A stretch of DNA of 49,429 nt from Spirochaetales bacterium Spiro_02 (GTDB lineage: Bacteria > Spirochaetota > Spirochaetia > Sphaerochaetales > Sphaerochaetaceae). The notes beneath the pieces are model-generated. The model was not told where the DNA came from. It saw only the letters and a list, made by a program, of their open reading frames with translations, and ran no database searches. Both the position numbers and the translations under genes were made by a program. Positions 1-49,429 of the stretch are shown piece by piece. The DNA lies in contig LVBD01000052.1 in assembly GCA_001604275.1 (NCBI GenBank), positions 1 to 49,429 of the forward strand. Reading direction: 5' to 3'. Position 1 is the first letter of the stretch, and each line of letters starts with the position of its first letter.

Positions 1-9
1 GGTCGCTTG

Positions 10-154
10 GGTGGCTACTTGGGTGGCTACTTGGGTGGCTACTTGGGTGGCTACTTGGGTGGCTACTTGGGTGGCTACTTGGGTGGCTACTTGGGTGGCT
101 ACTTGGGTGGCCACTTGGTCGAGGCTACTTGGTCGAGGCTACTTGGTCGAGGCT
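10..154. repeat. 12-bp tandem array with 14-bp variants
   Basis: Nine consecutive 12-bp units of the form GGTGGCTACTTG run from 10 to 117; the ninth has GGCC in place of GGCT. Two 14-bp variants GTCGAGGCTACTTG (118-131 and 132-145) and a partial third follow. Because 12 is a multiple of three, the array is open in several frames, but the resulting periodic peptide has no start context or family resemblance and is not called as a gene. The array begins at the window edge, so its true size is unknown. Just downstream (155-176) are two degenerate copies of the TGCAATGACCC iteron found elsewhere in the window. Confidence 0.95.
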
Positions 155-287
155 TGCAATAACCCTGCAATACCCCTTATATTATTTTGTATGATACATA
201 CTCCGATTTGACAGGTACGGTCGCTCTGGGGTTTCGTCTATGCGTCGCATAGACTGCTTGCGTATCCGTACTCATTGGAGTTGTATC
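155..287. other. leader region of the first MFS gene
   Basis: This stretch holds the degenerate iteron pair (155-176). A possible promoter is TTGCAA (155-160), 18 bases, TATATT (179-184), in which the repeat itself would supply the -35 box. A perfect 8-bp stem with a 3-base loop lies at 236-254 (arms GTCTATGC and GCATAGAC) and would sit in the mRNA leader. TTGACA at 209-214 has no good -10 partner. No gene is supported here. Confidence 0.35.
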
Positions 288-1508
288 ATGAACACAGCCG
301 TTCAATCCTGCCCGGCGAGCGCATCTTGCCGTCGGGCGAGACGTTGCATGTATGCAGCGTCGTTGTTGCAGGGGATGGTATTCTATGGGCCTATCGCCAC
401 GCTATACCGGCAGGCGAGAGGAATATCCATCTTCCAGATATCCATCATCGAATCCGTCTGCCTGATACTGGCGATCTGTCTGGAGATTCCATGGGGAATC
501 GTTGCAGACAGAATCGGCTACAAACGGACGCTTGTCATCTGTGCATTTCTCGGTGTGCTGTCCAAATTGATTTTCTGGCGGGCGGACACGTTCGGCATGT
601 TTCTCGCCGAACGCATTGTGCTAGCAGTCGTGCTCGCAGGAACCAGCGGCGTAGATGCCGCATATCTTGTTACGTTCATCCCAGAGGGCCAGCGTCATGC
701 GGTGTTCGGTCGCTACGAGGCCCTAGGTACGGTGGGGCTGCTGGGTGCTTCGATCGTATATTCCTTGTTCGTGAAGGACCGGTACGAACTCGCAGGATTG
801 CTGACCGTCTGCTCGTATGCCTGCGCCGCAGTATTCGTCGCCATCGCTCCGAAGGACATCCGTGCTTCGTCCGCGGGTTTTCGCCTGAAGTTGCATGCCA
901 AGGAGCGGGTTGCATCGATCGGGACCATAACGTCGTCGCTGAAGTCGTTTCTGCCGGTTCTTTTCGCAACATCGTTGCTTGCCGCAACGAATCAGACAGT
1001 CGGAGTATTCCTCGTCCAGTTACGGTATGTCCAGGTCGGGATGATGTCGCGTTCGATCGGAATCGCTTATCTGCTGCTCACCTCCAGTGGGATCGTAGGG
1101 GCCTGGTCGTCGAACCGGATCGCATCGAGGACAGGTGGCAAGCGGCTGCTGGTCGGAACTGCTTTCATGGCTACCGCTAGCTGTCTGCTTATGTCCAGTG
1201 GGACCGCGGGATCGATTTTTGTCATCGTCGCGGTCTGCGGGTTGCGCCTGTCAGCTTCGATGCAAGTCCCGCTGCGGATGGCCATCGAGAATCGGGTAGT
1301 ACCGTACGATAGCCGCGCATCTGCGCTCAGTGTGTTCGCCGTGTTCAGGAATATCGTGGAGATCTGCGTGAGCTTGATTTTCGGCGCCATGGCCGAACGT
1401 GATGTCCGGTACGCTTTGGTCGCCGGCGCTTTGTGCTGTGCGTTGTCCGCGCTCCTGCTCCTGTGTGTTCAGCATATGGATTGTAAGTATGACATATGTT
1501 GTAAATAA
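288..1508 (+). CDS. MFS family transporter
   Basis: A 406-residue integral membrane protein with the hydrophobic pattern of about 12 helices expected of the major facilitator superfamily. The helix 2-3 loop carries the MFS motif A, seen as GIVADRIGYKRT. The ATG at 288 is preferred over an in-frame ATG at 240 because GGAG sits 8 bases before it and because the 16 extra residues are polar and unlike an MFS N-terminus. It presumably exports or imports a small solute by proton coupling; the substrate cannot be read from the sequence. It stands alone, between the tandem array and an AT-rich stretch. The family assignment is confident, the specificity unknown. The C-terminus is Cys-rich (CVQHMDCKYDICCK). 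Confidence 0.85.
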   Translation: MNTAVQSCPASASCRRARRCMYAASLLQGMVFYGPIATLYRQARGISIFQISIIESVCLILAICLEIPWGIVADRIGYKRTLVICAFLGVLSKLIFWRADTFGMFLAERIVLAVVLAGTSGVDAAYLVTFIPEGQRHAVFGRYEALGTVGLLGASIVYSLFVKDRYELAGLLTVCSYACAAVFVAIAPKDIRASSAGFRLKLHAKERVASIGTITSSLKSFLPVLFATSLLAATNQTVGVFLVQLRYVQVGMMSRSIGIAYLLLTSSGIVGAWSSNRIASRTGGKRLLVGTAFMATASCLLMSSGTAGSIFVIVAVCGLRLSASMQVPLRMAIENRVVPYDSRASALSVFAVFRNIVEICVSLIFGAMAERDVRYALVAGALCCALSALLLLCVQHMDCKYDICCK

Positions 1509-1760
1509 TGGTGATTAGCGAGACAACCTCAATAATTTTGTCCAGAAACTGTATGATTTATGTGGCTCGTTCAGTAGGTACTGTTTCATCAGGCCGATGG
1601 TTTTGTCAAAACCGTGAGGTTTATCAAGAACTCGACTTGATTAAAATTGACATTCGAAGAAGCTCCGGTCGATACTATCAAAAAATTCATACACATGCAA
1701 TAAAACTAAGTGGTATTTGGGCTCTACAATAGTTTTTCAGCAGCTACAAGGGGGAATCTG
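1509..1760. other. AT-rich intergenic stretch
   Basis: This stretch is more AT-rich than its neighbours and contains no convincing gene; a short open frame starting at 1508 lacks a ribosome site and family features. A weak promoter-like pair, TTGACA (1647-1652) and GATACT (1671-1676) with 18 bases between, could serve the small gene that follows. The composition change may mark old transferred or decayed DNA, but no transposase remnant is recognisable. Confidence 0.35.
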
Positions 1761-2018
1761 TTGGTCAATTATGAAGAAAGCAAGTCCAGGCCTGGTCGAA
1801 GGATCGCCGCGGAAAAGCGACGTATCGCACGACGAGTGCTCAGGGAGTTCTACAAGACGCCTGAATTTGAAAAGTTGCCTGGCGCAATTCAGCTTGCTAT
1901 GAAGGAGGTCTGTCCGGTGCGGGACAGCCACCCTGTCAAGGATGATGCACATTTCGCTTCGCGGATCACATGGGATGTGGAGATGGAGCAATTTGCGGAG
2001 AATCTCGGTCTTTCATAA
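1761..2018 (+). CDS. small basic protein of unknown function
   Basis: An 85-residue product that I do not recognise. The proposed start is a TTG at 1761, preceded by AGGGGG about 6 bases upstream. The N-terminal half is strongly basic (SRPGRRIAAEKRRIARRV) and probably helical; the C-terminal half is mixed and acidic at the end (WDVEMEQFAENLGLS). No signal peptide, membrane segment or metal motif is visible. It converges on rlmN and is followed by a stem-loop at 2029-2056. It could be a small nucleic-acid-binding protein, but that is only suggested by charge. Coding is moderately likely from the ribosome site and the sensible amino-acid composition. Confidence 0.45.
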   Translation: MVNYEESKSRPGRRIAAEKRRIARRVLREFYKTPEFEKLPGAIQLAMKEVCPVRDSHPVKDDAHFASRITWDVEMEQFAENLGLS

Positions 2019-2028
2019 ATAGTGCCGG

Positions 2029-2056
2029 CATCCCTCATGATTCTCATCGAGGGATG
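2029..2056. terminator. stem-loop between convergent genes
   Basis: A perfect 8-bp stem (CATCCCTC at 2029-2036, GAGGGATG at 2049-2056) with a 12-base loop lies between the small gene on plus and rlmN on minus. There is no clean T tract on either side, so termination is inferred from position and stem strength. Confidence 0.45.
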
Positions 2057-2070
2057 TCTCGGTATCGTTT

Positions 2071-3174
2071 TCAAGCCATCGCAGGAGTATCGTTGTCGGT
2101 TCCGACGTTGTTCAACGGAACTGCGAGTTGTCCACAAGCGCCATTGATGCCTCGGCCTCTGGAGAATCTTCTTGTATAGGGGATTCTCATGTGGTCGAGC
2201 ATCGTCGTGAACTCGTTGATTTCCTGCATCGTCGGAGTCTCCCAAGGCAACTCAGACGCAGGATTCCATGGAATGAGGTTTACCATCACATCCATATCTC
2301 GGATGTATTTCGCTAACTTCTTCGCCGAAGCCTCGTCAGTATTGATGCCATGGATCATGCAGTATTCGAACGTAAAGCGTTTTCCGATGATTCTCTGGTA
2401 TCTGATCAGAGCTTTGCGAAGCTCTTCGAGAGGCCATGCCTTGTTCGCCGGCATCAGGAGATCGCGTTGGTCGTTGTCCGCCGTTACAAGCGATACCGCA
2501 AGTCGGACACCGAGCTTCTGTTCCGCAAGCTTGAGGATTCCCGGTGCGACCCCGCATGTGCTGATCGTGATTCTCCTCAGGCCGATGTCCAGACCCGCAG
2601 GGTCGTGGAAATATCGGATCGACTTGACTACCGGCCCGAGATTCGCCATCGGTTCCCCCATTCCCATGAAGACGATATGGGTGATGTCATCACCCAAAGA
2701 ACGGAGATGGATGAATTGTTCGATGATCTCTTCCGCGGCGAGGTTCCTGACCAACCCCATCGTCCCCGTACGACAGAACGTGCAGCCCATGGCGCATCCG
2801 ACCTGGCACGAAAGGCATGCGGTCCCTCTTCCGTCCTTGTCCTTGAGCAGAACGCATTCGACGACCTGTCCGTCGAACAGTTTGATCGCGAGTTTCGTGG
2901 CTCCGGTTTCGTCTGTCTGTGTCGATATGATCGCAGATGACATGAATGATGGCATGAGCTTTGACAGTCGTTCGCGTTCCGCCTTACTGAGATTCGACAT
3001 CTGCTCGAAATTCGTAGCGCCCTTGACCAGCCACTCCCAGATCTGGTTGCCTTGATATTGGCGGTCCAGATCCAATGCTTCCTGGATGTCCCGCGGAGAA
3101 AGTCCGTAGAGCGACAGGGGAAGTCTCCGCTTCGATTCCGATTCTTCGGCGATGTTCTGTTGATTCTCGTCCAT
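2071..3174 (-). CDS. rlmN: dual-specificity rRNA/tRNA adenine-C2 methyltransferase RlmN
   Basis: A 367-residue radical-SAM enzyme that methylates C2 of A2503 in 23S rRNA, and A37 of some tRNAs in known RlmN proteins. The [4Fe-4S]/SAM motif CxxxCxxC is at Cys127, Cys131 and Cys134 (CAMGCTFC). The family's two catalytic cysteines match Cys120, seven residues before the cluster motif, and Cys347 in ACGQLAVP. GMGEPMANL and NLIPWNP are further family signatures. The start ATG has AGGAG a few bases upstream. It lies 34 bases after the OPT transporter on the same strand, so the two may share a transcript. All catalytic residues are present. Confidence 0.96.
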   Translation of the reverse strand: MDENQQNIAEESESKRRLPLSLYGLSPRDIQEALDLDRQYQGNQIWEWLVKGATNFEQMSNLSKAERERLSKLMPSFMSSAIISTQTDETGATKLAIKLFDGQVVECVLLKDKDGRGTACLSCQVGCAMGCTFCRTGTMGLVRNLAAEEIIEQFIHLRSLGDDITHIVFMGMGEPMANLGPVVKSIRYFHDPAGLDIGLRRITISTCGVAPGILKLAEQKLGVRLAVSLVTADNDQRDLLMPANKAWPLEELRKALIRYQRIIGKRFTFEYCMIHGINTDEASAKKLAKYIRDMDVMVNLIPWNPASELPWETPTMQEINEFTTMLDHMRIPYTRRFSRGRGINGACGQLAVPLNNVGTDNDTPAMA

Positions 3175-3208
3175 TGTCTGTCTTACTCCTGTATCCGTTT
3201 CTACGCTG

Positions 3209-4813
3209 CTATAGCATGCTGATGATCGCGATGGCTACTCCTGTAATGCCTTCGCCACCGAGCAGTCCGCTTGCGACAAGATTGCTGTCTGCGGTGATTT
3301 TCGTTTGATCGGCTTTCCGGGTGAGCGCTCGCACGATCAGCATGGATATAGCTCCGAGACCCATCGCCGACGAAATGTAGATCGGCAGATAGATACCCAG
3401 TCCGAGCGTCGCAGCCGGCACGGAAAGCAGATAGAATGTCATGCCGATCGCCGCTCCGATCAGGAACGCGGGAACATGTTGCAGCCCGCCTGCCATCGCC
3501 GATACTGCCGCGGCCTGGGGTGCCGGAAGTTCCGCGGTTCCGAATCCGCCGAACGCATCCTTCATGATCAGCAGGACGACAACCGACACGATCGCACCGA
3601 TGACTCCGCCGATTCCTTCCGCGACGAGTTGCTGTCTCGGGTCGGTACCTAGCATGTGTCCGCTTTTCAGATCGTTCATGACATCTCCGGTGAGGCCGCA
3701 TGCGACAGCTGTGACTGCCGCTACGGAAAACGCCACGCCGAATCTGGGATGCCAGAACAGCTGGATGACCAGTAGCACCAGGATGCCGAATATCTCCATC
3801 GGATTGACTCCTGTCTGTCCGGTAAGCATGCCTGAGAGGTATGTCGTCAGGTAGATGCCCGCGATCACGACCAACGTCTGACCAAGTGTGATGTCCGTTC
3901 CGACCGCCAGCAATATCGCTGTCGCGGCGATCAAGGCGATGGCTCCGTACCGTGCTTTCGGCGATAATCGGCGGCGCGGGACGTCGACCGGGTGTTTCCT
4001 GTTTTGTGTATATCGACGGGCCTGCCCCCAGATCGCTTTGATCGCCACGCCGAGACCTGTACCTACCATGAGCCCGATGCCGAGATTCGAGCGGAATGCG
4101 TCGGCGGCGGCCATGTCGGAAAAGAGTCCTGATGCCAGGCCGACGGGTGTCAGCAGGTAGTAGCCGAAGACCGCTCCGCCGAGCCAGATCAGCGATAGCG
4201 CCGGGCCGATGATCGCCCCGATTCCCAAGGCCATTGGGGAAACCCACATGGAGAACGCCGGGAACATCGCGGTTCCTTTGAAAGGGACCACCACTGACGG
4301 AATCCATCGGAATCCGTCTCGCACGACGGTAAACGCAACGCTTCCGCCCATCGCGGAAAAAAGTTTCTTCGCTGCGCCTCCTCCGCTGGTTCCTGCGATC
4401 AAGGTGTTGTACGCTGCTTGTCCCATCGGATAGGGGAGCTGTTCGCGTTCGATCAAGTCCTTGCGGAACAGCGTGGTGAACAATGTTCCTAGCACCGCGC
4501 CTGCGACGGCGAGGATCATCATCGAGATCGTCGGCATGGTCGCCGACGGATCGAGCATCCAAAGTCCTGGGATCGTGAACGCCAATCCTCCCGCGACCAT
4601 GGCTCCGGCGCTCATCAGCGTATGGGTCACGTTGATTTCCTGAAGCGTCGCGCCGTTTCTTTTTCTGAGGGTTGCCATGCTGACGACGGTGACGAATACC
4701 GTAGGCCACGGCAACGCTCCCATTCTGAGTGCCACATACATGGAGCTGGCGGTAATGACCAGCAAGCCGAGTATTCCGACGATCAGTGCGCGTACCGTCA
4801 GTTGTCTTTGCAT
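3209..4813 (-). CDS. OPT family oligopeptide or metal-chelate transporter
   Basis: A 534-residue polytopic membrane protein of the oligopeptide transporter (OPT) superfamily, recognised by its many small-residue-rich helices and blocks such as REQLPYPMGQAAYNTL, SPMALGIGAIIGPALS and GLTGDVMNDLKSGHMLGTDPR. The start is the ATG at 4813, because GGGGAGG lies 6 bases upstream; an in-frame ATG at 4840 has no ribosome site. Bacterial members are shorter than fungal ones and import peptides or metal-siderophore complexes; which applies here cannot be told. It is the first gene of a likely two-gene unit with rlmN. The upstream region is AT-rich and contains the palindrome GTTATATAAC at 4893-4902. Confidence 0.88.
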   Translation of the reverse strand: MQRQLTVRALIVGILGLLVITASSMYVALRMGALPWPTVFVTVVSMATLRKRNGATLQEINVTHTLMSAGAMVAGGLAFTIPGLWMLDPSATMPTISMMILAVAGAVLGTLFTTLFRKDLIEREQLPYPMGQAAYNTLIAGTSGGGAAKKLFSAMGGSVAFTVVRDGFRWIPSVVVPFKGTAMFPAFSMWVSPMALGIGAIIGPALSLIWLGGAVFGYYLLTPVGLASGLFSDMAAADAFRSNLGIGLMVGTGLGVAIKAIWGQARRYTQNRKHPVDVPRRRLSPKARYGAIALIAATAILLAVGTDITLGQTLVVIAGIYLTTYLSGMLTGQTGVNPMEIFGILVLLVIQLFWHPRFGVAFSVAAVTAVACGLTGDVMNDLKSGHMLGTDPRQQLVAEGIGGVIGAIVSVVVLLIMKDAFGGFGTAELPAPQAAAVSAMAGGLQHVPAFLIGAAIGMTFYLLSVPAATLGLGIYLPIYISSAMGLGAISMLIVRALTRKADQTKITADSNLVASGLLGGEGITGVAIAIISML

Positions 4814-4993
4814 CTTGAGCCTCCCCGCTGTCGATATCATATCGTATTTGTCGATCTCATCCTACTACTGAAGCCGCAGTCGGTACTACAAGCGTTATAT
4901 AACATTTTTTTTACTTGTGTCCAAATAAAATGAAAATAATAGCTGATAGGCAATGATATGCACTTATGGTTATATATTTAGTGTTTGTGCTCC

Positions 4994-5022
4994 TTTCCGG
5001 AAAAAAAATAATATGGTATGAT
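4994..5022 (+). promoter_or_regulatory. extended -10 promoter for the exported barrel protein
   Basis: TGG precedes TATGAT (5017-5022), an extended -10 arrangement. A weak -35 (TTTCCG, 4994-4999) lies 17 bases upstream. The surrounding 4841-5050 is markedly AT-rich. Confidence 0.4.
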
Positions 5023-5099
5023 GATGCAAGTACTGAAAAATGAAGGTCGGATTCTGAGGAACGATAGATCTTTCCCCGGCCCCTTCAAAGGAGTTGTAC

Positions 5100-5603
5100 A
5101 TGAAAAAGAAAATCGTATTGGTCGCGCTTCTGATTGCTCTCGTCGCGGTTCCTGCCTTCAGCGCCAAGAGCCTTGTATCTGACAACAGCGGTTTCGCGAT
5201 CGGGCTGAACCTCGGTACGAATACCGGGGTGGGCATGTCGTACAAGATGAAGGACTTCACGTTGGCCGGAAACGTCGGTTTCGGGTTGCTGTCGTTGCCT
5301 GACATGAACATCAATGTCGATGTATTCGCTCTGTATGATGTCTATGCCATTGAGCTTGACCGACAGAACAAACTGCCGATTTCTCTTGGTGTCGGAGGTT
5401 CGGCGAACATCGCTTTCCCTGAGAACGCTGATGCTCAGTTCAGTCTCGCGGCTTTGGGGCTGGCTCAGATCGCATATACGTTCCCGAAGGCTCCGTTCGA
5501 GCTGTATCTGCGCCTCGGTCTCGGCTACAACATGGCGTTTGCGCCTGAATTCAGTGGCAAACTCGGCTGGACCGGCGCTCTCGGTTGTCTCTACCATTTC
5601 TAA
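5100..5603 (+). CDS. small outer-membrane beta-barrel-like protein
   Basis: A 167-residue protein with a clear signal peptide (MKKKIVLVALLIALVAVPAFSA, cleaved after about residue 22). The rest alternates Gly and aromatic residues with hydrophobic ones in short strand-like stretches (FAIGLNLG, GVGMSYKM, LYLRLGLGYN) and ends in Phe (LYHF). This is typical of a beta-barrel inserted by the BAM machinery. The ATG at 5100 is chosen over a TTG at 5094 because AAGGAG ends 6 bases before it. It is monocistronic, with its own promoter-like region and a strong terminator. It resembles small porin-like proteins common in spirochaetes; the precise function is unknown. Confidence 0.75.
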   Translation: MKKKIVLVALLIALVAVPAFSAKSLVSDNSGFAIGLNLGTNTGVGMSYKMKDFTLAGNVGFGLLSLPDMNINVDVFALYDVYAIELDRQNKLPISLGVGGSANIAFPENADAQFSLAALGLAQIAYTFPKAPFELYLRLGLGYNMAFAPEFSGKLGWTGALGCLYHF

Positions 5604-5630
5604 TAGTCATTGATATGTCGTACTTTTGGG

Positions 5631-5657
5631 GCCGCACGCAGGTGCGGTCTTTTTTTT
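5631..5657 (+). terminator. Rho-independent terminator
   Basis: Stem CCGCAC (5632-5637), loop GCAG, stem GTGCGG (5642-5647), followed by TCTTTTTTTT. A textbook intrinsic terminator for the exported barrel protein. Confidence 0.9.
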
Positions 5658-5689
5658 GTCATGTTGCTAGCAATCACCGAGCATGCATG

Positions 5690-5733
5690 CATCAATGGCA
5701 AAGCAATGACTAAGCAATGGCAAAGCAATGACT
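5690..5733. repeat. four tandem 11-bp iterons
   Basis: Four head-to-tail 11-mers alternate between AAGCAATGGCA and AAGCAATGACT (the first copy is degenerate), giving a 22-bp dimer repeated twice. The array lies between the terminator of the exported barrel gene and the 3' end of hflX. Its core GCAATGAC is the same as in the iterons at 8422-8443, 36114-36204 and 44283-44316. Confidence 0.85.
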
Positions 5734-5770
5734 AATTACTATTATATGTGTTGCATGGAATTATAGGAAA

Positions 5771-7054
5771 TTACCGTTTTGGGATCAAGGTGGATAGATA
5801 GGCTTCGTTGCGACCGCTCAGTCGGGCGACGACATGCACACCGTCCTCTTCGTAGTCGATTGATTCGATCGTGCCGTTGCGCCGTATCCATGCGACTAGG
5901 TCGTGGCGGTCGTTGGGAATAAGATAGCTGCCGTTCGGTCGAAGCCGGTGGATGACGTCTTCGATCGCATGTTCGAGATCCTCCAGTCCCTGGCGGTTGG
6001 TCACCGATGTCTCGACGAACGGACCGTCGACCATGCTTTTCAAACGTGCCACGGCGAACTGCTCCAGACATGCATCCATTTTATTGACCATGACGATCGT
6101 CGGTTTTTCGGCGCAATCCAGCGAACGGAGGACATCGATCGTCGTGTTGTAGCAGGCGAGCATGTCCGGGTGCGACGCATCGCATACGATAATCAGAAAA
6201 TCGGCGTCCTTGGTTTCGTCGAGGGTCGACTTGAAGGCGTCTACCAAATGATGGGGCAGGTCGCTGACGAATCCTACCGTATCGGACAGAAGGATTTCAT
6301 AGCCGCCGGACAGCTTGACCTTGCGGGTCGTTGGGTCGAGGGTGGCGAACAGTTTGTCCTCGACCAGGATGTCCGCTCCTGCGAGCGCCTTGAGAAGGGA
6401 AGATTTGCCGCTGTTCGTGTAGCCGACGATCGCGCCGATGGGAAGCGACCCTTCGCGACGGCTCTTGCGTTGGATCTGTCGCTGTTCTTCGACTTTCGCT
6501 AGTTCCTGCTTCAGCTGGTCGATCCTGTGCAAAACGACCCGACGATCCAGTTCCAACTGGGTTTCGCCTTCGCCTTTGGTGCCTTTCACTCCACCTTTCT
6601 GCTGGGAGAGGTTCGTCCATTTACGGGTGAGCCGTGGAAGCGAATACTGAAGCCGGGCGAGGCCGACCTGAAGCACGGCTTCTCGGGTCATGGCTCGATT
6701 TGCGAAAATCTGCAGGATCACTTCCTGGCGGTCTATTACGCATAGTCCGGTCGCTTCCTCGAGATTCCGTTGATGCCGCGGCGACAGGTCGTGGTCGAAC
6801 ACGATGCATTGAATTTCCTGTTCTTCACAGAGTCGCTTCAGTTCCTCCGCCTTGCCTTGTCCGATCAGGGTGGCCGGGTTCTCCTGTCGGACCGGGACGA
6901 TCAGCGAAGAAACGACTTCGCTGCCCATGGTGGAAATCAGGCTTTCCAGTTCTTCCAGCCGGGCCTGGACCCGCGATTGATCGTCGCCCTGGAATCTGAG
7001 AGCCAATGCCATCGTCCGCTGCGGACGTTTTCCAGTCGTTTCGATGTTCTGCAT
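5771..7054 (-). CDS. hflX: ribosome-associated GTPase HflX
   Basis: A 427-residue GTPase that in characterised bacteria binds the 50S subunit and splits stalled or hibernating ribosomes. The N-terminal HflX domain includes TLIGQGKAEEL, and the hallmark linker GTKGEGETQLELDRR precedes the G domain. The G motifs are G1 GYTNSGKSS, the switch region ATLDPTTRK, G3 DTVGF and G4 NKMD; a C-terminal domain follows. The start at 7054 has only a distant purine-rich site (GAAGGAAG), and a downstream ATG at residue 15 (MALALRF) is a possible alternative. It is divergent from ychF, with about 150 bases between. The family is certain, the exact start less so. Confidence 0.93.
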   Translation of the reverse strand: MQNIETTGKRPQRTMALALRFQGDDQSRVQARLEELESLISTMGSEVVSSLIVPVRQENPATLIGQGKAEELKRLCEEQEIQCIVFDHDLSPRHQRNLEEATGLCVIDRQEVILQIFANRAMTREAVLQVGLARLQYSLPRLTRKWTNLSQQKGGVKGTKGEGETQLELDRRVVLHRIDQLKQELAKVEEQRQIQRKSRREGSLPIGAIVGYTNSGKSSLLKALAGADILVEDKLFATLDPTTRKVKLSGGYEILLSDTVGFVSDLPHHLVDAFKSTLDETKDADFLIIVCDASHPDMLACYNTTIDVLRSLDCAEKPTIVMVNKMDACLEQFAVARLKSMVDGPFVETSVTNRQGLEDLEHAIEDVIHRLRPNGSYLIPNDRHDLVAWIRRNGTIESIDYEEDGVHVVARLSGRNEAYLSTLIPKR

Positions 7055-7148
7055 ATGATGCCGCGTCGCTTCCTTCGCCCATCGCCCGATAGCTCGGATG
7101 GACAGGTGTAGGCTATCACACGGCCGGCTTTCTTACAATGGCCGAGTA

Positions 7149-7157
7149 TGCTATACT
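7149..7157 (+). promoter_or_regulatory. extended -10 promoter for ychF
   Basis: TGC followed by TATACT (7152-7157) gives an extended -10 element about 50 bases before the ychF start. The -35 region (TTTCTT, 7129-7134) is poor, as is common with extended -10 promoters. Confidence 0.45.
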
Positions 7158-7206
7158 CATTGTCCAGAACATATTTTGGCCGTACGGCGGCCATCCGAGG
7201 TGTCAT

Positions 7207-8313
7207 ATGGGTTTGAATTGTGGGATCGTCGGGCTTCCGAACGTAGGGAAGTCGACGATATTCTCCGCGCTGACTTCCGCTCCAGCCGAGGCGGCTAACT
7301 ATCCGTTCTGTACGATCGATCCCAATATCGGGATGGTAAGCGTCCCCGATCCACGCCTGGACCGGATCGTCGAATTGATCCCTCCTGCGAAAGTGGTTCC
7401 AGCGACGGTGGAGTTCGTCGACATTGCCGGTCTGGTCGCAGGAGCTTCGAAAGGCGAGGGGTTGGGCAACAGGTTCCTTGCGTCGATTCGCGAAGTCGGG
7501 GTGCTCGCCCATGTGGTGCGATGTTTTGAGAACGGGGACATCATCCATGTGAACAACCGAATCGATCCCGCGAGCGATATCGAGACGATCAATATCGAGC
7601 TCGCCTTGGCCGATCTTGACACGGTCGATAAGCGGTGGCAGAAGCAGAGCAAGCTGACTCGGCTGAGCAAAGAGGCGGCGAAGGAGAACGCCCAGGTTCT
7701 TCCGGTTCTTGAGCGGCTCAAGTCGTGCCTTGAAGATGGCAAGCCCGCGCGCAGTCTCAATCTGGATGATGATGAACGCAAGTTGATCTACGATCTGCAT
7801 CTCATTACCATGAAGCCGGTGATCTATGTCTGCAATGTCGATGAAGACGGCATCCTCGAGGACAATGCCCATGTGAAGCAGGTCCGTGAGATCGCCGCCA
7901 CCGAGGGCGCCGACGTCGTGGTGATCTGCGGCAAGATCGAGGCTGAAATCGCCGATCTGGAGACGGAAGACGAGAAGCGGGAATTCCTGGAGGCGGTCGG
8001 TCTGCACGAGTCGGGTCTGAACCAGTTGATTCGTTGCGCATATGAAACGCTTGGTCTGCGTACGTTCTTCACCGCTGGCTCCGATGAGGACCGCGCCTGG
8101 ACGTTCCATGCCGGCGATAAGGCTCCCCAGGCCGCCGGAGTGATCCATACCGATTTTGAGAAAGGGTTCATCAAGGCCGAGGTCTACAATTGCGACGATC
8201 TGTTCACCTACGGGAGCGAACAGAAGGTTCGCGAAGCGGGCAAGCTCCGCCTCGAAGGGAAGGAATACCTTGTCCAGGATGGAGATATCATGCATTTCCG
8301 TTTCAACACGTAA
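7207..8313 (+). CDS. ychF: redox-regulated ATPase YchF (Ola1 family)
   Basis: A 368-residue Obg-family P-loop protein that prefers ATP to GTP and associates with ribosomes. The N-terminal G domain has G1 GLPNVGKST, the NYPFCTIDPN switch region, and G3 DIAGLVAGASKGEGLGN. The usual NKxD is replaced by NVDE, the change that gives YchF its ATP preference. A coiled-coil insertion and a C-terminal TGS domain (AWTFHAGDKAPQAAGVIH) follow. The ATG at 7207 has GAGGTG upstream and gives the standard family length; an ATG at 7138 would add 23 unrelated residues and overlap the promoter. Its stop codon TAA is the first three bases of a large inverted repeat shared with the convergent lipoprotein gene. Confidence 0.96.
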   Translation: MGLNCGIVGLPNVGKSTIFSALTSAPAEAANYPFCTIDPNIGMVSVPDPRLDRIVELIPPAKVVPATVEFVDIAGLVAGASKGEGLGNRFLASIREVGVLAHVVRCFENGDIIHVNNRIDPASDIETINIELALADLDTVDKRWQKQSKLTRLSKEAAKENAQVLPVLERLKSCLEDGKPARSLNLDDDERKLIYDLHLITMKPVIYVCNVDEDGILEDNAHVKQVREIAATEGADVVVICGKIEAEIADLETEDEKREFLEAVGLHESGLNQLIRCAYETLGLRTFFTAGSDEDRAWTFHAGDKAPQAAGVIHTDFEKGFIKAEVYNCDDLFTYGSEQKVREAGKLRLEGKEYLVQDGDIMHFRFNT

Positions 8314-8445
8314 GGGTCATCCTAGGGTCAGTGGAGTACGTACGCGCCTCATGACTTCCAGCATCGCACCACCCCTCCCCAAATCGATCAAACACGTGCC
8401 TCGCCGTCAAGCGATGACTCCACAATGACCCTGCAATGACCCTTA
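8311..8445. repeat. stop-to-stop inverted repeat between convergent genes
   Basis: The left arm starts with the ychF stop codon (TAAGGGTCAT, then AGGGTCA, GTGGAGT; 8311-8337). The right arm, read on minus, starts with the lipoprotein stop codon (TAAGGGTCAT, then GCAGGGTCATTG, TGGAGTC; 8445-8416). The arms match with a few gaps. The right arm contains two perfect head-to-tail copies of the 11-mer TGCAATGACCC or its near variant. The roughly 80-base centre is unique. It could act as a bidirectional terminator or a REP/MITE-like element. Confidence 0.8.
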
Positions 8446-9213
8446 CCAAGTGACCGAGAAAGTGAGGGGAGTGGCAAGAAGCAGAAAATCGATCAGCGGG
8501 AAACTGTATTCGAAGGTCGTAGCGTCGAGTACCGTCCCGTTGATGTTGCTCTTGATCGGGGAAGGAGTCTTGAACCGCAAGGTGATCAACGAGTTCTTGA
8601 TCGCCGGCGGACCATCTTCGCTGAGAATATAGCGCATCATCTCCAGATAGTTCTCTTCGGTTTCCCCGACATTATAGACAGGCCCCCAGACCTCGAAGTT
8701 CGGATCGGCGAGGAACGGGATGATCTTCGTCAGTTGGTCGTAGTTGTCCATGGAAAGCTGTAGTTTCAGCGTCGTATCCTTGCCGGACCGTGATACAGTC
8801 AGGACACTCTGTTCGGCGCCGCCTCCCAGATCGCGGAACAGTTGTTCAAGGTTCTTGAACTGGAAAACGACCGTATAGGAACTGTTTTCCGAACCGGGAA
8901 GCTTCTCGACATGCACGTTCGTCGTATTGTCCGCATTGGACAGATTCGCTGCGAAATCTTTCACCGCGGCGTCCGTGATAGTTTCGTCGGAGCTCTCCGG
9001 CATGAACTCGGACATGTCCTCCAGTACTTCGGAGAAGAAATCCATGATCATGAGATCGGTTTTGGACGAGCCTGCGGTCGTCGCATCAAGACTCAGGTCT
9101 TCGGTCACGACGCAGCCGCTGAGAGCCAGCGCGATGGCCAGAATGCCTCCTGCGATTATCGGAAAGCGGAGAAAACCGCCCGTTCGATTGTGTTTGTTTG
9201 TGTGTGGATTCAT
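8443..9213 (-). CDS. lipoprotein of unknown function
   Basis: A 256-residue lipoprotein precursor: a basic N-terminus, a hydrophobic segment (IIAGGILAIALALSGC) and the lipobox LSGC, with the acylated Cys near residue 34. The mature part is acidic and soluble-looking, with stretches such as FQFKNLEQLFRDLGG, and ends in strands (FSVTW). No known domain is recognised. The ATG at 9213 is chosen over TTG at 9219 because the AGGA site is 9 bases from the former and only 3 from the latter. It is probably transcribed alone from a promoter at 9245-9274 and converges with ychF across an inverted repeat. Confidence 0.8.
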   Translation of the reverse strand: MNPHTNKHNRTGGFLRFPIIAGGILAIALALSGCVVTEDLSLDATTAGSSKTDLMIMDFFSEVLEDMSEFMPESSDETITDAAVKDFAANLSNADNTTNVHVEKLPGSENSSYTVVFQFKNLEQLFRDLGGGAEQSVLTVSRSGKDTTLKLQLSMDNYDQLTKIIPFLADPNFEVWGPVYNVGETEENYLEMMRYILSEDGPPAIKNSLITLRFKTPSPIKSNINGTVLDATTFEYSFPLIDFLLLATPLTFSVTW

Positions 9214-9244
9214 CGACAAATGTTCCTTTCAACCAATATTGCAC

Positions 9245-9274
9245 ACTGTATCCGAATACCGTGCATGGACACAA
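9245..9274 (-). promoter_or_regulatory. sigma70-type promoter for the lipoprotein gene
   Basis: On minus, TTGTGT (9274-9269), 18 bases, TACAGT (9250-9245). It lies about 30 bases before the ATG at 9213. Confidence 0.4.
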
Positions 9275-9333
9275 TATACCAGCAGGTTCGGAGAATAACT
9301 ATAACAAAATGTCAACCCATCGTTTTTTTTGTG

Positions 9334-10992
9334 CTACGCCTCATCCGCAGGAAGAAAGAAAAGCTGGCCGTCTTCATCCTCATAAACCGCCAGATCCACG
9401 CCTCCGTCGATGCGCTGCTTGCGTGCGGCGAACCGTTGGAGCGGAATTTCGTCCAGTTCCGCCAGGTCGTCCGGAGCATAGTCGAGGTGGATGACCGGAG
9501 ACTCGCCGGTATCGTGAAGAAAACAGATCGCCTGATGAAGTTCCATGTAGCTTCTGAGCGCAGGGTAGAGAGGCGTCTTGCCTGTCTTGCGGAATATCGC
9601 TTCCAGAAAGGTTTCCTGTAGCAGATAGATATCGGCCTCCTCGGGGTCGAGACCTTGATTCTTTTTGTAGTCAAGCCAGTTCGCGAAGGCGAGCAAGAGC
9701 GTCGACGGCGTTGTGTCCAGACCATCGCAGGCGGAGTGGATCCACATGCAGGCTTGGCCTTTCGTATAGAAGAGATCGCAGGCCTCCTTGAGCCGCAGCG
9801 CCTGCTGGAGACACGTCGGAGGAAGATCCGGTGTCGAGCATACGAGATAAGGACTCTGTTCCTGATGTACGATTCCGAGAGACTCTGCCTGCTCCGCGAT
9901 CAGCGTTCCCGGTAGCAACGCGAGCTGGAAGATGTCGATGTTGCTCGGTTTCTGCGAGACGGCGTAGTCTACGCTCTGCCTGAACCGTTCGAAGGTGTCG
10001 CCGGGCAGCCCGATGATCAGGTCGAGGCCGAATGCGATCCCCCGTTCGTTCAGCAGTTTGATCTTTCGCGAAAAAAGTTCCTGGTCGAACCTACGGTTGA
10101 TCGCGGCGAGGGTGTCCTGGTGCGAGCTCTGCAGTCCGATCTGGAGCGAACAACAAAGTTGGCCGAACAGGTCTGCAATATCCTCGTCGAGCAGTTCGGC
10201 ACGCAACTCGAACGTAAAATGCATATCGAGCGGCGCACGTTCGGCCAGAAGCGTCAGAATCCGCGTCGTCCGCTGTTTGTCCAGGTTGAAAGTGGGATCG
10301 AGCACGAAGACGTTCCTGACTTGTTCCTGTACAAGTAGCTCGAGCTCTTCCTGGATTCGTTCGAACGGATAGCTTCTGACGCTTCGTCGCCCTTTCGATT
10401 CGAAACAGAACGCGCAGTGGAACGGACAGCCGCGCGTCATTTCCCACAGTACCCCCTGCCATCGTTCCCGGGACAGGTCTACCGCTTTGCACAGGAATGG
10501 AGAGGGTAGCGTCTCAAGACGTTGGGGGTGGACAGGTGCCGTATCCCCGACATTGCATGTGATGACACCCTCTCCTTCGACCGGCTCCCCGTTCAGGATC
10601 TGACGCAACGAACGGACGACGGTCTCCTCCCCCTCGCCAAGGACCATGAACGAGTATGCGTCGTTCCACATGGCGGTTCCGTTGGCGGTCACCTCTGTTC
10701 CTCCTGCGAAGATGATGATCGAAGGAACACGCTCATGGAGCGCGGCGACGAACGCATCGAACCATGGACGGTTCCACAGATAGATCGAGCATCCCACGAT
10801 CTCGGGGGACCGTGCCGCGCAGGAAGCCGCAGTCTCCGCAGGATCGTCGAGCAACGTAAAATGGTGCAGCTCACAGGAGCAACGTCGGGACAGGATATCA
10901 TCCGAGATGATCGCAGCCTTGATGCAGAGCGCTCCCATGGGGAATGCGAGCGTGGAATCTTCGATCGCGCATGCGATGAGTTCGATGTTCAT
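9334..10992 (-). CDS. cobalamin-binding radical SAM protein, DUF4080-like
   Basis: A 552-residue protein. The N-terminal B12-binding-like domain (MNIELIACAIEDSTLAF to about residue 150, with VLGEGEETVVRSL) is followed by a radical-SAM barrel whose cluster motif is CPFHCAFC, then a helical C-terminal region resembling DUF4080. Family members perform methylations or rearrangements; the substrate here is unknown. An upstream in-frame ATG (11091) would add 33 residues before the domain. I prefer the ATG at 10992 because a TTGAGT-17-TACACT promoter ends only 7 bases before it. That ATG has no Shine-Dalgarno (the preceding bases are CTCCTCC), so the mRNA may be leaderless. It is divergent from the next gene. 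Confidence 0.82.
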   Translation of the reverse strand: MNIELIACAIEDSTLAFPMGALCIKAAIISDDILSRRCSCELHHFTLLDDPAETAASCAARSPEIVGCSIYLWNRPWFDAFVAALHERVPSIIIFAGGTEVTANGTAMWNDAYSFMVLGEGEETVVRSLRQILNGEPVEGEGVITCNVGDTAPVHPQRLETLPSPFLCKAVDLSRERWQGVLWEMTRGCPFHCAFCFESKGRRSVRSYPFERIQEELELLVQEQVRNVFVLDPTFNLDKQRTTRILTLLAERAPLDMHFTFELRAELLDEDIADLFGQLCCSLQIGLQSSHQDTLAAINRRFDQELFSRKIKLLNERGIAFGLDLIIGLPGDTFERFRQSVDYAVSQKPSNIDIFQLALLPGTLIAEQAESLGIVHQEQSPYLVCSTPDLPPTCLQQALRLKEACDLFYTKGQACMWIHSACDGLDTTPSTLLLAFANWLDYKKNQGLDPEEADIYLLQETFLEAIFRKTGKTPLYPALRSYMELHQAICFLHDTGESPVIHLDYAPDDLAELDEIPLQRFAARKQRIDGGVDLAVYEDEDGQLFFLPADEA

Positions 10993-10999
10993 GGAGGAG

Positions 11000-11028
11000 A
11001 GTGTAGCGAGTTTATGACTACGACTCAA
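11000..11028 (-). promoter_or_regulatory. promoter abutting the radical-SAM start codon
   Basis: On minus, TTGAGT (11028-11023), 17 bases, TACACT (11005-11000). The predicted transcription start falls at or within two or three bases of the ATG at 10992. Confidence 0.5.
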
Positions 11029-11123
11029 CAGTGCGGGAAAGACGAAAGATTCTGGATGAAATGATTGTTTTGCTCGATACCCGCTTTGCATCGGCCGGCA
11101 ATCTTCCTTCTGACATGCATTCC

Positions 11124-11132
11124 TGCTATAGT
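11124..11132 (+). promoter_or_regulatory. extended -10 promoter
   Basis: TGC followed by TATAGT (11127-11132), 18 bases before the start of the exported FN3-like protein. No convincing -35 box is present. Confidence 0.4.
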
Positions 11133-11150
11133 GGGACGGGGGTTGGCTGA

Positions 11151-12077
11151 ATGCAGGAAACGTTCCGTTGCAAGTTCGGTTCGCATCTTCCGGACAGGAA
11201 AAGAGTATGCATCTGTCTTGTATGTTTCTGGCTGACAGGTGCGTGGGTAGTCTGTGCGAATGCCGGGACGCTTCGGACGAAAGGCTCGCTTCCCAATCAG
11301 ATACGTATCGCCTGGGCGCCGGTCGCAGGCGCTTCCTGGTACGATTTCTATGAAGGGGATGTCGGTTCCGAACGATTTCTGGTCAGGCTCGCCGCTGATG
11401 CCCTTGCCCCGGATGCGGATGGATTGTTGACATGGACGGTAGGGGGAAACGATGCTCCTTTGTATCCTGAAACGGACTATCGCATCGTGTTCGCCGCCCG
11501 TGGCGACAATGATTCTCCTCTCGTCGCCGATGCCCTGCAGGTCCGGACCGGAAGCTGGAGCGGTGTGTATCGGTGGAGCAATCCTACCTCCGACGATAAC
11601 GGCGGGCGGGTGAGGGACATCACGATCACGGTCAAGCGGGGATCCGACATAGCTGGATTTCCCGTATATTATGAGATGTATGGTGATTTCCCCCGGGAAG
11701 GCGTCTCGTCGCTCCAGAAAGTATTTCCCTTGCTTCCGCTGGATAGCGGTTCGTTCGGATGGATTTCATACGGAGATCAAACCCCCGCGGCGGTGGCCTA
11801 TCGCCTGAACGCTGAAAAATTCAACAAGACTTCATTCAAGCCGCGTCAATGGAGGATCCGGTCGATCAAGATCGGGCCGAAGCAGTATGTTACCGAGATC
11901 GTCACGAAGGCGCTGGGGTTTGAAGTGACGACGGTCAGCACCTATGCGTTCGTGGTCGACGAACACGATGATTTGGCGTTGTATTTCCAGAATCGCGGGA
12001 GCGGAATCGCCTCCGTGGGGCTGTTTTCCAACCCTGAGGATGGCGGGAGCCCCTTCATCCTCCGAAAAATCGATTGA
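11151..12077 (+). CDS. exported protein with FN3-like domain
   Basis: A 308-residue protein with an N-terminal hydrophobic segment (VCICLVCFWLTGAWVVCANA) that looks like a signal peptide cleaved after ANA, around residue 38. Residues about 45-130 have the strand pattern of a fibronectin type III domain (IRIAWAPVAGASWYDFYEG, then YPETDYRIVFAAR). The rest is unrecognised, with a possible strand-rich C-terminal domain. The ATG at 11151 follows GGGGG by 8 bases. It has its own extended -10 promoter and is followed by a 300-base gap before topA. An envelope or periplasmic location is likely; no enzyme motif is visible. Confidence 0.7.
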   Translation: MQETFRCKFGSHLPDRKRVCICLVCFWLTGAWVVCANAGTLRTKGSLPNQIRIAWAPVAGASWYDFYEGDVGSERFLVRLAADALAPDADGLLTWTVGGNDAPLYPETDYRIVFAARGDNDSPLVADALQVRTGSWSGVYRWSNPTSDDNGGRVRDITITVKRGSDIAGFPVYYEMYGDFPREGVSSLQKVFPLLPLDSGSFGWISYGDQTPAAVAYRLNAEKFNKTSFKPRQWRIRSIKIGPKQYVTEIVTKALGFEVTTVSTYAFVVDEHDDLALYFQNRGSGIASVGLFSNPEDGGSPFILRKID

Positions 12078-12384
12078 CAACGGCGGCTATCCACCGATAG
12101 GAAGGCGAAGTGGCATCCGGTTCGTCCGAGGGTGTGGAGAACGCCGGTATGAGGAATCCCGATAAGATTTTGTGGTCGTAGATACGAAGGATATCCGCTT
12201 CTGGAACGCCTTAGCGGCTTTCTGCGAAGACATTCCTGCTTGTCTGTGCGTTGACAAAGTGTATTGCCCTCCGTATAACTTGTAGACCGAGACCCCTGTC
12301 GAGACGGGGAATTCCTTCGTTCGTGCGGCCATTCGAGTCTTTCGATATGCTTGCGGCCCTGCTTTCGAAGGTGTGGAGATACGG
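12078..12384. other. leader and promoter region upstream of topA
   Basis: A 307-base gap without a credible gene. It holds a strong promoter at 12251-12279 and a leader of about 100 bases with a GC-rich hairpin (CCCC-T-GTC, loop GA, GACGGGG, 12294-12310). The first 170 bases show nothing recognisable. Confidence 0.5.
12251..12279 (+). promoter_or_regulatory. strong sigma70-type promoter for topA
   Basis: TTGACA (12251-12256), exactly 17 bases, TATAAC (12274-12279). The -35 is consensus and the -10 differs at one base. Transcription would start about 100 bases before the topA ATG. Confidence 0.75.
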
Positions 12385-14988
12385 ATGGAAGCAGATAAGA
12401 ACGAAAAGATCTTGATTATCGTCGAATCGCCGACCAAGGCGAAGACCATCAAGAAATTCCTCCCGCCCAATTGCGCGGTGATAGCATGTAACGGTCATAT
12501 TCGTGATCTTCCCGCCGATGATCTGTCGATTGATGTCGCAGACGGATACAAGCCCAAGTACGTGATCGCCTCCGGCAAGGACAAAATCATCAAGGCGATC
12601 AAGAGCGAACTCAAGGATGCTGCTTATCTGATGCTGGCAACCGATGAAGACCGTGAAGGGGAAAGTATTTCCTGGCATCTGCTGGAGGTGCTGCACCCCT
12701 CCGTGCCGTACCGGAGGATGGTGTTCCATGAAATCACCAAGCGTGCGATTCTGCAGGCGATGGATCATGGACGTGATCTCGATATGGCGCTTGTCAGGGC
12801 ACAGGAGGCGCGCCGTATTCTCGATCGGCTGTATGGCTACACACTTTCCCCGTTGCTGTGGAAAAAGCTTTCGAATAAGAATCTGTCGGCAGGACGGGTC
12901 CAGTCCCCCGGGCTGCGGCTGATCGTGGATCGTGAACGACAGCGGATCACGTTCGAAAAGAGCGTGTACTGGGATGCCAAGGCGCTGCTGGCGAAGCATG
13001 GGGCGGCCAAGGCCGGTGCCTCGGCCCGTTTCGAGACGAAGCTGGAATCTGTCGGCGAGCTCCGTGTCGCAGGAAGCAAGGATTTCGATTCCGTGACGGG
13101 CCGACTTTCCGATTCCAAGCAGATCCTGGTGCTCGACCAGCCGGCGGCGGAGGCGTTGGTCGAAACGCTGAAGGACGCGACCTGGACAGTCGGAGAAATC
13201 AAGGAACGTCCGGTGGTATCCCGTCCTGCGCCGCCGTTCATCACTAGCACGCTTCAGCAGGAAGGAAACAGGAAGCTCCGTCTCAGCGCCAAAGATACGA
13301 TGAAGGTCGCCCAGAAGTTGTACGAAAACGGATTCATCACGTACATGCGTACCGATTCCCCGACATTGAGCCAGGAAGGCATCGCAGCGGCTCGCAAGAG
13401 CGTCGAGACGCTGTATGGGCCGTCGTTCCTGTCTCCGGCGCCACGTCAATATTCCGCGAAATCAGCTTCGGCGCAGGAAGCCCATGAGGCGATCCGTCCC
13501 GCTGGAGACGAATTCATCCATCCGGAACGGTCCGGCCTGCATGGCAAGGAGCTTGCTCTGTACGAAATGATCTGGAAACGGACGCTCGCCTGCCAGATGG
13601 CGGATGCCAGGAAGAGCTCCACGACCGTCAAGGTCGACGCCTCCTGCCATGACGGACAGCGGGCTCGTTTCAGCGCCACCGGAACCCGCATCCTCTTCCC
13701 CGGGTTCATCCGCGTCTATGTGGAGGGCGTCGACGATCCGGAAGCTGCGCTGGACGACAAGGAAGTGCTGCTGCCCGATCTCGCGGAAGGGGAGGTCCTC
13801 GATCTGGGAGAATTGATGCCCGTCTCCCACGAGACGAAGCCACCTGCCAGGTTCACGGAGGCGACGCTGGTCCAGGAACTGGAGAAAATGGGAATCGGCA
13901 GACCGTCCACCTATGCGACGATCATCGACAAGTTGTTCGAGCGCAAATATGTGGTCAAGGACGGGAACGCCCTCGTGCCGACGTTCACCGGGTTCGGTGT
14001 CGTCCAGTTGCTCGAGAATAATTTCTCTACGATGGTCGACTACGGCTTCACTTCCACGATGGAGGATGGGTTGGATAGGATCGCTACGGGAGGTATCGAC
14101 GAACTGCAGTTCCTCAAGGATTTCTACGAGGGGGAACACGGGCTGTTGCGCCAGGTGCAGCAACGGTCCGAAGCGATCCTGCCGTCAGTAGCGAAGCAGA
14201 TTTCGCTGCCGCAGATTTCCTCCGATCATCCGGTGATGATCGGACCGTATGGCGCATACGTGATTGGTCCGAAATCGGGTGGCAAGGATCAGTTCATCTC
14301 GCTGCCTGATACGATGTTCCCCGGGACGATCACCGATGCGGATGTCGCGGATCTGATCCAGCGACGCAAGGAGAATGCCGAGGGCCCCAAGGTGGTGGGG
14401 GAGGATCCTGACACCGGGCTTCCTGTTTTGCTGATGTCCGGCCGTTTCGGCGCATATTGGCAACTCGGTGAGAAATCCGAGCAAAATCCGCTTCCCAAAC
14501 GGTTCAGTGTCCCGAAAGGACAAGACGCTGATTCTTTTCCGCTTCCGAAGATTCTCCGATACTTCGAGCTTCCGCGGACCATCGGCGTCAATCCCGCCGA
14601 CAACGAGCCGGTGATAGCGAATCAGGGGAAATTCGGGCCCTACGTCGGGAGCGCCGGTGAATACCGTTCCCTTGGCGACGAAGAGCGGATGTTTTCGATA
14701 ACGCTGGATGAGGCTCTCGCGCTTTTGGCAGAGCCGAAGCCGGGAAGGTCCTCGAAATCCGGCAAGGGAGGGGCCGGACGCAAGAAGCCCGGTCAGGTTT
14801 CCCAACCGTTGATCGACCTGGGTGTCTACGAGGGGGAGAAGGTCGGTGTCTATCATGGTCGGTTCGGCAATTATCTGAAGCATGGCAAGGACAATTATGC
14901 GTTGCCTGGCGATTTGAAGAAAAGTGAAGAGGCGCTCAAACAACTGACACTGGAGCAGGCTGTCGAAATCATCAAGAAAAAGAAATGA
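12385..14988 (+). CDS. topA: DNA topoisomerase I
   Basis: An 867-residue type IA topoisomerase that relaxes negative supercoils. The toprim domain opens with IVESPTKAKTIKKFL and has the acidic ATDEDREGESISWH motif. The catalytic tyrosine is Tyr320 in GFITYMRTDS. The C-terminus lacks the four-cysteine zinc fingers of the E. coli enzyme. It instead has glycine/aromatic topoisomerase C-terminal repeats (GPYGAYVIG, SGRFGAYW, QGKFGPYVG, HGRFGNYLK), as in many non-proteobacterial enzymes. It ends in a lysine tail (IIKKKK). The ATG at 12385 has GGAG 6 bases upstream and is preferred to a GTG at 12373. It is likely expressed from the strong promoter about 100 bases upstream, independently of its neighbours. 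Confidence 0.97.
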   Translation: MEADKNEKILIIVESPTKAKTIKKFLPPNCAVIACNGHIRDLPADDLSIDVADGYKPKYVIASGKDKIIKAIKSELKDAAYLMLATDEDREGESISWHLLEVLHPSVPYRRMVFHEITKRAILQAMDHGRDLDMALVRAQEARRILDRLYGYTLSPLLWKKLSNKNLSAGRVQSPGLRLIVDRERQRITFEKSVYWDAKALLAKHGAAKAGASARFETKLESVGELRVAGSKDFDSVTGRLSDSKQILVLDQPAAEALVETLKDATWTVGEIKERPVVSRPAPPFITSTLQQEGNRKLRLSAKDTMKVAQKLYENGFITYMRTDSPTLSQEGIAAARKSVETLYGPSFLSPAPRQYSAKSASAQEAHEAIRPAGDEFIHPERSGLHGKELALYEMIWKRTLACQMADARKSSTTVKVDASCHDGQRARFSATGTRILFPGFIRVYVEGVDDPEAALDDKEVLLPDLAEGEVLDLGELMPVSHETKPPARFTEATLVQELEKMGIGRPSTYATIIDKLFERKYVVKDGNALVPTFTGFGVVQLLENNFSTMVDYGFTSTMEDGLDRIATGGIDELQFLKDFYEGEHGLLRQVQQRSEAILPSVAKQISLPQISSDHPVMIGPYGAYVIGPKSGGKDQFISLPDTMFPGTITDADVADLIQRRKENAEGPKVVGEDPDTGLPVLLMSGRFGAYWQLGEKSEQNPLPKRFSVPKGQDADSFPLPKILRYFELPRTIGVNPADNEPVIANQGKFGPYVGSAGEYRSLGDEERMFSITLDEALALLAEPKPGRSSKSGKGGAGRKKPGQVSQPLIDLGVYEGEKVGVYHGRFGNYLKHGKDNYALPGDLKKSEEALKQLTLEQAVEIIKKKK

Positions 14989-15089
14989 CGGCCGTCGTGT
15001 CCGACTGCTTCGCATGATGATTCGGGTTCTTCAGGCTGTCCGTCATGGATGTCCGTCGGGGGTGTGTGTCTGTTTATCCGGCGGATCCC

Positions 15090-15118
15090 TTGACCGCTTC
15101 GGCTGCCGCCTGTATTGT
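15090..15118 (+). promoter_or_regulatory. promoter for the PIN-domain gene
   Basis: TTGACC (15090-15095), 17 bases, TATTGT (15113-15118), about 60 bases before the ATG. It lies within the 191-base gap after topA, in which nothing else is recognised. Confidence 0.5.
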
Positions 15119-15179
15119 TTGGGTGTACCGAAAGCCTCCCGTGATATTGCGTGACTTTTGGATCTGGGAGATGTGATAC

Positions 15180-16373
15180 ATGAGTACTAGCCCTGCAAGA
15201 AGGCGTTCGAATACATATATGAAACGGTCGGTGCGTCGGCCGGTCAAGCCCGTCTATACCGATGTGGTCGGTACATTGTCAAAGGAGTTCGGAGTTCCTG
15301 CCGCGAAAGTGGAGGAAACGTTGCGCGGGTGCGGGCTCAACCTCGCTCAAGACGAGCGAGGGGAGCGGATGCCCCTCTACCGCGAGATCCTCAGCTGTAG
15401 ATTCGGTCGCTTCGAATTGTATGCTTCAGGCGATGCCGCGGTGGAGGCGCTTCTCGATGAACAGCTTCGGGTCTTCGATGAAATCTATGTCGATACCGCG
15501 CCGATCATCCAGGAGGATTGGTTCCTCAAGTTCCTCGGCGATGCGATTGCGGTTCTCAGGCGAAGGAAGAAGCGTCTCATCATTCTGGAAAAGACGATGG
15601 AGGAGCTTCATGGGTTGAAGGACAATCCTGAAAAGGACTGGGACGTCCGCATCCGTGCCTTGATCCGGCCGGAGTTGATCAGATCGCTCGCTAGGAAAGG
15701 ACTCGTCAGGATACAGGATACGGGTTCCAGAGGGATCGCCGATGATCATCTTGTTTCCGTGTTTGCGGCAAAGCGGCAGAGGGAATCCTTGCTGCTGATC
15801 ACTCAGGATCGCGGGCTGAGCGAGCGTATCGTACGGATCGCCGCTGAGCCTGTCGTACCGGTGGAAGTCCGGGAACGGAACGGATTCTTCGCCCGGATAT
15901 TCGGAAAACGGCCGGCTGAGCAGGTCGTCGTCGATCGCAAGATGATGGTCTGCAAGTTCGATGAATCGGGAGCGTTGCGCAGATTCTATCTCTGCCCGGA
16001 TTGCGGCGAGAGCTTTTACGATCTTCCTGTGGAAGGAAACGGCATGGTGCTGTGTCGTCGTTGCTATCAGAATCGCCTGGCTGAGGAACAAGCCGCGGCC
16101 AAACGCGCGCAAGTCGAGGCGAAGCGCGTCGAGGAACGTGCCCGGAGGCAGGAGCTGAAGGCTGCGGAGGATGCTCGACGGGAACTTGAGAAGAAAGAGG
16201 CCGAGGAGGCCAGACTGGCGGCGGAACGAGCTGCTGCGAAAGCTTCGGCGCGGGAAATCCGTACCGTGGAGGATGCCGTGAAGCGAAACCGGCGGCGATA
16301 TATGCGCCTGGTGCTGTCGATCATCGTTTCGTTGGCTGCTTTCGGACTGCTGGTTTTTCTGTTCGTTTCTTGA
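15180..16373 (+). CDS. tail-anchored PIN-like nuclease with zinc ribbon
   Basis: A 397-residue protein with an unusual layout. Residues about 100-220 resemble a PIN nuclease fold, with the four acidic positions plausibly Asp105 (YVDTAPI), Glu141/142, Asp188/189 (IADDHLVSVFAAKR) and Asp210 (LLITQDRGLS). A zinc ribbon follows (Cys272, Cys275, Cys292, Cys295). Residues 300-360 are an Ala/Glu/Arg-rich coiled coil. A single hydrophobic segment at about 376-396 ends the protein, so it should be C-terminally anchored with the nuclease in the cytoplasm. The N-terminal 20 residues are very basic. GGGAG precedes the ATG by 9 bases. PIN domains usually cleave RNA; this target is unknown. It has no adjacent antitoxin, so a classic VapC role is unlikely. 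Confidence 0.7.
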   Translation: MSTSPARRRSNTYMKRSVRRPVKPVYTDVVGTLSKEFGVPAAKVEETLRGCGLNLAQDERGERMPLYREILSCRFGRFELYASGDAAVEALLDEQLRVFDEIYVDTAPIIQEDWFLKFLGDAIAVLRRRKKRLIILEKTMEELHGLKDNPEKDWDVRIRALIRPELIRSLARKGLVRIQDTGSRGIADDHLVSVFAAKRQRESLLLITQDRGLSERIVRIAAEPVVPVEVRERNGFFARIFGKRPAEQVVVDRKMMVCKFDESGALRRFYLCPDCGESFYDLPVEGNGMVLCRRCYQNRLAEEQAAAKRAQVEAKRVEERARRQELKAAEDARRELEKKEAEEARLAAERAAAKASAREIRTVEDAVKRNRRRYMRLVLSIIVSLAAFGLLVFLFVS

Positions 16374-16420
16374 ACTCGGGACTGGTTCGGGTTCGGATTC
16401 CGTGCGGGGGCGGAACATGC

Positions 16421-16449
16421 TTGTCCTTGTCCTCCGAAGCTGGTACTAT
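16421..16449 (+). promoter_or_regulatory. promoter abutting the avtA start codon
   Basis: TTGTCC (16421-16426), 17 bases, TACTAT (16444-16449). The ATG of avtA is at 16458, only 8 bases after the -10 box, so the transcript would have almost no leader. Confidence 0.5.
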
Positions 16450-16457
16450 CAGCGGGT

Positions 16458-17768
16458 ATGGCAGATATGGATTCTTCGCAATTGGAACTTTCCGATTTCG
16501 GCAAGAAGCTGACCTCTCGTTCCGGGATTCTCCGTCTGATGGATGATCTGGGGAGGCCGCTTCCTTCTGGTGTCGAAAGCTATCCTCTCGGCGGCGGTAA
16601 TCCGGCCCGTATCGAGGAAGTCGAGCAATCATACCGGACTCAGATGGAGGCGCTTCTCGCTGATGGCGATGCGTTCGAGGATGTCGTTTCCCATTATGAT
16701 GCTCCGCAGGGGCGTATGTCGTTCGTCGAGGCTGTGGCGGACTTTTTGGCGAGTCGGTATGGTTGGCATGTCACGGCGGAAAATGTCGCGGTTACCAATG
16801 GCAGCCAGAGCGCGATGTTCTATCTCTTCAATCTGTTCTCCGGCCGGTTCGGTTCCGTCCGCAAGACCGTGTTGTTCCCATTGATGCCCGAATATGTCGG
16901 TTATGCCGATCAAGGCATCGAACCGGGAACTTTCGTGAGCATTCCTTCCCGATGTACGTATCTTGACGAACATACGTTCAAATATATGATTGATTTCGAT
17001 GCGCTTGAAGCCTATCTTTCCACTCATTCCGAGGTCGGGGCGATGTGTGTTTCTCGGCCGACCAATCCTTCGGGGAATGTCATTACGGACAAGGAATTGT
17101 CCAGGCTCTCCTTCCTCGCCGACGGGTATGGTATTCCGTTGATCATCGACAACGCCTACGGGCTGCCGTTTCCCGATATCGTCTTCACTGACGACGCGAC
17201 TCCTTTCTGGAACGAGAACGTGGTATTGTCGATGAGTCTTTCAAAGATCGGGCTACCGGCTCTGCGCACGGGAATCGTCGTCGCCGATGCTCGGATCGTT
17301 TCAGCGCTTGCCAATCTCAACGCCATTGTATCGCTCGCCTCAGGTTCCCTCGGGCAGGCGCTCGCAGAACGGCTGATCCGTTCCGGCGAACTGCTGCATC
17401 TGGCGCAGGACGCCGTCCATCCCTTCTACCTGAGGAAGGCCGGCCTCGTGCAGTCGTACATCCGCGAATTCTTTGATGGAACTGAGTATCGCTATCACCG
17501 GATCGAAGGTTCGATTTTCTGTTGGCTGTATCTGCCGCGTCTGGATATGCCGACATCCCGTTTCTATGAGGTGCTGAAGGCGGACGGGGTGGTAACCGTT
17601 CCCGGGGAATATTCCTTTTTCGGGCATCCGGATCAACTTTCCGGACTTCCGTATCCACATGAACATTACGACAAATGTCTGCGCCTGAACTATTCCGGTC
17701 CTGATGAGAAAGTGCGGGAGGGGATCAGGATCCTCGCAGCCCGGTATCGCGAGCACATAAGGCGGTGA
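16458..17768 (+). CDS. avtA: valine-pyruvate aminotransferase
   Basis: A 436-residue fold type I PLP enzyme that interconverts valine and pyruvate with 2-ketoisovalerate and alanine. It aligns along its whole length with E. coli AvtA: PLGGGNPA near the N-terminus, TNGSQSAMFYLFNL, SRPTNPSGNVITD, IDNAYGLPFP, and the PLP-lysine block SMSLSKIGLP. The ATG at 16458 gives the family N-terminus but has no clear Shine-Dalgarno; a promoter sits immediately upstream. It is 84 bases after the PIN gene, yet that promoter suggests independent expression. With the branched-chain amino-acid importer downstream it fits branched-chain amino-acid and alanine metabolism. Confidence 0.93.
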   Translation: MADMDSSQLELSDFGKKLTSRSGILRLMDDLGRPLPSGVESYPLGGGNPARIEEVEQSYRTQMEALLADGDAFEDVVSHYDAPQGRMSFVEAVADFLASRYGWHVTAENVAVTNGSQSAMFYLFNLFSGRFGSVRKTVLFPLMPEYVGYADQGIEPGTFVSIPSRCTYLDEHTFKYMIDFDALEAYLSTHSEVGAMCVSRPTNPSGNVITDKELSRLSFLADGYGIPLIIDNAYGLPFPDIVFTDDATPFWNENVVLSMSLSKIGLPALRTGIVVADARIVSALANLNAIVSLASGSLGQALAERLIRSGELLHLAQDAVHPFYLRKAGLVQSYIREFFDGTEYRYHRIEGSIFCWLYLPRLDMPTSRFYEVLKADGVVTVPGEYSFFGHPDQLSGLPYPHEHYDKCLRLNYSGPDEKVREGIRILAARYREHIRR

Positions 17769-17785
17769 GCCGTTTCGGAGCATAC

Positions 17786-17825
17786 GAAAAAGGCTGTTTC
17801 ACGGTCTTGGACCTAGAAACAGCCT
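17786..17825 (-). terminator. terminator of the tRNA-Arg transcript
   Basis: A 10-bp perfect stem (17791-17800 with 17816-17825; arm AGGCTGTTTC) around a 15-base loop. On minus it is followed by a short T run (17790-17787). It lies directly downstream of the tRNA gene. Confidence 0.7.
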
Positions 17826-17836
17826 CTGTTCATCGA

Positions 17837-17910
17837 TACCCCGAATGCGATTCGAACGCATGACCTTCTCCTTAGGAGGGAGACGCTCTATCCAGCTGAG
17901 CTATCGGAGC
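17837..17910 (-). tRNA. tRNA-Arg (anticodon CCT)
   Basis: A 74-base cloverleaf on minus: acceptor GCTCCGA paired with TCGGGGT (two G-U pairs), D stem GCTC/GAGC, anticodon stem TCTCC/GGAGA with loop CTCCTAA (anticodon CCT, reading AGG), T stem ATGCG/CGCAT with loop TTCGAAT, discriminator A. The CCA end is not encoded. It has its own promoter (17926-17954) and terminator. Confidence 0.95.
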
Positions 17911-17925
17911 GATATAGCCGATGAG

Positions 17926-17954
17926 ATAATAGGCGATTCTCCTCCATTCGTCAA
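17926..17954 (-). promoter_or_regulatory. tRNA-Arg promoter overlapping the upstream stop codon
   Basis: On minus, TTGACG (17954-17949), 17 bases, TATTAT (17931-17926). The -35 box contains the stop codon of the GltD-like gene. Transcription would start about 8 bases before the tRNA. Confidence 0.7.
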
Positions 17955-19222
17955 CCTATGCGGAAACGAGTATTCGTTCCGTCGGAACCATGATCCGAAT
18001 CGTCTTCACCGAGAGTCCGTACATATTCGTCCATGCATTTTGCGACGTGTTTCGCATAGCAGGTCGCATGGACCACGGTTTTTGCTCCGAGCACGACATC
18101 GCCGGCGGCGAATATGCCGGGATAGGTTGTCTGTCCCCGTTCATCGGTCATGAGCAGTCCCGACGGGCTGGCTTTCAACCCCTCGGTCGTGTCCACCAGT
18201 TTTGACTTCGGCCCCTGCGATACTGCGATGAACGTCTGGTCTGCATGGACATGAATCTCTTCGTTGTCCTTTCCGATGATATGGCCTTCGTCGTCGAAGA
18301 TATTCTTGTGGAAGACAGGTCCGTCGTCGGTGATTCTGTCGACCGAATATCCGTATTCCATGTTCGCGCCATCGAGTAGCGCATATTCCCGTTCCTCGTT
18401 CGAAACATCGCTCGTCAGCCTGCGGGCGTAGATCGTGACACGATGGGACCCGCTCCGCAAGATCGTCCGGGCTACGTCCATCGCCGTGTTGCCCGCTCCG
18501 ATGATCGCGATGGTCTCTCCGAGTTCGTACGACGATGGGTTCGCAAGGAAATCGATGGCGAAATGGACGTTGCCGAGGCTTTCCCCTACCACGCCCAGTT
18601 TCTTCGGCCGCCACACCCCGGTGCCGATGAAGATCGCCTTGTACCCGTCGCGCAACAGATCCTTGATCTCCAGCGCCCCGCCGATCGTGGTGTTCGGACG
18701 GATCTTCACCCCGATGGACAGCAGCTTCTTCCTGTAGCGCTCCAAGATCGACTTGGGGAGCCGGAACGCAGGAATGCCGTATTGCATGACGCCGCCGATC
18801 TTGTCCTTGGCGTCGAAGATCGTCACGTCGTAGCCCATCTTCGTCATCTCGATGGCGATCGTAATCCCCGCAGGGCCGGCTCCGATGACGGCGATCATGT
18901 GCCCGTTCTTCGGGGCGCATGCTATCTCCATCTGGTCGAGGCATGCGTCGGAGATGTAGTTCTCGATGGAGGAGATGTGCACCGCCTGACCTTTTCTGGC
19001 CAGGATGCAATGCCCTTCGCACTGCGCCTGATGGTCACAGACCAGGGAACAGACGATGGACAGCGGGTTGTTTTCGAATACCATCTTCCCGCCTTGCTTG
19101 ATGTCCCCGTCCTTCAGGTATTTGATCATCGTCGGGATCGGAGTGCTGATGGGGCATCCTTCGACGCACATCGGTTTCTTGCATTGCAGACATCTGTTCG
19201 CTTCTTCAATGACATGTACCAT
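17951..19222 (-). CDS. GltD-like FAD/NAD(P)-dependent oxidoreductase
   Basis: A 423-residue flavoprotein of the glutamate-synthase small-chain type. The N-terminal dicluster domain has cysteines in CLQCKKPMCVEGCP and CSLVCDHQAQCEGHC. The FAD site is IGAGPAGITIA, the NAD(P)H site IGAGNTAMDVA, and a late FAD motif is IFAAGDVV. Such modules pass electrons from NAD(P)H to GltB, or act in NfnAB/SudAB-type complexes or alone. No large subunit is adjacent, so the partner is unknown. The ATG at 19222 follows GGAGGAGG by 5 bases, and an ATG 10 codons earlier is rejected. A TGG-TATCAT extended -10 lies just upstream. It is followed on the same strand by tRNA-Arg. Confidence 0.88.
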   Translation of the reverse strand: MVHVIEEANRCLQCKKPMCVEGCPISTPIPTMIKYLKDGDIKQGGKMVFENNPLSIVCSLVCDHQAQCEGHCILARKGQAVHISSIENYISDACLDQMEIACAPKNGHMIAVIGAGPAGITIAIEMTKMGYDVTIFDAKDKIGGVMQYGIPAFRLPKSILERYRKKLLSIGVKIRPNTTIGGALEIKDLLRDGYKAIFIGTGVWRPKKLGVVGESLGNVHFAIDFLANPSSYELGETIAIIGAGNTAMDVARTILRSGSHRVTIYARRLTSDVSNEEREYALLDGANMEYGYSVDRITDDGPVFHKNIFDDEGHIIGKDNEEIHVHADQTFIAVSQGPKSKLVDTTEGLKASPSGLLMTDERGQTTYPGIFAAGDVVLGAKTVVHATCYAKHVAKCMDEYVRTLGEDDSDHGSDGTNTRFRIG

Positions 19223-19242
19223 TCTGTCCTCCTCCGTGATGG

Positions 19243-19251
19243 ATGATACCA
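19243..19251 (-). promoter_or_regulatory. extended -10 promoter for the GltD-like gene
   Basis: On minus, TGG then TATCAT (19248-19243), about 20 bases before the ATG, leaving a short leader that just contains the ribosome site. The -35 region (TGTAAC, 17 bases upstream) is weak. Confidence 0.35.
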
Positions 19252-19364
19252 AAAAACCGATGATTGTTACAGATTTCCTAGGATCGGGTTCCCGCTTTAT
19301 GGCAGATGTCCCGGGGATGTCCGGCGGTTTTTCCTCATCTGGAAGAAACGAATGGCCACTCTTG

Positions 19365-19383
19365 AAACATGTTTTCTAGAAAA
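19365..19383. promoter_or_regulatory. overlapping palindromes upstream of livJ
   Basis: Two perfect palindromes overlap: AAACATGTTT (19365-19374) and TTTTCTAGAAAA (19372-19383). They end about 25 bases before the livJ -35 box. Such overlapping dyads suggest a regulator site for the importer operon or the divergent flavoprotein gene. The regulator is not identified. Confidence 0.4.
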
Positions 19384-19407
19384 GTGACCGATTGATGGTA
19401 ATATCCA

Positions 19408-19438
19408 TTGCATAAATATACTTGAATATGTATATAAT
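19408..19438 (+). promoter_or_regulatory. promoter of the liv operon
   Basis: The -10 is TATAAT (19433-19438). TTGCAT (19408-19413) lies 19 bases upstream, or 17 bases from an overlapping TATATA. A GC-rich stem (ACCTGCC 19462-19468 with GGTAGGT 19475-19481) sits in the leader before the livJ ribosome site. Confidence 0.5.
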
Positions 19439-19518
19439 TTCCTAACTTTTCCGATGCTCCGACCTGCCGGGGGAGGTAGGTCCTGTATGATGGAACTGAT
19501 ACCAGGAGGTATGTAGGT

Positions 19519-20697
19519 ATGAAGAAAAGCATTGCTCTTCTGTTGGTCATCGCCTTGCTGAGTTCCGCCGCAGTGTTCGCAGGCGGTGAAAAAGAAGGTG
19601 CGAAAGTCGCCGGACCGAAGATCGGGTTCATGGGGCCGATGACGGGCGACAACGCAAACTACGGGGTTTTGTGTTCCCAGGCTGTGAAGCTTGCGGTCGA
19701 CCAGTTCAATGCCAAGGGAGGCATTGACGGGATTCCCGTGACCTTGATCATTGAAGATTCTGAAGGCAACGTTGAGAAAGGCCTTTCGGCGATCGAGAAG
19801 CTTTCCAGTTCCGATAAGATCGTCGGGTTGATCGGCCCCGTGTTCACCGGTGTTTCCTTCGCGGTCGGCGAGCGCTGCCAGAACGAAGGCTTGGTGATGA
19901 TCAGCCCGTCGGCCACTCACAAGGATATCACCGCCATCGGCGACTACGTCTTCCGCACGGTCGTCTCCGACGGTTTGCAGGGCGAAGTAGCCGGTCGGTA
20001 TTTCTCCGAAGTTCTCGGCTATAAGACGATGGGAGTCCTCTATGCCAAGAACGACTACAGCCAGGGGCTGTACGAAGGCATGACCGCCAGTTTCGAAGGG
20101 GCGGGCGGAAAGGTCATCATCGCGGAAACCTGCCAGGTCGGCGACAAGGATTTCAAGACCCAGCTGACCAAGATCAGGGCTGCGAATCCCGATGCCATCT
20201 ATATTCCGAACTACACCGCCGAAATGGCTCAGATTCTTGAGCAGGCTTCCCAGCTCGGAATCACCATTCCGTTCGTGTCATGCGATGGGTTCTCCAATCC
20301 CGACATCTACAACCTCGCCGGCGATTTCACCGACGGCGTCGTCTACGTCGGTCCTGCCCAGGTCGCGGAAAGCGATGCCTACAAGCAGTTCGTCGCCGAC
20401 TACACCAAGTCGTTCGGCGTAGGGCCCGATTCGTTCGCCACCAACGCATACGACGGTACCAACCTGATGCTCGCCGCATTGACGAAAATCTATCGCGAGA
20501 CCGGAAAGTTCGACCGCAAGACATTGCGTGACGCGATCGCCGCTACCAAGGACTATCCCGGTGTCACCGGTCTGGTCAACTTCGCCGAGAACGGCGATCT
20601 GATCGCTTACCAGGGAATCTACAAAGTCGAGGGGACCACTCCTCGGTATCTTGGCGCATATACCGTCGTGGGCGGCAAGCTGACCAAAGTAGAATAG
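19519..20697 (+). CDS. livJ: branched-chain amino-acid ABC transporter, substrate-binding protein
   Basis: A 392-residue periplasmic binding protein of the Leu/Ile/Val (type I) family. The signal peptide is MKKSIALLLVIALLSSAAVFA, and the mature protein starts GGEKEG. There is no lipobox cysteine, so it should be soluble in the periplasm. Family features include IGFMGPMTGDNANYG, LIGPVFTGVSF, MISPSATH and SFATNAYDGTNLML. AGGAGG lies 9 bases before the ATG. It heads the operon livJ-livHMGF. A strong stem-loop after the gene could make its mRNA more stable than the downstream part, as fits a binding protein needed in excess. The exact amino acid bound cannot be read from the sequence. Confidence 0.93.
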   Translation: MKKSIALLLVIALLSSAAVFAGGEKEGAKVAGPKIGFMGPMTGDNANYGVLCSQAVKLAVDQFNAKGGIDGIPVTLIIEDSEGNVEKGLSAIEKLSSSDKIVGLIGPVFTGVSFAVGERCQNEGLVMISPSATHKDITAIGDYVFRTVVSDGLQGEVAGRYFSEVLGYKTMGVLYAKNDYSQGLYEGMTASFEGAGGKVIIAETCQVGDKDFKTQLTKIRAANPDAIYIPNYTAEMAQILEQASQLGITIPFVSCDGFSNPDIYNLAGDFTDGVVYVGPAQVAESDAYKQFVADYTKSFGVGPDSFATNAYDGTNLMLAALTKIYRETGKFDRKTLRDAIAATKDYPGVTGLVNFAENGDLIAYQGIYKVEGTTPRYLGAYTVVGGKLTKVE

Positions 20698-20734
20698 GAA
20701 GACCGAGAAATCGGGATTTCCCCGGAACATGTAG

Positions 20735-20763
20735 GAAAGACCGGTGGCATGCACCGGTCTTTC
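20735..20763 (+). terminator. intercistronic stem-loop between livJ and livH
   Basis: A perfect 12-bp stem (20735-20746 with 20752-20763; arm GAAAGACCGGTG) and a 5-base loop. There is no T tract beyond the stem, so it is more likely an mRNA-stabilising or partial attenuating hairpin than a full terminator. Confidence 0.65.
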
Positions 20764-20866
20764 CGTGTTATCGTAGGGTACATGTATCCATCCCTCGCCG
20801 GCTTGTCCGGCAAGGGCTCGGTCGCTTTCGCGGCGGCCGGCATGGAGTTGCAAGGAGAACCGTAGC

Positions 20867-21787
20867 ATGGGATCAGTATCTGAGTTTTTCCAACATCTCA
20901 TGAACGGCCTGACACTGGGCGGTATCTATGCGCTGATCGCATTGGGATACACCATGGTCTATGGCATATTGAAATTCATCAATTTCGCTCATGGCGATAT
21001 CCTGATGGTCGGTGCGTACATCGGGCTGTTCGTTTTCGACGGACTGCGAGGGGACGCTCCCCTTGGTGTATGGACGTTCACAGCGTTCCTGATCGCCATG
21101 CTGGTCAGTATGGCCGGTTGCGGCGTCCTCGGCATGGTGATCGAACGTGTGGCCTATAAGCCGTTGCGCAAGGCGACTCGTCTGGCTCCGCTGTTGAGCG
21201 CCATCGGCGTTTCGTTCATCCTGTCAAACAGCGCCGCATGGATGTTCGGAACCCAATCGAGGAAACTTGCATATCCGTTCCACAACGATTCCATCGTCGT
21301 AGGAGGGGTAGTGATCACTCCCCATCAGATACTGATCCTTGCCGTTTCGTTCATCATGATGATCGTGCTGAAACTGTTCATCGACAACACTCGGATGGGC
21401 AAGGCGATGCGGGCCACTTCGCTCGACCAGGATACGGCGAGGCTGATGGGGATCGATGTCAACCAGGTCATCAGTCTGACGTTTGCGATCGGTTCCGCCC
21501 TTGCCGCGGTCGGCGGTATGCTGATCGCACTCGATTTCAAGGTCTATCCGACGATGGGGACCATGACGGGGCTGAAGGCCTTCGTCGCCGCTGTGGTCGG
21601 TGGAATCGGGAATATCACCGGAGCGATGGTCGGCGGCATCCTCCTCGGAATTCTCGAAACGTTCGGAGTCGCGATCTTCGGCATCCCTCAGGGGCTGAAG
21701 GACACCATCGCTTTCGGAATCCTCATCATCATCCTGCTTGTCAAGCCGGAAGGGTTGCTGGGCAAGGCTGAGAAGGAGAAGGTATAA
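20867..21787 (+). CDS. livH: branched-chain amino-acid ABC transporter permease LivH
   Basis: A 306-residue inner-membrane permease. Family marks are GLTLGGIYALIALGYTMVYG at the N-terminus, FAHGDILMVGAY, and the cytoplasmic coupling loop MGKAMRATSLDQDTARLMGI. It ends with the usual GLKDTIAFGILIIILLVKPEG. It forms the translocation channel with LivM. AAGGAG lies 9 bases before the ATG. Its stop overlaps the livM start by one base (TAATG), so the two are translationally coupled. Confidence 0.94.
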   Translation: MGSVSEFFQHLMNGLTLGGIYALIALGYTMVYGILKFINFAHGDILMVGAYIGLFVFDGLRGDAPLGVWTFTAFLIAMLVSMAGCGVLGMVIERVAYKPLRKATRLAPLLSAIGVSFILSNSAAWMFGTQSRKLAYPFHNDSIVVGGVVITPHQILILAVSFIMMIVLKLFIDNTRMGKAMRATSLDQDTARLMGIDVNQVISLTFAIGSALAAVGGMLIALDFKVYPTMGTMTGLKAFVAAVVGGIGNITGAMVGGILLGILETFGVAIFGIPQGLKDTIAFGILIIILLVKPEGLLGKAEKEKV

Positions 21788-22749
21788 TGCTCAATTTCTT
21801 CCTCCTCATAGTAATCTATACAGGAATCTATGCACTGATGGCGATCGGGCAGAACGTCATTACCGGCTATGCCGGGATGCTGTCCCTCTGTCAGGCGGGC
21901 TTTTTTGCGATCGGTAGCTATGCGACCGCCATTCTCTCTACGACATACGGCTGGAGTTTCTGGGCTACGCTCCCTGTCGCCGCATTGCTGAGCGCCTTGT
22001 TCGGCGTACTGATCGGGCTGCCGACGCTACGGTTGAAGGGCGACTACCTGGCGATCGCGACGCTCGGCTTCGCCGAAATCGTCCGCAACGTGCTGAACAA
22101 CTGGGATTCACTGACCAGAGGTCCGATGGGAATCCAGAAGATTCCGATGCCGTCGATCTTCGGCTTCGTGATCAATCCGTACAAGAAGACCGGTTTTCTC
22201 GTCATGACGATCATATTCGTTCTGATCGCCTATTTTCTGTTCCAGCGGTTGGCTCGGTCACGGATGGGGAGGGCTCTCGAGGCAATCAGGGAGGACGAAA
22301 TCGCCGCTGAATCGATGGGAATCAATACGACTAAGTACAAAGTATGGGCTTTCGCCATCGGAGCTTCCGTGGCGGGAGTCGCCGGAAGCCTCCAGGCTGT
22401 GTTCTCTCTGTCCGTCACACCGGGAACCTACACGTTCATGGTCTCCATCATGGTCTTGTGCATGGTCGTCCTCGGTGGGATGGGGAATTTCAAGGCGGTC
22501 ATCCTAGGAGCGTTCATTATCCAGCTGATTTCGTATTTTCCGCAATTGGTCGGGCTGTCCTCCATGATTCCTCCGCAGTTCAAGCAGATTTTGTTCGGCT
22601 TGATCCTCGTCGTGATGATGATCTGGCGTCCGCAAGGGCTGCTCGGTCGCGAGGTGCGCGACTACAGCAGGCTGACGGGGGAAAAAGGGAGCGTATTCAG
22701 AAAAAAAGCGAAGCAAGCGGTTTCCTCCACACAAGGAGGTGAGCGATGA
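21787..22749 (+). CDS. livM: branched-chain amino-acid ABC transporter permease LivM
   Basis: A 320-residue second permease of the importer. Family blocks visible are YAGMLSLCQAGFFAIGSY, LRLKGDYLAIATLGFAEI, SRMGRALEAIREDEIAAESMG (coupling loop) and VVLGGMGNFKAVILGAF. About ten hydrophobic segments are present. The C-terminal tail is basic (SVFRKKAKQAVSS). It overlaps livH by 1 base and livG by 4 (ATGA). The livG ribosome site AAGGAGG lies within its last codons. Confidence 0.94.
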   Translation: MLNFFLLIVIYTGIYALMAIGQNVITGYAGMLSLCQAGFFAIGSYATAILSTTYGWSFWATLPVAALLSALFGVLIGLPTLRLKGDYLAIATLGFAEIVRNVLNNWDSLTRGPMGIQKIPMPSIFGFVINPYKKTGFLVMTIIFVLIAYFLFQRLARSRMGRALEAIREDEIAAESMGINTTKYKVWAFAIGASVAGVAGSLQAVFSLSVTPGTYTFMVSIMVLCMVVLGGMGNFKAVILGAFIIQLISYFPQLVGLSSMIPPQFKQILFGLILVVMMIWRPQGLLGREVRDYSRLTGEKGSVFRKKAKQAVSSTQGGER

Positions 22750-23525
22750 TCCTGCTTGAGACAAAAGGTTTGACTCGTGAATACGGCGGTGTCGTGGCGG
22801 TCTCGAACGTCGATTTTCAGGTAAATCAGGGACTGATCACCGGATTGATCGGACCCAACGGAGCCGGAAAGACGACGTTGTTCAACAATATGACCGGCCT
22901 GGATATGCCGACGAAAGGGAAGGTATTCTTCAACGGACACGACATCACCGGAAAGCCTGCCCATCGTATCTGCCGGATGGGCATCGCGCGTACGTTCCAG
23001 AACATCCGTCTGTTCAAGGAACTGACGGTTCTGGAGAACGTTATGATCGGGCGGCATTTCAAGACGGGCAAGTCTCCGTTCCATGGTCGTTTTCTCAATG
23101 CGCTGGACAGCTATTTCCGGATGAGCCGGGAGGACGAACAGATGTACTCCAGCGCTTTGAAATGGCTGGATTTCTTCGAAATGGGGGAGTTGTGCGACGA
23201 ACTTGCGAAGAATCTGCCGTACGGTCACCAGCGCGAGCTGGAGATAGCCCGGGCCCTGGCTACGGATCCGCAGCTGCTATTCCTTGACGAACCGGCGGCC
23301 GGAATGAACCCTCAGGAGACCGAACATCTGATGGAGACCATCGGAAAGATCCGTGATCTCGGCATCACCGTCGTCCTGATAGAACATGATATGAAGCTCG
23401 TCATGAACATCTGTGATTCGATCACCGTGCTGAACTATGGTCAGAAGATCGCCCAAGGCACTCCAAGGGAGATCAAGCACGATCCCGCCGTCATCGAGGC
23501 GTATCTCGGAAAGGAAGAAGAATGA
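22746..23525 (+). CDS. livG: branched-chain amino-acid ABC transporter ATPase LivG
   Basis: A 259-residue ABC ATPase. Walker A is GPNGAGKTT, the LivG-type signature is [15 protein letters not shown] in place of LSGGQ, Walker B is [13 protein letters not shown], and the H-loop is [10 protein letters not shown]. It pairs with LivF on the LivHM permeases. The start overlaps the end of livM by 4 bases and has a strong AAGGAGG 6 bases upstream. All catalytic motifs are intact. Confidence 0.95.
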
Positions 23526-24295
23526 AAGAATTGCTGACCATCGACGATATCAGCGTCTCATACGGAAACATCCAGGCGCTGAAACATGTATCCATGCATG
23601 TGAACGAAGGAGATATCGTCTGCCTGATCGGTGCGAACGGAGCTGGAAAGAGCACGTTGCTCAAGGCGATTGTCGGGCAGGAGCCTTTGGTAAGCGGTAC
23701 CATCACCTACGACGGCGAGTTGATCTGCCATGCGAAGCATCTGGATCCGACAGCAGGAGGGAAGCGGCGCAAATCGCATTCACCGACGTTCACGACCGAT
23801 CTGATCGCCCGAAAAGGGATCGCGCTCGTCCCTGAAGGACGCAGGGTGTTCGCGGACATGACCGTAGAGGAGAATCTGGACATGGGTGCGTTCATGGTCC
23901 GCGACGATGCGCTCATTGCGAAGAAGAAGGAGGAGATGTATGATTTCTTCCCGATTCTTGGTGCCCGTCGCCGTCAGAAGACACGTTCCCTTTCCGGCGG
24001 AGAACAGCAGATGATGGCCATTGCGCGCGCATTGATGAGTTCCCCGAAGCTTCTGTTGCTCGATGAGCCTGGCCTCGGGCTTGCGCCCCTCGTGATCCAG
24101 GATATCTTCCAGAAGATCGCGATCATCAACCAGGAGGACAAGGTGACTGTGTTCCTGGTCGAGCAGAACGCCCGGATGGCGCTCAAGGCTTCGAACGAGG
24201 GCTATGTAATGGAGAACGGGAGGATCGTGCTCGCCGATTCTTCAGCCGCTTTGTTGGACAATGAGCAGGTTCGTGCCGCGTATCTGGGAGAGTAA
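23522..24295 (+). CDS. livF: branched-chain amino-acid ABC transporter ATPase LivF
   Basis: A 257-residue ABC ATPase. Walker A is GANGAGKST, the signature is LSGGEQQMMAIARAL, Walker B is LLLLDEPGLGLAP and the switch is VFLVEQNARMAL. It is about 20 residues longer than typical LivF. The excess appears to be a basic stretch, HLDPTAGGKRRKSHSPTF, between Walker A and the Q-loop region, where most family members have a short loop. It starts inside the livG stop (ATGA) and is the last core gene of the importer. Confidence 0.94.
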   Translation: MKELLTIDDISVSYGNIQALKHVSMHVNEGDIVCLIGANGAGKSTLLKAIVGQEPLVSGTITYDGELICHAKHLDPTAGGKRRKSHSPTFTTDLIARKGIALVPEGRRVFADMTVEENLDMGAFMVRDDALIAKKKEEMYDFFPILGARRRQKTRSLSGGEQQMMAIARALMSSPKLLLLDEPGLGLAPLVIQDIFQKIAIINQEDKVTVFLVEQNARMALKASNEGYVMENGRIVLADSSAALLDNEQVRAAYLGE

Positions 24296-24302
24296 ATACC
24301 GC

Positions 24303-24331
24303 TGGAAATTCATTTGCAACTGCGATACAAT
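24303..24331 (+). promoter_or_regulatory. possible internal promoter before the CBS-ACT gene
   Basis: TGGAAA (24303-24308), 17 bases, TACAAT (24326-24331). It would allow the CBS-ACT and Smr genes to be expressed apart from the liv operon. Confidence 0.4.
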
Positions 24332-24357
24332 GTCCGTGTCGTGAGGAGGTCTCCAAT

Positions 24358-25002
24358 ATGATTATTGAGCGCAGAATGACCAGGAATCCTGTTACAGCCA
24401 CTCCAGACATGTCGGTGGCGGAGGCTTCCGCGCTGATGAAGCAGGAGAAGGTGCATCGGCTGCCTGTATTGGACAAGGACAAGAAACTCATCGGAATCAT
24501 TTCCGAGAAGGATATTCTCTACGCTTCTCCGTCTCCCGCCAGCAGTCTCTCCATCCATGAGATGGCCTATCTGCTTTCCAAGCTGACGGTGAAGAAACTC
24601 ATGACCAAGGATGTCGTGACCATCACCAAGGATACGACTGTCGAGGAAGCGGCTCGGCTGATGGTCGACCAGGATCTATCCAGTCTTCCCGTGCTCGAGG
24701 AAGGCAAGCTGATCGGCATCGTTTCCAAATCGGATATGTTCAAGATCCTGCTGGAACTGTTCGGAGCGCGTCATTTCGGGGTGCGTCTTTCGTTCCTTGT
24801 GGAGGATCATCCCGGCACGATCGCGCGGATTTCCGGAGCCTTGGCCGAACATGGGATCGATATCATTTCGTTCGGTACGTTCATGGGAACGGAGCCTACC
24901 AACGCGATCTGCACGATCAAGGCGCAGGGGGCTTCCATGGCTACCGTGGTCGAGATCGTCAAACCCTTCGTCCTGCAGTTGCTCGATGTCAGGGAGGTCT
25001 GA
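24358..25002 (+). CDS. CBS-pair and ACT-domain protein (AcuB-like)
   Basis: A 214-residue cytoplasmic protein with two CBS motifs (about 7-60 and 78-135; HRLPVLDKDKKLIGIISEKD and LSSLPVLEEGKLIGIVSKSD) and a C-terminal ACT domain from about 140 (VRLSFLVEDHPGTIARISG). CBS pairs bind adenosyl ligands and ACT domains bind amino acids, so this is a plausible sensor linking energy state and amino-acid supply. It resembles AcuB but has no acetoin genes nearby. GGAGG precedes the ATG. Its position 62 bases after livF suggests a regulatory link to branched-chain amino acids; that is inference. Its 3' end carries the ribosome site of the Smr gene. Confidence 0.85.
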   Translation: MIIERRMTRNPVTATPDMSVAEASALMKQEKVHRLPVLDKDKKLIGIISEKDILYASPSPASSLSIHEMAYLLSKLTVKKLMTKDVVTITKDTTVEEAARLMVDQDLSSLPVLEEGKLIGIVSKSDMFKILLELFGARHFGVRLSFLVEDHPGTIARISGALAEHGIDIISFGTFMGTEPTNAICTIKAQGASMATVVEIVKPFVLQLLDVREV

Positions 25003-25004
25003 CG

Positions 25005-26246
25005 GTGTCTCGGCAAAAAAAGAAGAATAGGAATGTCGAAAGAGGGGAAGCGGCTGGAACAAGCCGCTTCCCCCGTCTTCAGGACGACTCGCAAAGCGAT
25101 GCCTATAGACCTTTTGCAGATTTGCGGATCAAGCAGCGGGCCGTCGAAAAGGAAGCTACCGGTGGCGACGCATCCTCTTCCAGAGGAGATTCTCATGTCG
25201 GCGGTTCCGCGCCGACCGAGAAGGCCAAGGCATCGTCGAAAACCCTATCGCGCAAGTCCGTTGTCGGAGGCTTTGACCCATCGGCGGATTTCGGAGATAT
25301 CCTGCGGCAGTGGGAGGCCACCGGCGATCCCTATGCCATGCCCGGAAAAGGTGCTGGCGGGGGGCCGGGGGTCGGGCGTCGCCTGAAGAAACGTTCGGAA
25401 TCGGACAATGCCGTCAAACGTATGGACGACACGACCCAGGCTGCTCGGAAAAGCGTTCAGTCGATGGATTTCGCCCGGATATTCGCACAATGGGAAGCGG
25501 GTGGACTCGGTGACGGGACGAAGAAACCTTCCGGAGGAAAAGCAAGCGCGCAAGGATCCGTCCCTTCGGGACAAACTGCGAAAAGCCGTATCGTCTCTTC
25601 CGGTCCTAGGAAGGATTTTGCGCAGATCCTCGAAGAATGGGAAGCGTCCCAGCTTCCGAAACAAGCGTCGGCACGGAAGGTATCGCGAGCCGCTTCCCCT
25701 GCGACAGCCGAGCCTGTGGAGTTTCCTGTCGAACCCTCTGACCATGAAGAGGAAGAGCCTGTCGATGATGGACGTCCGAGACCTGTGTGGTCGGCTGGCA
25801 AGCCTACTCGCTTCGGTTCCGATCGGATTTCCGGCGGAGGGGGGTTCGCCGACATCTATGACCAGTGGGCAGCTCAGCAACAGCACGAAGAGGAAGCGCG
25901 TCTGGAGCAGGCCGTGATCGAAAAAGAATCCGAGGCGGTGTCCGCCATGCCGCTTGAACTTTCGAAGCTCCGGCAGATGTTGCCGCAAGTCACGCTGGAT
26001 CTACACGGACTGACAGCGGATGAGGCTGCCACCAGAGTTCGTAATTTTCTGTCTGATAGTCATCGGAACCACTTGCGCAAAGTATGCGTCATTCATGGAA
26101 AAGGACTCCACGCGCCACAGGGGCAGGGCGTGCTGAAAGATATCGTTCTGCAGGAAATCGAACGATCGAAAGTTGTGCGCGAATTCTCCGTCCCTCCCGC
26201 CAGATATGGCGGAAGCGGTGTCCTGTGGCTGATTCTCAAGGACTAG
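25005..26246 (+). CDS. Smr-domain protein with four DFxxIxxxWEA motifs
   Basis: A 413-residue protein. The C-terminal Smr domain (about 326-413) has LDLHG at 331-335 and VIHGKG, the motifs of Smr nucleases related to the MutS2 C-terminus. The first 320 residues are low-complexity and basic, with four spaced copies of one peptide: DFGDILRQWEA (95-105), DFARIFAQWEA (155-165), DFAQILEEWEA (204-214) and FADIYDQWAA (281-290). These look like short linear docking motifs. The start is a GTG at 25005 with AGGGAGG 7 bases upstream inside the CBS-ACT gene, so the two are coupled. Smr proteins cleave DNA or RNA, recently linked to collided ribosomes. The role here is not established. Confidence 0.85.
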   Translation: MSRQKKKNRNVERGEAAGTSRFPRLQDDSQSDAYRPFADLRIKQRAVEKEATGGDASSSRGDSHVGGSAPTEKAKASSKTLSRKSVVGGFDPSADFGDILRQWEATGDPYAMPGKGAGGGPGVGRRLKKRSESDNAVKRMDDTTQAARKSVQSMDFARIFAQWEAGGLGDGTKKPSGGKASAQGSVPSGQTAKSRIVSSGPRKDFAQILEEWEASQLPKQASARKVSRAASPATAEPVEFPVEPSDHEEEEPVDDGRPRPVWSAGKPTRFGSDRISGGGGFADIYDQWAAQQQHEEEARLEQAVIEKESEAVSAMPLELSKLRQMLPQVTLDLHGLTADEAATRVRNFLSDSHRNHLRKVCVIHGKGLHAPQGQGVLKDIVLQEIERSKVVREFSVPPARYGGSGVLWLILKD

Positions 26247-26257
26247 CAGGGATCCGA

Positions 26258-27052
26258 TCATCCTACTGGAAACGTGAAGCAATGTAGCTGGTGCGTAGCC
26301 AGGAGCTTCACTGTCTCCGCTGCTGCGAAGCCGCTTCGTTGCGCCAGTAGCACATCCTGGATATGGAGCATCGTCAGCAATGCTTCGCTCATCTGTGAAC
26401 GATGGCATTTGATCGCTTCCATTTTCAGATCATGGAACGGGCCGATGTCGATAGTCGTATTCGGTTTGTCGGTGAAGTAAAGTCCAAGGATCGATACCTG
26501 CCAGACGTCGGATCGAAGTCCTCCGTCGACGAACGAGGGATAGAATCCATATGGGGCGTCCATGATGCATTTCTTGACTGCTTGGCCGACCTTGATGTGG
26601 TCGCTGTGGCTTTCGTTCTCGAGCGCCGGGTCTACGGTGAACACCGCATGGGGACGGATAGCGCGGATCACCGGGAGAATCGCATCCGATATTTCGTCGA
26701 TGGTTGCATGCGTCTTGTCTGCGAAGCCGAGGAACCCGGCGTTCTGTACGCCGAGGACTTGCTGTGCGGCGAGCGCCTCGCTTTGTCGTTCCGTCAAGCA
26801 GTCGTTCTCTGTTCCGATATAGGCGGGATTGGCATATCGGTCGTCGCAGACGGTCAGTTCGTACACCTGTGTTCCGTCGGCGACGAGCGCCGCCATTATT
26901 CCCCCTGCGCCGATCTGATCGTCATCGGGATGTGGTTGGATGAACAAAGCTCTGCCGATTCCCTCAAGCTTCGGTACCGCTGTCAATTGCGCGGCTATGC
27001 GTAAAACTTGTGAATCCGCCGGTTCGGCGGCATGTCCATGCTGAATTACCAT
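26258..27052 (-). CDS. PIG-L/LmbE family deacetylase
   Basis: A 264-residue member of the zinc-dependent N-acetylglucosaminyl deacetylase family. The metal motif is PHPDDDQIGAGG, with a second histidine motif in ESHSDHIKVG. Members deacetylate GlcNAc-linked substrates such as sugar lipids, thiols or antibiotics; the substrate here is unknown. The ATG at 27052 has AGGAGG 5 bases upstream, which rules out an ATG 15 codons earlier. There is no signal peptide, so it is cytoplasmic. It converges on the Smr gene 11 bases away and lies behind the infA terminator, so it probably has its own promoter in 27053-27140. Confidence 0.87.
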   Translation of the reverse strand: MVIQHGHAAEPADSQVLRIAAQLTAVPKLEGIGRALFIQPHPDDDQIGAGGIMAALVADGTQVYELTVCDDRYANPAYIGTENDCLTERQSEALAAQQVLGVQNAGFLGFADKTHATIDEISDAILPVIRAIRPHAVFTVDPALENESHSDHIKVGQAVKKCIMDAPYGFYPSFVDGGLRSDVWQVSILGLYFTDKPNTTIDIGPFHDLKMEAIKCHRSQMSEALLTMLHIQDVLLAQRSGFAAAETVKLLATHQLHCFTFPVG

Positions 27053-27094
27053 GATTTCCTCCTTCGGCCTCTGTCTGGCGGGCAGAGCCGACAC

Positions 27095-27119
27095 CAAAAC
27101 CGTCCGGAATCCGGACGGT
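27095..27119 (-). terminator. Rho-independent terminator of infA
   Basis: On minus, a 9-bp perfect stem (ACCGTCCGG / CCGGACGGT, 27119-27111 with 27107-27099), a 3-base loop, then TTTT. It lies 50 bases after the infA stop. A 12-bp palindrome CATGATATCATG follows at 27127-27138, upstream of the stem. Confidence 0.8.
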
Positions 27120-27168
27120 CTCTCACCATGATATCATGATTTCGATTTGACTGGTACGCAGAAGCGGC

Positions 27169-27387
27169 TCAACGCTCGCGATAGATGATCCTGCCTCTGG
27201 TCAGATCGTATGGGGAAAGCGCGACACGGACGGTATCGCCGGGGACGATCCTGATATAATGCTTGCGCATCTTGCCGGACAGGTGGGCAAGGATGACATG
27301 ATTGTTCTGCAGTTCGACGCGGAACATTGTGTTCGGAAGGGCTTCTCTGACAACGCCTTCCACTTCAATCGCTTCTTCTTTAGCCAC
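27169..27387 (-). CDS. infA: translation initiation factor IF-1
   Basis: A 72-residue OB-fold protein of the standard IF-1 length. It begins with a GTG start codon reading [13 protein letters not shown] and contains the family blocks [23 protein letters not shown] and [18 protein letters not shown]. It occupies the ribosomal A site during initiation. The GTG at 27387 has AGGAGG 4 bases upstream, closely spaced. It is monocistronic, with a consensus promoter about 35 bases upstream and a strong terminator. It is not within a ribosomal-protein operon, unlike in many bacteria. Confidence 0.97.
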
Positions 27388-27421
27388 AATTCCTCCTGAA
27401 TATTTGCTGTAAAGCATTGGA

Positions 27422-27450
27422 ATTATAGGGATTGTCCCGTACTCTGTCAA
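27422..27450 (-). promoter_or_regulatory. consensus sigma70 promoter of infA
   Basis: On minus, TTGACA (27450-27445), exactly 17 bases, TATAAT (27427-27422). It matches consensus at every position, the strongest promoter in the window. Confidence 0.9.
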
Positions 27451-27500
27451 CAATTGCATCCAATCAATGGTGCGAGAGGGGGCAGGAACGGGCTGAACAG

Positions 27501-28889
27501 TTACACCAATGCACTGAAGATGTCCCAGTATCCTTTTGCGAAAATCACAAGGACGATGATCGGCAGGCCCCATGTGATATAGAACCGCGCCCATTTCGGG
27601 AACTTGAGTCCTTGTCCCTCATCGGCTTCCGCAATGAAGTTCTTCCACCCCCATGCGCGTTTGCTGCAGCAGAAGAACAGGAAGACAAGGGATCCTAGGG
27701 GCAGCAGCGTGGTGCTGACGACGAAATCCTCGAGATCGAGGACGCCGGTCCCCGGTCCCAGCGGCTGGAAGCTCGACCAGAGGTTGAAGCCGAGAATACA
27801 GGGAATCGACAGGACGATGATCGCCGCACAGTTGACCGCGCTCGCCCGCCTGCGGCTCCATCCATGCACGTCGATCCAGTAGCTGACGATGTTCTCGAAT
27901 ACGGCGATCAGCGTGGTCATGGCCGCGAAACTCATGAAGAGGAAGAATAAGCCTCCCCACAATCGCCCCCCGGCCATCTGACTGAAGATGGCCGGCAGCG
28001 TGATGAACAGCAGACTCGGCCCGGAGCCCGGGTTGACTCCGTAGGCGAAGCAGGCGGGGAAGATGATCAGCCCGCTCATGATCGCCACGAACGTATCCAG
28101 GGCGATGATCCGCACCGATTCTCCAGTCAGCGACTGCTTGCGGTCGATGTATGAGCCGAAGATCGTCATGGCGCCGATGCCGATGCTCAGCGTGAAGAAC
28201 GCCTGGCCCATCGCGGCGAACACCACCTCGCCGATGCCGGCTTCGGCCATCTTTCCGAAATCCGGCAACAGATAGAACTTCAGACCTTCGGACGCACCGG
28301 GGGTGAGGATCGAATTGACTGCCAGCAGCACCATGATGGCCAGCAGGCAGAGCATCATGATTTTCGTGATCCGTTCCACGCCGTTCTGCAGACCTCGTCC
28401 GACGATCGCGAAGCCGATGACAGTGGCCAGAAACATCCAGAACACCTGTTTCTCCGGTGCGGAAAGCAACGCGGAGAAAGCGGTCCCGATAGCCTCGGCG
28501 TCAAGACCTGAGAAATCCCCTCTGATCGTATAGAGGAAATATGCGAGCAGCCATCCCGTGATCGTCGTGTAGAACATCATCAGCAGATAGTTGCCGGCGA
28601 TGGCGGCCGGACCGTAGAGGTGCCACTTCGTCCCTTTCGGTTCGAGCGTCCGAAGCGCCAGGCCGATGTTCTGTCTAGCGGCTCGTCCGATGGCGAATTC
28701 CATGACCATGATCGGCAGGCCGAGTAGGACGAGAAAGAGCAGATATACGAGCACGAACGCCGCCCCGCCGTATTTGCCGGTGATGTAGGGGAAGCGCCAT
28801 ACGTTCCCCAAACCGATCGCGCATCCTGCGGAAAGCAGAATGAAGCCGAATCTACTTGCCAGAGCCTCTCGCTCTTGCCTGTTGCCCAT
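27501..28889 (-). CDS. NSS-family sodium:amino-acid symporter (copy 1)
   Basis: A 462-residue neurotransmitter:sodium symporter with the unwound helix-1 signature [16 protein letters not shown] and about 11 or 12 membrane segments, the LeuT fold. Bacterial members import amino acids with sodium. The ATG at 28889 has AGGTGG 9 bases upstream; an ATG 31 codons earlier is rejected as unrelated sequence. It is a close paralogue of the gene at 29496-30878: long blocks are nearly identical even at DNA level, while the helix 4-5 region ([19 protein letters not shown]) is clearly different. It is third in the unit NSS2, C_GCAxxG gene, NSS1. The substrate is unknown; glycine cleavage genes lie across the divergent region. 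Confidence 0.93.
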
Positions 28890-29025
28890 GTTGGAAAACC
28901 ACCTTGCTCGTACATCGGAAGTCTTCTGAGGCTTGGATCCGCCGCCGACACTTCCCGACCGTCCTGCCACGGACCTTCCCACCCGCCATGAGGACTGTCA
29001 TCGAGTCTAGCACGAGTTCGCGAAA

Positions 29026-29481
29026 TCATTCAACGGGAAGTTTTTTTGTTCCCGTTTCGGCAGCAGCCCTCAGGTACTCGGTTGTAAAGACGATCGTTTC
29101 GTTGGTCAACTCTTCGCACAAATGGGGAGGATCGTGATCGGTGAACCCTCCCGGCCGGAGTTCGCAACAGCGCAGAGCTCCGAACTTGGCGGTGAACACC
29201 TTTGCGAAATCAAAACAGCACGAGGCGATCAGCTTGTCATCGTGCCCTTGCTCCGCTCCATAGATGCCGATGAACATGAGCGCCCCTTCTACAAGCCCGC
29301 ATTGAGCTCCGAACCCTCCGGCGCCGTGCATTCCTATGGCGGAAAGCATCGTCTGTTCTTCTATCGGGGTGTCCAGCAGCACACCAAGACAGGAGAGCAT
29401 GGTTCGTGCGCAATTGATATCATGGTCCCAATACAACCGGTGTACTGTTTCCGAAATGAACTTCCGTTCCTGTTCTTCCAT
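29026..29481 (-). CDS. C_GCAxxG_C_C family redox-type protein
   Basis: A 151-residue cysteine-rich protein of the C_GCAxxG_C_C family. Features are NCARTMLSCLG, the glycine-rich GAGGFGAQCGLVEGALMFIG (the namesake motif) and CCFDFAKVFTAKFGALRCC. The family is thought to be redox-active or metal-binding, but no function is established. It usually stands near redox or transport genes. It begins at the ATG at 29481, 14 bases after NSS2 stops, with AGGAG about 11 bases upstream. It lies between the two NSS symporters on the same strand, so all three are likely co-transcribed. How such a protein relates to amino-acid import is not evident. Confidence 0.82.
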   Translation of the reverse strand: MEEQERKFISETVHRLYWDHDINCARTMLSCLGVLLDTPIEEQTMLSAIGMHGAGGFGAQCGLVEGALMFIGIYGAEQGHDDKLIASCCFDFAKVFTAKFGALRCCELRPGGFTDHDPPHLCEELTNETIVFTTEYLRAAAETGTKKLPVE

Positions 29482-29495
29482 GTCCGCTGTCGCTC

Positions 29496-30878
29496 CTATT
29501 TTACGAAGATGTCCCAGTATCCTTTCATGAATATGCCGATGATGATCAGCGGCAGGACCCATCGCACGTATTGGCGCATCCATGAAGGGAACTTGAGTCC
29601 TTGTCCTTCATCGGCTTCCGCAATGAAGTTCTTCCATCCCCAGCCGATCCTGTGAGCGCAGAACAGGACGAACAGCAAGGAGCCCAACGGCATGATCGTG
29701 TTGCTGATCAGAAAATCCTCGAGATCGAGGACGCCGGTCCCCGGTCCCAGCGGCTGGAAGCCTGACCAGAGGTTGAAGCCGAGGATGCAGGGAATCGACA
29801 GGACGATGATCGCCGCACAGTTGACCGCGCTCGCCCGCTTGCGGCTCCACCCATGTACGTCGATCCAGTAGCTGACGATGTTCTCGAATACGGCGATCAG
29901 TGTCGAAAATGCAGCGAACCCCATGAAGAGGAAGAACAAACTGCCCCAAAGCCGGCCTCCGGGCATCTGGCTGAAGATGGCCGGCAGCGTGATGAACAGC
30001 AGACTCGGCCCGGAGCCCGGGTTGACTCCGTAGGCGAAACAGGCGGGGAAGATGATCAGTCCGCTCATGATCGCCACGAACGTATCCAGTGCGATGATCC
30101 GAGCCGACTCGCCTGTCAGCGATTGCCTGCGGTCGATGTATGAGCCGAAGATCGCCATGCCTCCCATGCCGATGCTCAGCGTGAAGAACGCCTGGCCCAT
30201 CGCGGCGAACACCACCTCGCCGATGCCGGCTTCGGCCATCTTTCCGAAATCCGGCAACAGATAGAACTTCAGACCTTCGGACGCACCGGGAATGAGGACC
30301 GAATTGACCGCCAGCAGTACCATGATGGCAAGCAGGCAGAGCATCATGATCTTCGTGATTTGTTCCACGCCGTTCTGCAGACCTCGTCCGACGATCGCGA
30401 AGCCGATGACGACGCCTAGAGTCATCCAGAGCATCTGTAGCATCGGGCGTTCCAGCAACGAAGCGAAGTATCCTTCGATTTTCGGAACGTCCAGACCGAT
30501 GAACGAGCCGGACATCGATGCGGAAAGATATGCGAGCAGCCATCCGGTGATCGTAGTGTAGAACATCATCAGCAGATAGTTGCCGGCGATGGCGACCGGT
30601 CCGTAGAGATGCCACTTCGTCCCCTTCGGCTCGAGAGTCCGAAGCGCCAGGCCGATGTTCTGCCTGGCCGCCCGTCCGATGGCGAATTCCATGACCATGA
30701 TCGGCAGACCGAGAATGATGAGAAACAGCAGATACACGAGCACGAACGCCGCCCCGCCGTATTTGCCGGTGATGTAGGGGAAGCGCCATACGTTCCCCAA
30801 ACCGATCGCGCATCCTGCGGAAAGCAGAATGAAGCCGAGTCTGGAACCGAGTTTCTCCCGGTCGTCTATCGTAGCCAT
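29496..30878 (-). CDS. NSS-family sodium:amino-acid symporter (copy 2)
   Basis: A 460-residue NSS transporter with the same [10 protein letters not shown] signature and C-terminal GQGLKFPSWMRQYVRW end as copy 1. AGGAG lies 8 bases before the ATG at 30878. It is the first gene of a three-gene minus-strand unit and is divergent from glyA. Compared with copy 1, the helix 4-5 region (YLSASMSGSFIGLDVPKIEG) and the extreme C-terminus differ, while most other stretches are nearly identical. That pattern suggests duplication followed by gene conversion. The substrate is probably an amino acid, with a related but distinct specificity. Confidence 0.93.
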   Translation of the reverse strand: MATIDDREKLGSRLGFILLSAGCAIGLGNVWRFPYITGKYGGAAFVLVYLLFLIILGLPIMVMEFAIGRAARQNIGLALRTLEPKGTKWHLYGPVAIAGNYLLMMFYTTITGWLLAYLSASMSGSFIGLDVPKIEGYFASLLERPMLQMLWMTLGVVIGFAIVGRGLQNGVEQITKIMMLCLLAIMVLLAVNSVLIPGASEGLKFYLLPDFGKMAEAGIGEVVFAAMGQAFFTLSIGMGGMAIFGSYIDRRQSLTGESARIIALDTFVAIMSGLIIFPACFAYGVNPGSGPSLLFITLPAIFSQMPGGRLWGSLFFLFMGFAAFSTLIAVFENIVSYWIDVHGWSRKRASAVNCAAIIVLSIPCILGFNLWSGFQPLGPGTGVLDLEDFLISNTIMPLGSLLFVLFCAHRIGWGWKNFIAEADEGQGLKFPSWMRQYVRWVLPLIIIGIFMKGYWDIFVK

Positions 30879-31152
30879 TGCATCGACTCCTGGTTGTTAT
30901 CGCGCCAAAACCGTACTATCACTGTGTCCTCTGGCACGGCATTGAACGCTTCGAACAGTCTAAAGCGCTTTCCTTGGGATTGCAAGGCGCTGAGCGATAG
31001 GTTTTCAGCTTCGCCAGGAGTCCCTGATTCTGTCGGCGACGTATGTCCGCACAGTCTCTTGACACGATAAATACACGCTGTCTCGTTGACAATGCGCGGC
31101 AATGTGGGCAAGATTGGAGTACAGTCCGATCATCGTTCAGGAGGATTTTCCC
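30879..31152. other. divergent region between NSS2 and glyA
   Basis: This 274-base region should hold promoters for both directions. On plus, TTGACA occurs at 31059-31064 and 31086-31091, but neither has a good -10 at 17 bases (the best is CAAGAT at 31109-31114). A glycine riboswitch was looked for because of the downstream genes; its conserved core was not found. No other structure is evident. Confidence 0.4.
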
Positions 31153-32682
31153 ATGGCAGGCAAGGGTGCGTTGAAAGCATATCTGGCGACAGGTAGCGTG
31201 GATCCGGGAATGGTAGCGTATGTCGCTTCGTTGGAAAAAGTGGCGCAGGTGGCGCCGATGGTGGCCGGCCATATCGTCCGTGAGCTGTCCGACCAGCGGT
31301 CGCATCTGAAACTGATCGCCAGTGAGAATTTCAGTAGTCTCAGTACTCAGCTGGCCATGGGAAACCTGTTGACCGACAAGTATAGCGAAGGATATCCGTT
31401 CCATCGATTCTATGCTGGGTGCGATAATGTCGATGCCATCGAGGCTTATGCCTGTGGAAAAGCCTGCGAGCTGTTCGGTGCGGAGCACGCCTATGTACAG
31501 CCTCATAGCGGTGCCGATGCGAACTTATGTGCATATTGGGCGATCCTCAACGCACGGGTGCAGGTTCCCGCCATGGAGGAAGTAGGAATTTCCAATCCAA
31601 GCGACATGAGCCGCGGGCAGTGGGATGCGATCCGGCGACTGACTGGCAACCAGCGGATTCTCGGTCTCGATTACTATAGCGGCGGCCATCTGACCCACGG
31701 GTATCGGCAGAATGTCTCCGCCCAGATGTTCGATGCCTACAGTTATACGGTCGATGAGCGGACCGGATTGCTTGACTATGATGCCATCGAACGGCAGGCG
31801 AAGGAAATCAGGCCCTTGATTCTGCTTGCAGGTTACAGCGCATATCCTCGTTTGATCGATTTTCATCGGATGGCGGATATCGCCCATTCCGTCGGAGCCG
31901 TATTCATGGTCGACATGGCCCATTTCGCCGGGCTTGTCGCTGGCAAGGTGCTGACCGGCGATTATGAGCCGGTCGCCTGGGCGGATGTCGTGACGACCAC
32001 GACCCATAAGACGCTCAGAGGGCCGCGAGGCGGAATGATCCTTTGCAAGCAGGAGTATGCAGAGTCCGTGGACAAGGGCTGCCCGCTGGTGATCGGCGGT
32101 CCGCTTCCCCATGTGATGGCCGCCAAGGCTGTCGCGTTGACCGAGGCATGTTCCGATGAGTTCCGGACCTATGCGGCATCGATCGTAACAAATGCGAAGG
32201 CGCTTGCCGCGGCCTGCATCGAAGCGGGTATCCCCGTGGCGACCGGTGGTACGGACAATCATTTGATGCTGCTGGATGTCAGGGGTTTCGGATTGAACGG
32301 CCGGCAGGCGGAGAGCGCTCTGAGAGAGTGCGGTGTGACGCTGAACCGAAACGCCCTGCCGTTCGATCCGAACGGACCGTGGTATACCAGCGGTCTGAGA
32401 ATCGGGACCCCTGCGGTCACGACGCTGGGCATGGGTGCGGACGAAATGCGCGAGATCGCCTCGATCATCGCACTGGTTCTGCGCGGTACCCGTTCCGCGA
32501 AAATCACGAAAGGGGAGAAAGCCGGTCAGTTGAGCAAGGCGAAGTATGTGACCGATCCTGCGGTGGTGGACGAGGCTACGGCACGCGTCAATACGCTGCT
32601 TGGCAGATTCCTCCTCTATCCGGAGTTGGATCTTCCGTTCCTCAAGGAGCATTTCCCGCTCGACAGCGCGATGGAGAGATGA
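31153..32682 (+). CDS. glyA: serine hydroxymethyltransferase (long form)
   Basis: A 509-residue PLP enzyme that converts serine plus tetrahydrofolate to glycine plus methylene-tetrahydrofolate. The PLP lysine is in TTTTHKTLRGPRGG, and other family blocks are KLIASENFSS, DKYSEGYP, VQPHSGADAN and TGGTDNHLMLLD. It is about 90 residues longer than the E. coli enzyme, with an insertion after NARVQVPAMEEVG that matches the long forms of spirochaetes and chlamydiae. The ATG at 31153 has AGGAGG 8 bases upstream. It heads glyA-gcvH-gcvPA-gcvPB, supplying or consuming glycine and one-carbon units together with the cleavage system. Confidence 0.96.
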   Translation: MAGKGALKAYLATGSVDPGMVAYVASLEKVAQVAPMVAGHIVRELSDQRSHLKLIASENFSSLSTQLAMGNLLTDKYSEGYPFHRFYAGCDNVDAIEAYACGKACELFGAEHAYVQPHSGADANLCAYWAILNARVQVPAMEEVGISNPSDMSRGQWDAIRRLTGNQRILGLDYYSGGHLTHGYRQNVSAQMFDAYSYTVDERTGLLDYDAIERQAKEIRPLILLAGYSAYPRLIDFHRMADIAHSVGAVFMVDMAHFAGLVAGKVLTGDYEPVAWADVVTTTTHKTLRGPRGGMILCKQEYAESVDKGCPLVIGGPLPHVMAAKAVALTEACSDEFRTYAASIVTNAKALAAACIEAGIPVATGGTDNHLMLLDVRGFGLNGRQAESALRECGVTLNRNALPFDPNGPWYTSGLRIGTPAVTTLGMGADEMREIASIIALVLRGTRSAKITKGEKAGQLSKAKYVTDPAVVDEATARVNTLLGRFLLYPELDLPFLKEHFPLDSAMER

Positions 32683-32728
32683 TAGCATTTGTCTTGATGA
32701 TATAGTATCGGGATGAGGAGGCATGAAT

Positions 32729-33112
32729 ATGAGCAAAGTTCCCGCTGGATTGAAGTATTCCAAGGATCATGAATGGATTCGGCTCGAAGGCGACAAAGCC
32801 TATGTCGGAATCACCGACCACGCCCAGGATGCGTTGGGGGAGATCGTATATGTCGAACTTCCTCCGGTGGGCGAGGCCTATGACGCGGACGAGGAAATCG
32901 CCAACATAGAATCGGTCAAGGCCGCGTCAGCTATCTATAATCCTGCCGCAGGTACCGTCGCGGAAGTGAACGAGGCTCTGGACGGTTCCCCTGAACTGAT
33001 CAATACGGACTGCTATGAGAACTATCTGTATGTCCTGTCCGGAGTTTCCGCAACGGCTTTGGACGGTCTGATGGATGCATCGGCCTATGAGGAGTATCTG
33101 AAGACGCTCTGA
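32729..33112 (+). CDS. gcvH: glycine cleavage system H protein
   Basis: A 127-residue lipoyl carrier protein. The lipoylated lysine is Lys64 in ESVKAASAI, and the N-terminus YSKDHEWIRLEGDKAYVGIT is typical. The ATG at 32729 has AGGAGG 7 bases upstream; the ATG at 32723 is only 1 base from that site. GcvH shuttles the aminomethyl arm between P, T and L proteins. It is 46 bases after glyA and 196 bases before gcvPA. Confidence 0.96.
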   Translation: MSKVPAGLKYSKDHEWIRLEGDKAYVGITDHAQDALGEIVYVELPPVGEAYDADEEIANIESVKAASAIYNPAAGTVAEVNEALDGSPELINTDCYENYLYVLSGVSATALDGLMDASAYEEYLKTL

Positions 33113-33308
33113 TGTGTCGGATGCATGATCCGGTCATGTTTCGTCGGGTGGGTGGCGGCTGTTTCCGCAAGCTTTCGCATGCTTGGCCGGAATTGCATGA
33201 ATCTGAAGACGGGAGAAAGGCTGTTGGCGTTTCTTTCCGTTCCACATATCTACGTACGTTTCCACATAGCGGGGATATGCGTAAACGTTCGATACCCAGG
33301 AGGCTCGC
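33113..33308. other. gap between gcvH and gcvPA
   Basis: 196 bases without a gene. A short direct repeat TTCCACATA occurs at about 33240 and 33270, and a weak TTGGCG-17-TATCTA pair could be an internal promoter. No riboswitch core or terminator is seen. Confidence 0.3.
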
Positions 33309-34661
33309 GTGTATTCCTATATTCCACATACCGACGAGGATCGCCGGCGCATGCTTGAAGCGATCGGGGTTTCGTCATTGGATGAGTTGTACGATGACGT
33401 TTCGCCGGAAGTCTTGCTCAGCGAATCGATCCCGATCGCGAAGTCCAAGAGCGAGGATGAAGTTATTCGACAGGTCAGCGCTATGGCGGCCAGAAATGTC
33501 AGGGGCGTCCCGTTCCTCGGGTGCGGCAGCTATGACCATATCGTTCCCGCCACGGTACAGGCCATTGCGTCGTTGCCTGCGTTCGTGACGGCCTACACCC
33601 CCTACCAGGCGGAGATTTCACAAGGACTGCTTGAAGCGATTTTTGAATTCCAGACGATTGTTTGCGAGCTGACCGGTCTTGATGTGGCGAATGCTTCGTT
33701 ATACGACGGGGCGACCGCAGCCCAGGAAGCTGCGGCGCTGATGGTCGCGGATAAGCGGAGAAGTTCGGAAATCCTCGTATCGCCGACGATTCATCCGTTC
33801 ACATTGCAGGTGTTGGAAACCTGGGCGAAAGGAACGGGGCGGAAGATCGTCCTGTTGCCGGAGAAGGACGGGGTATGCGATCTGTCCCGTTTGGCCGAGA
33901 TGTTGCAGCCTCAGGTGGCCGGCGTTATCGTGCAGAGTCCTAACCGGTATGGGTTTCTTGAAGACTACACCGGTGTCGCCGATACGGTGCATGCCGCTTC
34001 CAGTCTGTTTGCGATCAGTTGCGATCCGCTTTCGTTGGGGATGCAGAAGACGCCTGGCGAGTGGGGCGCCGACATCGCTATCGGCGATACGCAGCCGTTG
34101 GGCATTCCCTGTTCGTTCGGCGGTCCTTCCTGCGGGTACATGGCGGTGCGTCAGGCGTTGATGCGCAAGATTCCCGGAAGAATCGTCGGTCAGACCGTCG
34201 ACTTGGATGGAGATCGCGCTTTCGTCCTGACGTTGCAGGCACGCGAACAGCATATCAAGCGGGAGCGAGCGACGAGCAATATCTGTTCGAACCAGGCGCT
34301 CGCGGCATTGATGACCACGGTGCATGTCTCCACCCTTGGATGGGCCGGTCTCAAGGAAGCTTCCCGGCAAAGTTATATCAAGGCGCATTATCTTGCCTAT
34401 CATCTTGCGCAGCTTCCGGGGGTAAGGCTGGTATGGGACGCTCCGTTCTGGTGCGAGTTCCCGCTTGTGTTCGATGATGCGAAGAAGATGCGTAAGTTCA
34501 TTCAGGAACTTCGCAACGAAGGAATCTTCGCTGGCGTGCGGCTTTCCTCTCTGACGAGGAGAGAACGTGACGATCTGATGTTGATCGTCGCTGTCACGGA
34601 AAAACGGACGCGGGAGGAACTGGAGCTGTATCTGGCGGCGGCGAGGAGGGTGCTGAAATGA
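33309..34661 (+). CDS. gcvPA: glycine dehydrogenase (decarboxylating) subunit 1
   Basis: A 450-residue N-terminal half of the P protein, encoded separately from the PLP-lysine half. It begins MYSYIPHTDEDR and contains FLGCGSYDHIVPATVQAI, YTPYQAEISQGLLEAIFEFQT and ANASLYDGATAAQEAA, all typical of the subunit. The start is a GTG with AGGAGG 5 bases upstream. Its stop overlaps the gcvPB start (ATGA), so subunits should be made in equal amounts. Together they decarboxylate glycine and load the H protein. Confidence 0.96.
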   Translation: MYSYIPHTDEDRRRMLEAIGVSSLDELYDDVSPEVLLSESIPIAKSKSEDEVIRQVSAMAARNVRGVPFLGCGSYDHIVPATVQAIASLPAFVTAYTPYQAEISQGLLEAIFEFQTIVCELTGLDVANASLYDGATAAQEAAALMVADKRRSSEILVSPTIHPFTLQVLETWAKGTGRKIVLLPEKDGVCDLSRLAEMLQPQVAGVIVQSPNRYGFLEDYTGVADTVHAASSLFAISCDPLSLGMQKTPGEWGADIAIGDTQPLGIPCSFGGPSCGYMAVRQALMRKIPGRIVGQTVDLDGDRAFVLTLQAREQHIKRERATSNICSNQALAALMTTVHVSTLGWAGLKEASRQSYIKAHYLAYHLAQLPGVRLVWDAPFWCEFPLVFDDAKKMRKFIQELRNEGIFAGVRLSSLTRRERDDLMLIVAVTEKRTREELELYLAAARRVLK

Positions 34662-36109
34662 ATGAACCTCTGTTGATTGAACGGTCCAAGGCGGGGCGCA
34701 GTAGCTATCAGTTCCCCCAGCTCGATCTCCCCAGGGGGTTCGATGTCGCGCTTCCTGAACTTCCTCCGACACTGCGGCGTTCCAAGGAACCTAGGCTTCC
34801 CGAGGTTTCCGAGCTGGATGTGATTCGTCACTTCACGCGGCTTTCGACGATGTCGTTCGGAGTTGATTCCGGTTGCTATCCGCTTGGTTCCTGCACGATG
34901 AAATATAATCCGAAGGTGAACGAACAGCTTGCTTCGCTGGAGGATTTCACGGCGATGCATCCGTTGCAGGATGTTTCGACGATCCAGGGCTGTCTTTCCG
35001 TGATGTACAATCTTCTGGAGGATTTGAGCGGGATTACGGGTATGGCGTGGGGCACATTGCAGCCTTGCGCCGGGGCCCACGGAGAATATACTGGTCTGAA
35101 GATTATCCGAGCGTGGTTCGAGCATCATGGGGATGCCCGAAGGACACGGATCCTTGTTCCTGAATCGGCGCATGGCACTAATCCGGCCTCTGCGGCAGTG
35201 AATGGGTTTACCGTGACGACGATCCCCGCTGATGCCGAAGGATTGGTCGATATAGATGCGCTTCAGGGGTTGCTCGACGATACCGTGGCGGGTGTCATGC
35301 TGACCAATCCGAATACTCTCGGCTTGTTCGAGAAGCATATCCTCGCCATCTCCGAAATGGTACATGCCGCCGGCGGGTTGCTCTATTACGATGGGGCGAA
35401 TCTGAATGCGATCATGGGGATGTGTACTCCTGGAGACATGGGGTTCGATGTGGTGCATCTGAATCTTCACAAGACGTTCGGCACTCCACACGGCGGAGGA
35501 GGGCCGGGTGCGGGTCCTGTGCTTGTCTCCCGTGATCTGGTTCCGTATCTTCCGAAGCCGGATATCAAGCTGGTCGATAGCGGGTATGCGTTCGACTGGT
35601 CCAGTGAGTTGTCCATCGGCAAGGTCAGCGGTTTCTGGGGTAATTTTCTTGTTCTTGTCCGCGCCTATTCGTATATTCTGCGCATGGGTGCGGAGGGAAT
35701 CCGGGCTGCGGCCGCTCATGCGGTGTTGAACGCGAACTATCTGCTTTCCCGACTGAAAGGGACGTTCTCCGTTCCGTACGGAGAGCGATGCATGCATGAG
35801 TTCGTTGTTTCTCTCGAGGATTTGAAGGAGAAGACCGGGGTCTCCGCCCTCGATGTGGCCAAAGCGTTGCTTGATAGCGGGTATCATCCTCCGACGATGT
35901 ATTTTCCGTTGATCGTCCACGAGGCGTTGATGTTCGAACCGACTGAGAGCGAGAGTCCCGAGACGCTGGATGAGCTGGCCGATACGTTGATCGAACTTGC
36001 CGGAATCGCTGCGTCGGATCCGCAGAGGCTCAAGCAGGCTCCGCTCACGACGCCGGTGCGTCGGGTCGATGAGGTCGCAGCTGCGAAGAATCCGATTCTC
36101 CACGCGTAG
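34658..36109 (+). CDS. gcvPB: glycine dehydrogenase (decarboxylating) subunit 2
   Basis: A 483-residue C-terminal half of the P protein. The PLP lysine is in HLNLHKTFGTPHGGGGPG; CYPLGSCTMKYNPK and SAHGTNPASA are further signatures. Its start lies in the gcvPA stop (ATGA). It is the last gene of the glycine cluster. gcvT (aminomethyltransferase) and lpd are not in the window, so the complete system needs genes elsewhere. An iteron-containing repeat begins a few bases after its stop. Confidence 0.96.
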   Translation: MNEPLLIERSKAGRSSYQFPQLDLPRGFDVALPELPPTLRRSKEPRLPEVSELDVIRHFTRLSTMSFGVDSGCYPLGSCTMKYNPKVNEQLASLEDFTAMHPLQDVSTIQGCLSVMYNLLEDLSGITGMAWGTLQPCAGAHGEYTGLKIIRAWFEHHGDARRTRILVPESAHGTNPASAAVNGFTVTTIPADAEGLVDIDALQGLLDDTVAGVMLTNPNTLGLFEKHILAISEMVHAAGGLLYYDGANLNAIMGMCTPGDMGFDVVHLNLHKTFGTPHGGGGPGAGPVLVSRDLVPYLPKPDIKLVDSGYAFDWSSELSIGKVSGFWGNFLVLVRAYSYILRMGAEGIRAAAAHAVLNANYLLSRLKGTFSVPYGERCMHEFVVSLEDLKEKTGVSALDVAKALLDSGYHPPTMYFPLIVHEALMFEPTESESPETLDELADTLIELAGIAASDPQRLKQAPLTTPVRRVDEVAAAKNPILHA

Positions 36110-36113
36110 TTAT

Positions 36114-36204
36114 GGTCATTGCAGGGTCATTGTGGGGGTGTGCCGTAGGGGTGTGCCGTAAGGGTGTGCCGTAAAAGGGTGTCGCCATGGCCCTGCAATG
36201 ATCC
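36114..36204. repeat. inverted iteron repeat enclosing 13-bp tandem units
   Basis: The left arm (36114-36135, GGTCATTGCAGGGTCATTG) is matched on minus by the right arm (36204-36185, GGATCATTGCAGGGCCATGG). Between them lie three near-identical 13-mers of the form GGGGTGTGCCGTA (36135-36173) and a degenerate fourth. The layout of tandem units bordered by GCAATGAC-type ends parallels the array at the left end of the window. Confidence 0.8.
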
Positions 36205-36292
36205 TTGCCCTGATCCTTGTTACCTTGATATATCCTCTTTTGACATACCCCTCAAAGTGCCGGATCCTTTGCGAGGCGCCGAAAAAACAAAG

Positions 36293-36321
36293 TTGCAAAG
36301 GCTTGGAACTGAGAGTATGCT
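36293..36321 (+). promoter_or_regulatory. promoter abutting the dihydropyrimidinase start codon
   Basis: TTGCAA (36293-36298), 17 bases, TATGCT (36316-36321). The ATG is at 36328, only 6 bases after the -10 box. Confidence 0.5.
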
Positions 36322-36327
36322 TTCGAT

Positions 36328-37719
36328 ATGAGTACATTATTAGTTCAAAACGGGTTGCTCGTCGATACCGAGTGGACCCGCCATTCGGATGTTTTGGTCG
36401 AGGGATCAAAGATCACTCGAATCGCTCCACATATCAATCCTGCGGAACTTCCGCAGGACACCGAGATCGTGCATGCGGACGGACTGTGCGTGTTGCCTGG
36501 CTTGATCGATGCCCACACCCATTACCATCTGATCAGTCGCGGAACGGTTACCGCCGATAGTTTCGTGGAAGGAAGCCGGTGCGCCGCATTCGGAGGCGTG
36601 ACGACGGTGATCGATTTCGCCGATCATGAGAAAAACGCCACGCTGGTAGAATCTTCCGACAGGCGCATCGATGCAATGTCGAAGGCGATGGCGGTTGACT
36701 TCGCGTTGCATCAGGGCGTTTATCGTTGGAACGACGATATCCCGGCCCAGCTTGCGGCGATGAAGAAGAACGGAGTGACGACGGTGAAGCTGTTCACGAC
36801 GTACAAGAACGTGGGGTATATGATCGACAGGGAAGCCGATATCCGCGCGTTGTTCTCCGCCTGCAAGGAACTTCAGCTGCAAGTCAGCGTACACTGCGAA
36901 GACGATGCCTTGATCCAGGAGATCAACGGAAGCTGGAACGGCGGCTATGAACCGAAGGACCATGCCGATTTGCGTCCGAGCGAAGTTGAGTACCGTGGCA
37001 TCAAGTTCGTCGGGACGATCGCCGGGGCGGTGGGAATGCCGCTATACATCGTGCATCTTTCTTCCAAGCGCGGGCTGGACGCCGTTCGGGAACTTCGCGC
37101 CGAAGGTGTTGATCTGACAGTCGAGACTACACCTCACTACCTGTTCCTCGATCGATCAAAACTAGAGGGCTCCGATGGCTCTCTGTACGTAATGACTCCT
37201 CCGCTTCGGGAGCGAGCGGACAATCTTGCGTTGCAGGAAGCGCTGCTCAATGGCGAAATACAAGTCGTGGCCACCGACCACTGTTCGTTCACTCGTGAAC
37301 AGAAGCTGTCGTCACATGATTGCCGGACGATCTATCCTGGCATTCCCGGAACAGAGGAACTGCTCCCGCTGGTGCATACGTTCATCGCGAGCAGCGGGAA
37401 ACTGTCGATCCAGCACGTGGTGAACCTGCTGTCGACCGGACCGGCGAAAGCCTTCGGCATCTACCCGCGCAAAGGCGCCCTGCATGTCGGTTCGGATGCC
37501 GACCTGGTGTTGTTCTCGCCGGACGAATCCTGGACGCTCGACAGTCATTCCGTCCATACCGCCGCGGGATATACGCCGTATGAAGGGATGGAGGTGACCG
37601 GACGTGTCGTCATGACCTATCTCCGCGGACGACTGATCATGGGCGATCATCTGTACCTTGGGATTCCCGGCGACGGTAGGTTCGTTCCCGAAAGTTTGCC
37701 TGAAGCATATCATGACTGA
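36328..37719 (+). CDS. dihydropyrimidinase/hydantoinase family enzyme
   Basis: A 463-residue cyclic amidohydrolase with a binuclear metal site. DAHTHYHL supplies the first histidines, TVKLFTTYKN the lysine that is carbamylated in the family, and further ligands are in VHCEDD, IVHLSS and ATDHCSF. It opens the ring of dihydropyrimidines or hydantoins; some relatives are allantoinase-like, so the substrate is not certain. The ATG at 36328 has no good Shine-Dalgarno and sits directly after a promoter. It ends with a strong terminator and is therefore monocistronic. With the cytidine deaminase fusion downstream it may reflect pyrimidine use. Confidence 0.85.
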   Translation: MSTLLVQNGLLVDTEWTRHSDVLVEGSKITRIAPHINPAELPQDTEIVHADGLCVLPGLIDAHTHYHLISRGTVTADSFVEGSRCAAFGGVTTVIDFADHEKNATLVESSDRRIDAMSKAMAVDFALHQGVYRWNDDIPAQLAAMKKNGVTTVKLFTTYKNVGYMIDREADIRALFSACKELQLQVSVHCEDDALIQEINGSWNGGYEPKDHADLRPSEVEYRGIKFVGTIAGAVGMPLYIVHLSSKRGLDAVRELRAEGVDLTVETTPHYLFLDRSKLEGSDGSLYVMTPPLRERADNLALQEALLNGEIQVVATDHCSFTREQKLSSHDCRTIYPGIPGTEELLPLVHTFIASSGKLSIQHVVNLLSTGPAKAFGIYPRKGALHVGSDADLVLFSPDESWTLDSHSVHTAAGYTPYEGMEVTGRVVMTYLRGRLIMGDHLYLGIPGDGRFVPESLPEAYHD

Positions 37720-37744
37720 CTGAGCGCACGCATTTTGTACATTG

Positions 37745-37777
37745 GCCCGGAAGCGTCGAGCTGTCCGGGTCTTTTTA
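37745..37777 (+). terminator. Rho-independent terminator
   Basis: Stem CCCGGA (37746-37751) with TCCGGG (37764-37769), then TCTTTTTATT. It ends the dihydropyrimidinase-like transcript. Confidence 0.8.
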
Positions 37778-37806
37778 TTGTCATCTCCTGAAGGACTCCA
37801 TATATT
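37778..37806 (+). promoter_or_regulatory. promoter for the small unknown gene
   Basis: TTGTCA (37778-37783), 17 bases, TATATT (37801-37806), directly after the preceding terminator. Confidence 0.55.
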
Positions 37807-37848
37807 AGAAGGACGGGTGAAGGGAACTTCTTCAAGTGGAGGCGCTGC

Positions 37849-38130
37849 ATGTCTCGAATCATCAATATTGAATATCGGGTGCAAGAGTTCCCCTTGTGCG
37901 TGAATGGTGAGGAGATTCTCGCCGATAGCGGTTGGGTTCTCGGGGACGAGAACTCCGTTCCGCTGGATGACTTCGGCGAGTTGAAAGACATTCCATCGTC
38001 CGAACAGCATCGTATGTTGTTCTTCAGCCGACATCGGTTCGGCAGAATTCGCGAAGCATTCATCGATACGCGGAAAAGGGTTTCTTTCCCCGGCCGCTCG
38101 CGGGCGTTGCTCCATTCCTTCTTCTGGTAG
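37849..38130 (+). CDS. small conserved-looking protein of unknown function
   Basis: A 93-residue soluble protein that I do not recognise. The ATG has GGAGG 6 bases upstream and a good promoter 40 bases further up, so expression is likely. The N-terminus IINIEYRVQEFPLCVNGEE reads like beta strands; the C-terminus is basic and ends SFFW. No membrane segment, metal motif or signal peptide is visible. It is separated from the HAD-CDA fusion by 134 bases that contain a second promoter. Confidence 0.65.
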   Translation: MSRIINIEYRVQEFPLCVNGEEILADSGWVLGDENSVPLDDFGELKDIPSSEQHRMLFFSRHRFGRIREAFIDTRKRVSFPGRSRALLHSFFW

Positions 38131-38178
38131 AAAGGGTCTCCGTTATAGATCTTCTTTGTATACCTGTGGGGTCCCGCC

Positions 38179-38207
38179 TTGTGAGCTTCGAAAAAAACAG
38201 CTACTAT
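38179..38207 (+). promoter_or_regulatory. promoter of the HAD-CDA/PLD gene group
   Basis: TTGTGA (38179-38184), 17 bases, TACTAT (38202-38207), about 57 bases before the fusion gene. Confidence 0.45.
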
Positions 38208-38264
38208 GTCACTGCGGGGATACGAGCAAGTCGTTCATCCCTGCTTGGTTGCAGGGAGGGGCGC

Positions 38265-39416
38265 ATGATCAGTGGAATCCTATTCGACATGGATGGAGTT
38301 CTGATAGATTCCGAAGCATATATCGCGCAGGCGGCTGTATCGTTCTTCGCCGATCTTGGAGTCAAGGTAAAAGAGGAAGACTTCCAGCCGTTCGTCGGGG
38401 CGGGAGAGGATCGCTATATCGGCGGAGTTGCGGAAAAATATGGACTGCCTCTTGATCTTGTTCAGGCGAAAGACGCTGTATATCGCAAATACAGGCAGTT
38501 GGTATTGGGCAAGGTAGGTCCTATGCCGGGAGTTTCCCGCTTCATCGCCAACGCAAGGAATGCAGGGATGCGGATGGCGGTAGCTTCAAGCGCCGACAGA
38601 ACCAAAGTGGAAATCAACCTCAAGGCTATCGGGGCGTCACCCGATTGGTTCGATATCGTGCTTTCCGGCAGCCAGGTGAAAAGAAAGAAACCGTTTCCCG
38701 ATATCTACCAGTTTGCGGCGCTGTCGCTCGGCCTTTCCTGCGAGGACTGTCTCGTCGTGGAGGATGCAGTGAACGGGGTGCAGGCCGCGAAGGCCGCCGG
38801 GTGTTTCTGTTGCGGGGTTACAGGTACGTTCGATGCGGAGACTCTGGCTCGGGCGGGAGCGGATGTCGTCGTCACGAGTCTCGATGCTTTTTCCGATTTC
38901 TCCACCCGAGACGAATTGAACAGCCAGCTGGCCGATTTCGCTTCGTCCGCTACCGGCACGACCGTATATGGGGCAGTCAGGATCAGAGGCCGTGAAAGCC
39001 GATTCTCCGATGGATTCCTCCTTGCTCAAGCGAAGGAAGCCGCAAAGAAAGCCCGGGAGAACGCTTATGCGCCATATTCCGGTTTCAAGGTTGGGGCGGC
39101 GGTCGTCAGTGCGGCGACAGGTCGGATTTATTGCGGTTGCAACGTCGAGAATTCCAGTTTCGGTGCAACGATCTGCGCGGAACGCAATGCCATACTCAAT
39201 GCGATCGCCGAGGAAGGAGCCATTGGGGTCGATCTGCTGGTAGTCGTATCGGACGATGCCCCCCCTGCGCCGCCATGCGCCCAATGCCTGCAGGTGCTGG
39301 CCGAATTCTCCAGGGCGGAAACGGAAATCCATCTGGTGGATCTGGCCGGACGCGATGACGTATACCGATTCGACGAGATGCTCCCTCATCCGTTCATCTT
39401 TCCTTCGGTCCGTTGA
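38265..39416 (+). CDS. HAD phosphatase-cytidine deaminase fusion protein
   Basis: A 383-residue bifunctional protein. Residues 1-215 are a beta-phosphoglucomutase-type HAD hydrolase: motif I FDMDGVLIDSE (Asp8, Asp10), motif II ASSAD, motif III KKPFPDIY, motif IV VVEDAVNG. Residues about 250-383 are cytidine deaminase: Cys304 and Glu306 in CAERNA, Cys338 and Cys341 in PPCAQCLQ, plus AYAPYSGFKVGAAV. The usual PCGxCRQ reads PCAQCLQ, a small deviation that keeps both zinc cysteines. The ATG at 38265 has GGGAGG 5 bases upstream. An attractive reading is removal of a phosphate followed by deamination, for example from a cytidine nucleotide, but HAD specificity cannot be read. It lies 8 bases before the PLD gene. 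Confidence 0.9.
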   Translation: MISGILFDMDGVLIDSEAYIAQAAVSFFADLGVKVKEEDFQPFVGAGEDRYIGGVAEKYGLPLDLVQAKDAVYRKYRQLVLGKVGPMPGVSRFIANARNAGMRMAVASSADRTKVEINLKAIGASPDWFDIVLSGSQVKRKKPFPDIYQFAALSLGLSCEDCLVVEDAVNGVQAAKAAGCFCCGVTGTFDAETLARAGADVVVTSLDAFSDFSTRDELNSQLADFASSATGTTVYGAVRIRGRESRFSDGFLLAQAKEAAKKARENAYAPYSGFKVGAAVVSAATGRIYCGCNVENSSFGATICAERNAILNAIAEEGAIGVDLLVVVSDDAPPAPPCAQCLQVLAEFSRAETEIHLVDLAGRDDVYRFDEMLPHPFIFPSVR

Positions 39417-39424
39417 GGTGCTGT

Positions 39425-40753
39425 ATGGTTTCCTGTCCTGATATTGATATTTGCACGAAAAGGAAGGCTGCCCGTATTGTCGCAGTATGTCTTTCGCTTG
39501 CCATCATCACCGTGGGCATGGGGTGTTCGACTACCGCTGCGATGGTATCCGGCCCGGCGGTCGACGATTCCCTGACTTTGGAAGAAAAGTTCGAGACGCT
39601 TGGGTTCCCTCAGGTACCCGTCAGTTATCCGATTGTATATTCCGACGGTCCGCAGTGGCGCGATCGGCTGACCCAGCTGGTGGACCAGGCCGAAGACTAT
39701 GTGATTCTCGTCGCGTTCCTTGCTTCGGAATGCGAGGAGAATGAGATGGTCTATGACGCCATCTGTAGAAAGGCCGACGAAGGGGTGGATATCTGGTTGC
39801 TGATCGACGGAACATCCTCCTTCGACATGACGGAATCCAGATACCACATGCGCACGCTGGGGCGCTTGCGCGAACATGGCGTGAAGTTGTTCGAATACAA
39901 CCCGATATCCATCAATCGGTTGGTCGGAGCTCCCGGAATGCTGTTTCGCGAGCATCGGAAGATTGTCGTCGTCGATGGAAAGACCGCCGTCATCGGTGGG
40001 ATGAATATCAATTACATATCGATGGGCGATGCTACTTCCTCGGCGAAAGGGCAGCGGGACATGATGTTCGAAGTCATCTCTCCTCAGTTGTGTTCATACC
40101 TCGCGAAAGATTTCCTTACCGTCTGGAACCGTCTCAGCTGGGAAGAAATTCCTTCCGATCGATTTGTTTCCGTTGATGCAGTTGCGGATGTCCCGGTCGA
40201 GGAACCTGTCCAGGCCTGGTATGCCGATCAGTCCGGGGCGGCGAGAACGATGTCTTCCCTGTATGGTTCGCTGATACGGTCGGCGAAGGAATCGATCGAT
40301 CTGCTTCCGTTCCTGCCATATTGTGATTCCTCCATGCTTCAGGCGCTTAAGGATGCCGTCGACCGGGGTGTCGAAGTCACCATGATCATGCCGTTCGATT
40401 CCCGTCCCAGCAATCGCAAGGCAAGCCAGTACATGGTCAGCGATATCCTCGATACAGGTGTGGATCTGCGGAGGGAGAATGAAACGAACGAATTCCTTCC
40501 GTTGCTGCATGAAAAGCTGATGATCGTCGACGGCCTCTATACCGTCGTAGGTTCCTCCAATTTCAATTATCGTTCGATGAATCTTTCGTCGGAAGTGGTA
40601 CTGGTTTTGAAAGACGAGCGTTTTGCAACGCAGATGACCGACCACTTCGACAAGTTGCATGCCACGACGCGTACTATTTCAAAAGAGGAAGCTGAATCGT
40701 GGCGGAGCGTCGGTTCCTTCTTCGCTTTCATCGGCGGATTCTTTGGAGGTTGA
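39425..40753 (+). CDS. phospholipase D-family lipoprotein (cardiolipin-synthase-like)
   Basis: A 442-residue protein with two PLD catalytic motifs: HRKIVVVDGKTAVIGGMN and HEKLMIVDGLYTVVGSSN, each followed by the expected Asn/Ser-rich strand. The N-terminus is a lipoprotein signal ending MGC (Cys34 or nearby), so the enzyme should be exported and lipid-anchored. That is unusual for cardiolipin synthase, which is normally a multi-pass inner-membrane protein. It may remodel phospholipids at the outer face or act as a phosphodiesterase. GAGGTG lies 4 bases before the ATG at 39425. It is tightly spaced after the HAD-CDA gene and overlaps the next gene's first possible ATG. Confidence 0.85.
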   Translation: MVSCPDIDICTKRKAARIVAVCLSLAIITVGMGCSTTAAMVSGPAVDDSLTLEEKFETLGFPQVPVSYPIVYSDGPQWRDRLTQLVDQAEDYVILVAFLASECEENEMVYDAICRKADEGVDIWLLIDGTSSFDMTESRYHMRTLGRLREHGVKLFEYNPISINRLVGAPGMLFREHRKIVVVDGKTAVIGGMNINYISMGDATSSAKGQRDMMFEVISPQLCSYLAKDFLTVWNRLSWEEIPSDRFVSVDAVADVPVEEPVQAWYADQSGAARTMSSLYGSLIRSAKESIDLLPFLPYCDSSMLQALKDAVDRGVEVTMIMPFDSRPSNRKASQYMVSDILDTGVDLRRENETNEFLPLLHEKLMIVDGLYTVVGSSNFNYRSMNLSSEVVLVLKDERFATQMTDHFDKLHATTRTISKEEAESWRSVGSFFAFIGGFFGG

Positions 40754-40755
40754 TG

Positions 40756-41340
40756 ATGACTGGTCCTTCGTTTTTCATGCCGTCGGTAGTACGGAGACAG
40801 TTTCTCGTAGTCGTGTTTCTGATAATATCGTTCTTGTCGCTGGCGCCGCTCGGCGCTTCGCCTGTCCGCTCGTTCGGATACGGGCTTTCCGCGATAGGGA
40901 AAAGCGGAATTTCGCATCCTGAAAGTACGATGGGTGGCATAGGCCTGTCGCTTGCATACGCTCCCTTCTCCTTCCCCTGGTTCGAACCATCGCTGAAAGG
41001 GGAGGTCGTCGCCGGCAATACCTCCTCGGGATTCTCCCTCCGTTTCGTCAGGGCTGCCATGGGATTCGATCTGTTCAGGACATTGCGGCATCCGTTCTCC
41101 GTCATGACGAACAACCCGAGCGCTTGGTCGGTTTCGCTTGATATCGGGGTCCAGTTCGATTTCGACCGGATGGACGAGCTGCCGAAACTCTATTTGGCCT
41201 GTACGCCGATCAAACTGGAGGACAAGGATTTCTGGTATGAATGGTGTGCTCCGTACCTGACATTGGATTGTTCGGATGGCGGCGTATCGATCGACAGCTG
41301 GGGCTTTGTTCTGTTCCGGTTCACCTATCTGGTCGTCTGA
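40756..41340 (+). CDS. exported protein of unknown function
   Basis: A 194-residue protein with a signal peptide (RRQFLVVVFLIISFLSLAPLGASP). The mature part has Gly/aromatic strands (GYGLSAIGKSG, GGIGLSLAYAPFSFPWF) and ends LFRFTYLVV, suggesting an outer-membrane or periplasmic beta-rich protein. Two ATGs (40753, 40756) are possible; GGAGG is 6 bases from the second, which I prefer, and 3 from the first. It is translationally coupled to the PLD gene and is followed 14 bases later by another exported protein, so the three look like an envelope module. Confidence 0.7.
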   Translation: MTGPSFFMPSVVRRQFLVVVFLIISFLSLAPLGASPVRSFGYGLSAIGKSGISHPESTMGGIGLSLAYAPFSFPWFEPSLKGEVVAGNTSSGFSLRFVRAAMGFDLFRTLRHPFSVMTNNPSAWSVSLDIGVQFDFDRMDELPKLYLACTPIKLEDKDFWYEWCAPYLTLDCSDGGVSIDSWGFVLFRFTYLVV

Positions 41341-41354
41341 AGGAGGTCGAGGTG

Positions 41355-41954
41355 ATGCGAAAGACCGCCGCGCTCGTCTGTATCGTCATTGCGTTTGTTT
41401 TCGGTGGGGGCGTTCTGTTCGCCACTACGGATGCGCTACAAGATTCTGCCGCGACAGGCTCCGTCCGGGGCGGAGCGTTCGATTTTGGGTTGACATTCGG
41501 ACATGGAGCTCTCTCGTTCAACGAATATACAGGTCCGGGACTGTCAGCCACGCTTGGCGCTACGTTCGGAATTACTTCCCGGCTTGAACTGGATGTGGTA
41601 TCGGTCGTGGAGCTGGTTCCTGTTCCGTTCGCCGATGTAGTCGTGGGGCCTGAAATATCGTACGCTTTGCTCGGCGAACGTTCATTCGGGGACAATCGGG
41701 CGGGAATCGGCATCAATACATATGTGTCGGCCGGTTTGCTGTTCGCCGATCATGCGTCCGACGGCAACTTCGCTCCAACCTATCTGACGCTGTCTCTTAC
41801 TCCTGCGGTAGTGGGATCCCCGTATAGCGGCAAGCGCGAACGCCTCGCAAAGATCGGCGCGGCGTGGAATTTCCGTGACAATTCTGTCAGTTTATATTGG
41901 AGCATCGCGCTGTACGACTACTACCTGGTCGGAACTTGGAAGGATTTCCAATGA
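41355..41954 (+). CDS. exported beta-barrel-like protein
   Basis: A 199-residue protein with a signal peptide (MRKTAALVCIVIAFVFGGGVLFA). The mature part has alternating strands typical of small barrels (FDFGLTFGHGALSFNEY, LSATLGATFGITSRLELD, SLYWSIALYDYYLVG). AAGGAGG precedes the ATG at 41355 by 8 bases and overlaps the previous stop. It ends 13 bases from convergent rpiB. The role is unknown; it may act with the preceding exported protein and the PLD lipoprotein. Confidence 0.72.
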   Translation: MRKTAALVCIVIAFVFGGGVLFATTDALQDSAATGSVRGGAFDFGLTFGHGALSFNEYTGPGLSATLGATFGITSRLELDVVSVVELVPVPFADVVVGPEISYALLGERSFGDNRAGIGINTYVSAGLLFADHASDGNFAPTYLTLSLTPAVVGSPYSGKRERLAKIGAAWNFRDNSVSLYWSIALYDYYLVGTWKDFQ

Positions 41955-41967
41955 CAGCGTTTCTTCT

Positions 41968-42405
41968 TTAGCTTTCCAACTCCATGATCTTGTCGACTCT
42001 GCGCTGGTGTCTTCCACCGCAGAACTGTGCGTCGAGATAGGCGTCGAGCATTTCCGATACTGGTTGCGGATATTCGATTCGTCCGCCAAACGCAATGAAA
42101 TTAGCATTATTGTGTTCTTTCGCCATCGTCGCTGCGAACACATTCTGGGGAAGAGCGCAGCGTATTCCGTGTATCTTGTTCGCGCTGATGGAAATGCCGA
42201 TTCCTGTGCCGCAGCAGACGACGCCGAAATCATATCCCCCCGCAAGATATTTCTCGCATGCGAGCCGTGCCATATCCGGATAGTCCACCGGCTCTTCGTT
42301 CGCTATGCCGAGATAGTCCACTTCGATGCCCCTGTCTTGGAGATGTCCGACGATTTCTTTTGTCAAAGCTACCGCTCCGTGATCGTTTGCAACCACCGCT
42401 TTCAT
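41968..42405 (-). CDS. rpiB: ribose 5-phosphate isomerase B (RpiB/LacAB family)
   Basis: A 145-residue sugar-phosphate isomerase. NDHGA at the N-terminus, the active-site cysteine in VVCCGTGIGISI (Cys65), the EHNNANFIAFGGR block and the small alpha/beta fold identify the family. It interconverts ribose 5-phosphate and ribulose 5-phosphate in most members. Where many homologues have RAALCWD, this reads RCALPQN. The ATG at 42405 is taken because it gives the standard N-terminus; an ATG 7 codons earlier has no better site. It is divergent from the pyrophosphatase gene. Confidence 0.92.
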   Translation of the reverse strand: MKAVVANDHGAVALTKEIVGHLQDRGIEVDYLGIANEEPVDYPDMARLACEKYLAGGYDFGVVCCGTGIGISISANKIHGIRCALPQNVFAATMAKEHNNANFIAFGGRIEYPQPVSEMLDAYLDAQFCGGRHQRRVDKIMELES

Positions 42406-42529
42406 GTGCACCCTGCTCCTTTTCATCCGAACGGATCCGCATCGGAATCGTTTGCTCTAGCATTATTCTTGGAATCGGTATTAAATATACCATAGATCGA
42501 TCATGTATGAAAGGAAGGAGTTGGTTCCA

Positions 42530-44161
42530 ATGGGGGAAGTCTACATTACCGGACATCGCAATCCTGATATGGATTCCGTATGTTCCGCTTGGTGCTATGC
42601 GAGGCTGAAAAATGCCATCGATCCTGACAATATATATCTGCCGGTTCGATGCGGCCACATGAATGAGAATACCAAGGCGCAGTTTGCCCAGCTGGGAATC
42701 GTTCCTCCTCCATTCATGAAAGATGTCCGTCCGAAAGTCGCTTCGGTGGTCAGCCACGCCACATGGGAGATGGCTCCCGACGATCCCGTGTACGAACTTG
42801 TCACGCTATATAGCCAGCATAGGCCGTCCGTCGTTCCGATCGTAGACCGTGGGGTCTACCAAGGGTTGTTGTCTGTCGATGATATCAATAGCTATTTTTT
42901 GAAAGAGAACGCTGAAAATCGACCTGTATACCATTTTCTCGTCGAGAATTTTCCGAAGGTGCTCCATGGGAGGTTCTTGAAGCGTGGGATGTCGACGGAT
43001 TTTTCCGCCGCGCTGATGGTTGGTGCTATGCCATTTCAGATTTTCAAGGAACATATTGAGGCGTTGGGCGGACATAAGCCGATCCTGGTGGTCGGAAACC
43101 GCAAGGATCATATCAAATTCGCAGTGGAGAACCAGTTTCCGGCGATTATTCTCACTGGTCTGAAACCCGGAGCTATGCCCGAAGTTGATTTCTCGCAATT
43201 CCACGGCACGGTGTTCATGAGCGAAGAGGATACCGCTGAGACGCTACGCTTGCTACGGATGACGCTGCCACTTCGTCATCTGCTTGGGGAGACTCCTCCG
43301 TCGGTCCAGCTGGATATGTTGTTCGATGATGCGAAGCGTTTGCTGTCCGATTCCGAGTTCAGAGGGCTTCCTGTCTACGATGGTGATTCCTGGGTTGGGT
43401 TCGTGACGCGGCGGTGCTTTCTGGAACGTCCTCGAACAAAGGTGATCATGGTCGATCACAATGAGCTTTCCCAGAGCATTCCCGGTCTCGAGGATGCGGA
43501 TGTGGTCGAGATCATCGACCACCACAGGCTCGGGACGGTCAAGACTCGGGATCCTATTTTCATTGCGAGCGAACCGCTGGGATCTACTTGTACGATCGTA
43601 TACCACCTGTATCAGCGTTGGCAGGTTCCGGTCGACGAGCAGACCGCGCGGCTGTTGCTATCCGGCATCATCAGCGATACCGTGATTCTCAAGAGTCCTA
43701 CTACGACTGGGGACGATCGCGCGGTGGTTCAAGATCTGTGTGAATTGGCCGGTATCCCCGATTTACAGGAATTCGGGGAGGCTTTGTTTCGTGCCGGAGC
43801 ATCGTTGTGCGATCAGGATCCGCGAAAGTTGATAGAGGCGGATTTCAAGCAGTACAAGGAGTTCGGGGTAAAATTCGGTATCGGCCAATGCGAGGTGACC
43901 ACGCTCTCCGATGTGGACGAAGTCAAGGCTTCGTTCATCAAGACATTGGAAGAGATCTGCGTTTCCTATGCGTTGGATTGGGCGTTGTTCCTGATTACCG
44001 ATGTCGTCAAGGAGGGCAGCGTGTTGCTGTGCACTCCCTTTCCCCGCAGCGAGGGCAAGCTTGCCTATACCCGGGAATCGGAGGGAAAGTATCTGTTGCC
44101 CGGTGTTCTGTCTCGGAAAAAGCAACTTCTCCCGGAAATCCTTCGCGTCCTCGAAGAATGA
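42530..44161 (+). CDS. manganese-dependent inorganic pyrophosphatase with CBS/DRTGG insert
   Basis: A 543-residue family II pyrophosphatase of the regulated type. GHRNPDMDSV (His9, Asp13, Asp15) and IIDHHRLG are the catalytic DHH motifs, with VDHNE between. The insert of about 70-300 holds two CBS motifs (HRPSVVPIVDRGVYQGLL, GLPVYDGDSWVGFV) split by a DRTGG-like region. Adenine nucleotides regulate such enzymes through the CBS pair. It removes pyrophosphate produced in biosynthesis. AAGGAG lies about 9 bases before the ATG at 42530. It converges on the rel gene across the palindromic repeat at 44283-44335. Confidence 0.93.
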   Translation: MGEVYITGHRNPDMDSVCSAWCYARLKNAIDPDNIYLPVRCGHMNENTKAQFAQLGIVPPPFMKDVRPKVASVVSHATWEMAPDDPVYELVTLYSQHRPSVVPIVDRGVYQGLLSVDDINSYFLKENAENRPVYHFLVENFPKVLHGRFLKRGMSTDFSAALMVGAMPFQIFKEHIEALGGHKPILVVGNRKDHIKFAVENQFPAIILTGLKPGAMPEVDFSQFHGTVFMSEEDTAETLRLLRMTLPLRHLLGETPPSVQLDMLFDDAKRLLSDSEFRGLPVYDGDSWVGFVTRRCFLERPRTKVIMVDHNELSQSIPGLEDADVVEIIDHHRLGTVKTRDPIFIASEPLGSTCTIVYHLYQRWQVPVDEQTARLLLSGIISDTVILKSPTTTGDDRAVVQDLCELAGIPDLQEFGEALFRAGASLCDQDPRKLIEADFKQYKEFGVKFGIGQCEVTTLSDVDEVKASFIKTLEEICVSYALDWALFLITDVVKEGSVLLCTPFPRSEGKLAYTRESEGKYLLPGVLSRKKQLLPEILRVLEE

Positions 44162-44282
44162 GGGTGGTGGTAGGGTCATGTACATTTTGCTGAAGCGGGA
44201 TGTTCGTTCCTCGCGTGCTTTCGCGCTCATCTGCCCCCGAACAAGCCCACAGTGTTCACCCGGCACACTAGGCTCACCCAGC

Positions 44283-44335
44283 TCATTGCAGGGTCATTGC
44301 AATGACCCTGCAATGACCCCCATCAGCTGATGGGG
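44283..44335. repeat. 34-bp iteron palindrome plus adjacent 18-bp palindrome
   Basis: 44283-44316 is a perfect 34-bp palindrome made of two TGCAATGACCC-type units on each side of a centre at 44299/44300. 44318-44335 is a second perfect palindrome (CCCCATCAGCTGATGGGG) that contains the rel stop codon. Both lie between convergent genes and could terminate transcription from either side. A lone GGGTCAT at 44173-44179 may be the remnant of a left arm. Confidence 0.85.
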
Positions 44336-46362
44336 ACGATGGAGAGAATCGAGGGGATGGTACGAAGACTTTTGATGATTTTCTTCGAATCCTCTTCGTG
44401 GGATACTTCCATCGTGAACGTTCCGGTAAGACGGCCTTCTTCGTCATCGTCGAGACGCCCTTCGATCAGATGTCCCTTGTATTTGCGGATCGCCCCCTCG
44501 ATCTCGCTGAACAAGTCGGACGTCCGCTTGCTGGTCACACGGAAACGGCGGGTGAGCAAGGGGGATTCCGTCTCCCATTCAACCTCGATCATGCGATCGT
44601 TGATTTCGGTCATGTTCTTGAGATTCGGGCAATCCCGACGGTGGACGATGATGCCCCGCCCACGGGAGATATAGCCGACGATATCATCCCCACGCACAGG
44701 ATTGCAGCATTGGGCGAGGGAAATCATCATATTCTTTTCATCGCCGACCTTCAGCGTCATCCGGGATTGGTCGGAAACCTGGCGGATGATGCCGTCGCCA
44801 TCGCTGACTTGCTGCAAGCTCTCCAGCTTGTCTTCCGATTGAGCGGCTTCTTTCTTCTTCGGGGCGATGTTCTTGGCGATGATGTTCTTGTCGATCAGCA
44901 GGCTTTCGTCGTTCTTGTTCAACCACGTCCGGATCTTTTTCTTGGCGCTGGTGGTCTGTGCATACCTGAGCCAGCTCAGGTGGGGGCGGGCGTTCGGAGA
45001 AGTGAGTATCTCGATTACCTGTGTGTTTTTCAGCGGCTGGTTGAGCGGGATGATCGAACCGTCGGCTTTCGCTCCGGTGGTATGGTTACCGATCTCGGTG
45101 TGGATCTGATATGCGAAATCGAGTGCCGTCGCGTTCGATGGAAGCTCGACGATATGTCCCTGGGGAGTGAATACGTAGATGGTGTCTTTGAGCAATTCTC
45201 CCTTGATGTCGTCCATGAACGACTCGCTCTGCTCGATTTCGTTGCTCCATGTCTTGAGCTTGCTGATGATTTTGGTGAACTGCTCATTGTCCATCTGAGC
45301 CCACGAACCGCTTTCGCTACCTGTCTCCGCCTTGTACGCCCAGTGGGCTGCGACGCCGTATTCGGCGGTGTAGTGCATTTCCTTCGTGCGGATCTGGATC
45401 TCCAACAGCTTGCCGTCGAGCGCCATGACCGTCGTGTGCAGGCTCTGATAGTTGTTCGCCTTTGGCATGGCGATATAGTCCTTGAACCGACCTTCGATCG
45501 GCGGCCAGAGCCGATGGACCACTCCCAGCAGGGTATAGCATTCCGGAATCGTGTTGCAGAGGATACGAACGCCGAGGATGTCGAAGATTTCCTCGATCTC
45601 CTTCTTGCGCTTCTTCATCTTCATATAGACCGAATACGTATGCTTGGCACGGCTGGTGACCATGACGTCCTTCAGTCCGGCGTCGCCGCATGCTCTGTAG
45701 AGGGTTTTCTCGATACGGGCGAGATACGCCGTCTGCTCCCCCTTCTTGGACAACAGGTAGTCCTGGATATACTGGTATGTATCCGGTTTGAGGATTTTCA
45801 GGGAAAGATCCTCAAGCTCGTCCTTCAGCCAGGAGATGCCGAGTCGGTCGGCGAGAGGCGCATAGATGTCCAGGCACTCGCTGGCGATCTCCTTTGCCCG
45901 CTGCGGATTGAGATGCTGCAGCGTCCGCATGTTATGGAGCTTGTCGGCCAGTTTGATGATGATCACCCGGATGTCCTTGCTCATGGCGAAGAACATCTTG
46001 CGGATCGTCTCGGCTTCCTGGATGCTCTTGTTCATGGCCTTGAGGTTGGCGATCTTCGTTTCGCCCTCCACCATGTCCGCCACCGGCTTGCCGAACAGCT
46101 GGGCGATTTCATCATACGAAGTATCCGTATCTTCGATCGTATCGTGGAGCAGCCCGGCGCACACTGTGTCCTGATCCATTTTCAGCTGGATGAGGATTTC
46201 TCCGACAGCGAGCGGGTGGATGATGTACGGTTCCCCGCTGGCGCGCTTCTGATCCTTGTGTTTTTCCGCGGCGAACGTGGCTGCGGCCAGAATCTTTTCC
46301 TGGTCTTCCTTGGAGTACTTGAATGCTTTCTGTATGAAACGTTCCAGTAGCTGTTCGTACAT
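44323..46362 (-). CDS. rel: bifunctional (p)ppGpp synthetase/hydrolase (RelA/SpoT)
   Basis: A 679-residue long RSH protein. The N-terminal HD hydrolase domain is intact (LLHDTIEDTD; HP in YIIHPLAVG). The synthetase domain includes FDILGVRILCNT, KDYIAMPKANNYQSLHTTV and EIQIRT. The TGS domain follows (IYVFTPQGHIVELP), and an ACT domain ends the protein. Both activities are therefore likely. The ATG at 46362 lies 1 base after the prmC stop, with GGGGGA 9 bases upstream; a TTG at 46371 is the alternative. It is third in prfA-prmC-rel and controls the stringent response. Confidence 0.95.
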   Translation of the reverse strand: MYEQLLERFIQKAFKYSKEDQEKILAAATFAAEKHKDQKRASGEPYIIHPLAVGEILIQLKMDQDTVCAGLLHDTIEDTDTSYDEIAQLFGKPVADMVEGETKIANLKAMNKSIQEAETIRKMFFAMSKDIRVIIIKLADKLHNMRTLQHLNPQRAKEIASECLDIYAPLADRLGISWLKDELEDLSLKILKPDTYQYIQDYLLSKKGEQTAYLARIEKTLYRACGDAGLKDVMVTSRAKHTYSVYMKMKKRKKEIEEIFDILGVRILCNTIPECYTLLGVVHRLWPPIEGRFKDYIAMPKANNYQSLHTTVMALDGKLLEIQIRTKEMHYTAEYGVAAHWAYKAETGSESGSWAQMDNEQFTKIISKLKTWSNEIEQSESFMDDIKGELLKDTIYVFTPQGHIVELPSNATALDFAYQIHTEIGNHTTGAKADGSIIPLNQPLKNTQVIEILTSPNARPHLSWLRYAQTTSAKKKIRTWLNKNDESLLIDKNIIAKNIAPKKKEAAQSEDKLESLQQVSDGDGIIRQVSDQSRMTLKVGDEKNMMISLAQCCNPVRGDDIVGYISRGRGIIVHRRDCPNLKNMTEINDRMIEVEWETESPLLTRRFRVTSKRTSDLFSEIEGAIRKYKGHLIEGRLDDDEEGRLTGTFTMEVSHEEDSKKIIKSLRTIPSILSIVPIS

Positions 46363-46363
46363 G

Positions 46364-47371
46364 CTATGCAATCCCCCAGACGACGCGGGGCTTTCCCGCC
46401 AGATCCCGCTCGACGCGTATGTCGTAGAACCCGTTTCCTTTCATGATAGCAGAGACTGCATCACATTGCCTATAGTCGCATTCAAGAAGCAATGCTCCTC
46501 CGGGAGTCAGAACGGCCGAAGCCTGGTCGATCAGTTCGCGAATCATCCGCAAGCCGTCGATGCCGCCGCCTGTCAGTGCGAGTCGCGGCTCCCATTTGAC
46601 CTGTGCATCGACTTCTTCGTACCACTGTTCCGTCAGGTACGGCGGGTTGGAGACGATGACATCGAACATGCGCGTCGTCTCCGCCGTAAACGGCGCGGGA
46701 TCGAAGATTTCATATCCGTATGCTGAATCGCCGAATTCCTGCCGAAGATTGCGGTCATATGCGTCCTGCTGGGTATCCAGCGGCACTGGAATGAACGGTG
46801 ACAGGAGATTTCCCTGGATGTACTCCAGGTCTTTTCCCAGGATTCGTCTTGCATTTTCTTCCGCTACCGCCAATGCATCGGCGGATATGTCGGAAAGCGT
46901 GACATGGCAGTCGGGATGTTCCGCGGCGAGGGAGATTCCGACGCAACCGCTGCCGGTACAGACGTCGATGATCTTCAGGTTGTCCCCCCATGTTCCTCCG
47001 CCGCAACGCAGAAAGGACTGTTTTCCCTTGATGTGGAAAATCGCGGTCTCGACAAGCGTTTCCGTATCGGGACGGGGAATCAGCACGCGTTCATCGACGA
47101 GAAAGGTATGGCCGTAGAATTCTTTCCATCCGAGGATGTAGGCCATCGGTTCCCGATCCATTCTTCGCCGTATCAATTCGTCGATCCTCTCGGCGCTTCG
47201 GGGGGGAAGAGTATCCTCCAGCCGACACATCAGCTGCTCGGTCGTCAGGGCGAGGACCTTGCGGAAAATCAGGCGGATATCCAGCGCCGGCGTATCGGTC
47301 GCATGTGCATCCTGCAACATCCGTTGCGCTTCGGACATGGACCGGCCGATCGTACTAGGATCATCCGACAT
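46364..47371 (-). CDS. prmC: peptide chain release factor N5-glutamine methyltransferase
   Basis: A 335-residue SAM-dependent methyltransferase that methylates the GGQ glutamine of release factors. The substrate motif NPPY (VSNPPYLTE), the SAM site VCTGSGCVGIS and the RxxxEPMAYILGWKEFYG block identify it. It is about 55 residues longer than the E. coli enzyme; the extra sequence is mainly an insertion before the NPPY motif (QQDAYDRNLRQEFG and following). It starts 4 bases after prfA, its substrate gene, a conserved order in many bacteria. Confidence 0.94.
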   Translation of the reverse strand: MSDDPSTIGRSMSEAQRMLQDAHATDTPALDIRLIFRKVLALTTEQLMCRLEDTLPPRSAERIDELIRRRMDREPMAYILGWKEFYGHTFLVDERVLIPRPDTETLVETAIFHIKGKQSFLRCGGGTWGDNLKIIDVCTGSGCVGISLAAEHPDCHVTLSDISADALAVAEENARRILGKDLEYIQGNLLSPFIPVPLDTQQDAYDRNLRQEFGDSAYGYEIFDPAPFTAETTRMFDVIVSNPPYLTEQWYEEVDAQVKWEPRLALTGGGIDGLRMIRELIDQASAVLTPGGALLLECDYRQCDAVSAIMKGNGFYDIRVERDLAGKPRVVWGIA

Positions 47372-47375
47372 CGGA

Positions 47376-48440
47376 TCAAGCCTCTTTCAGAGCGGCTTCG
47401 CCTGCCGCGATCTTCAACGCTTCGATCACTTCGTCCAGTTGTCCGGCCATGATCAGATCGAGCTTATACAGCGTCAGATTCAGTCGATGGTCCGTCAGCC
47501 GATTCTGAGGGAAGTTGTAGGTACGGATCCGTTCGGAACGATCGCCGCTACCGACTTGGCTGCGCCGGGCGTCGGCACGTTCTTTGGCCTTTTTCTCCTC
47601 TTCCATTTCATACAGCCGGGACCGGAGGACGCGGAGCGCTTTCGCCCGGTTCTTGATCTGCGACTTTTCGTCCTGGCAGATCACCACCAGTCCCGTGGGC
47701 AGGTGGGTGAGCCGTACGGCGCTGTCGGTGGTGTTGACGCACTGACCGCCCGGGCCGCCCGCACGCATGACGTCGACCTTCAGATCCTCGGGTCGGATTT
47801 CGATATCGGTTTCCTCAGCTTCGGGAAGTACCGCCACGGTGACCGCCGAGGTGTGGATGCGCCCGCCCGATTCCGTTTCCGGAACCCTCTGGACGCGATG
47901 GACTCCGCTTTCCCAGCGCAAACTGCCGTATACGTCCTTGCCGCTGATGGAGAAGATGATTTCCTTGAAGCCGCCGATGCCGGTTTCGTTCATCGACATG
48001 ATTTCGATCTTCCAATTCTGCTTCTCCGCGTAGTGGGAGTACATGCGGAACAGGTCCGCGGCGAACAGAGCTGCTTCCTCTCCTCCTGTTCCTGCGCGAA
48101 TTTCCATGATGATATTCTTTCCTGCCAGCGGATCGGGCGGGATGAGCAGCATTTTGCACCGGTGTTCGCTCTGTTGCAGCGATTCCTTGAGGTCAGCCAG
48201 TTCGTCTTTCGCCATTTCTACCATCTCGGCATCGGTTTCTTCCTTGAGCATCGCCTCGGCGTCGGCGATCTGGTTTGTCAAATCCTGCATCGTATGCAGT
48301 TCTTCGACGATCGGCGCGATATGCGATCGTTCCTGCATCAAGGTTTTGTAGGCTTTCATGTCCTGCATGATATCCGGTGCGGCGAGACGTCGATCTATAT
48401 CCTGTAGCTGCTCTTCAAATTCCGGCAGTTTCTCAAGCAT
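47376..48440 (-). CDS. prfA: peptide chain release factor 1
   Basis: A 354-residue class I release factor that reads UAA and UAG. The peptide-release motif is GGPGGQCVN, and the codon-recognition PxT is PET in [10 protein letters not shown] (commonly PAT). Other blocks are [15 protein letters not shown] and [22 protein letters not shown] lies 6 bases before the ATG. A TTGATA-17-TATACT promoter lies about 50 bases upstream and should drive prfA-prmC-rel. Confidence 0.97.
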
Positions 48441-48488
48441 ATGTTTCTCCTGGATTCTCCCATGGGTTCGAAAGGAAAATCATCGGAA

Positions 48489-48517
48489 AGTATACAGGAA
48501 TCCATATCATGTATCAA
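48489..48517 (-). promoter_or_regulatory. promoter of prfA-prmC-rel
   Basis: On minus, TTGATA (48517-48512), 17 bases, TATACT (48494-48489). One mismatch in each box. Confidence 0.65.
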
Positions 48518-48530
48518 CTCGTACAAGTTG
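48515..48530. promoter_or_regulatory. near-perfect 16-bp palindrome at the prfA -35 box
   Basis: CAACTCGTACAAGTTG is a palindrome with one mismatched pair. It overlaps the -35 box of the prfA promoter and lies about 40 bases upstream of the divergent MFS promoter. It could be an operator for either; the regulator is unknown. Confidence 0.35.
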
Positions 48531-48570
48531 AAACAGTCTCTGCATTTCCTCCGGACAGGGAGAAGTGCGG

Positions 48571-48599
48571 TAGACATGCCCGGTGTTAGCATCTACACT
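48571..48599 (+). promoter_or_regulatory. promoter of the partial MFS gene
   Basis: TAGACA (48571-48576), 17 bases, TACACT (48594-48599), 39 bases before the ATG. Confidence 0.45.
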
Positions 48600-48638
48600 G
48601 GTCGAACGGGTTGTTCCGTAATTACGAGGACTTATGTG

Positions 48639-49429
48639 ATGGATCATGTGTTACTCCCCATGCTGCATCTGTTCAACGATGGATATCTTGCTGCGATGCC
48701 TCTATTTCTTCCGTTCCTGACGGAAATGTTCGGAATTACGCTCGGACAGGTCGGTTTCTTGGGTTCGTTGCTGAATTTTTCCGGCATCTTCCTGGCCTTG
48801 CCGGCGGGACTGGCCGCCGCTCGATACGGCGCGACGAAAATTCTGAACTATGCCGTACTGCTGCTATGTCTGGCGTTTCTTGTTCTTGGCTTTTCCTCGG
48901 GGTTTCCGGTCATCGTCTGCGCATTTGTTCTCGCAAGCGTTGCGTTCGGCATATTCCATCCCATCGCATTCGCAGCGGTAGCGCGTCAGGGACAGGATGG
49001 CTCTCTGGGCAGACGGTTGGGAACTTTCGCTGCGACGGGGGATATCGGTCGGATAGGATTCGCCGCGACCGTAACTTTATTGATAGCATATAGTTCATGG
49101 CGGACGGTTTCGTTCCTCTATGCCGCCATGGCCGCGATTGTGTTTTCTGTATGTCTGGCCGCAAGACGATGTACACGGGGCACTGTTGCCGGCATGGAGG
49201 GTAAGAAGCGGACTCTTGACATGTCGTTGTTCAGAAATCACCGGTTTCTTCTCTCGACCGTCGCGAGCGTCATGGATTCATTCGCGAACTCGTCCTTGTT
49301 CATTTTTCTTCCGTTCCTGCTGACATATCGAGGGATAGATGTTGCGCTGATGGGGGCGTTCACAGGGGTTTTATTTGTCTGTAGATGTCAAGTAGGAAAT
49401 GCAATAGACAAAGATTTCATTCAGATGAG
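48639..49429 (+). CDS. MFS transporter (partial, probably interrupted)
   Basis: About 263 residues are present and the frame is open at the window end. The N-terminus HLFNDGYLAAMPLFLPFLTE and the GLAAARYGATK loop resemble the fosmidomycin-resistance (Fsr) branch of the major facilitator superfamily. GAGGA lies 8 bases before the ATG. Around 49380 the sequence changes: the expected MFS helix and following loop after MGAFTGVLFV is replaced by a polar, AT-rich reading (CRCQVGNAIDKDF). I think the gene is cut there by an insertion or an assembly join, so its native end is missing. Confidence 0.75.
   Translation, partial: MDHVLLPMLHLFNDGYLAAMPLFLPFLTEMFGITLGQVGFLGSLLNFSGIFLALPAGLAAARYGATKILNYAVLLLCLAFLVLGFSSGFPVIVCAFVLASVAFGIFHPIAFAAVARQGQDGSLGRRLGTFAATGDIGRIGFAATVTLLIAYSSWRTVSFLYAAMAAIVFSVCLAARRCTRGTVAGMEGKKRTLDMSLFRNHRFLLSTVASVMDSFANSSLFIFLPFLLTYRGIDVALMGAFTGVLFVCRCQVGNAIDKDFIQM
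49380..49429. mobile_element. possible insertion-sequence end
   Basis: The last 50 bases start TGTAGATGTCAAGTAGGAAA, are AT-rich compared with the gene before them, and break the MFS protein similarity. A TG start followed by a TCAAGT-type motif recalls IS21-family ends from memory. With only 50 bases the call is tentative. Confidence 0.35.

What the first reader, a model, noticed from the sequence alone, without database searches (positions are those of the whole stretch)
15180..16373. PIN-like nuclease with zinc ribbon, coiled coil and C-terminal membrane anchor
I know of no named bacterial family with this domain order. The acidic residues of a PIN active site appear present and there is no antitoxin next to it. 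A membrane-tethered cytoplasmic RNase could act in RNA decay at the membrane, as RNase Y does in other bacteria, or in stress-dependent tRNA or rRNA cleavage.
Basis: partly seen in the sequence, partly recalled or inferred. Interest (0 to 1): 0.65.

Follow-up and report, generated by a model that had tools for sequence, protein, structure and literature searches.

The report
Membrane-anchored PIN nuclease with zinc ribbon
A group of spirochaetes carries, directly behind the DNA topoisomerase I gene, a gene for a predicted RNA-cutting enzyme that appears to be held on the inner side of the cell membrane by a tail at its end; it looks like a genuine but lineage-restricted housekeeping protein whose RNA target is unknown.

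Summary
Window 15180-16373 (+) is one intact 397-aa gene. An AlphaFold2 model has a PIN fold (about residues 98-225), a zinc ribbon (255-295), a long helix (293-355) and a C-terminal hydrophobic helix. The PIN part matches Utp24 (Z 11.8) and SMG6 (Z 11.1), and it links by sequence to two spirochaete proteins that pass Pfam PIN_4. D105, E142, D188, D189 and D210 are identical in 32 of 32 distinct homologues; the ribbon cysteines are nearly so. All 30 homologues with an intact C terminus keep a hydrophobic tail.

The gene is in 33 of 124 genomes of its own spirochaete family. No same-architecture copy turned up in the other genomes sampled nor in phage or plasmid records. It lies behind topA in 31 of 31 readable loci. 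No VapB-like partner is adjacent. RNase Y is also present, so it does not replace RNase Y.

Best reading: a tail-anchored, metal-dependent PIN endoribonuclease in a topA operon, probably housekeeping. Fold, residues, tail and linkage rest on computation; catalysis, location and target are inferred. New variant of a known kind.

The parts
15180..16373 (+). whole gene, 397 aa: helical N domain - PIN - zinc ribbon - long helix - tail anchor
15258..15470 (+). N-terminal helical region (residues 27-97), no fold match found
15471..15854 (+). PIN domain (residues 98-225)
15492..15494 (+). D105, predicted catalytic acid 1
   Evidence: invariant 32 of 32
15603..15605 (+). E142, predicted catalytic acid 2
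   Evidence: invariant 32 of 32
15741..15746 (+). D188-D189, predicted catalytic acid 3 (D188 kept in the distant relative too)
15807..15809 (+). D210, predicted catalytic acid 4
   Evidence: invariant 32 of 32
15939..16070 (+). zinc ribbon (residues 254-297), C272/C275 and C292/C295, extra invariant C258
16056..16244 (+). long charged helix, probable coiled coil (residues 293-355)
16266..16370 (+). basic stretch and C-terminal hydrophobic helix (residues 363-397), predicted tail anchor
12373..14988 (+). topA (DNA topoisomerase I), conserved upstream neighbour
15090..15118 (+). sigma-70-like promoter match between topA and the gene; weak, 9 of 12
   Evidence: 2 found in the region, shuffles 0.6 with sd 0.8

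Best explanation
It is a housekeeping, membrane-tethered, metal-dependent PIN endoribonuclease. SHOWN BY COMPUTATION: PIN fold; a complete invariant acid set (D105, E142, D188/189, D210); a zinc ribbon; a conserved hydrophobic C-terminal helix behind a basic stretch; linkage to topA. INFERRED: the four acids bind Mg2+/Mn2+ and cut single-stranded RNA; the zinc ribbon and helical N domain bind or position the substrate; the C-terminal helix inserts into the inner membrane with the basic flank and the whole enzyme on the cytoplasmic side; the coil sets distance or dimerises; the gene is co-expressed with topA in most species. The target (mRNA, rRNA precursor or tRNA) is unknown.
For: Fold: model; one search gives Utp24 5yz4 Z 11.8 (rmsd 3.3 over 131) and SMG6 2hww Z 11.1 (2.7 over 125); the first 30 or so rows are PIN proteins or complexes holding one, as read from their titles and from recall. 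Sequence: a PIN-only profile of the 32 family members scores 35.3 and 35.2 bits on two spirochaete proteins that pass Pfam PIN_4 (27.8 and 24.1 bits, cut-off 21.9); the best of 400 shuffles scored 8.1 and the best unrelated window ORF 4.5, out of 594 sequences searched. Acids: 32 of 32, and D105, E142, D188 and D210 also kept in the distant relative. Zinc: C258, C272, C275 32 of 32, C295 31 of 31, C292 29 of 31. Domain identity among 22 members: PIN 73%, ribbon 65%, tail 26%, yet the tail stays hydrophobic in 30 of 30 complete sequences (19-residue maximum 2.45-3.82), with 4-8 K/R just before it in 22 of 22. Housekeeping: same strand directly behind topA in 31 of 31 readable loci, 27 of them with a gap of 16 nt or less; one match in each of the 33 genomes that carry it, G133 showing it as two pieces on two contigs; no hit in phage, plasmid or viral-contig collections.
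Against: No direct evidence of RNase activity, membrane location or zinc binding. No profile library names the PIN domain in the protein itself. PIN folds also include DNA nucleases: the ExoIX/flap endonuclease rows (Z about 7.5) are lower but present. 91 of 124 family genomes lack the gene, so it is dispensable in this family. In the window the topA gap is 191 nt with a weak promoter match, so co-transcription is not shown there.
Confidence: 0.6

Rival explanations
1. A DNA- or R-loop-directed nuclease that works with topoisomerase I: TopA relaxes negative supercoils and limits R-loops, and the PIN protein removes the RNA or nicks DNA, with tethering to membrane-attached transcription.
For: Linkage to topA in 31 of 31 readable loci, usually within 16 nt. 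Some PIN-fold enzymes act on DNA (flap endonuclease and ExoIX rows).
Against: topA is kept without this gene in many genomes of the family and class: the 19 stretches beyond topA that I read in genomes lacking it hold other genes, so TopA does not need it. The nearest folds are mostly RNA nucleases. Operon partners need not share a pathway.
Confidence: 0.15
2. A stress- or conflict-activated RNase (toxin-like) that is kept inactive by its membrane tether or another factor.
For: PIN domains are the VapC toxin fold. The nearest sequence relatives outside the family include a PIN fused to a protein kinase, an arrangement that suggests signalling or defence.
Against: No small antitoxin-like gene is adjacent: topA lies upstream, an aminotransferase downstream. 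One copy, fixed locus, 73% identical PIN domain, absent from mobile-element collections. No PADLOC match to the PIN part.
Confidence: 0.12
3. A Nob1/Utp24-like ribosomal RNA processing enzyme that has become membrane-tethered.
For: Best fold matches are Utp24 in pre-ribosomes; PIN with a zinc element is shared with Nob1 and Utp23/Utp24; in hUTP23 the zinc finger is needed for RNA binding (passages of PMC5416842).
Against: Utp24's zinc ligands lie inside the PIN domain (Cys103, Cys132, His134, Cys142; passage of PMC5895043), not in a separate ribbon. Most family genomes do without the gene. rRNA maturation in bacteria has its own enzymes (recalled).
Confidence: 0.1

Closest known systems
Pfam PIN_4 (PF13638), the PhoH-associated PIN group
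   Same: Linked by sequence through two spirochaete proteins that pass the PIN_4 cut-off; same acid pattern.
   Different: The window protein itself does not reach PIN_4's cut-off; no PhoH ATPase domain; added zinc ribbon and tail anchor.
Utp24/Fcf1, Utp23 and Nob1 (eukaryotic and archaeal pre-rRNA PIN nucleases with zinc elements)
   Same: Closest solved fold (Utp24, Z 11.8); PIN plus zinc element.
   Different: Zinc site placed differently in Utp24 (passage); no membrane anchor; different organisms.
YacL-type PIN-TRAM proteins (TTHA0540 group; PDB 3ix7, a Thermus PIN domain; that 3ix7 is TTHA0540 is recalled)
   Same: Bacterial PIN, Z 10.3; the group is membrane-bound (recalled). Disrupting TTHA0540 in Thermus changed no mRNA significantly (passages of PMC4229858).
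   Different: YacL has N-terminal membrane helices (recalled) and a TRAM domain (passage for TTHA0540); here the anchor is C-terminal and the extra domain is a zinc ribbon.
RNase Y
   Same: Membrane-tethered endoribonuclease with a coil (recalled).
   Different: KH-HD enzyme with an N-terminal anchor (recalled); both genes are present in this genome.

Membership tests
PIN domain superfamily | alpha/beta/alpha PIN fold | tested here: met
   PIN structures head both lists
PIN domain superfamily | three to four conserved acids at the PIN positions | tested here: met
   D105, E142, D188/D189, D210 in 32 of 32; D105, E142, D188 and D210 kept in the distant PIN_4 relative
PIN domain superfamily | nuclease activity | not testable with these tools
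   no experiment
Pfam PIN_4 (PF13638) | score over the curated cut-off of 21.9 bits | tested here: not met
   no PIN_4 row for the window protein up to E 10; 2 of 22 members at E 0.6 or worse
VapBC toxin-antitoxin | adjacent small antitoxin gene | tested here: not met
   neighbours are topA and an aminotransferase; topA upstream in 31 of 31 loci. Downstream neighbours of the homologues were not tabulated
Nob1/Utp24 pre-rRNA nucleases | zinc site as in Utp24, within the PIN domain | tested here: not met
   here the cysteines lie at 258-295, after the PIN domain; Utp24 ligands. Nob1's ribbon was not compared residue by residue
RNase Y | RNase Y model (TIGR03319) match | tested here: not met
   no such row for this protein in NCBIfam; a separate RNase Y gene exists at G000:C53
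YacL-type PIN-TRAM | TRAM domain after the PIN domain | tested here: not met
   the part after the PIN domain is ribbon, helix and hydrophobic tail; no TRAM row
Tail-anchored membrane protein | hydrophobic helix at the extreme C terminus | tested here: met
   30 of 30 complete sequences hydrophobic at the C terminus; insertion itself not testable
FYDLN_acid (PF09538) | score over cut-off 23.9 bits | tested here: inconclusive
   24.1 bits over residues 271-342, ribbon plus charged helix; the TIGR02300 cut-off is not reached

The most novel reading that the evidence does not exclude
A tail-anchored PIN-zinc-ribbon endoribonuclease that defines a second, independent route by which bacteria place an initiating RNA-decay or RNA-processing cut at the inner membrane, working beside RNase Y and coupled through its operon to topoisomerase I and so to transcription-driven supercoiling.
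Probability: 0.15. Interest if true: 0.7.

Novelty: new variant of a known kind. Interest (0 to 1): 0.42.

Why it matters
If the enzyme cuts RNA at the membrane it would be a non-toxin PIN nuclease with a housekeeping role in bacteria, where most studied PINs are VapC toxins (recalled). Named Sphaerochaeta isolates carry it, so the assay and perhaps the knock-out are feasible. Its absence in most related genera gives a natural comparison.

Tried and rejected
RNase Y replacement: rejected; RNase Y at E <= 0.001 in 122 of 123 family genomes, over the cut-off in 116. Of the 33 genomes that carry the PIN gene, 29 have RNase Y over the cut-off; G033, G116, G130 and G134 show only weak stretches. 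All four are multi-contig drafts and the gene may lie in a gap.

RNase E/G: none over the cut-off in 37 of 37 genomes with or without the gene, so uninformative.

Protein-only RNase P: unlikely; RNase P RNA is found in 33 of 37 genomes including the window's own. One PIN-bearing genome (G004) gave no match, as did G005, G008 and G050.

Direct PhoH-PIN comparison: a first hhalign of the nine A1 rows against five sequences gave probability 1.6, a failure; only 5 of 10 fetched loci matched my motif, and one of those was a different PIN_4 protein. The bridge through searches replaced it.

N-terminal region: Pfam gave only scattered hits, IF2_N in 1 of 22 at E 0.19; separate model weak, pLDDT 67.8; no Foldseek hit under E 2.6. 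My idea of an IF2_N-like domain is not supported. The zinc ribbon was not predicted or searched alone.

Distribution on a TopA tree: the six PIN-bearing rows of 27 need three changes; one gain with two losses is possible, the root is not settled.

Paper searches that found nothing on this protein: PIN domain with Sphaerochaeta, 0 papers; PIN domain with membrane-anchored, endoribonuclease, bacteria and zinc, 0 papers; Sphaerochaeta with RNase, 27 papers, 15 listings seen, none on an RNase of this kind by title. Only open-licence PMC papers are held.

Full report
OBSERVATION. The gene at 15180-16373 (+) is real: one open frame of 397 aa, single copy in a 2.61-Mb, 74-contig draft genome. Homologues come from records named Sphaerochaeta, Pleomorphochaeta, Sphaerochaetaceae or unnamed Spirochaetales/Spirochaetaceae/Spirochaetia (22 loci), so the window is very probably a spirochaete of that family.

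FOLD. Neither Pfam nor NCBIfam names a PIN domain in the protein. The AlphaFold2 model from nine sequences has mean pLDDT 80.6, with most blocks of residues 90-220 at 90-95. Its order of elements is strand 101-104, helices, strand 133-136, helices, strand 176-179, helix, strand 204-207, helix: a PIN topology. Foldseek's best solved match is SMG6 (E 8e-4, the only one under 0.001). The second look gives Utp24 Z 11.8, SMG6 11.1, the Thermus PIN domain 3ix7 10.3 and AF0591 9.6. SMG6 residue 1243 aligns with model residue 97, so by constant offset D105 falls on 1251; with Utp24 (94 to 60) D105 and E142 fall within one residue of Asp70 and Glu107. These two mappings are my inference from range ends; the Utp24 catalytic residues are from a passage of PMC5895043.

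SEQUENCE BRIDGE. A search of 392 genomes of the phylum with the family profile found, outside the family, one PIN-region match at E 1.5e-7 in a genome of the same class; its other four matches outside the family were weaker and to the coil or ribbon part. That 317-aa protein (P0002) passes Pfam PIN_4 with 27.8 bits. A PIN-only search found a second relative, a 539-aa PIN-kinase fusion, which also passes PIN_4 with 24.1 bits, and a broken match in G599 that I did not read. A PIN profile built from the 32 family members alone scores both at 35 bits, against at most 8.1 for 400 shuffles and 4.5 for the other window ORFs (594 sequences in all). hhalign gives 95.9% for P0002; the 97.7% for the fusion used a profile that already included P0002.

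CONSERVATION. Among 32 distinct sequences (from loci L001-L062, identical copies merged) D105, E137, E141, E142, D188, D189 and D210 never vary. Adding P0002, the columns that stay invariant include D105, E142, D188 and D210, which picks out the usual four PIN acids. The zinc cysteines C272, C275 and C295 never vary where present; C292 is Asp in 2 of 31; an extra Cys, C258, never varies. Mean pairwise identity over 22 members is 73% in the PIN, 65% in the ribbon, 40% in the helical N region and in the coil, 26% in the tail. The tail's letters drift while its hydrophobicity is kept in all 30 sequences with a complete C terminus (two of the 32 run off a contig), which is what a membrane anchor would show. 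A basic stretch stands before it in 22 of 22 (4-8 K/R in 21 residues), so by the positive-inside rule (recalled) the enzyme would face the cytoplasm.

DISTRIBUTION AND CONTEXT. 33 of 124 genomes of the own family, in 5 of 22 genera, have it. In 297 genomes of the class and 392 of the phylum no genome outside the family has a full-length match (these samples overlap with the family). A motif scan of 84,980 species found 22 loci, all spirochaete; it finds close relatives only. No match in 50,697 phage records, 72,556 plasmids or viral contigs (158 pattern hits, none confirmed). topA lies directly upstream on the same strand in 31 of 31 loci that reach that far; the 32nd, L055, ends first. The gap is 16 nt or less in 27, and 191, 188, 107 and 103 nt in the window and three others. 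I recognised topA by Pfam in the window, by reading in the loci, and elsewhere by its C-terminal end. In genomes lacking the gene the 19 stretches I read beyond topA show other neighbours, often a PAP2-like phosphatase on the opposite strand (named from recall).

MECHANISM. The most likely function is an endoribonuclease held at the inner membrane. Fold, acids, zinc ligands and tail are supported by computation. Activity, substrate and location are inferred. It is not in place of RNase Y, probably not of RNase P, and not a VapC of a pair. Whether the topA link is functional or only an operon of convenience is open.

COMPARISON AND VERDICT. The protein belongs to the PIN superfamily by fold and acid set, near Pfam PIN_4 by sequence, but fails that model's cut-off. 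The combination of PIN, zinc ribbon, coil and C-terminal anchor matched no model in Pfam, NCBIfam or PHROGs and no paper in the searches listed. It is a lineage-restricted new variant of a known kind, testable in cultured species.

Noticed in passing
L145:322-1941 (-): A class-mate genome encodes a PIN domain fused to a protein kinase domain (PIN_4 24.1 bits, Pkinase 37.2 bits), next to an ORF that looks like a transposase (named from recall).
   Followed up: partly
L118:5278-6228 (+): A PIN_4 protein whose second half is made of short G-D/N-I repeats, with only a weak Bactofilin hit (E 0.084).
   Followed up: partly
own family, search: PIN_4 (PhoH-type PIN) is absent in 19 of 19 sampled genomes of the own family, the window's included, but present in 9 of 12 other genomes of the class.
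   Followed up: no
L007 and L008, zinc ribbon: In one genus the third ribbon cysteine (C292) is replaced by Asp while the other cysteines stay.
   Followed up: no

Follow-up and report, generated by a model that had tools for sequence, protein, structure and literature searches.

Two lineage-specific families of 11-nt repeat modules at gene 3' ends in a Sphaerochaetaceae genome and their possible link to RAYT-like transposases

The dispersed 11-base repeat found in the window, that is in the whole 49,429-nt stretch of DNA analysed here, is real and its abundance in the genome is far beyond chance. It belongs to two families. Family 1 forms arrays (AGGGTCATTGC)n, with n = 2–7 and the unit given as on the coding strand of the gene that precedes it, and family 2 consists of 11-nt modules GTCATTGC-TTTGCCATTGC-TGCATGCMTGC-TCGGTGATTGC, preceded by an AT-rich stretch. 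Both are restricted to the present genome, the only one of its genus among the genomes compared. In our estimation there is about an even chance that these two related, lineage-specific families are non-autonomous elements spread by, or derived from, two divergent RAYT-like HUH transposases, with slippage enlarging the arrays. For family 2 the case for such a link is good; for family 1 it is suggestive.

The draft genome to which the window belongs (2.61 Mb, 74 contigs, 99.7% complete, ~55% GC) groups with Sphaerochaetaceae. A sequence-only reading of the window had proposed five repeat sites, all of which exist, and they comprise the following features.

44299..44320, minus strand: family-1 array of two head-to-tail units (GGGGTCATTGC AGGGTCATTGC), 2–3 nt past the relA/spoT stop codon (44323-44325)
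44283..44300, plus strand: opposed family-1 arm, which with the minus-strand units makes a 34-bp palindrome (44283-44316)
36112..36133, plus strand: family-1 array ATGGTCATTGC AGGGTCATTGT, 2–3 nt past the gcvPB stop codon TAG (36107-36109)
36136..36174, plus strand: 13-bp minisatellite GGGTGTGCCGTAA in three copies, after the family-1 array
36185..36205, minus strand: degenerate opposed family-1 units (AGGATCATTGC AGGGCCATGGC)
8311..8345, plus strand: ychF stop codon TAA (8311-8313) running directly into degenerate family-1 modules GGGTCATCCT-AGGGTCAGTGG-AGTACGTACGC
8422..8443, minus strand: family-1 array AGGGTCATTGC AGGGTCATTGT, beginning at the stop codon (8443-8445) of a convergent gene (8443-9213)
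5670..5732, minus strand: family-2 element GTCATTGC-TTTGCCATTGC-TTAGTCATTGC-TTTGCCATTGA-TGCATGCATGC-TCGGTGATTGC, 38 nt past the hflX stop codon (5771-5773)
156..177, minus strand: variant family-1 dimer (AGGGGTATTGC AGGGTTATTGC), next to which lies a 12-bp minisatellite; no stop codon is predicted beside the dimer

RelA/SpoT, GcvPB and YchF were identified via the NCBIfam models TIGR00691, NF003346 and TIGR00092, respectively, and the C-terminus of YchF is native. As proposed from the letters, three sites (5690, 8311 and 44283) lie between convergent genes, one starts a few bases after gcvPB (at 36112), and the palindrome at 44283-44316 is perfect: its two 17-nt arms are 100% complementary and meet without a spacer (DNA hairpin z −6.5). 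This palindrome is an abutting inverted pair and not the basic form of family 1. The further proposal that all five sites carry one shared element has to be given up, since the TGCAATGACCC and AAGCAATGACT sites represent two distinct families. The units at 155-177 are variants. Common to families 1 and 2 are GTCATTGC and the 11-nt period. At the start of the contig (window 6-146) there are 11 copies of a 12-bp minisatellite, CTTGGGTGGCTA, adjoining the variant dimer at 156-177. An RNA-family search of the window returned one tRNA and nothing else.

The suggested search of the genome and its relatives for the dimer GCAATGACCCTGCAATGACCC, allowing up to two mismatches, gave 83 matches in the genome versus none for the reversed pattern, and none in any of 60 relatives' genomes. 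The exact GGGTCATTGC occurs 87 times at ~47 sites in 2.6 Mb, against one occurrence of the control. Multi-unit arrays number 68 in the own-genome sample of 1.02 Mb of stretches (one with the reversed-pattern control) and zero in the relatives' sample of 770 kb, and the genome as a whole holds ~70 family-1 arrays for an estimated total of 2,300 genes. A scan of ~85,000 species produced a single exact match, isolated, in a Phycisphaerales MAG; IMG/VR contained no match to the repeat, and screening the relatives' 3' ends for enriched words revealed none comparable to the family-1 repeat.

The family-1 unit is most conserved at GG (positions 3–4), T8 and G10 and most variable at positions 1, 6, 9 and 11, and common variants such as AGGGTGATTGC carry stops. 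In ~10–14 of the 68 family-1 arrays the array is closed in register by AGTAGGTACGC, with no separate hairpin adjoining, and other 9–22-bp minisatellites often follow. The arrays are locally homogenised: neighbouring units match exactly in 44% of cases, versus 18% between arrays. Tandem dimers do not fold (mean z −0.5), and strong hairpins are confined to places at which two opposed arms meet, 44283 being one of them. The name of protein-binding iteron, offered by the sequence-only reading, is a fair description of shape, with the binding itself putative. Family 2 has ~20 copies, mostly 3' of genes, in a placement looser than that of family 1, and a conserved hairpin is absent from it (mean folding z +0.2). 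Family-2-like modules are also found paired into 22-bp tandem repeats of 5.9–6.8 copies (L035 11291-11439 and L063 1910-2039), and large minisatellites with other units of 11–17 bp occupy similar spacers (L046 6065-6188, L053 3716-3839, L069 5718-5815, L060 8146-8265 and L142 796-899). The density of intergenic tandem arrays is ~34 per Mb in the stretches sampled later, which were partly hit-centred, 68 per Mb over the whole own-genome sample and 0–25 per Mb in relatives.

How are the arrays placed with respect to genes? Among 47 arrays of at least two units, 41 lie downstream of a gene in sense orientation and 35 are both sense-oriented and start at −1 to +11 nt from the stop codon, figures that are an element-centred statistic and not a genome-wide rate, because the sampled stretches were picked around arrays. 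Gene calls came from a simple codon-usage caller built for the present analysis. Under a null of random intergenic position and strand, 44% would be sense-oriented and 5% would in addition fall within 15 nt, and the binomial probabilities are ~1e-9 for sense orientation and ~1e-35 for sense orientation combined with stop proximity. Location just after stop codons had been noted from the window, and over the larger sample it turns out to be tighter than was claimed; within the window the dimer at 155-177 departs from it, having no adjacent predicted stop. The contexts are convergent for 24 arrays and tandem for 16. Nearly all arrays have the left edge T(A/T/G)|AGGGTC, so that the first A of the unit often completes TAA or TGA, or gives the AG of TAG; TAA is the stop at 15 of 32 array-bearing ends as compared with 172 of 840 overall.

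The ends abutted by arrays are native, coinciding with the family-profile end or differing from it by a few residues, in enolase, NAPRTase, Rex, PRK05313, YchF and GcvPB. Since array-bearing genes keep native C-termini, the arrays do not truncate genes, and truncation by insertion was rejected. All arrays are extragenic bar one, which is probably a gene-calling artefact. Insertion at tRNA-linked sites was likewise rejected, the exceptions having near them one tRNA-Ala only, ~300 nt downstream of an array in L047. The arrays lack the G+C hairpin followed by a T run that defines an intrinsic terminator, and this candidate was rejected too, with terminator-like hairpins at 7 of 32 array-bearing ends and at 78 of 360 others. 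Downstream of two arrays (L043 ~5950-6073, minus strand, and L069) we observed GGGGTGAGAATCCC-type sequences that resemble a cobalamin riboswitch by eye.

The search for a RAYT gene, also suggested by the sequence-only reading, brought up two divergent RAYT-like genes. They encode paralogous Y1/HUH-like proteins, C33 and C45, which are 36% identical and whose best NCBIfam model is the REP-associated tyrosine transposase (NF047646), at 35.3 and 26.1 bits and thus below the cut-off of 80. The Y1_Tnp score is above cut-off for C33 and below it for C45. In the pairwise alignment both proteins have HUH-like (PDHIHLL / SNHFHFL) and Tyr-helix (RYVVLNPDRA / RYIKRNPENA) motifs, with a putative catalytic role. 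Identical family-2 22-mers in inverted orientation stand on either side of the C33 gene (L044 6984-7005 and 8100-8121). The C45 gene starts ~170 nt past a family-1 array (four GGGTTATTGC-type units, then GTAGGTACG), an adjacency with a chance of ~1–3% by rough estimate, not computed. The C45 gene has a family-1 copy on just one of its two sides; its 3' side has other sequence, and the contig ends within 190 nt. That segment, from just past the C45 stop to the contig end (L056 7155-7343), resembles by eye the 3' portion of a further gene, possibly an IS gene, and has a single copy in the assembly. Comparable full-length homologues of C33 and C45 were absent from 394 other genomes of the class, and no homologues of the C45 protein were found on plasmids. 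A separate short Y1_Tnp-like fragment (C60, L032 1501-1611) is probably an IS200/IS605 remnant.

Both families consist of 11-nt modules, most of which end in TTGC. In the scenario that we consider here, the C33 gene product would mobilise family 2 and the C45 gene product family 1. A single-strand-specific transposase could gain access to the non-template strand that is left exposed once the last ribosome has passed, which would place family 1 in sense orientation at native 3' ends; alternatively, selection may have removed copies placed elsewhere. Replication slippage would then lengthen and homogenise the arrays. We favour the transposase link because of the copy numbers, the placement, the native gene ends, the C33 flanks, the C45 adjacency, the NCBIfam model and the motifs, because the repeats and the C33 and C45 genes are both missing from relatives, because GTCATTGC and the 11-nt period are common to both families, and because neighbouring units match exactly in 44% of cases versus 18% between arrays. 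Counted against it are the sub-cut-off scores, the non-palindromic units and the one-sided C45 copy, and to our knowledge no RAYT acts in a transcript-oriented way. That a divergent RAYT-like HUH transposase family recognises non-palindromic 11-bp direct-repeat modules, not a hairpin, and transposes in a directional, stop-proximal and transcript-oriented manner, seems to us unlikely.

A serious rival, tentative as it is and on balance somewhat improbable, is a one-directional function at 3' ends, by which family-1 arrays would be selected cis-acting elements that end or pace transcription right after the stop, above all where two genes converge. They could act as tandem polymerase pause sites, as a G-quadruplex or R-loop former, or as putative polar-roadblock or RNA-binding-protein sites. 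The fixed sense orientation with zero spacing would be expected from such elements, as would the convergent excess (24/40, p ~4e-4) and the fact that conservation within the unit is highest at the GGG and the penultimate G. A loose quadruplex motif is present on the sense strand at 53% of array ends and on the antisense strand at 6%, but this signal follows from the unit itself, whose sequence yields the GGG spacing. Moreover, arrays stand at only ~70 of the estimated 2,300 genes, all relatives lack them even though they have the genes too, and terminator-like hairpins are equally common with (7/32) and without (78/360) arrays.

Ordinary minisatellites, arising by independent slippage in non-coding DNA with neither an element family nor mobility, would account for the local homogeneity of the arrays and for the many unrelated 9–22-bp minisatellites in the same spacers, and we consider them very unlikely to be the origin of the repeats. 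One 11-mer at ~47 unlinked sites, with orientation and start point fixed, makes independent origin impossible, so that as a full account independent slippage is refuted, and its likely remaining role is to cause the variation in array length. DNA uptake sequences like those of Neisseria or Pasteurellaceae, whose inverted pairs would function in terminators, resemble the repeats in the short common core, the 3' location and the occasional inverted pairs. They are an extremely improbable explanation: the exact unit is present at only ~47 sites in 2.6 Mb, far from high density, and the copies are tandem, extragenic and fixed in orientation to the gene.

Gene-end repeats are common in bacteria and the reason for their location is unsettled. 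Here, orientation and stop distance are nearly fixed at untruncated housekeeping genes in one lineage with two candidate transposases, which makes targeting versus selection directly testable. The RAYT-linked reading, if true, would widen the kinds of DNA on which RAYT-like proteins act. The 3'-end location of the arrays has precedent in the REPs described in the available text of PMC3733652: GTAG/CGTC-tagged REPs and BIMEs are likewise dispersed and intergenic, lie between convergent or co-oriented genes and now and then form opposed pairs, most lie no more than 20 bp from a 3' end, and their termini often supply a stop codon, TAG. They differ in being 20–40-bp palindromes, whereas here there is an 11-nt direct-repeat module with GTAG only in the terminal module of a minority of arrays; near-fixed orientation to the upstream gene is a feature of the present arrays and not one that this text describes for REPs (PMC3733652). 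The earlier suspicion of REP-like structures is thus sound as to multi-copy, dispersed, extragenic repeats biased to 3' ends, but the units of both families are not palindromic or hairpin-forming (dimer z −0.5, family 2 z +0.2) and therefore fail the REP definition in its strict form.

The present genome resembles the RAYT/REPtron arrangement (PMC2817692, PMC8266576) in having a Y1/HUH gene, C33, between inverted copies of a repeat that occurs throughout the genome, family 2, and in having two paralogues, each of which lies close to a repeat dialect of its own. It differs in that C33 and C45 are divergent and sub-cut-off, the cognate repeat is non-palindromic and the C45 repeat is one-sided. 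Iterons of plasmid rolling-circle Rep proteins such as pMV158 RepB also combine 11-bp direct repeats with an HUH-class protein, whereas the present repeats have no replication origin and are dispersed over ~70 sites at gene ends. Mycobacterial interspersed repetitive units (MIRU), of tens of bp per unit, are tandem, variable in number, intercistronic and oriented with the flanking gene, and overlap stop and start codons; the present arrays share the tandem, variable-number, intercistronic, oriented and stop-overlapping layout, but have 11 bp per unit and often lie between convergent genes.
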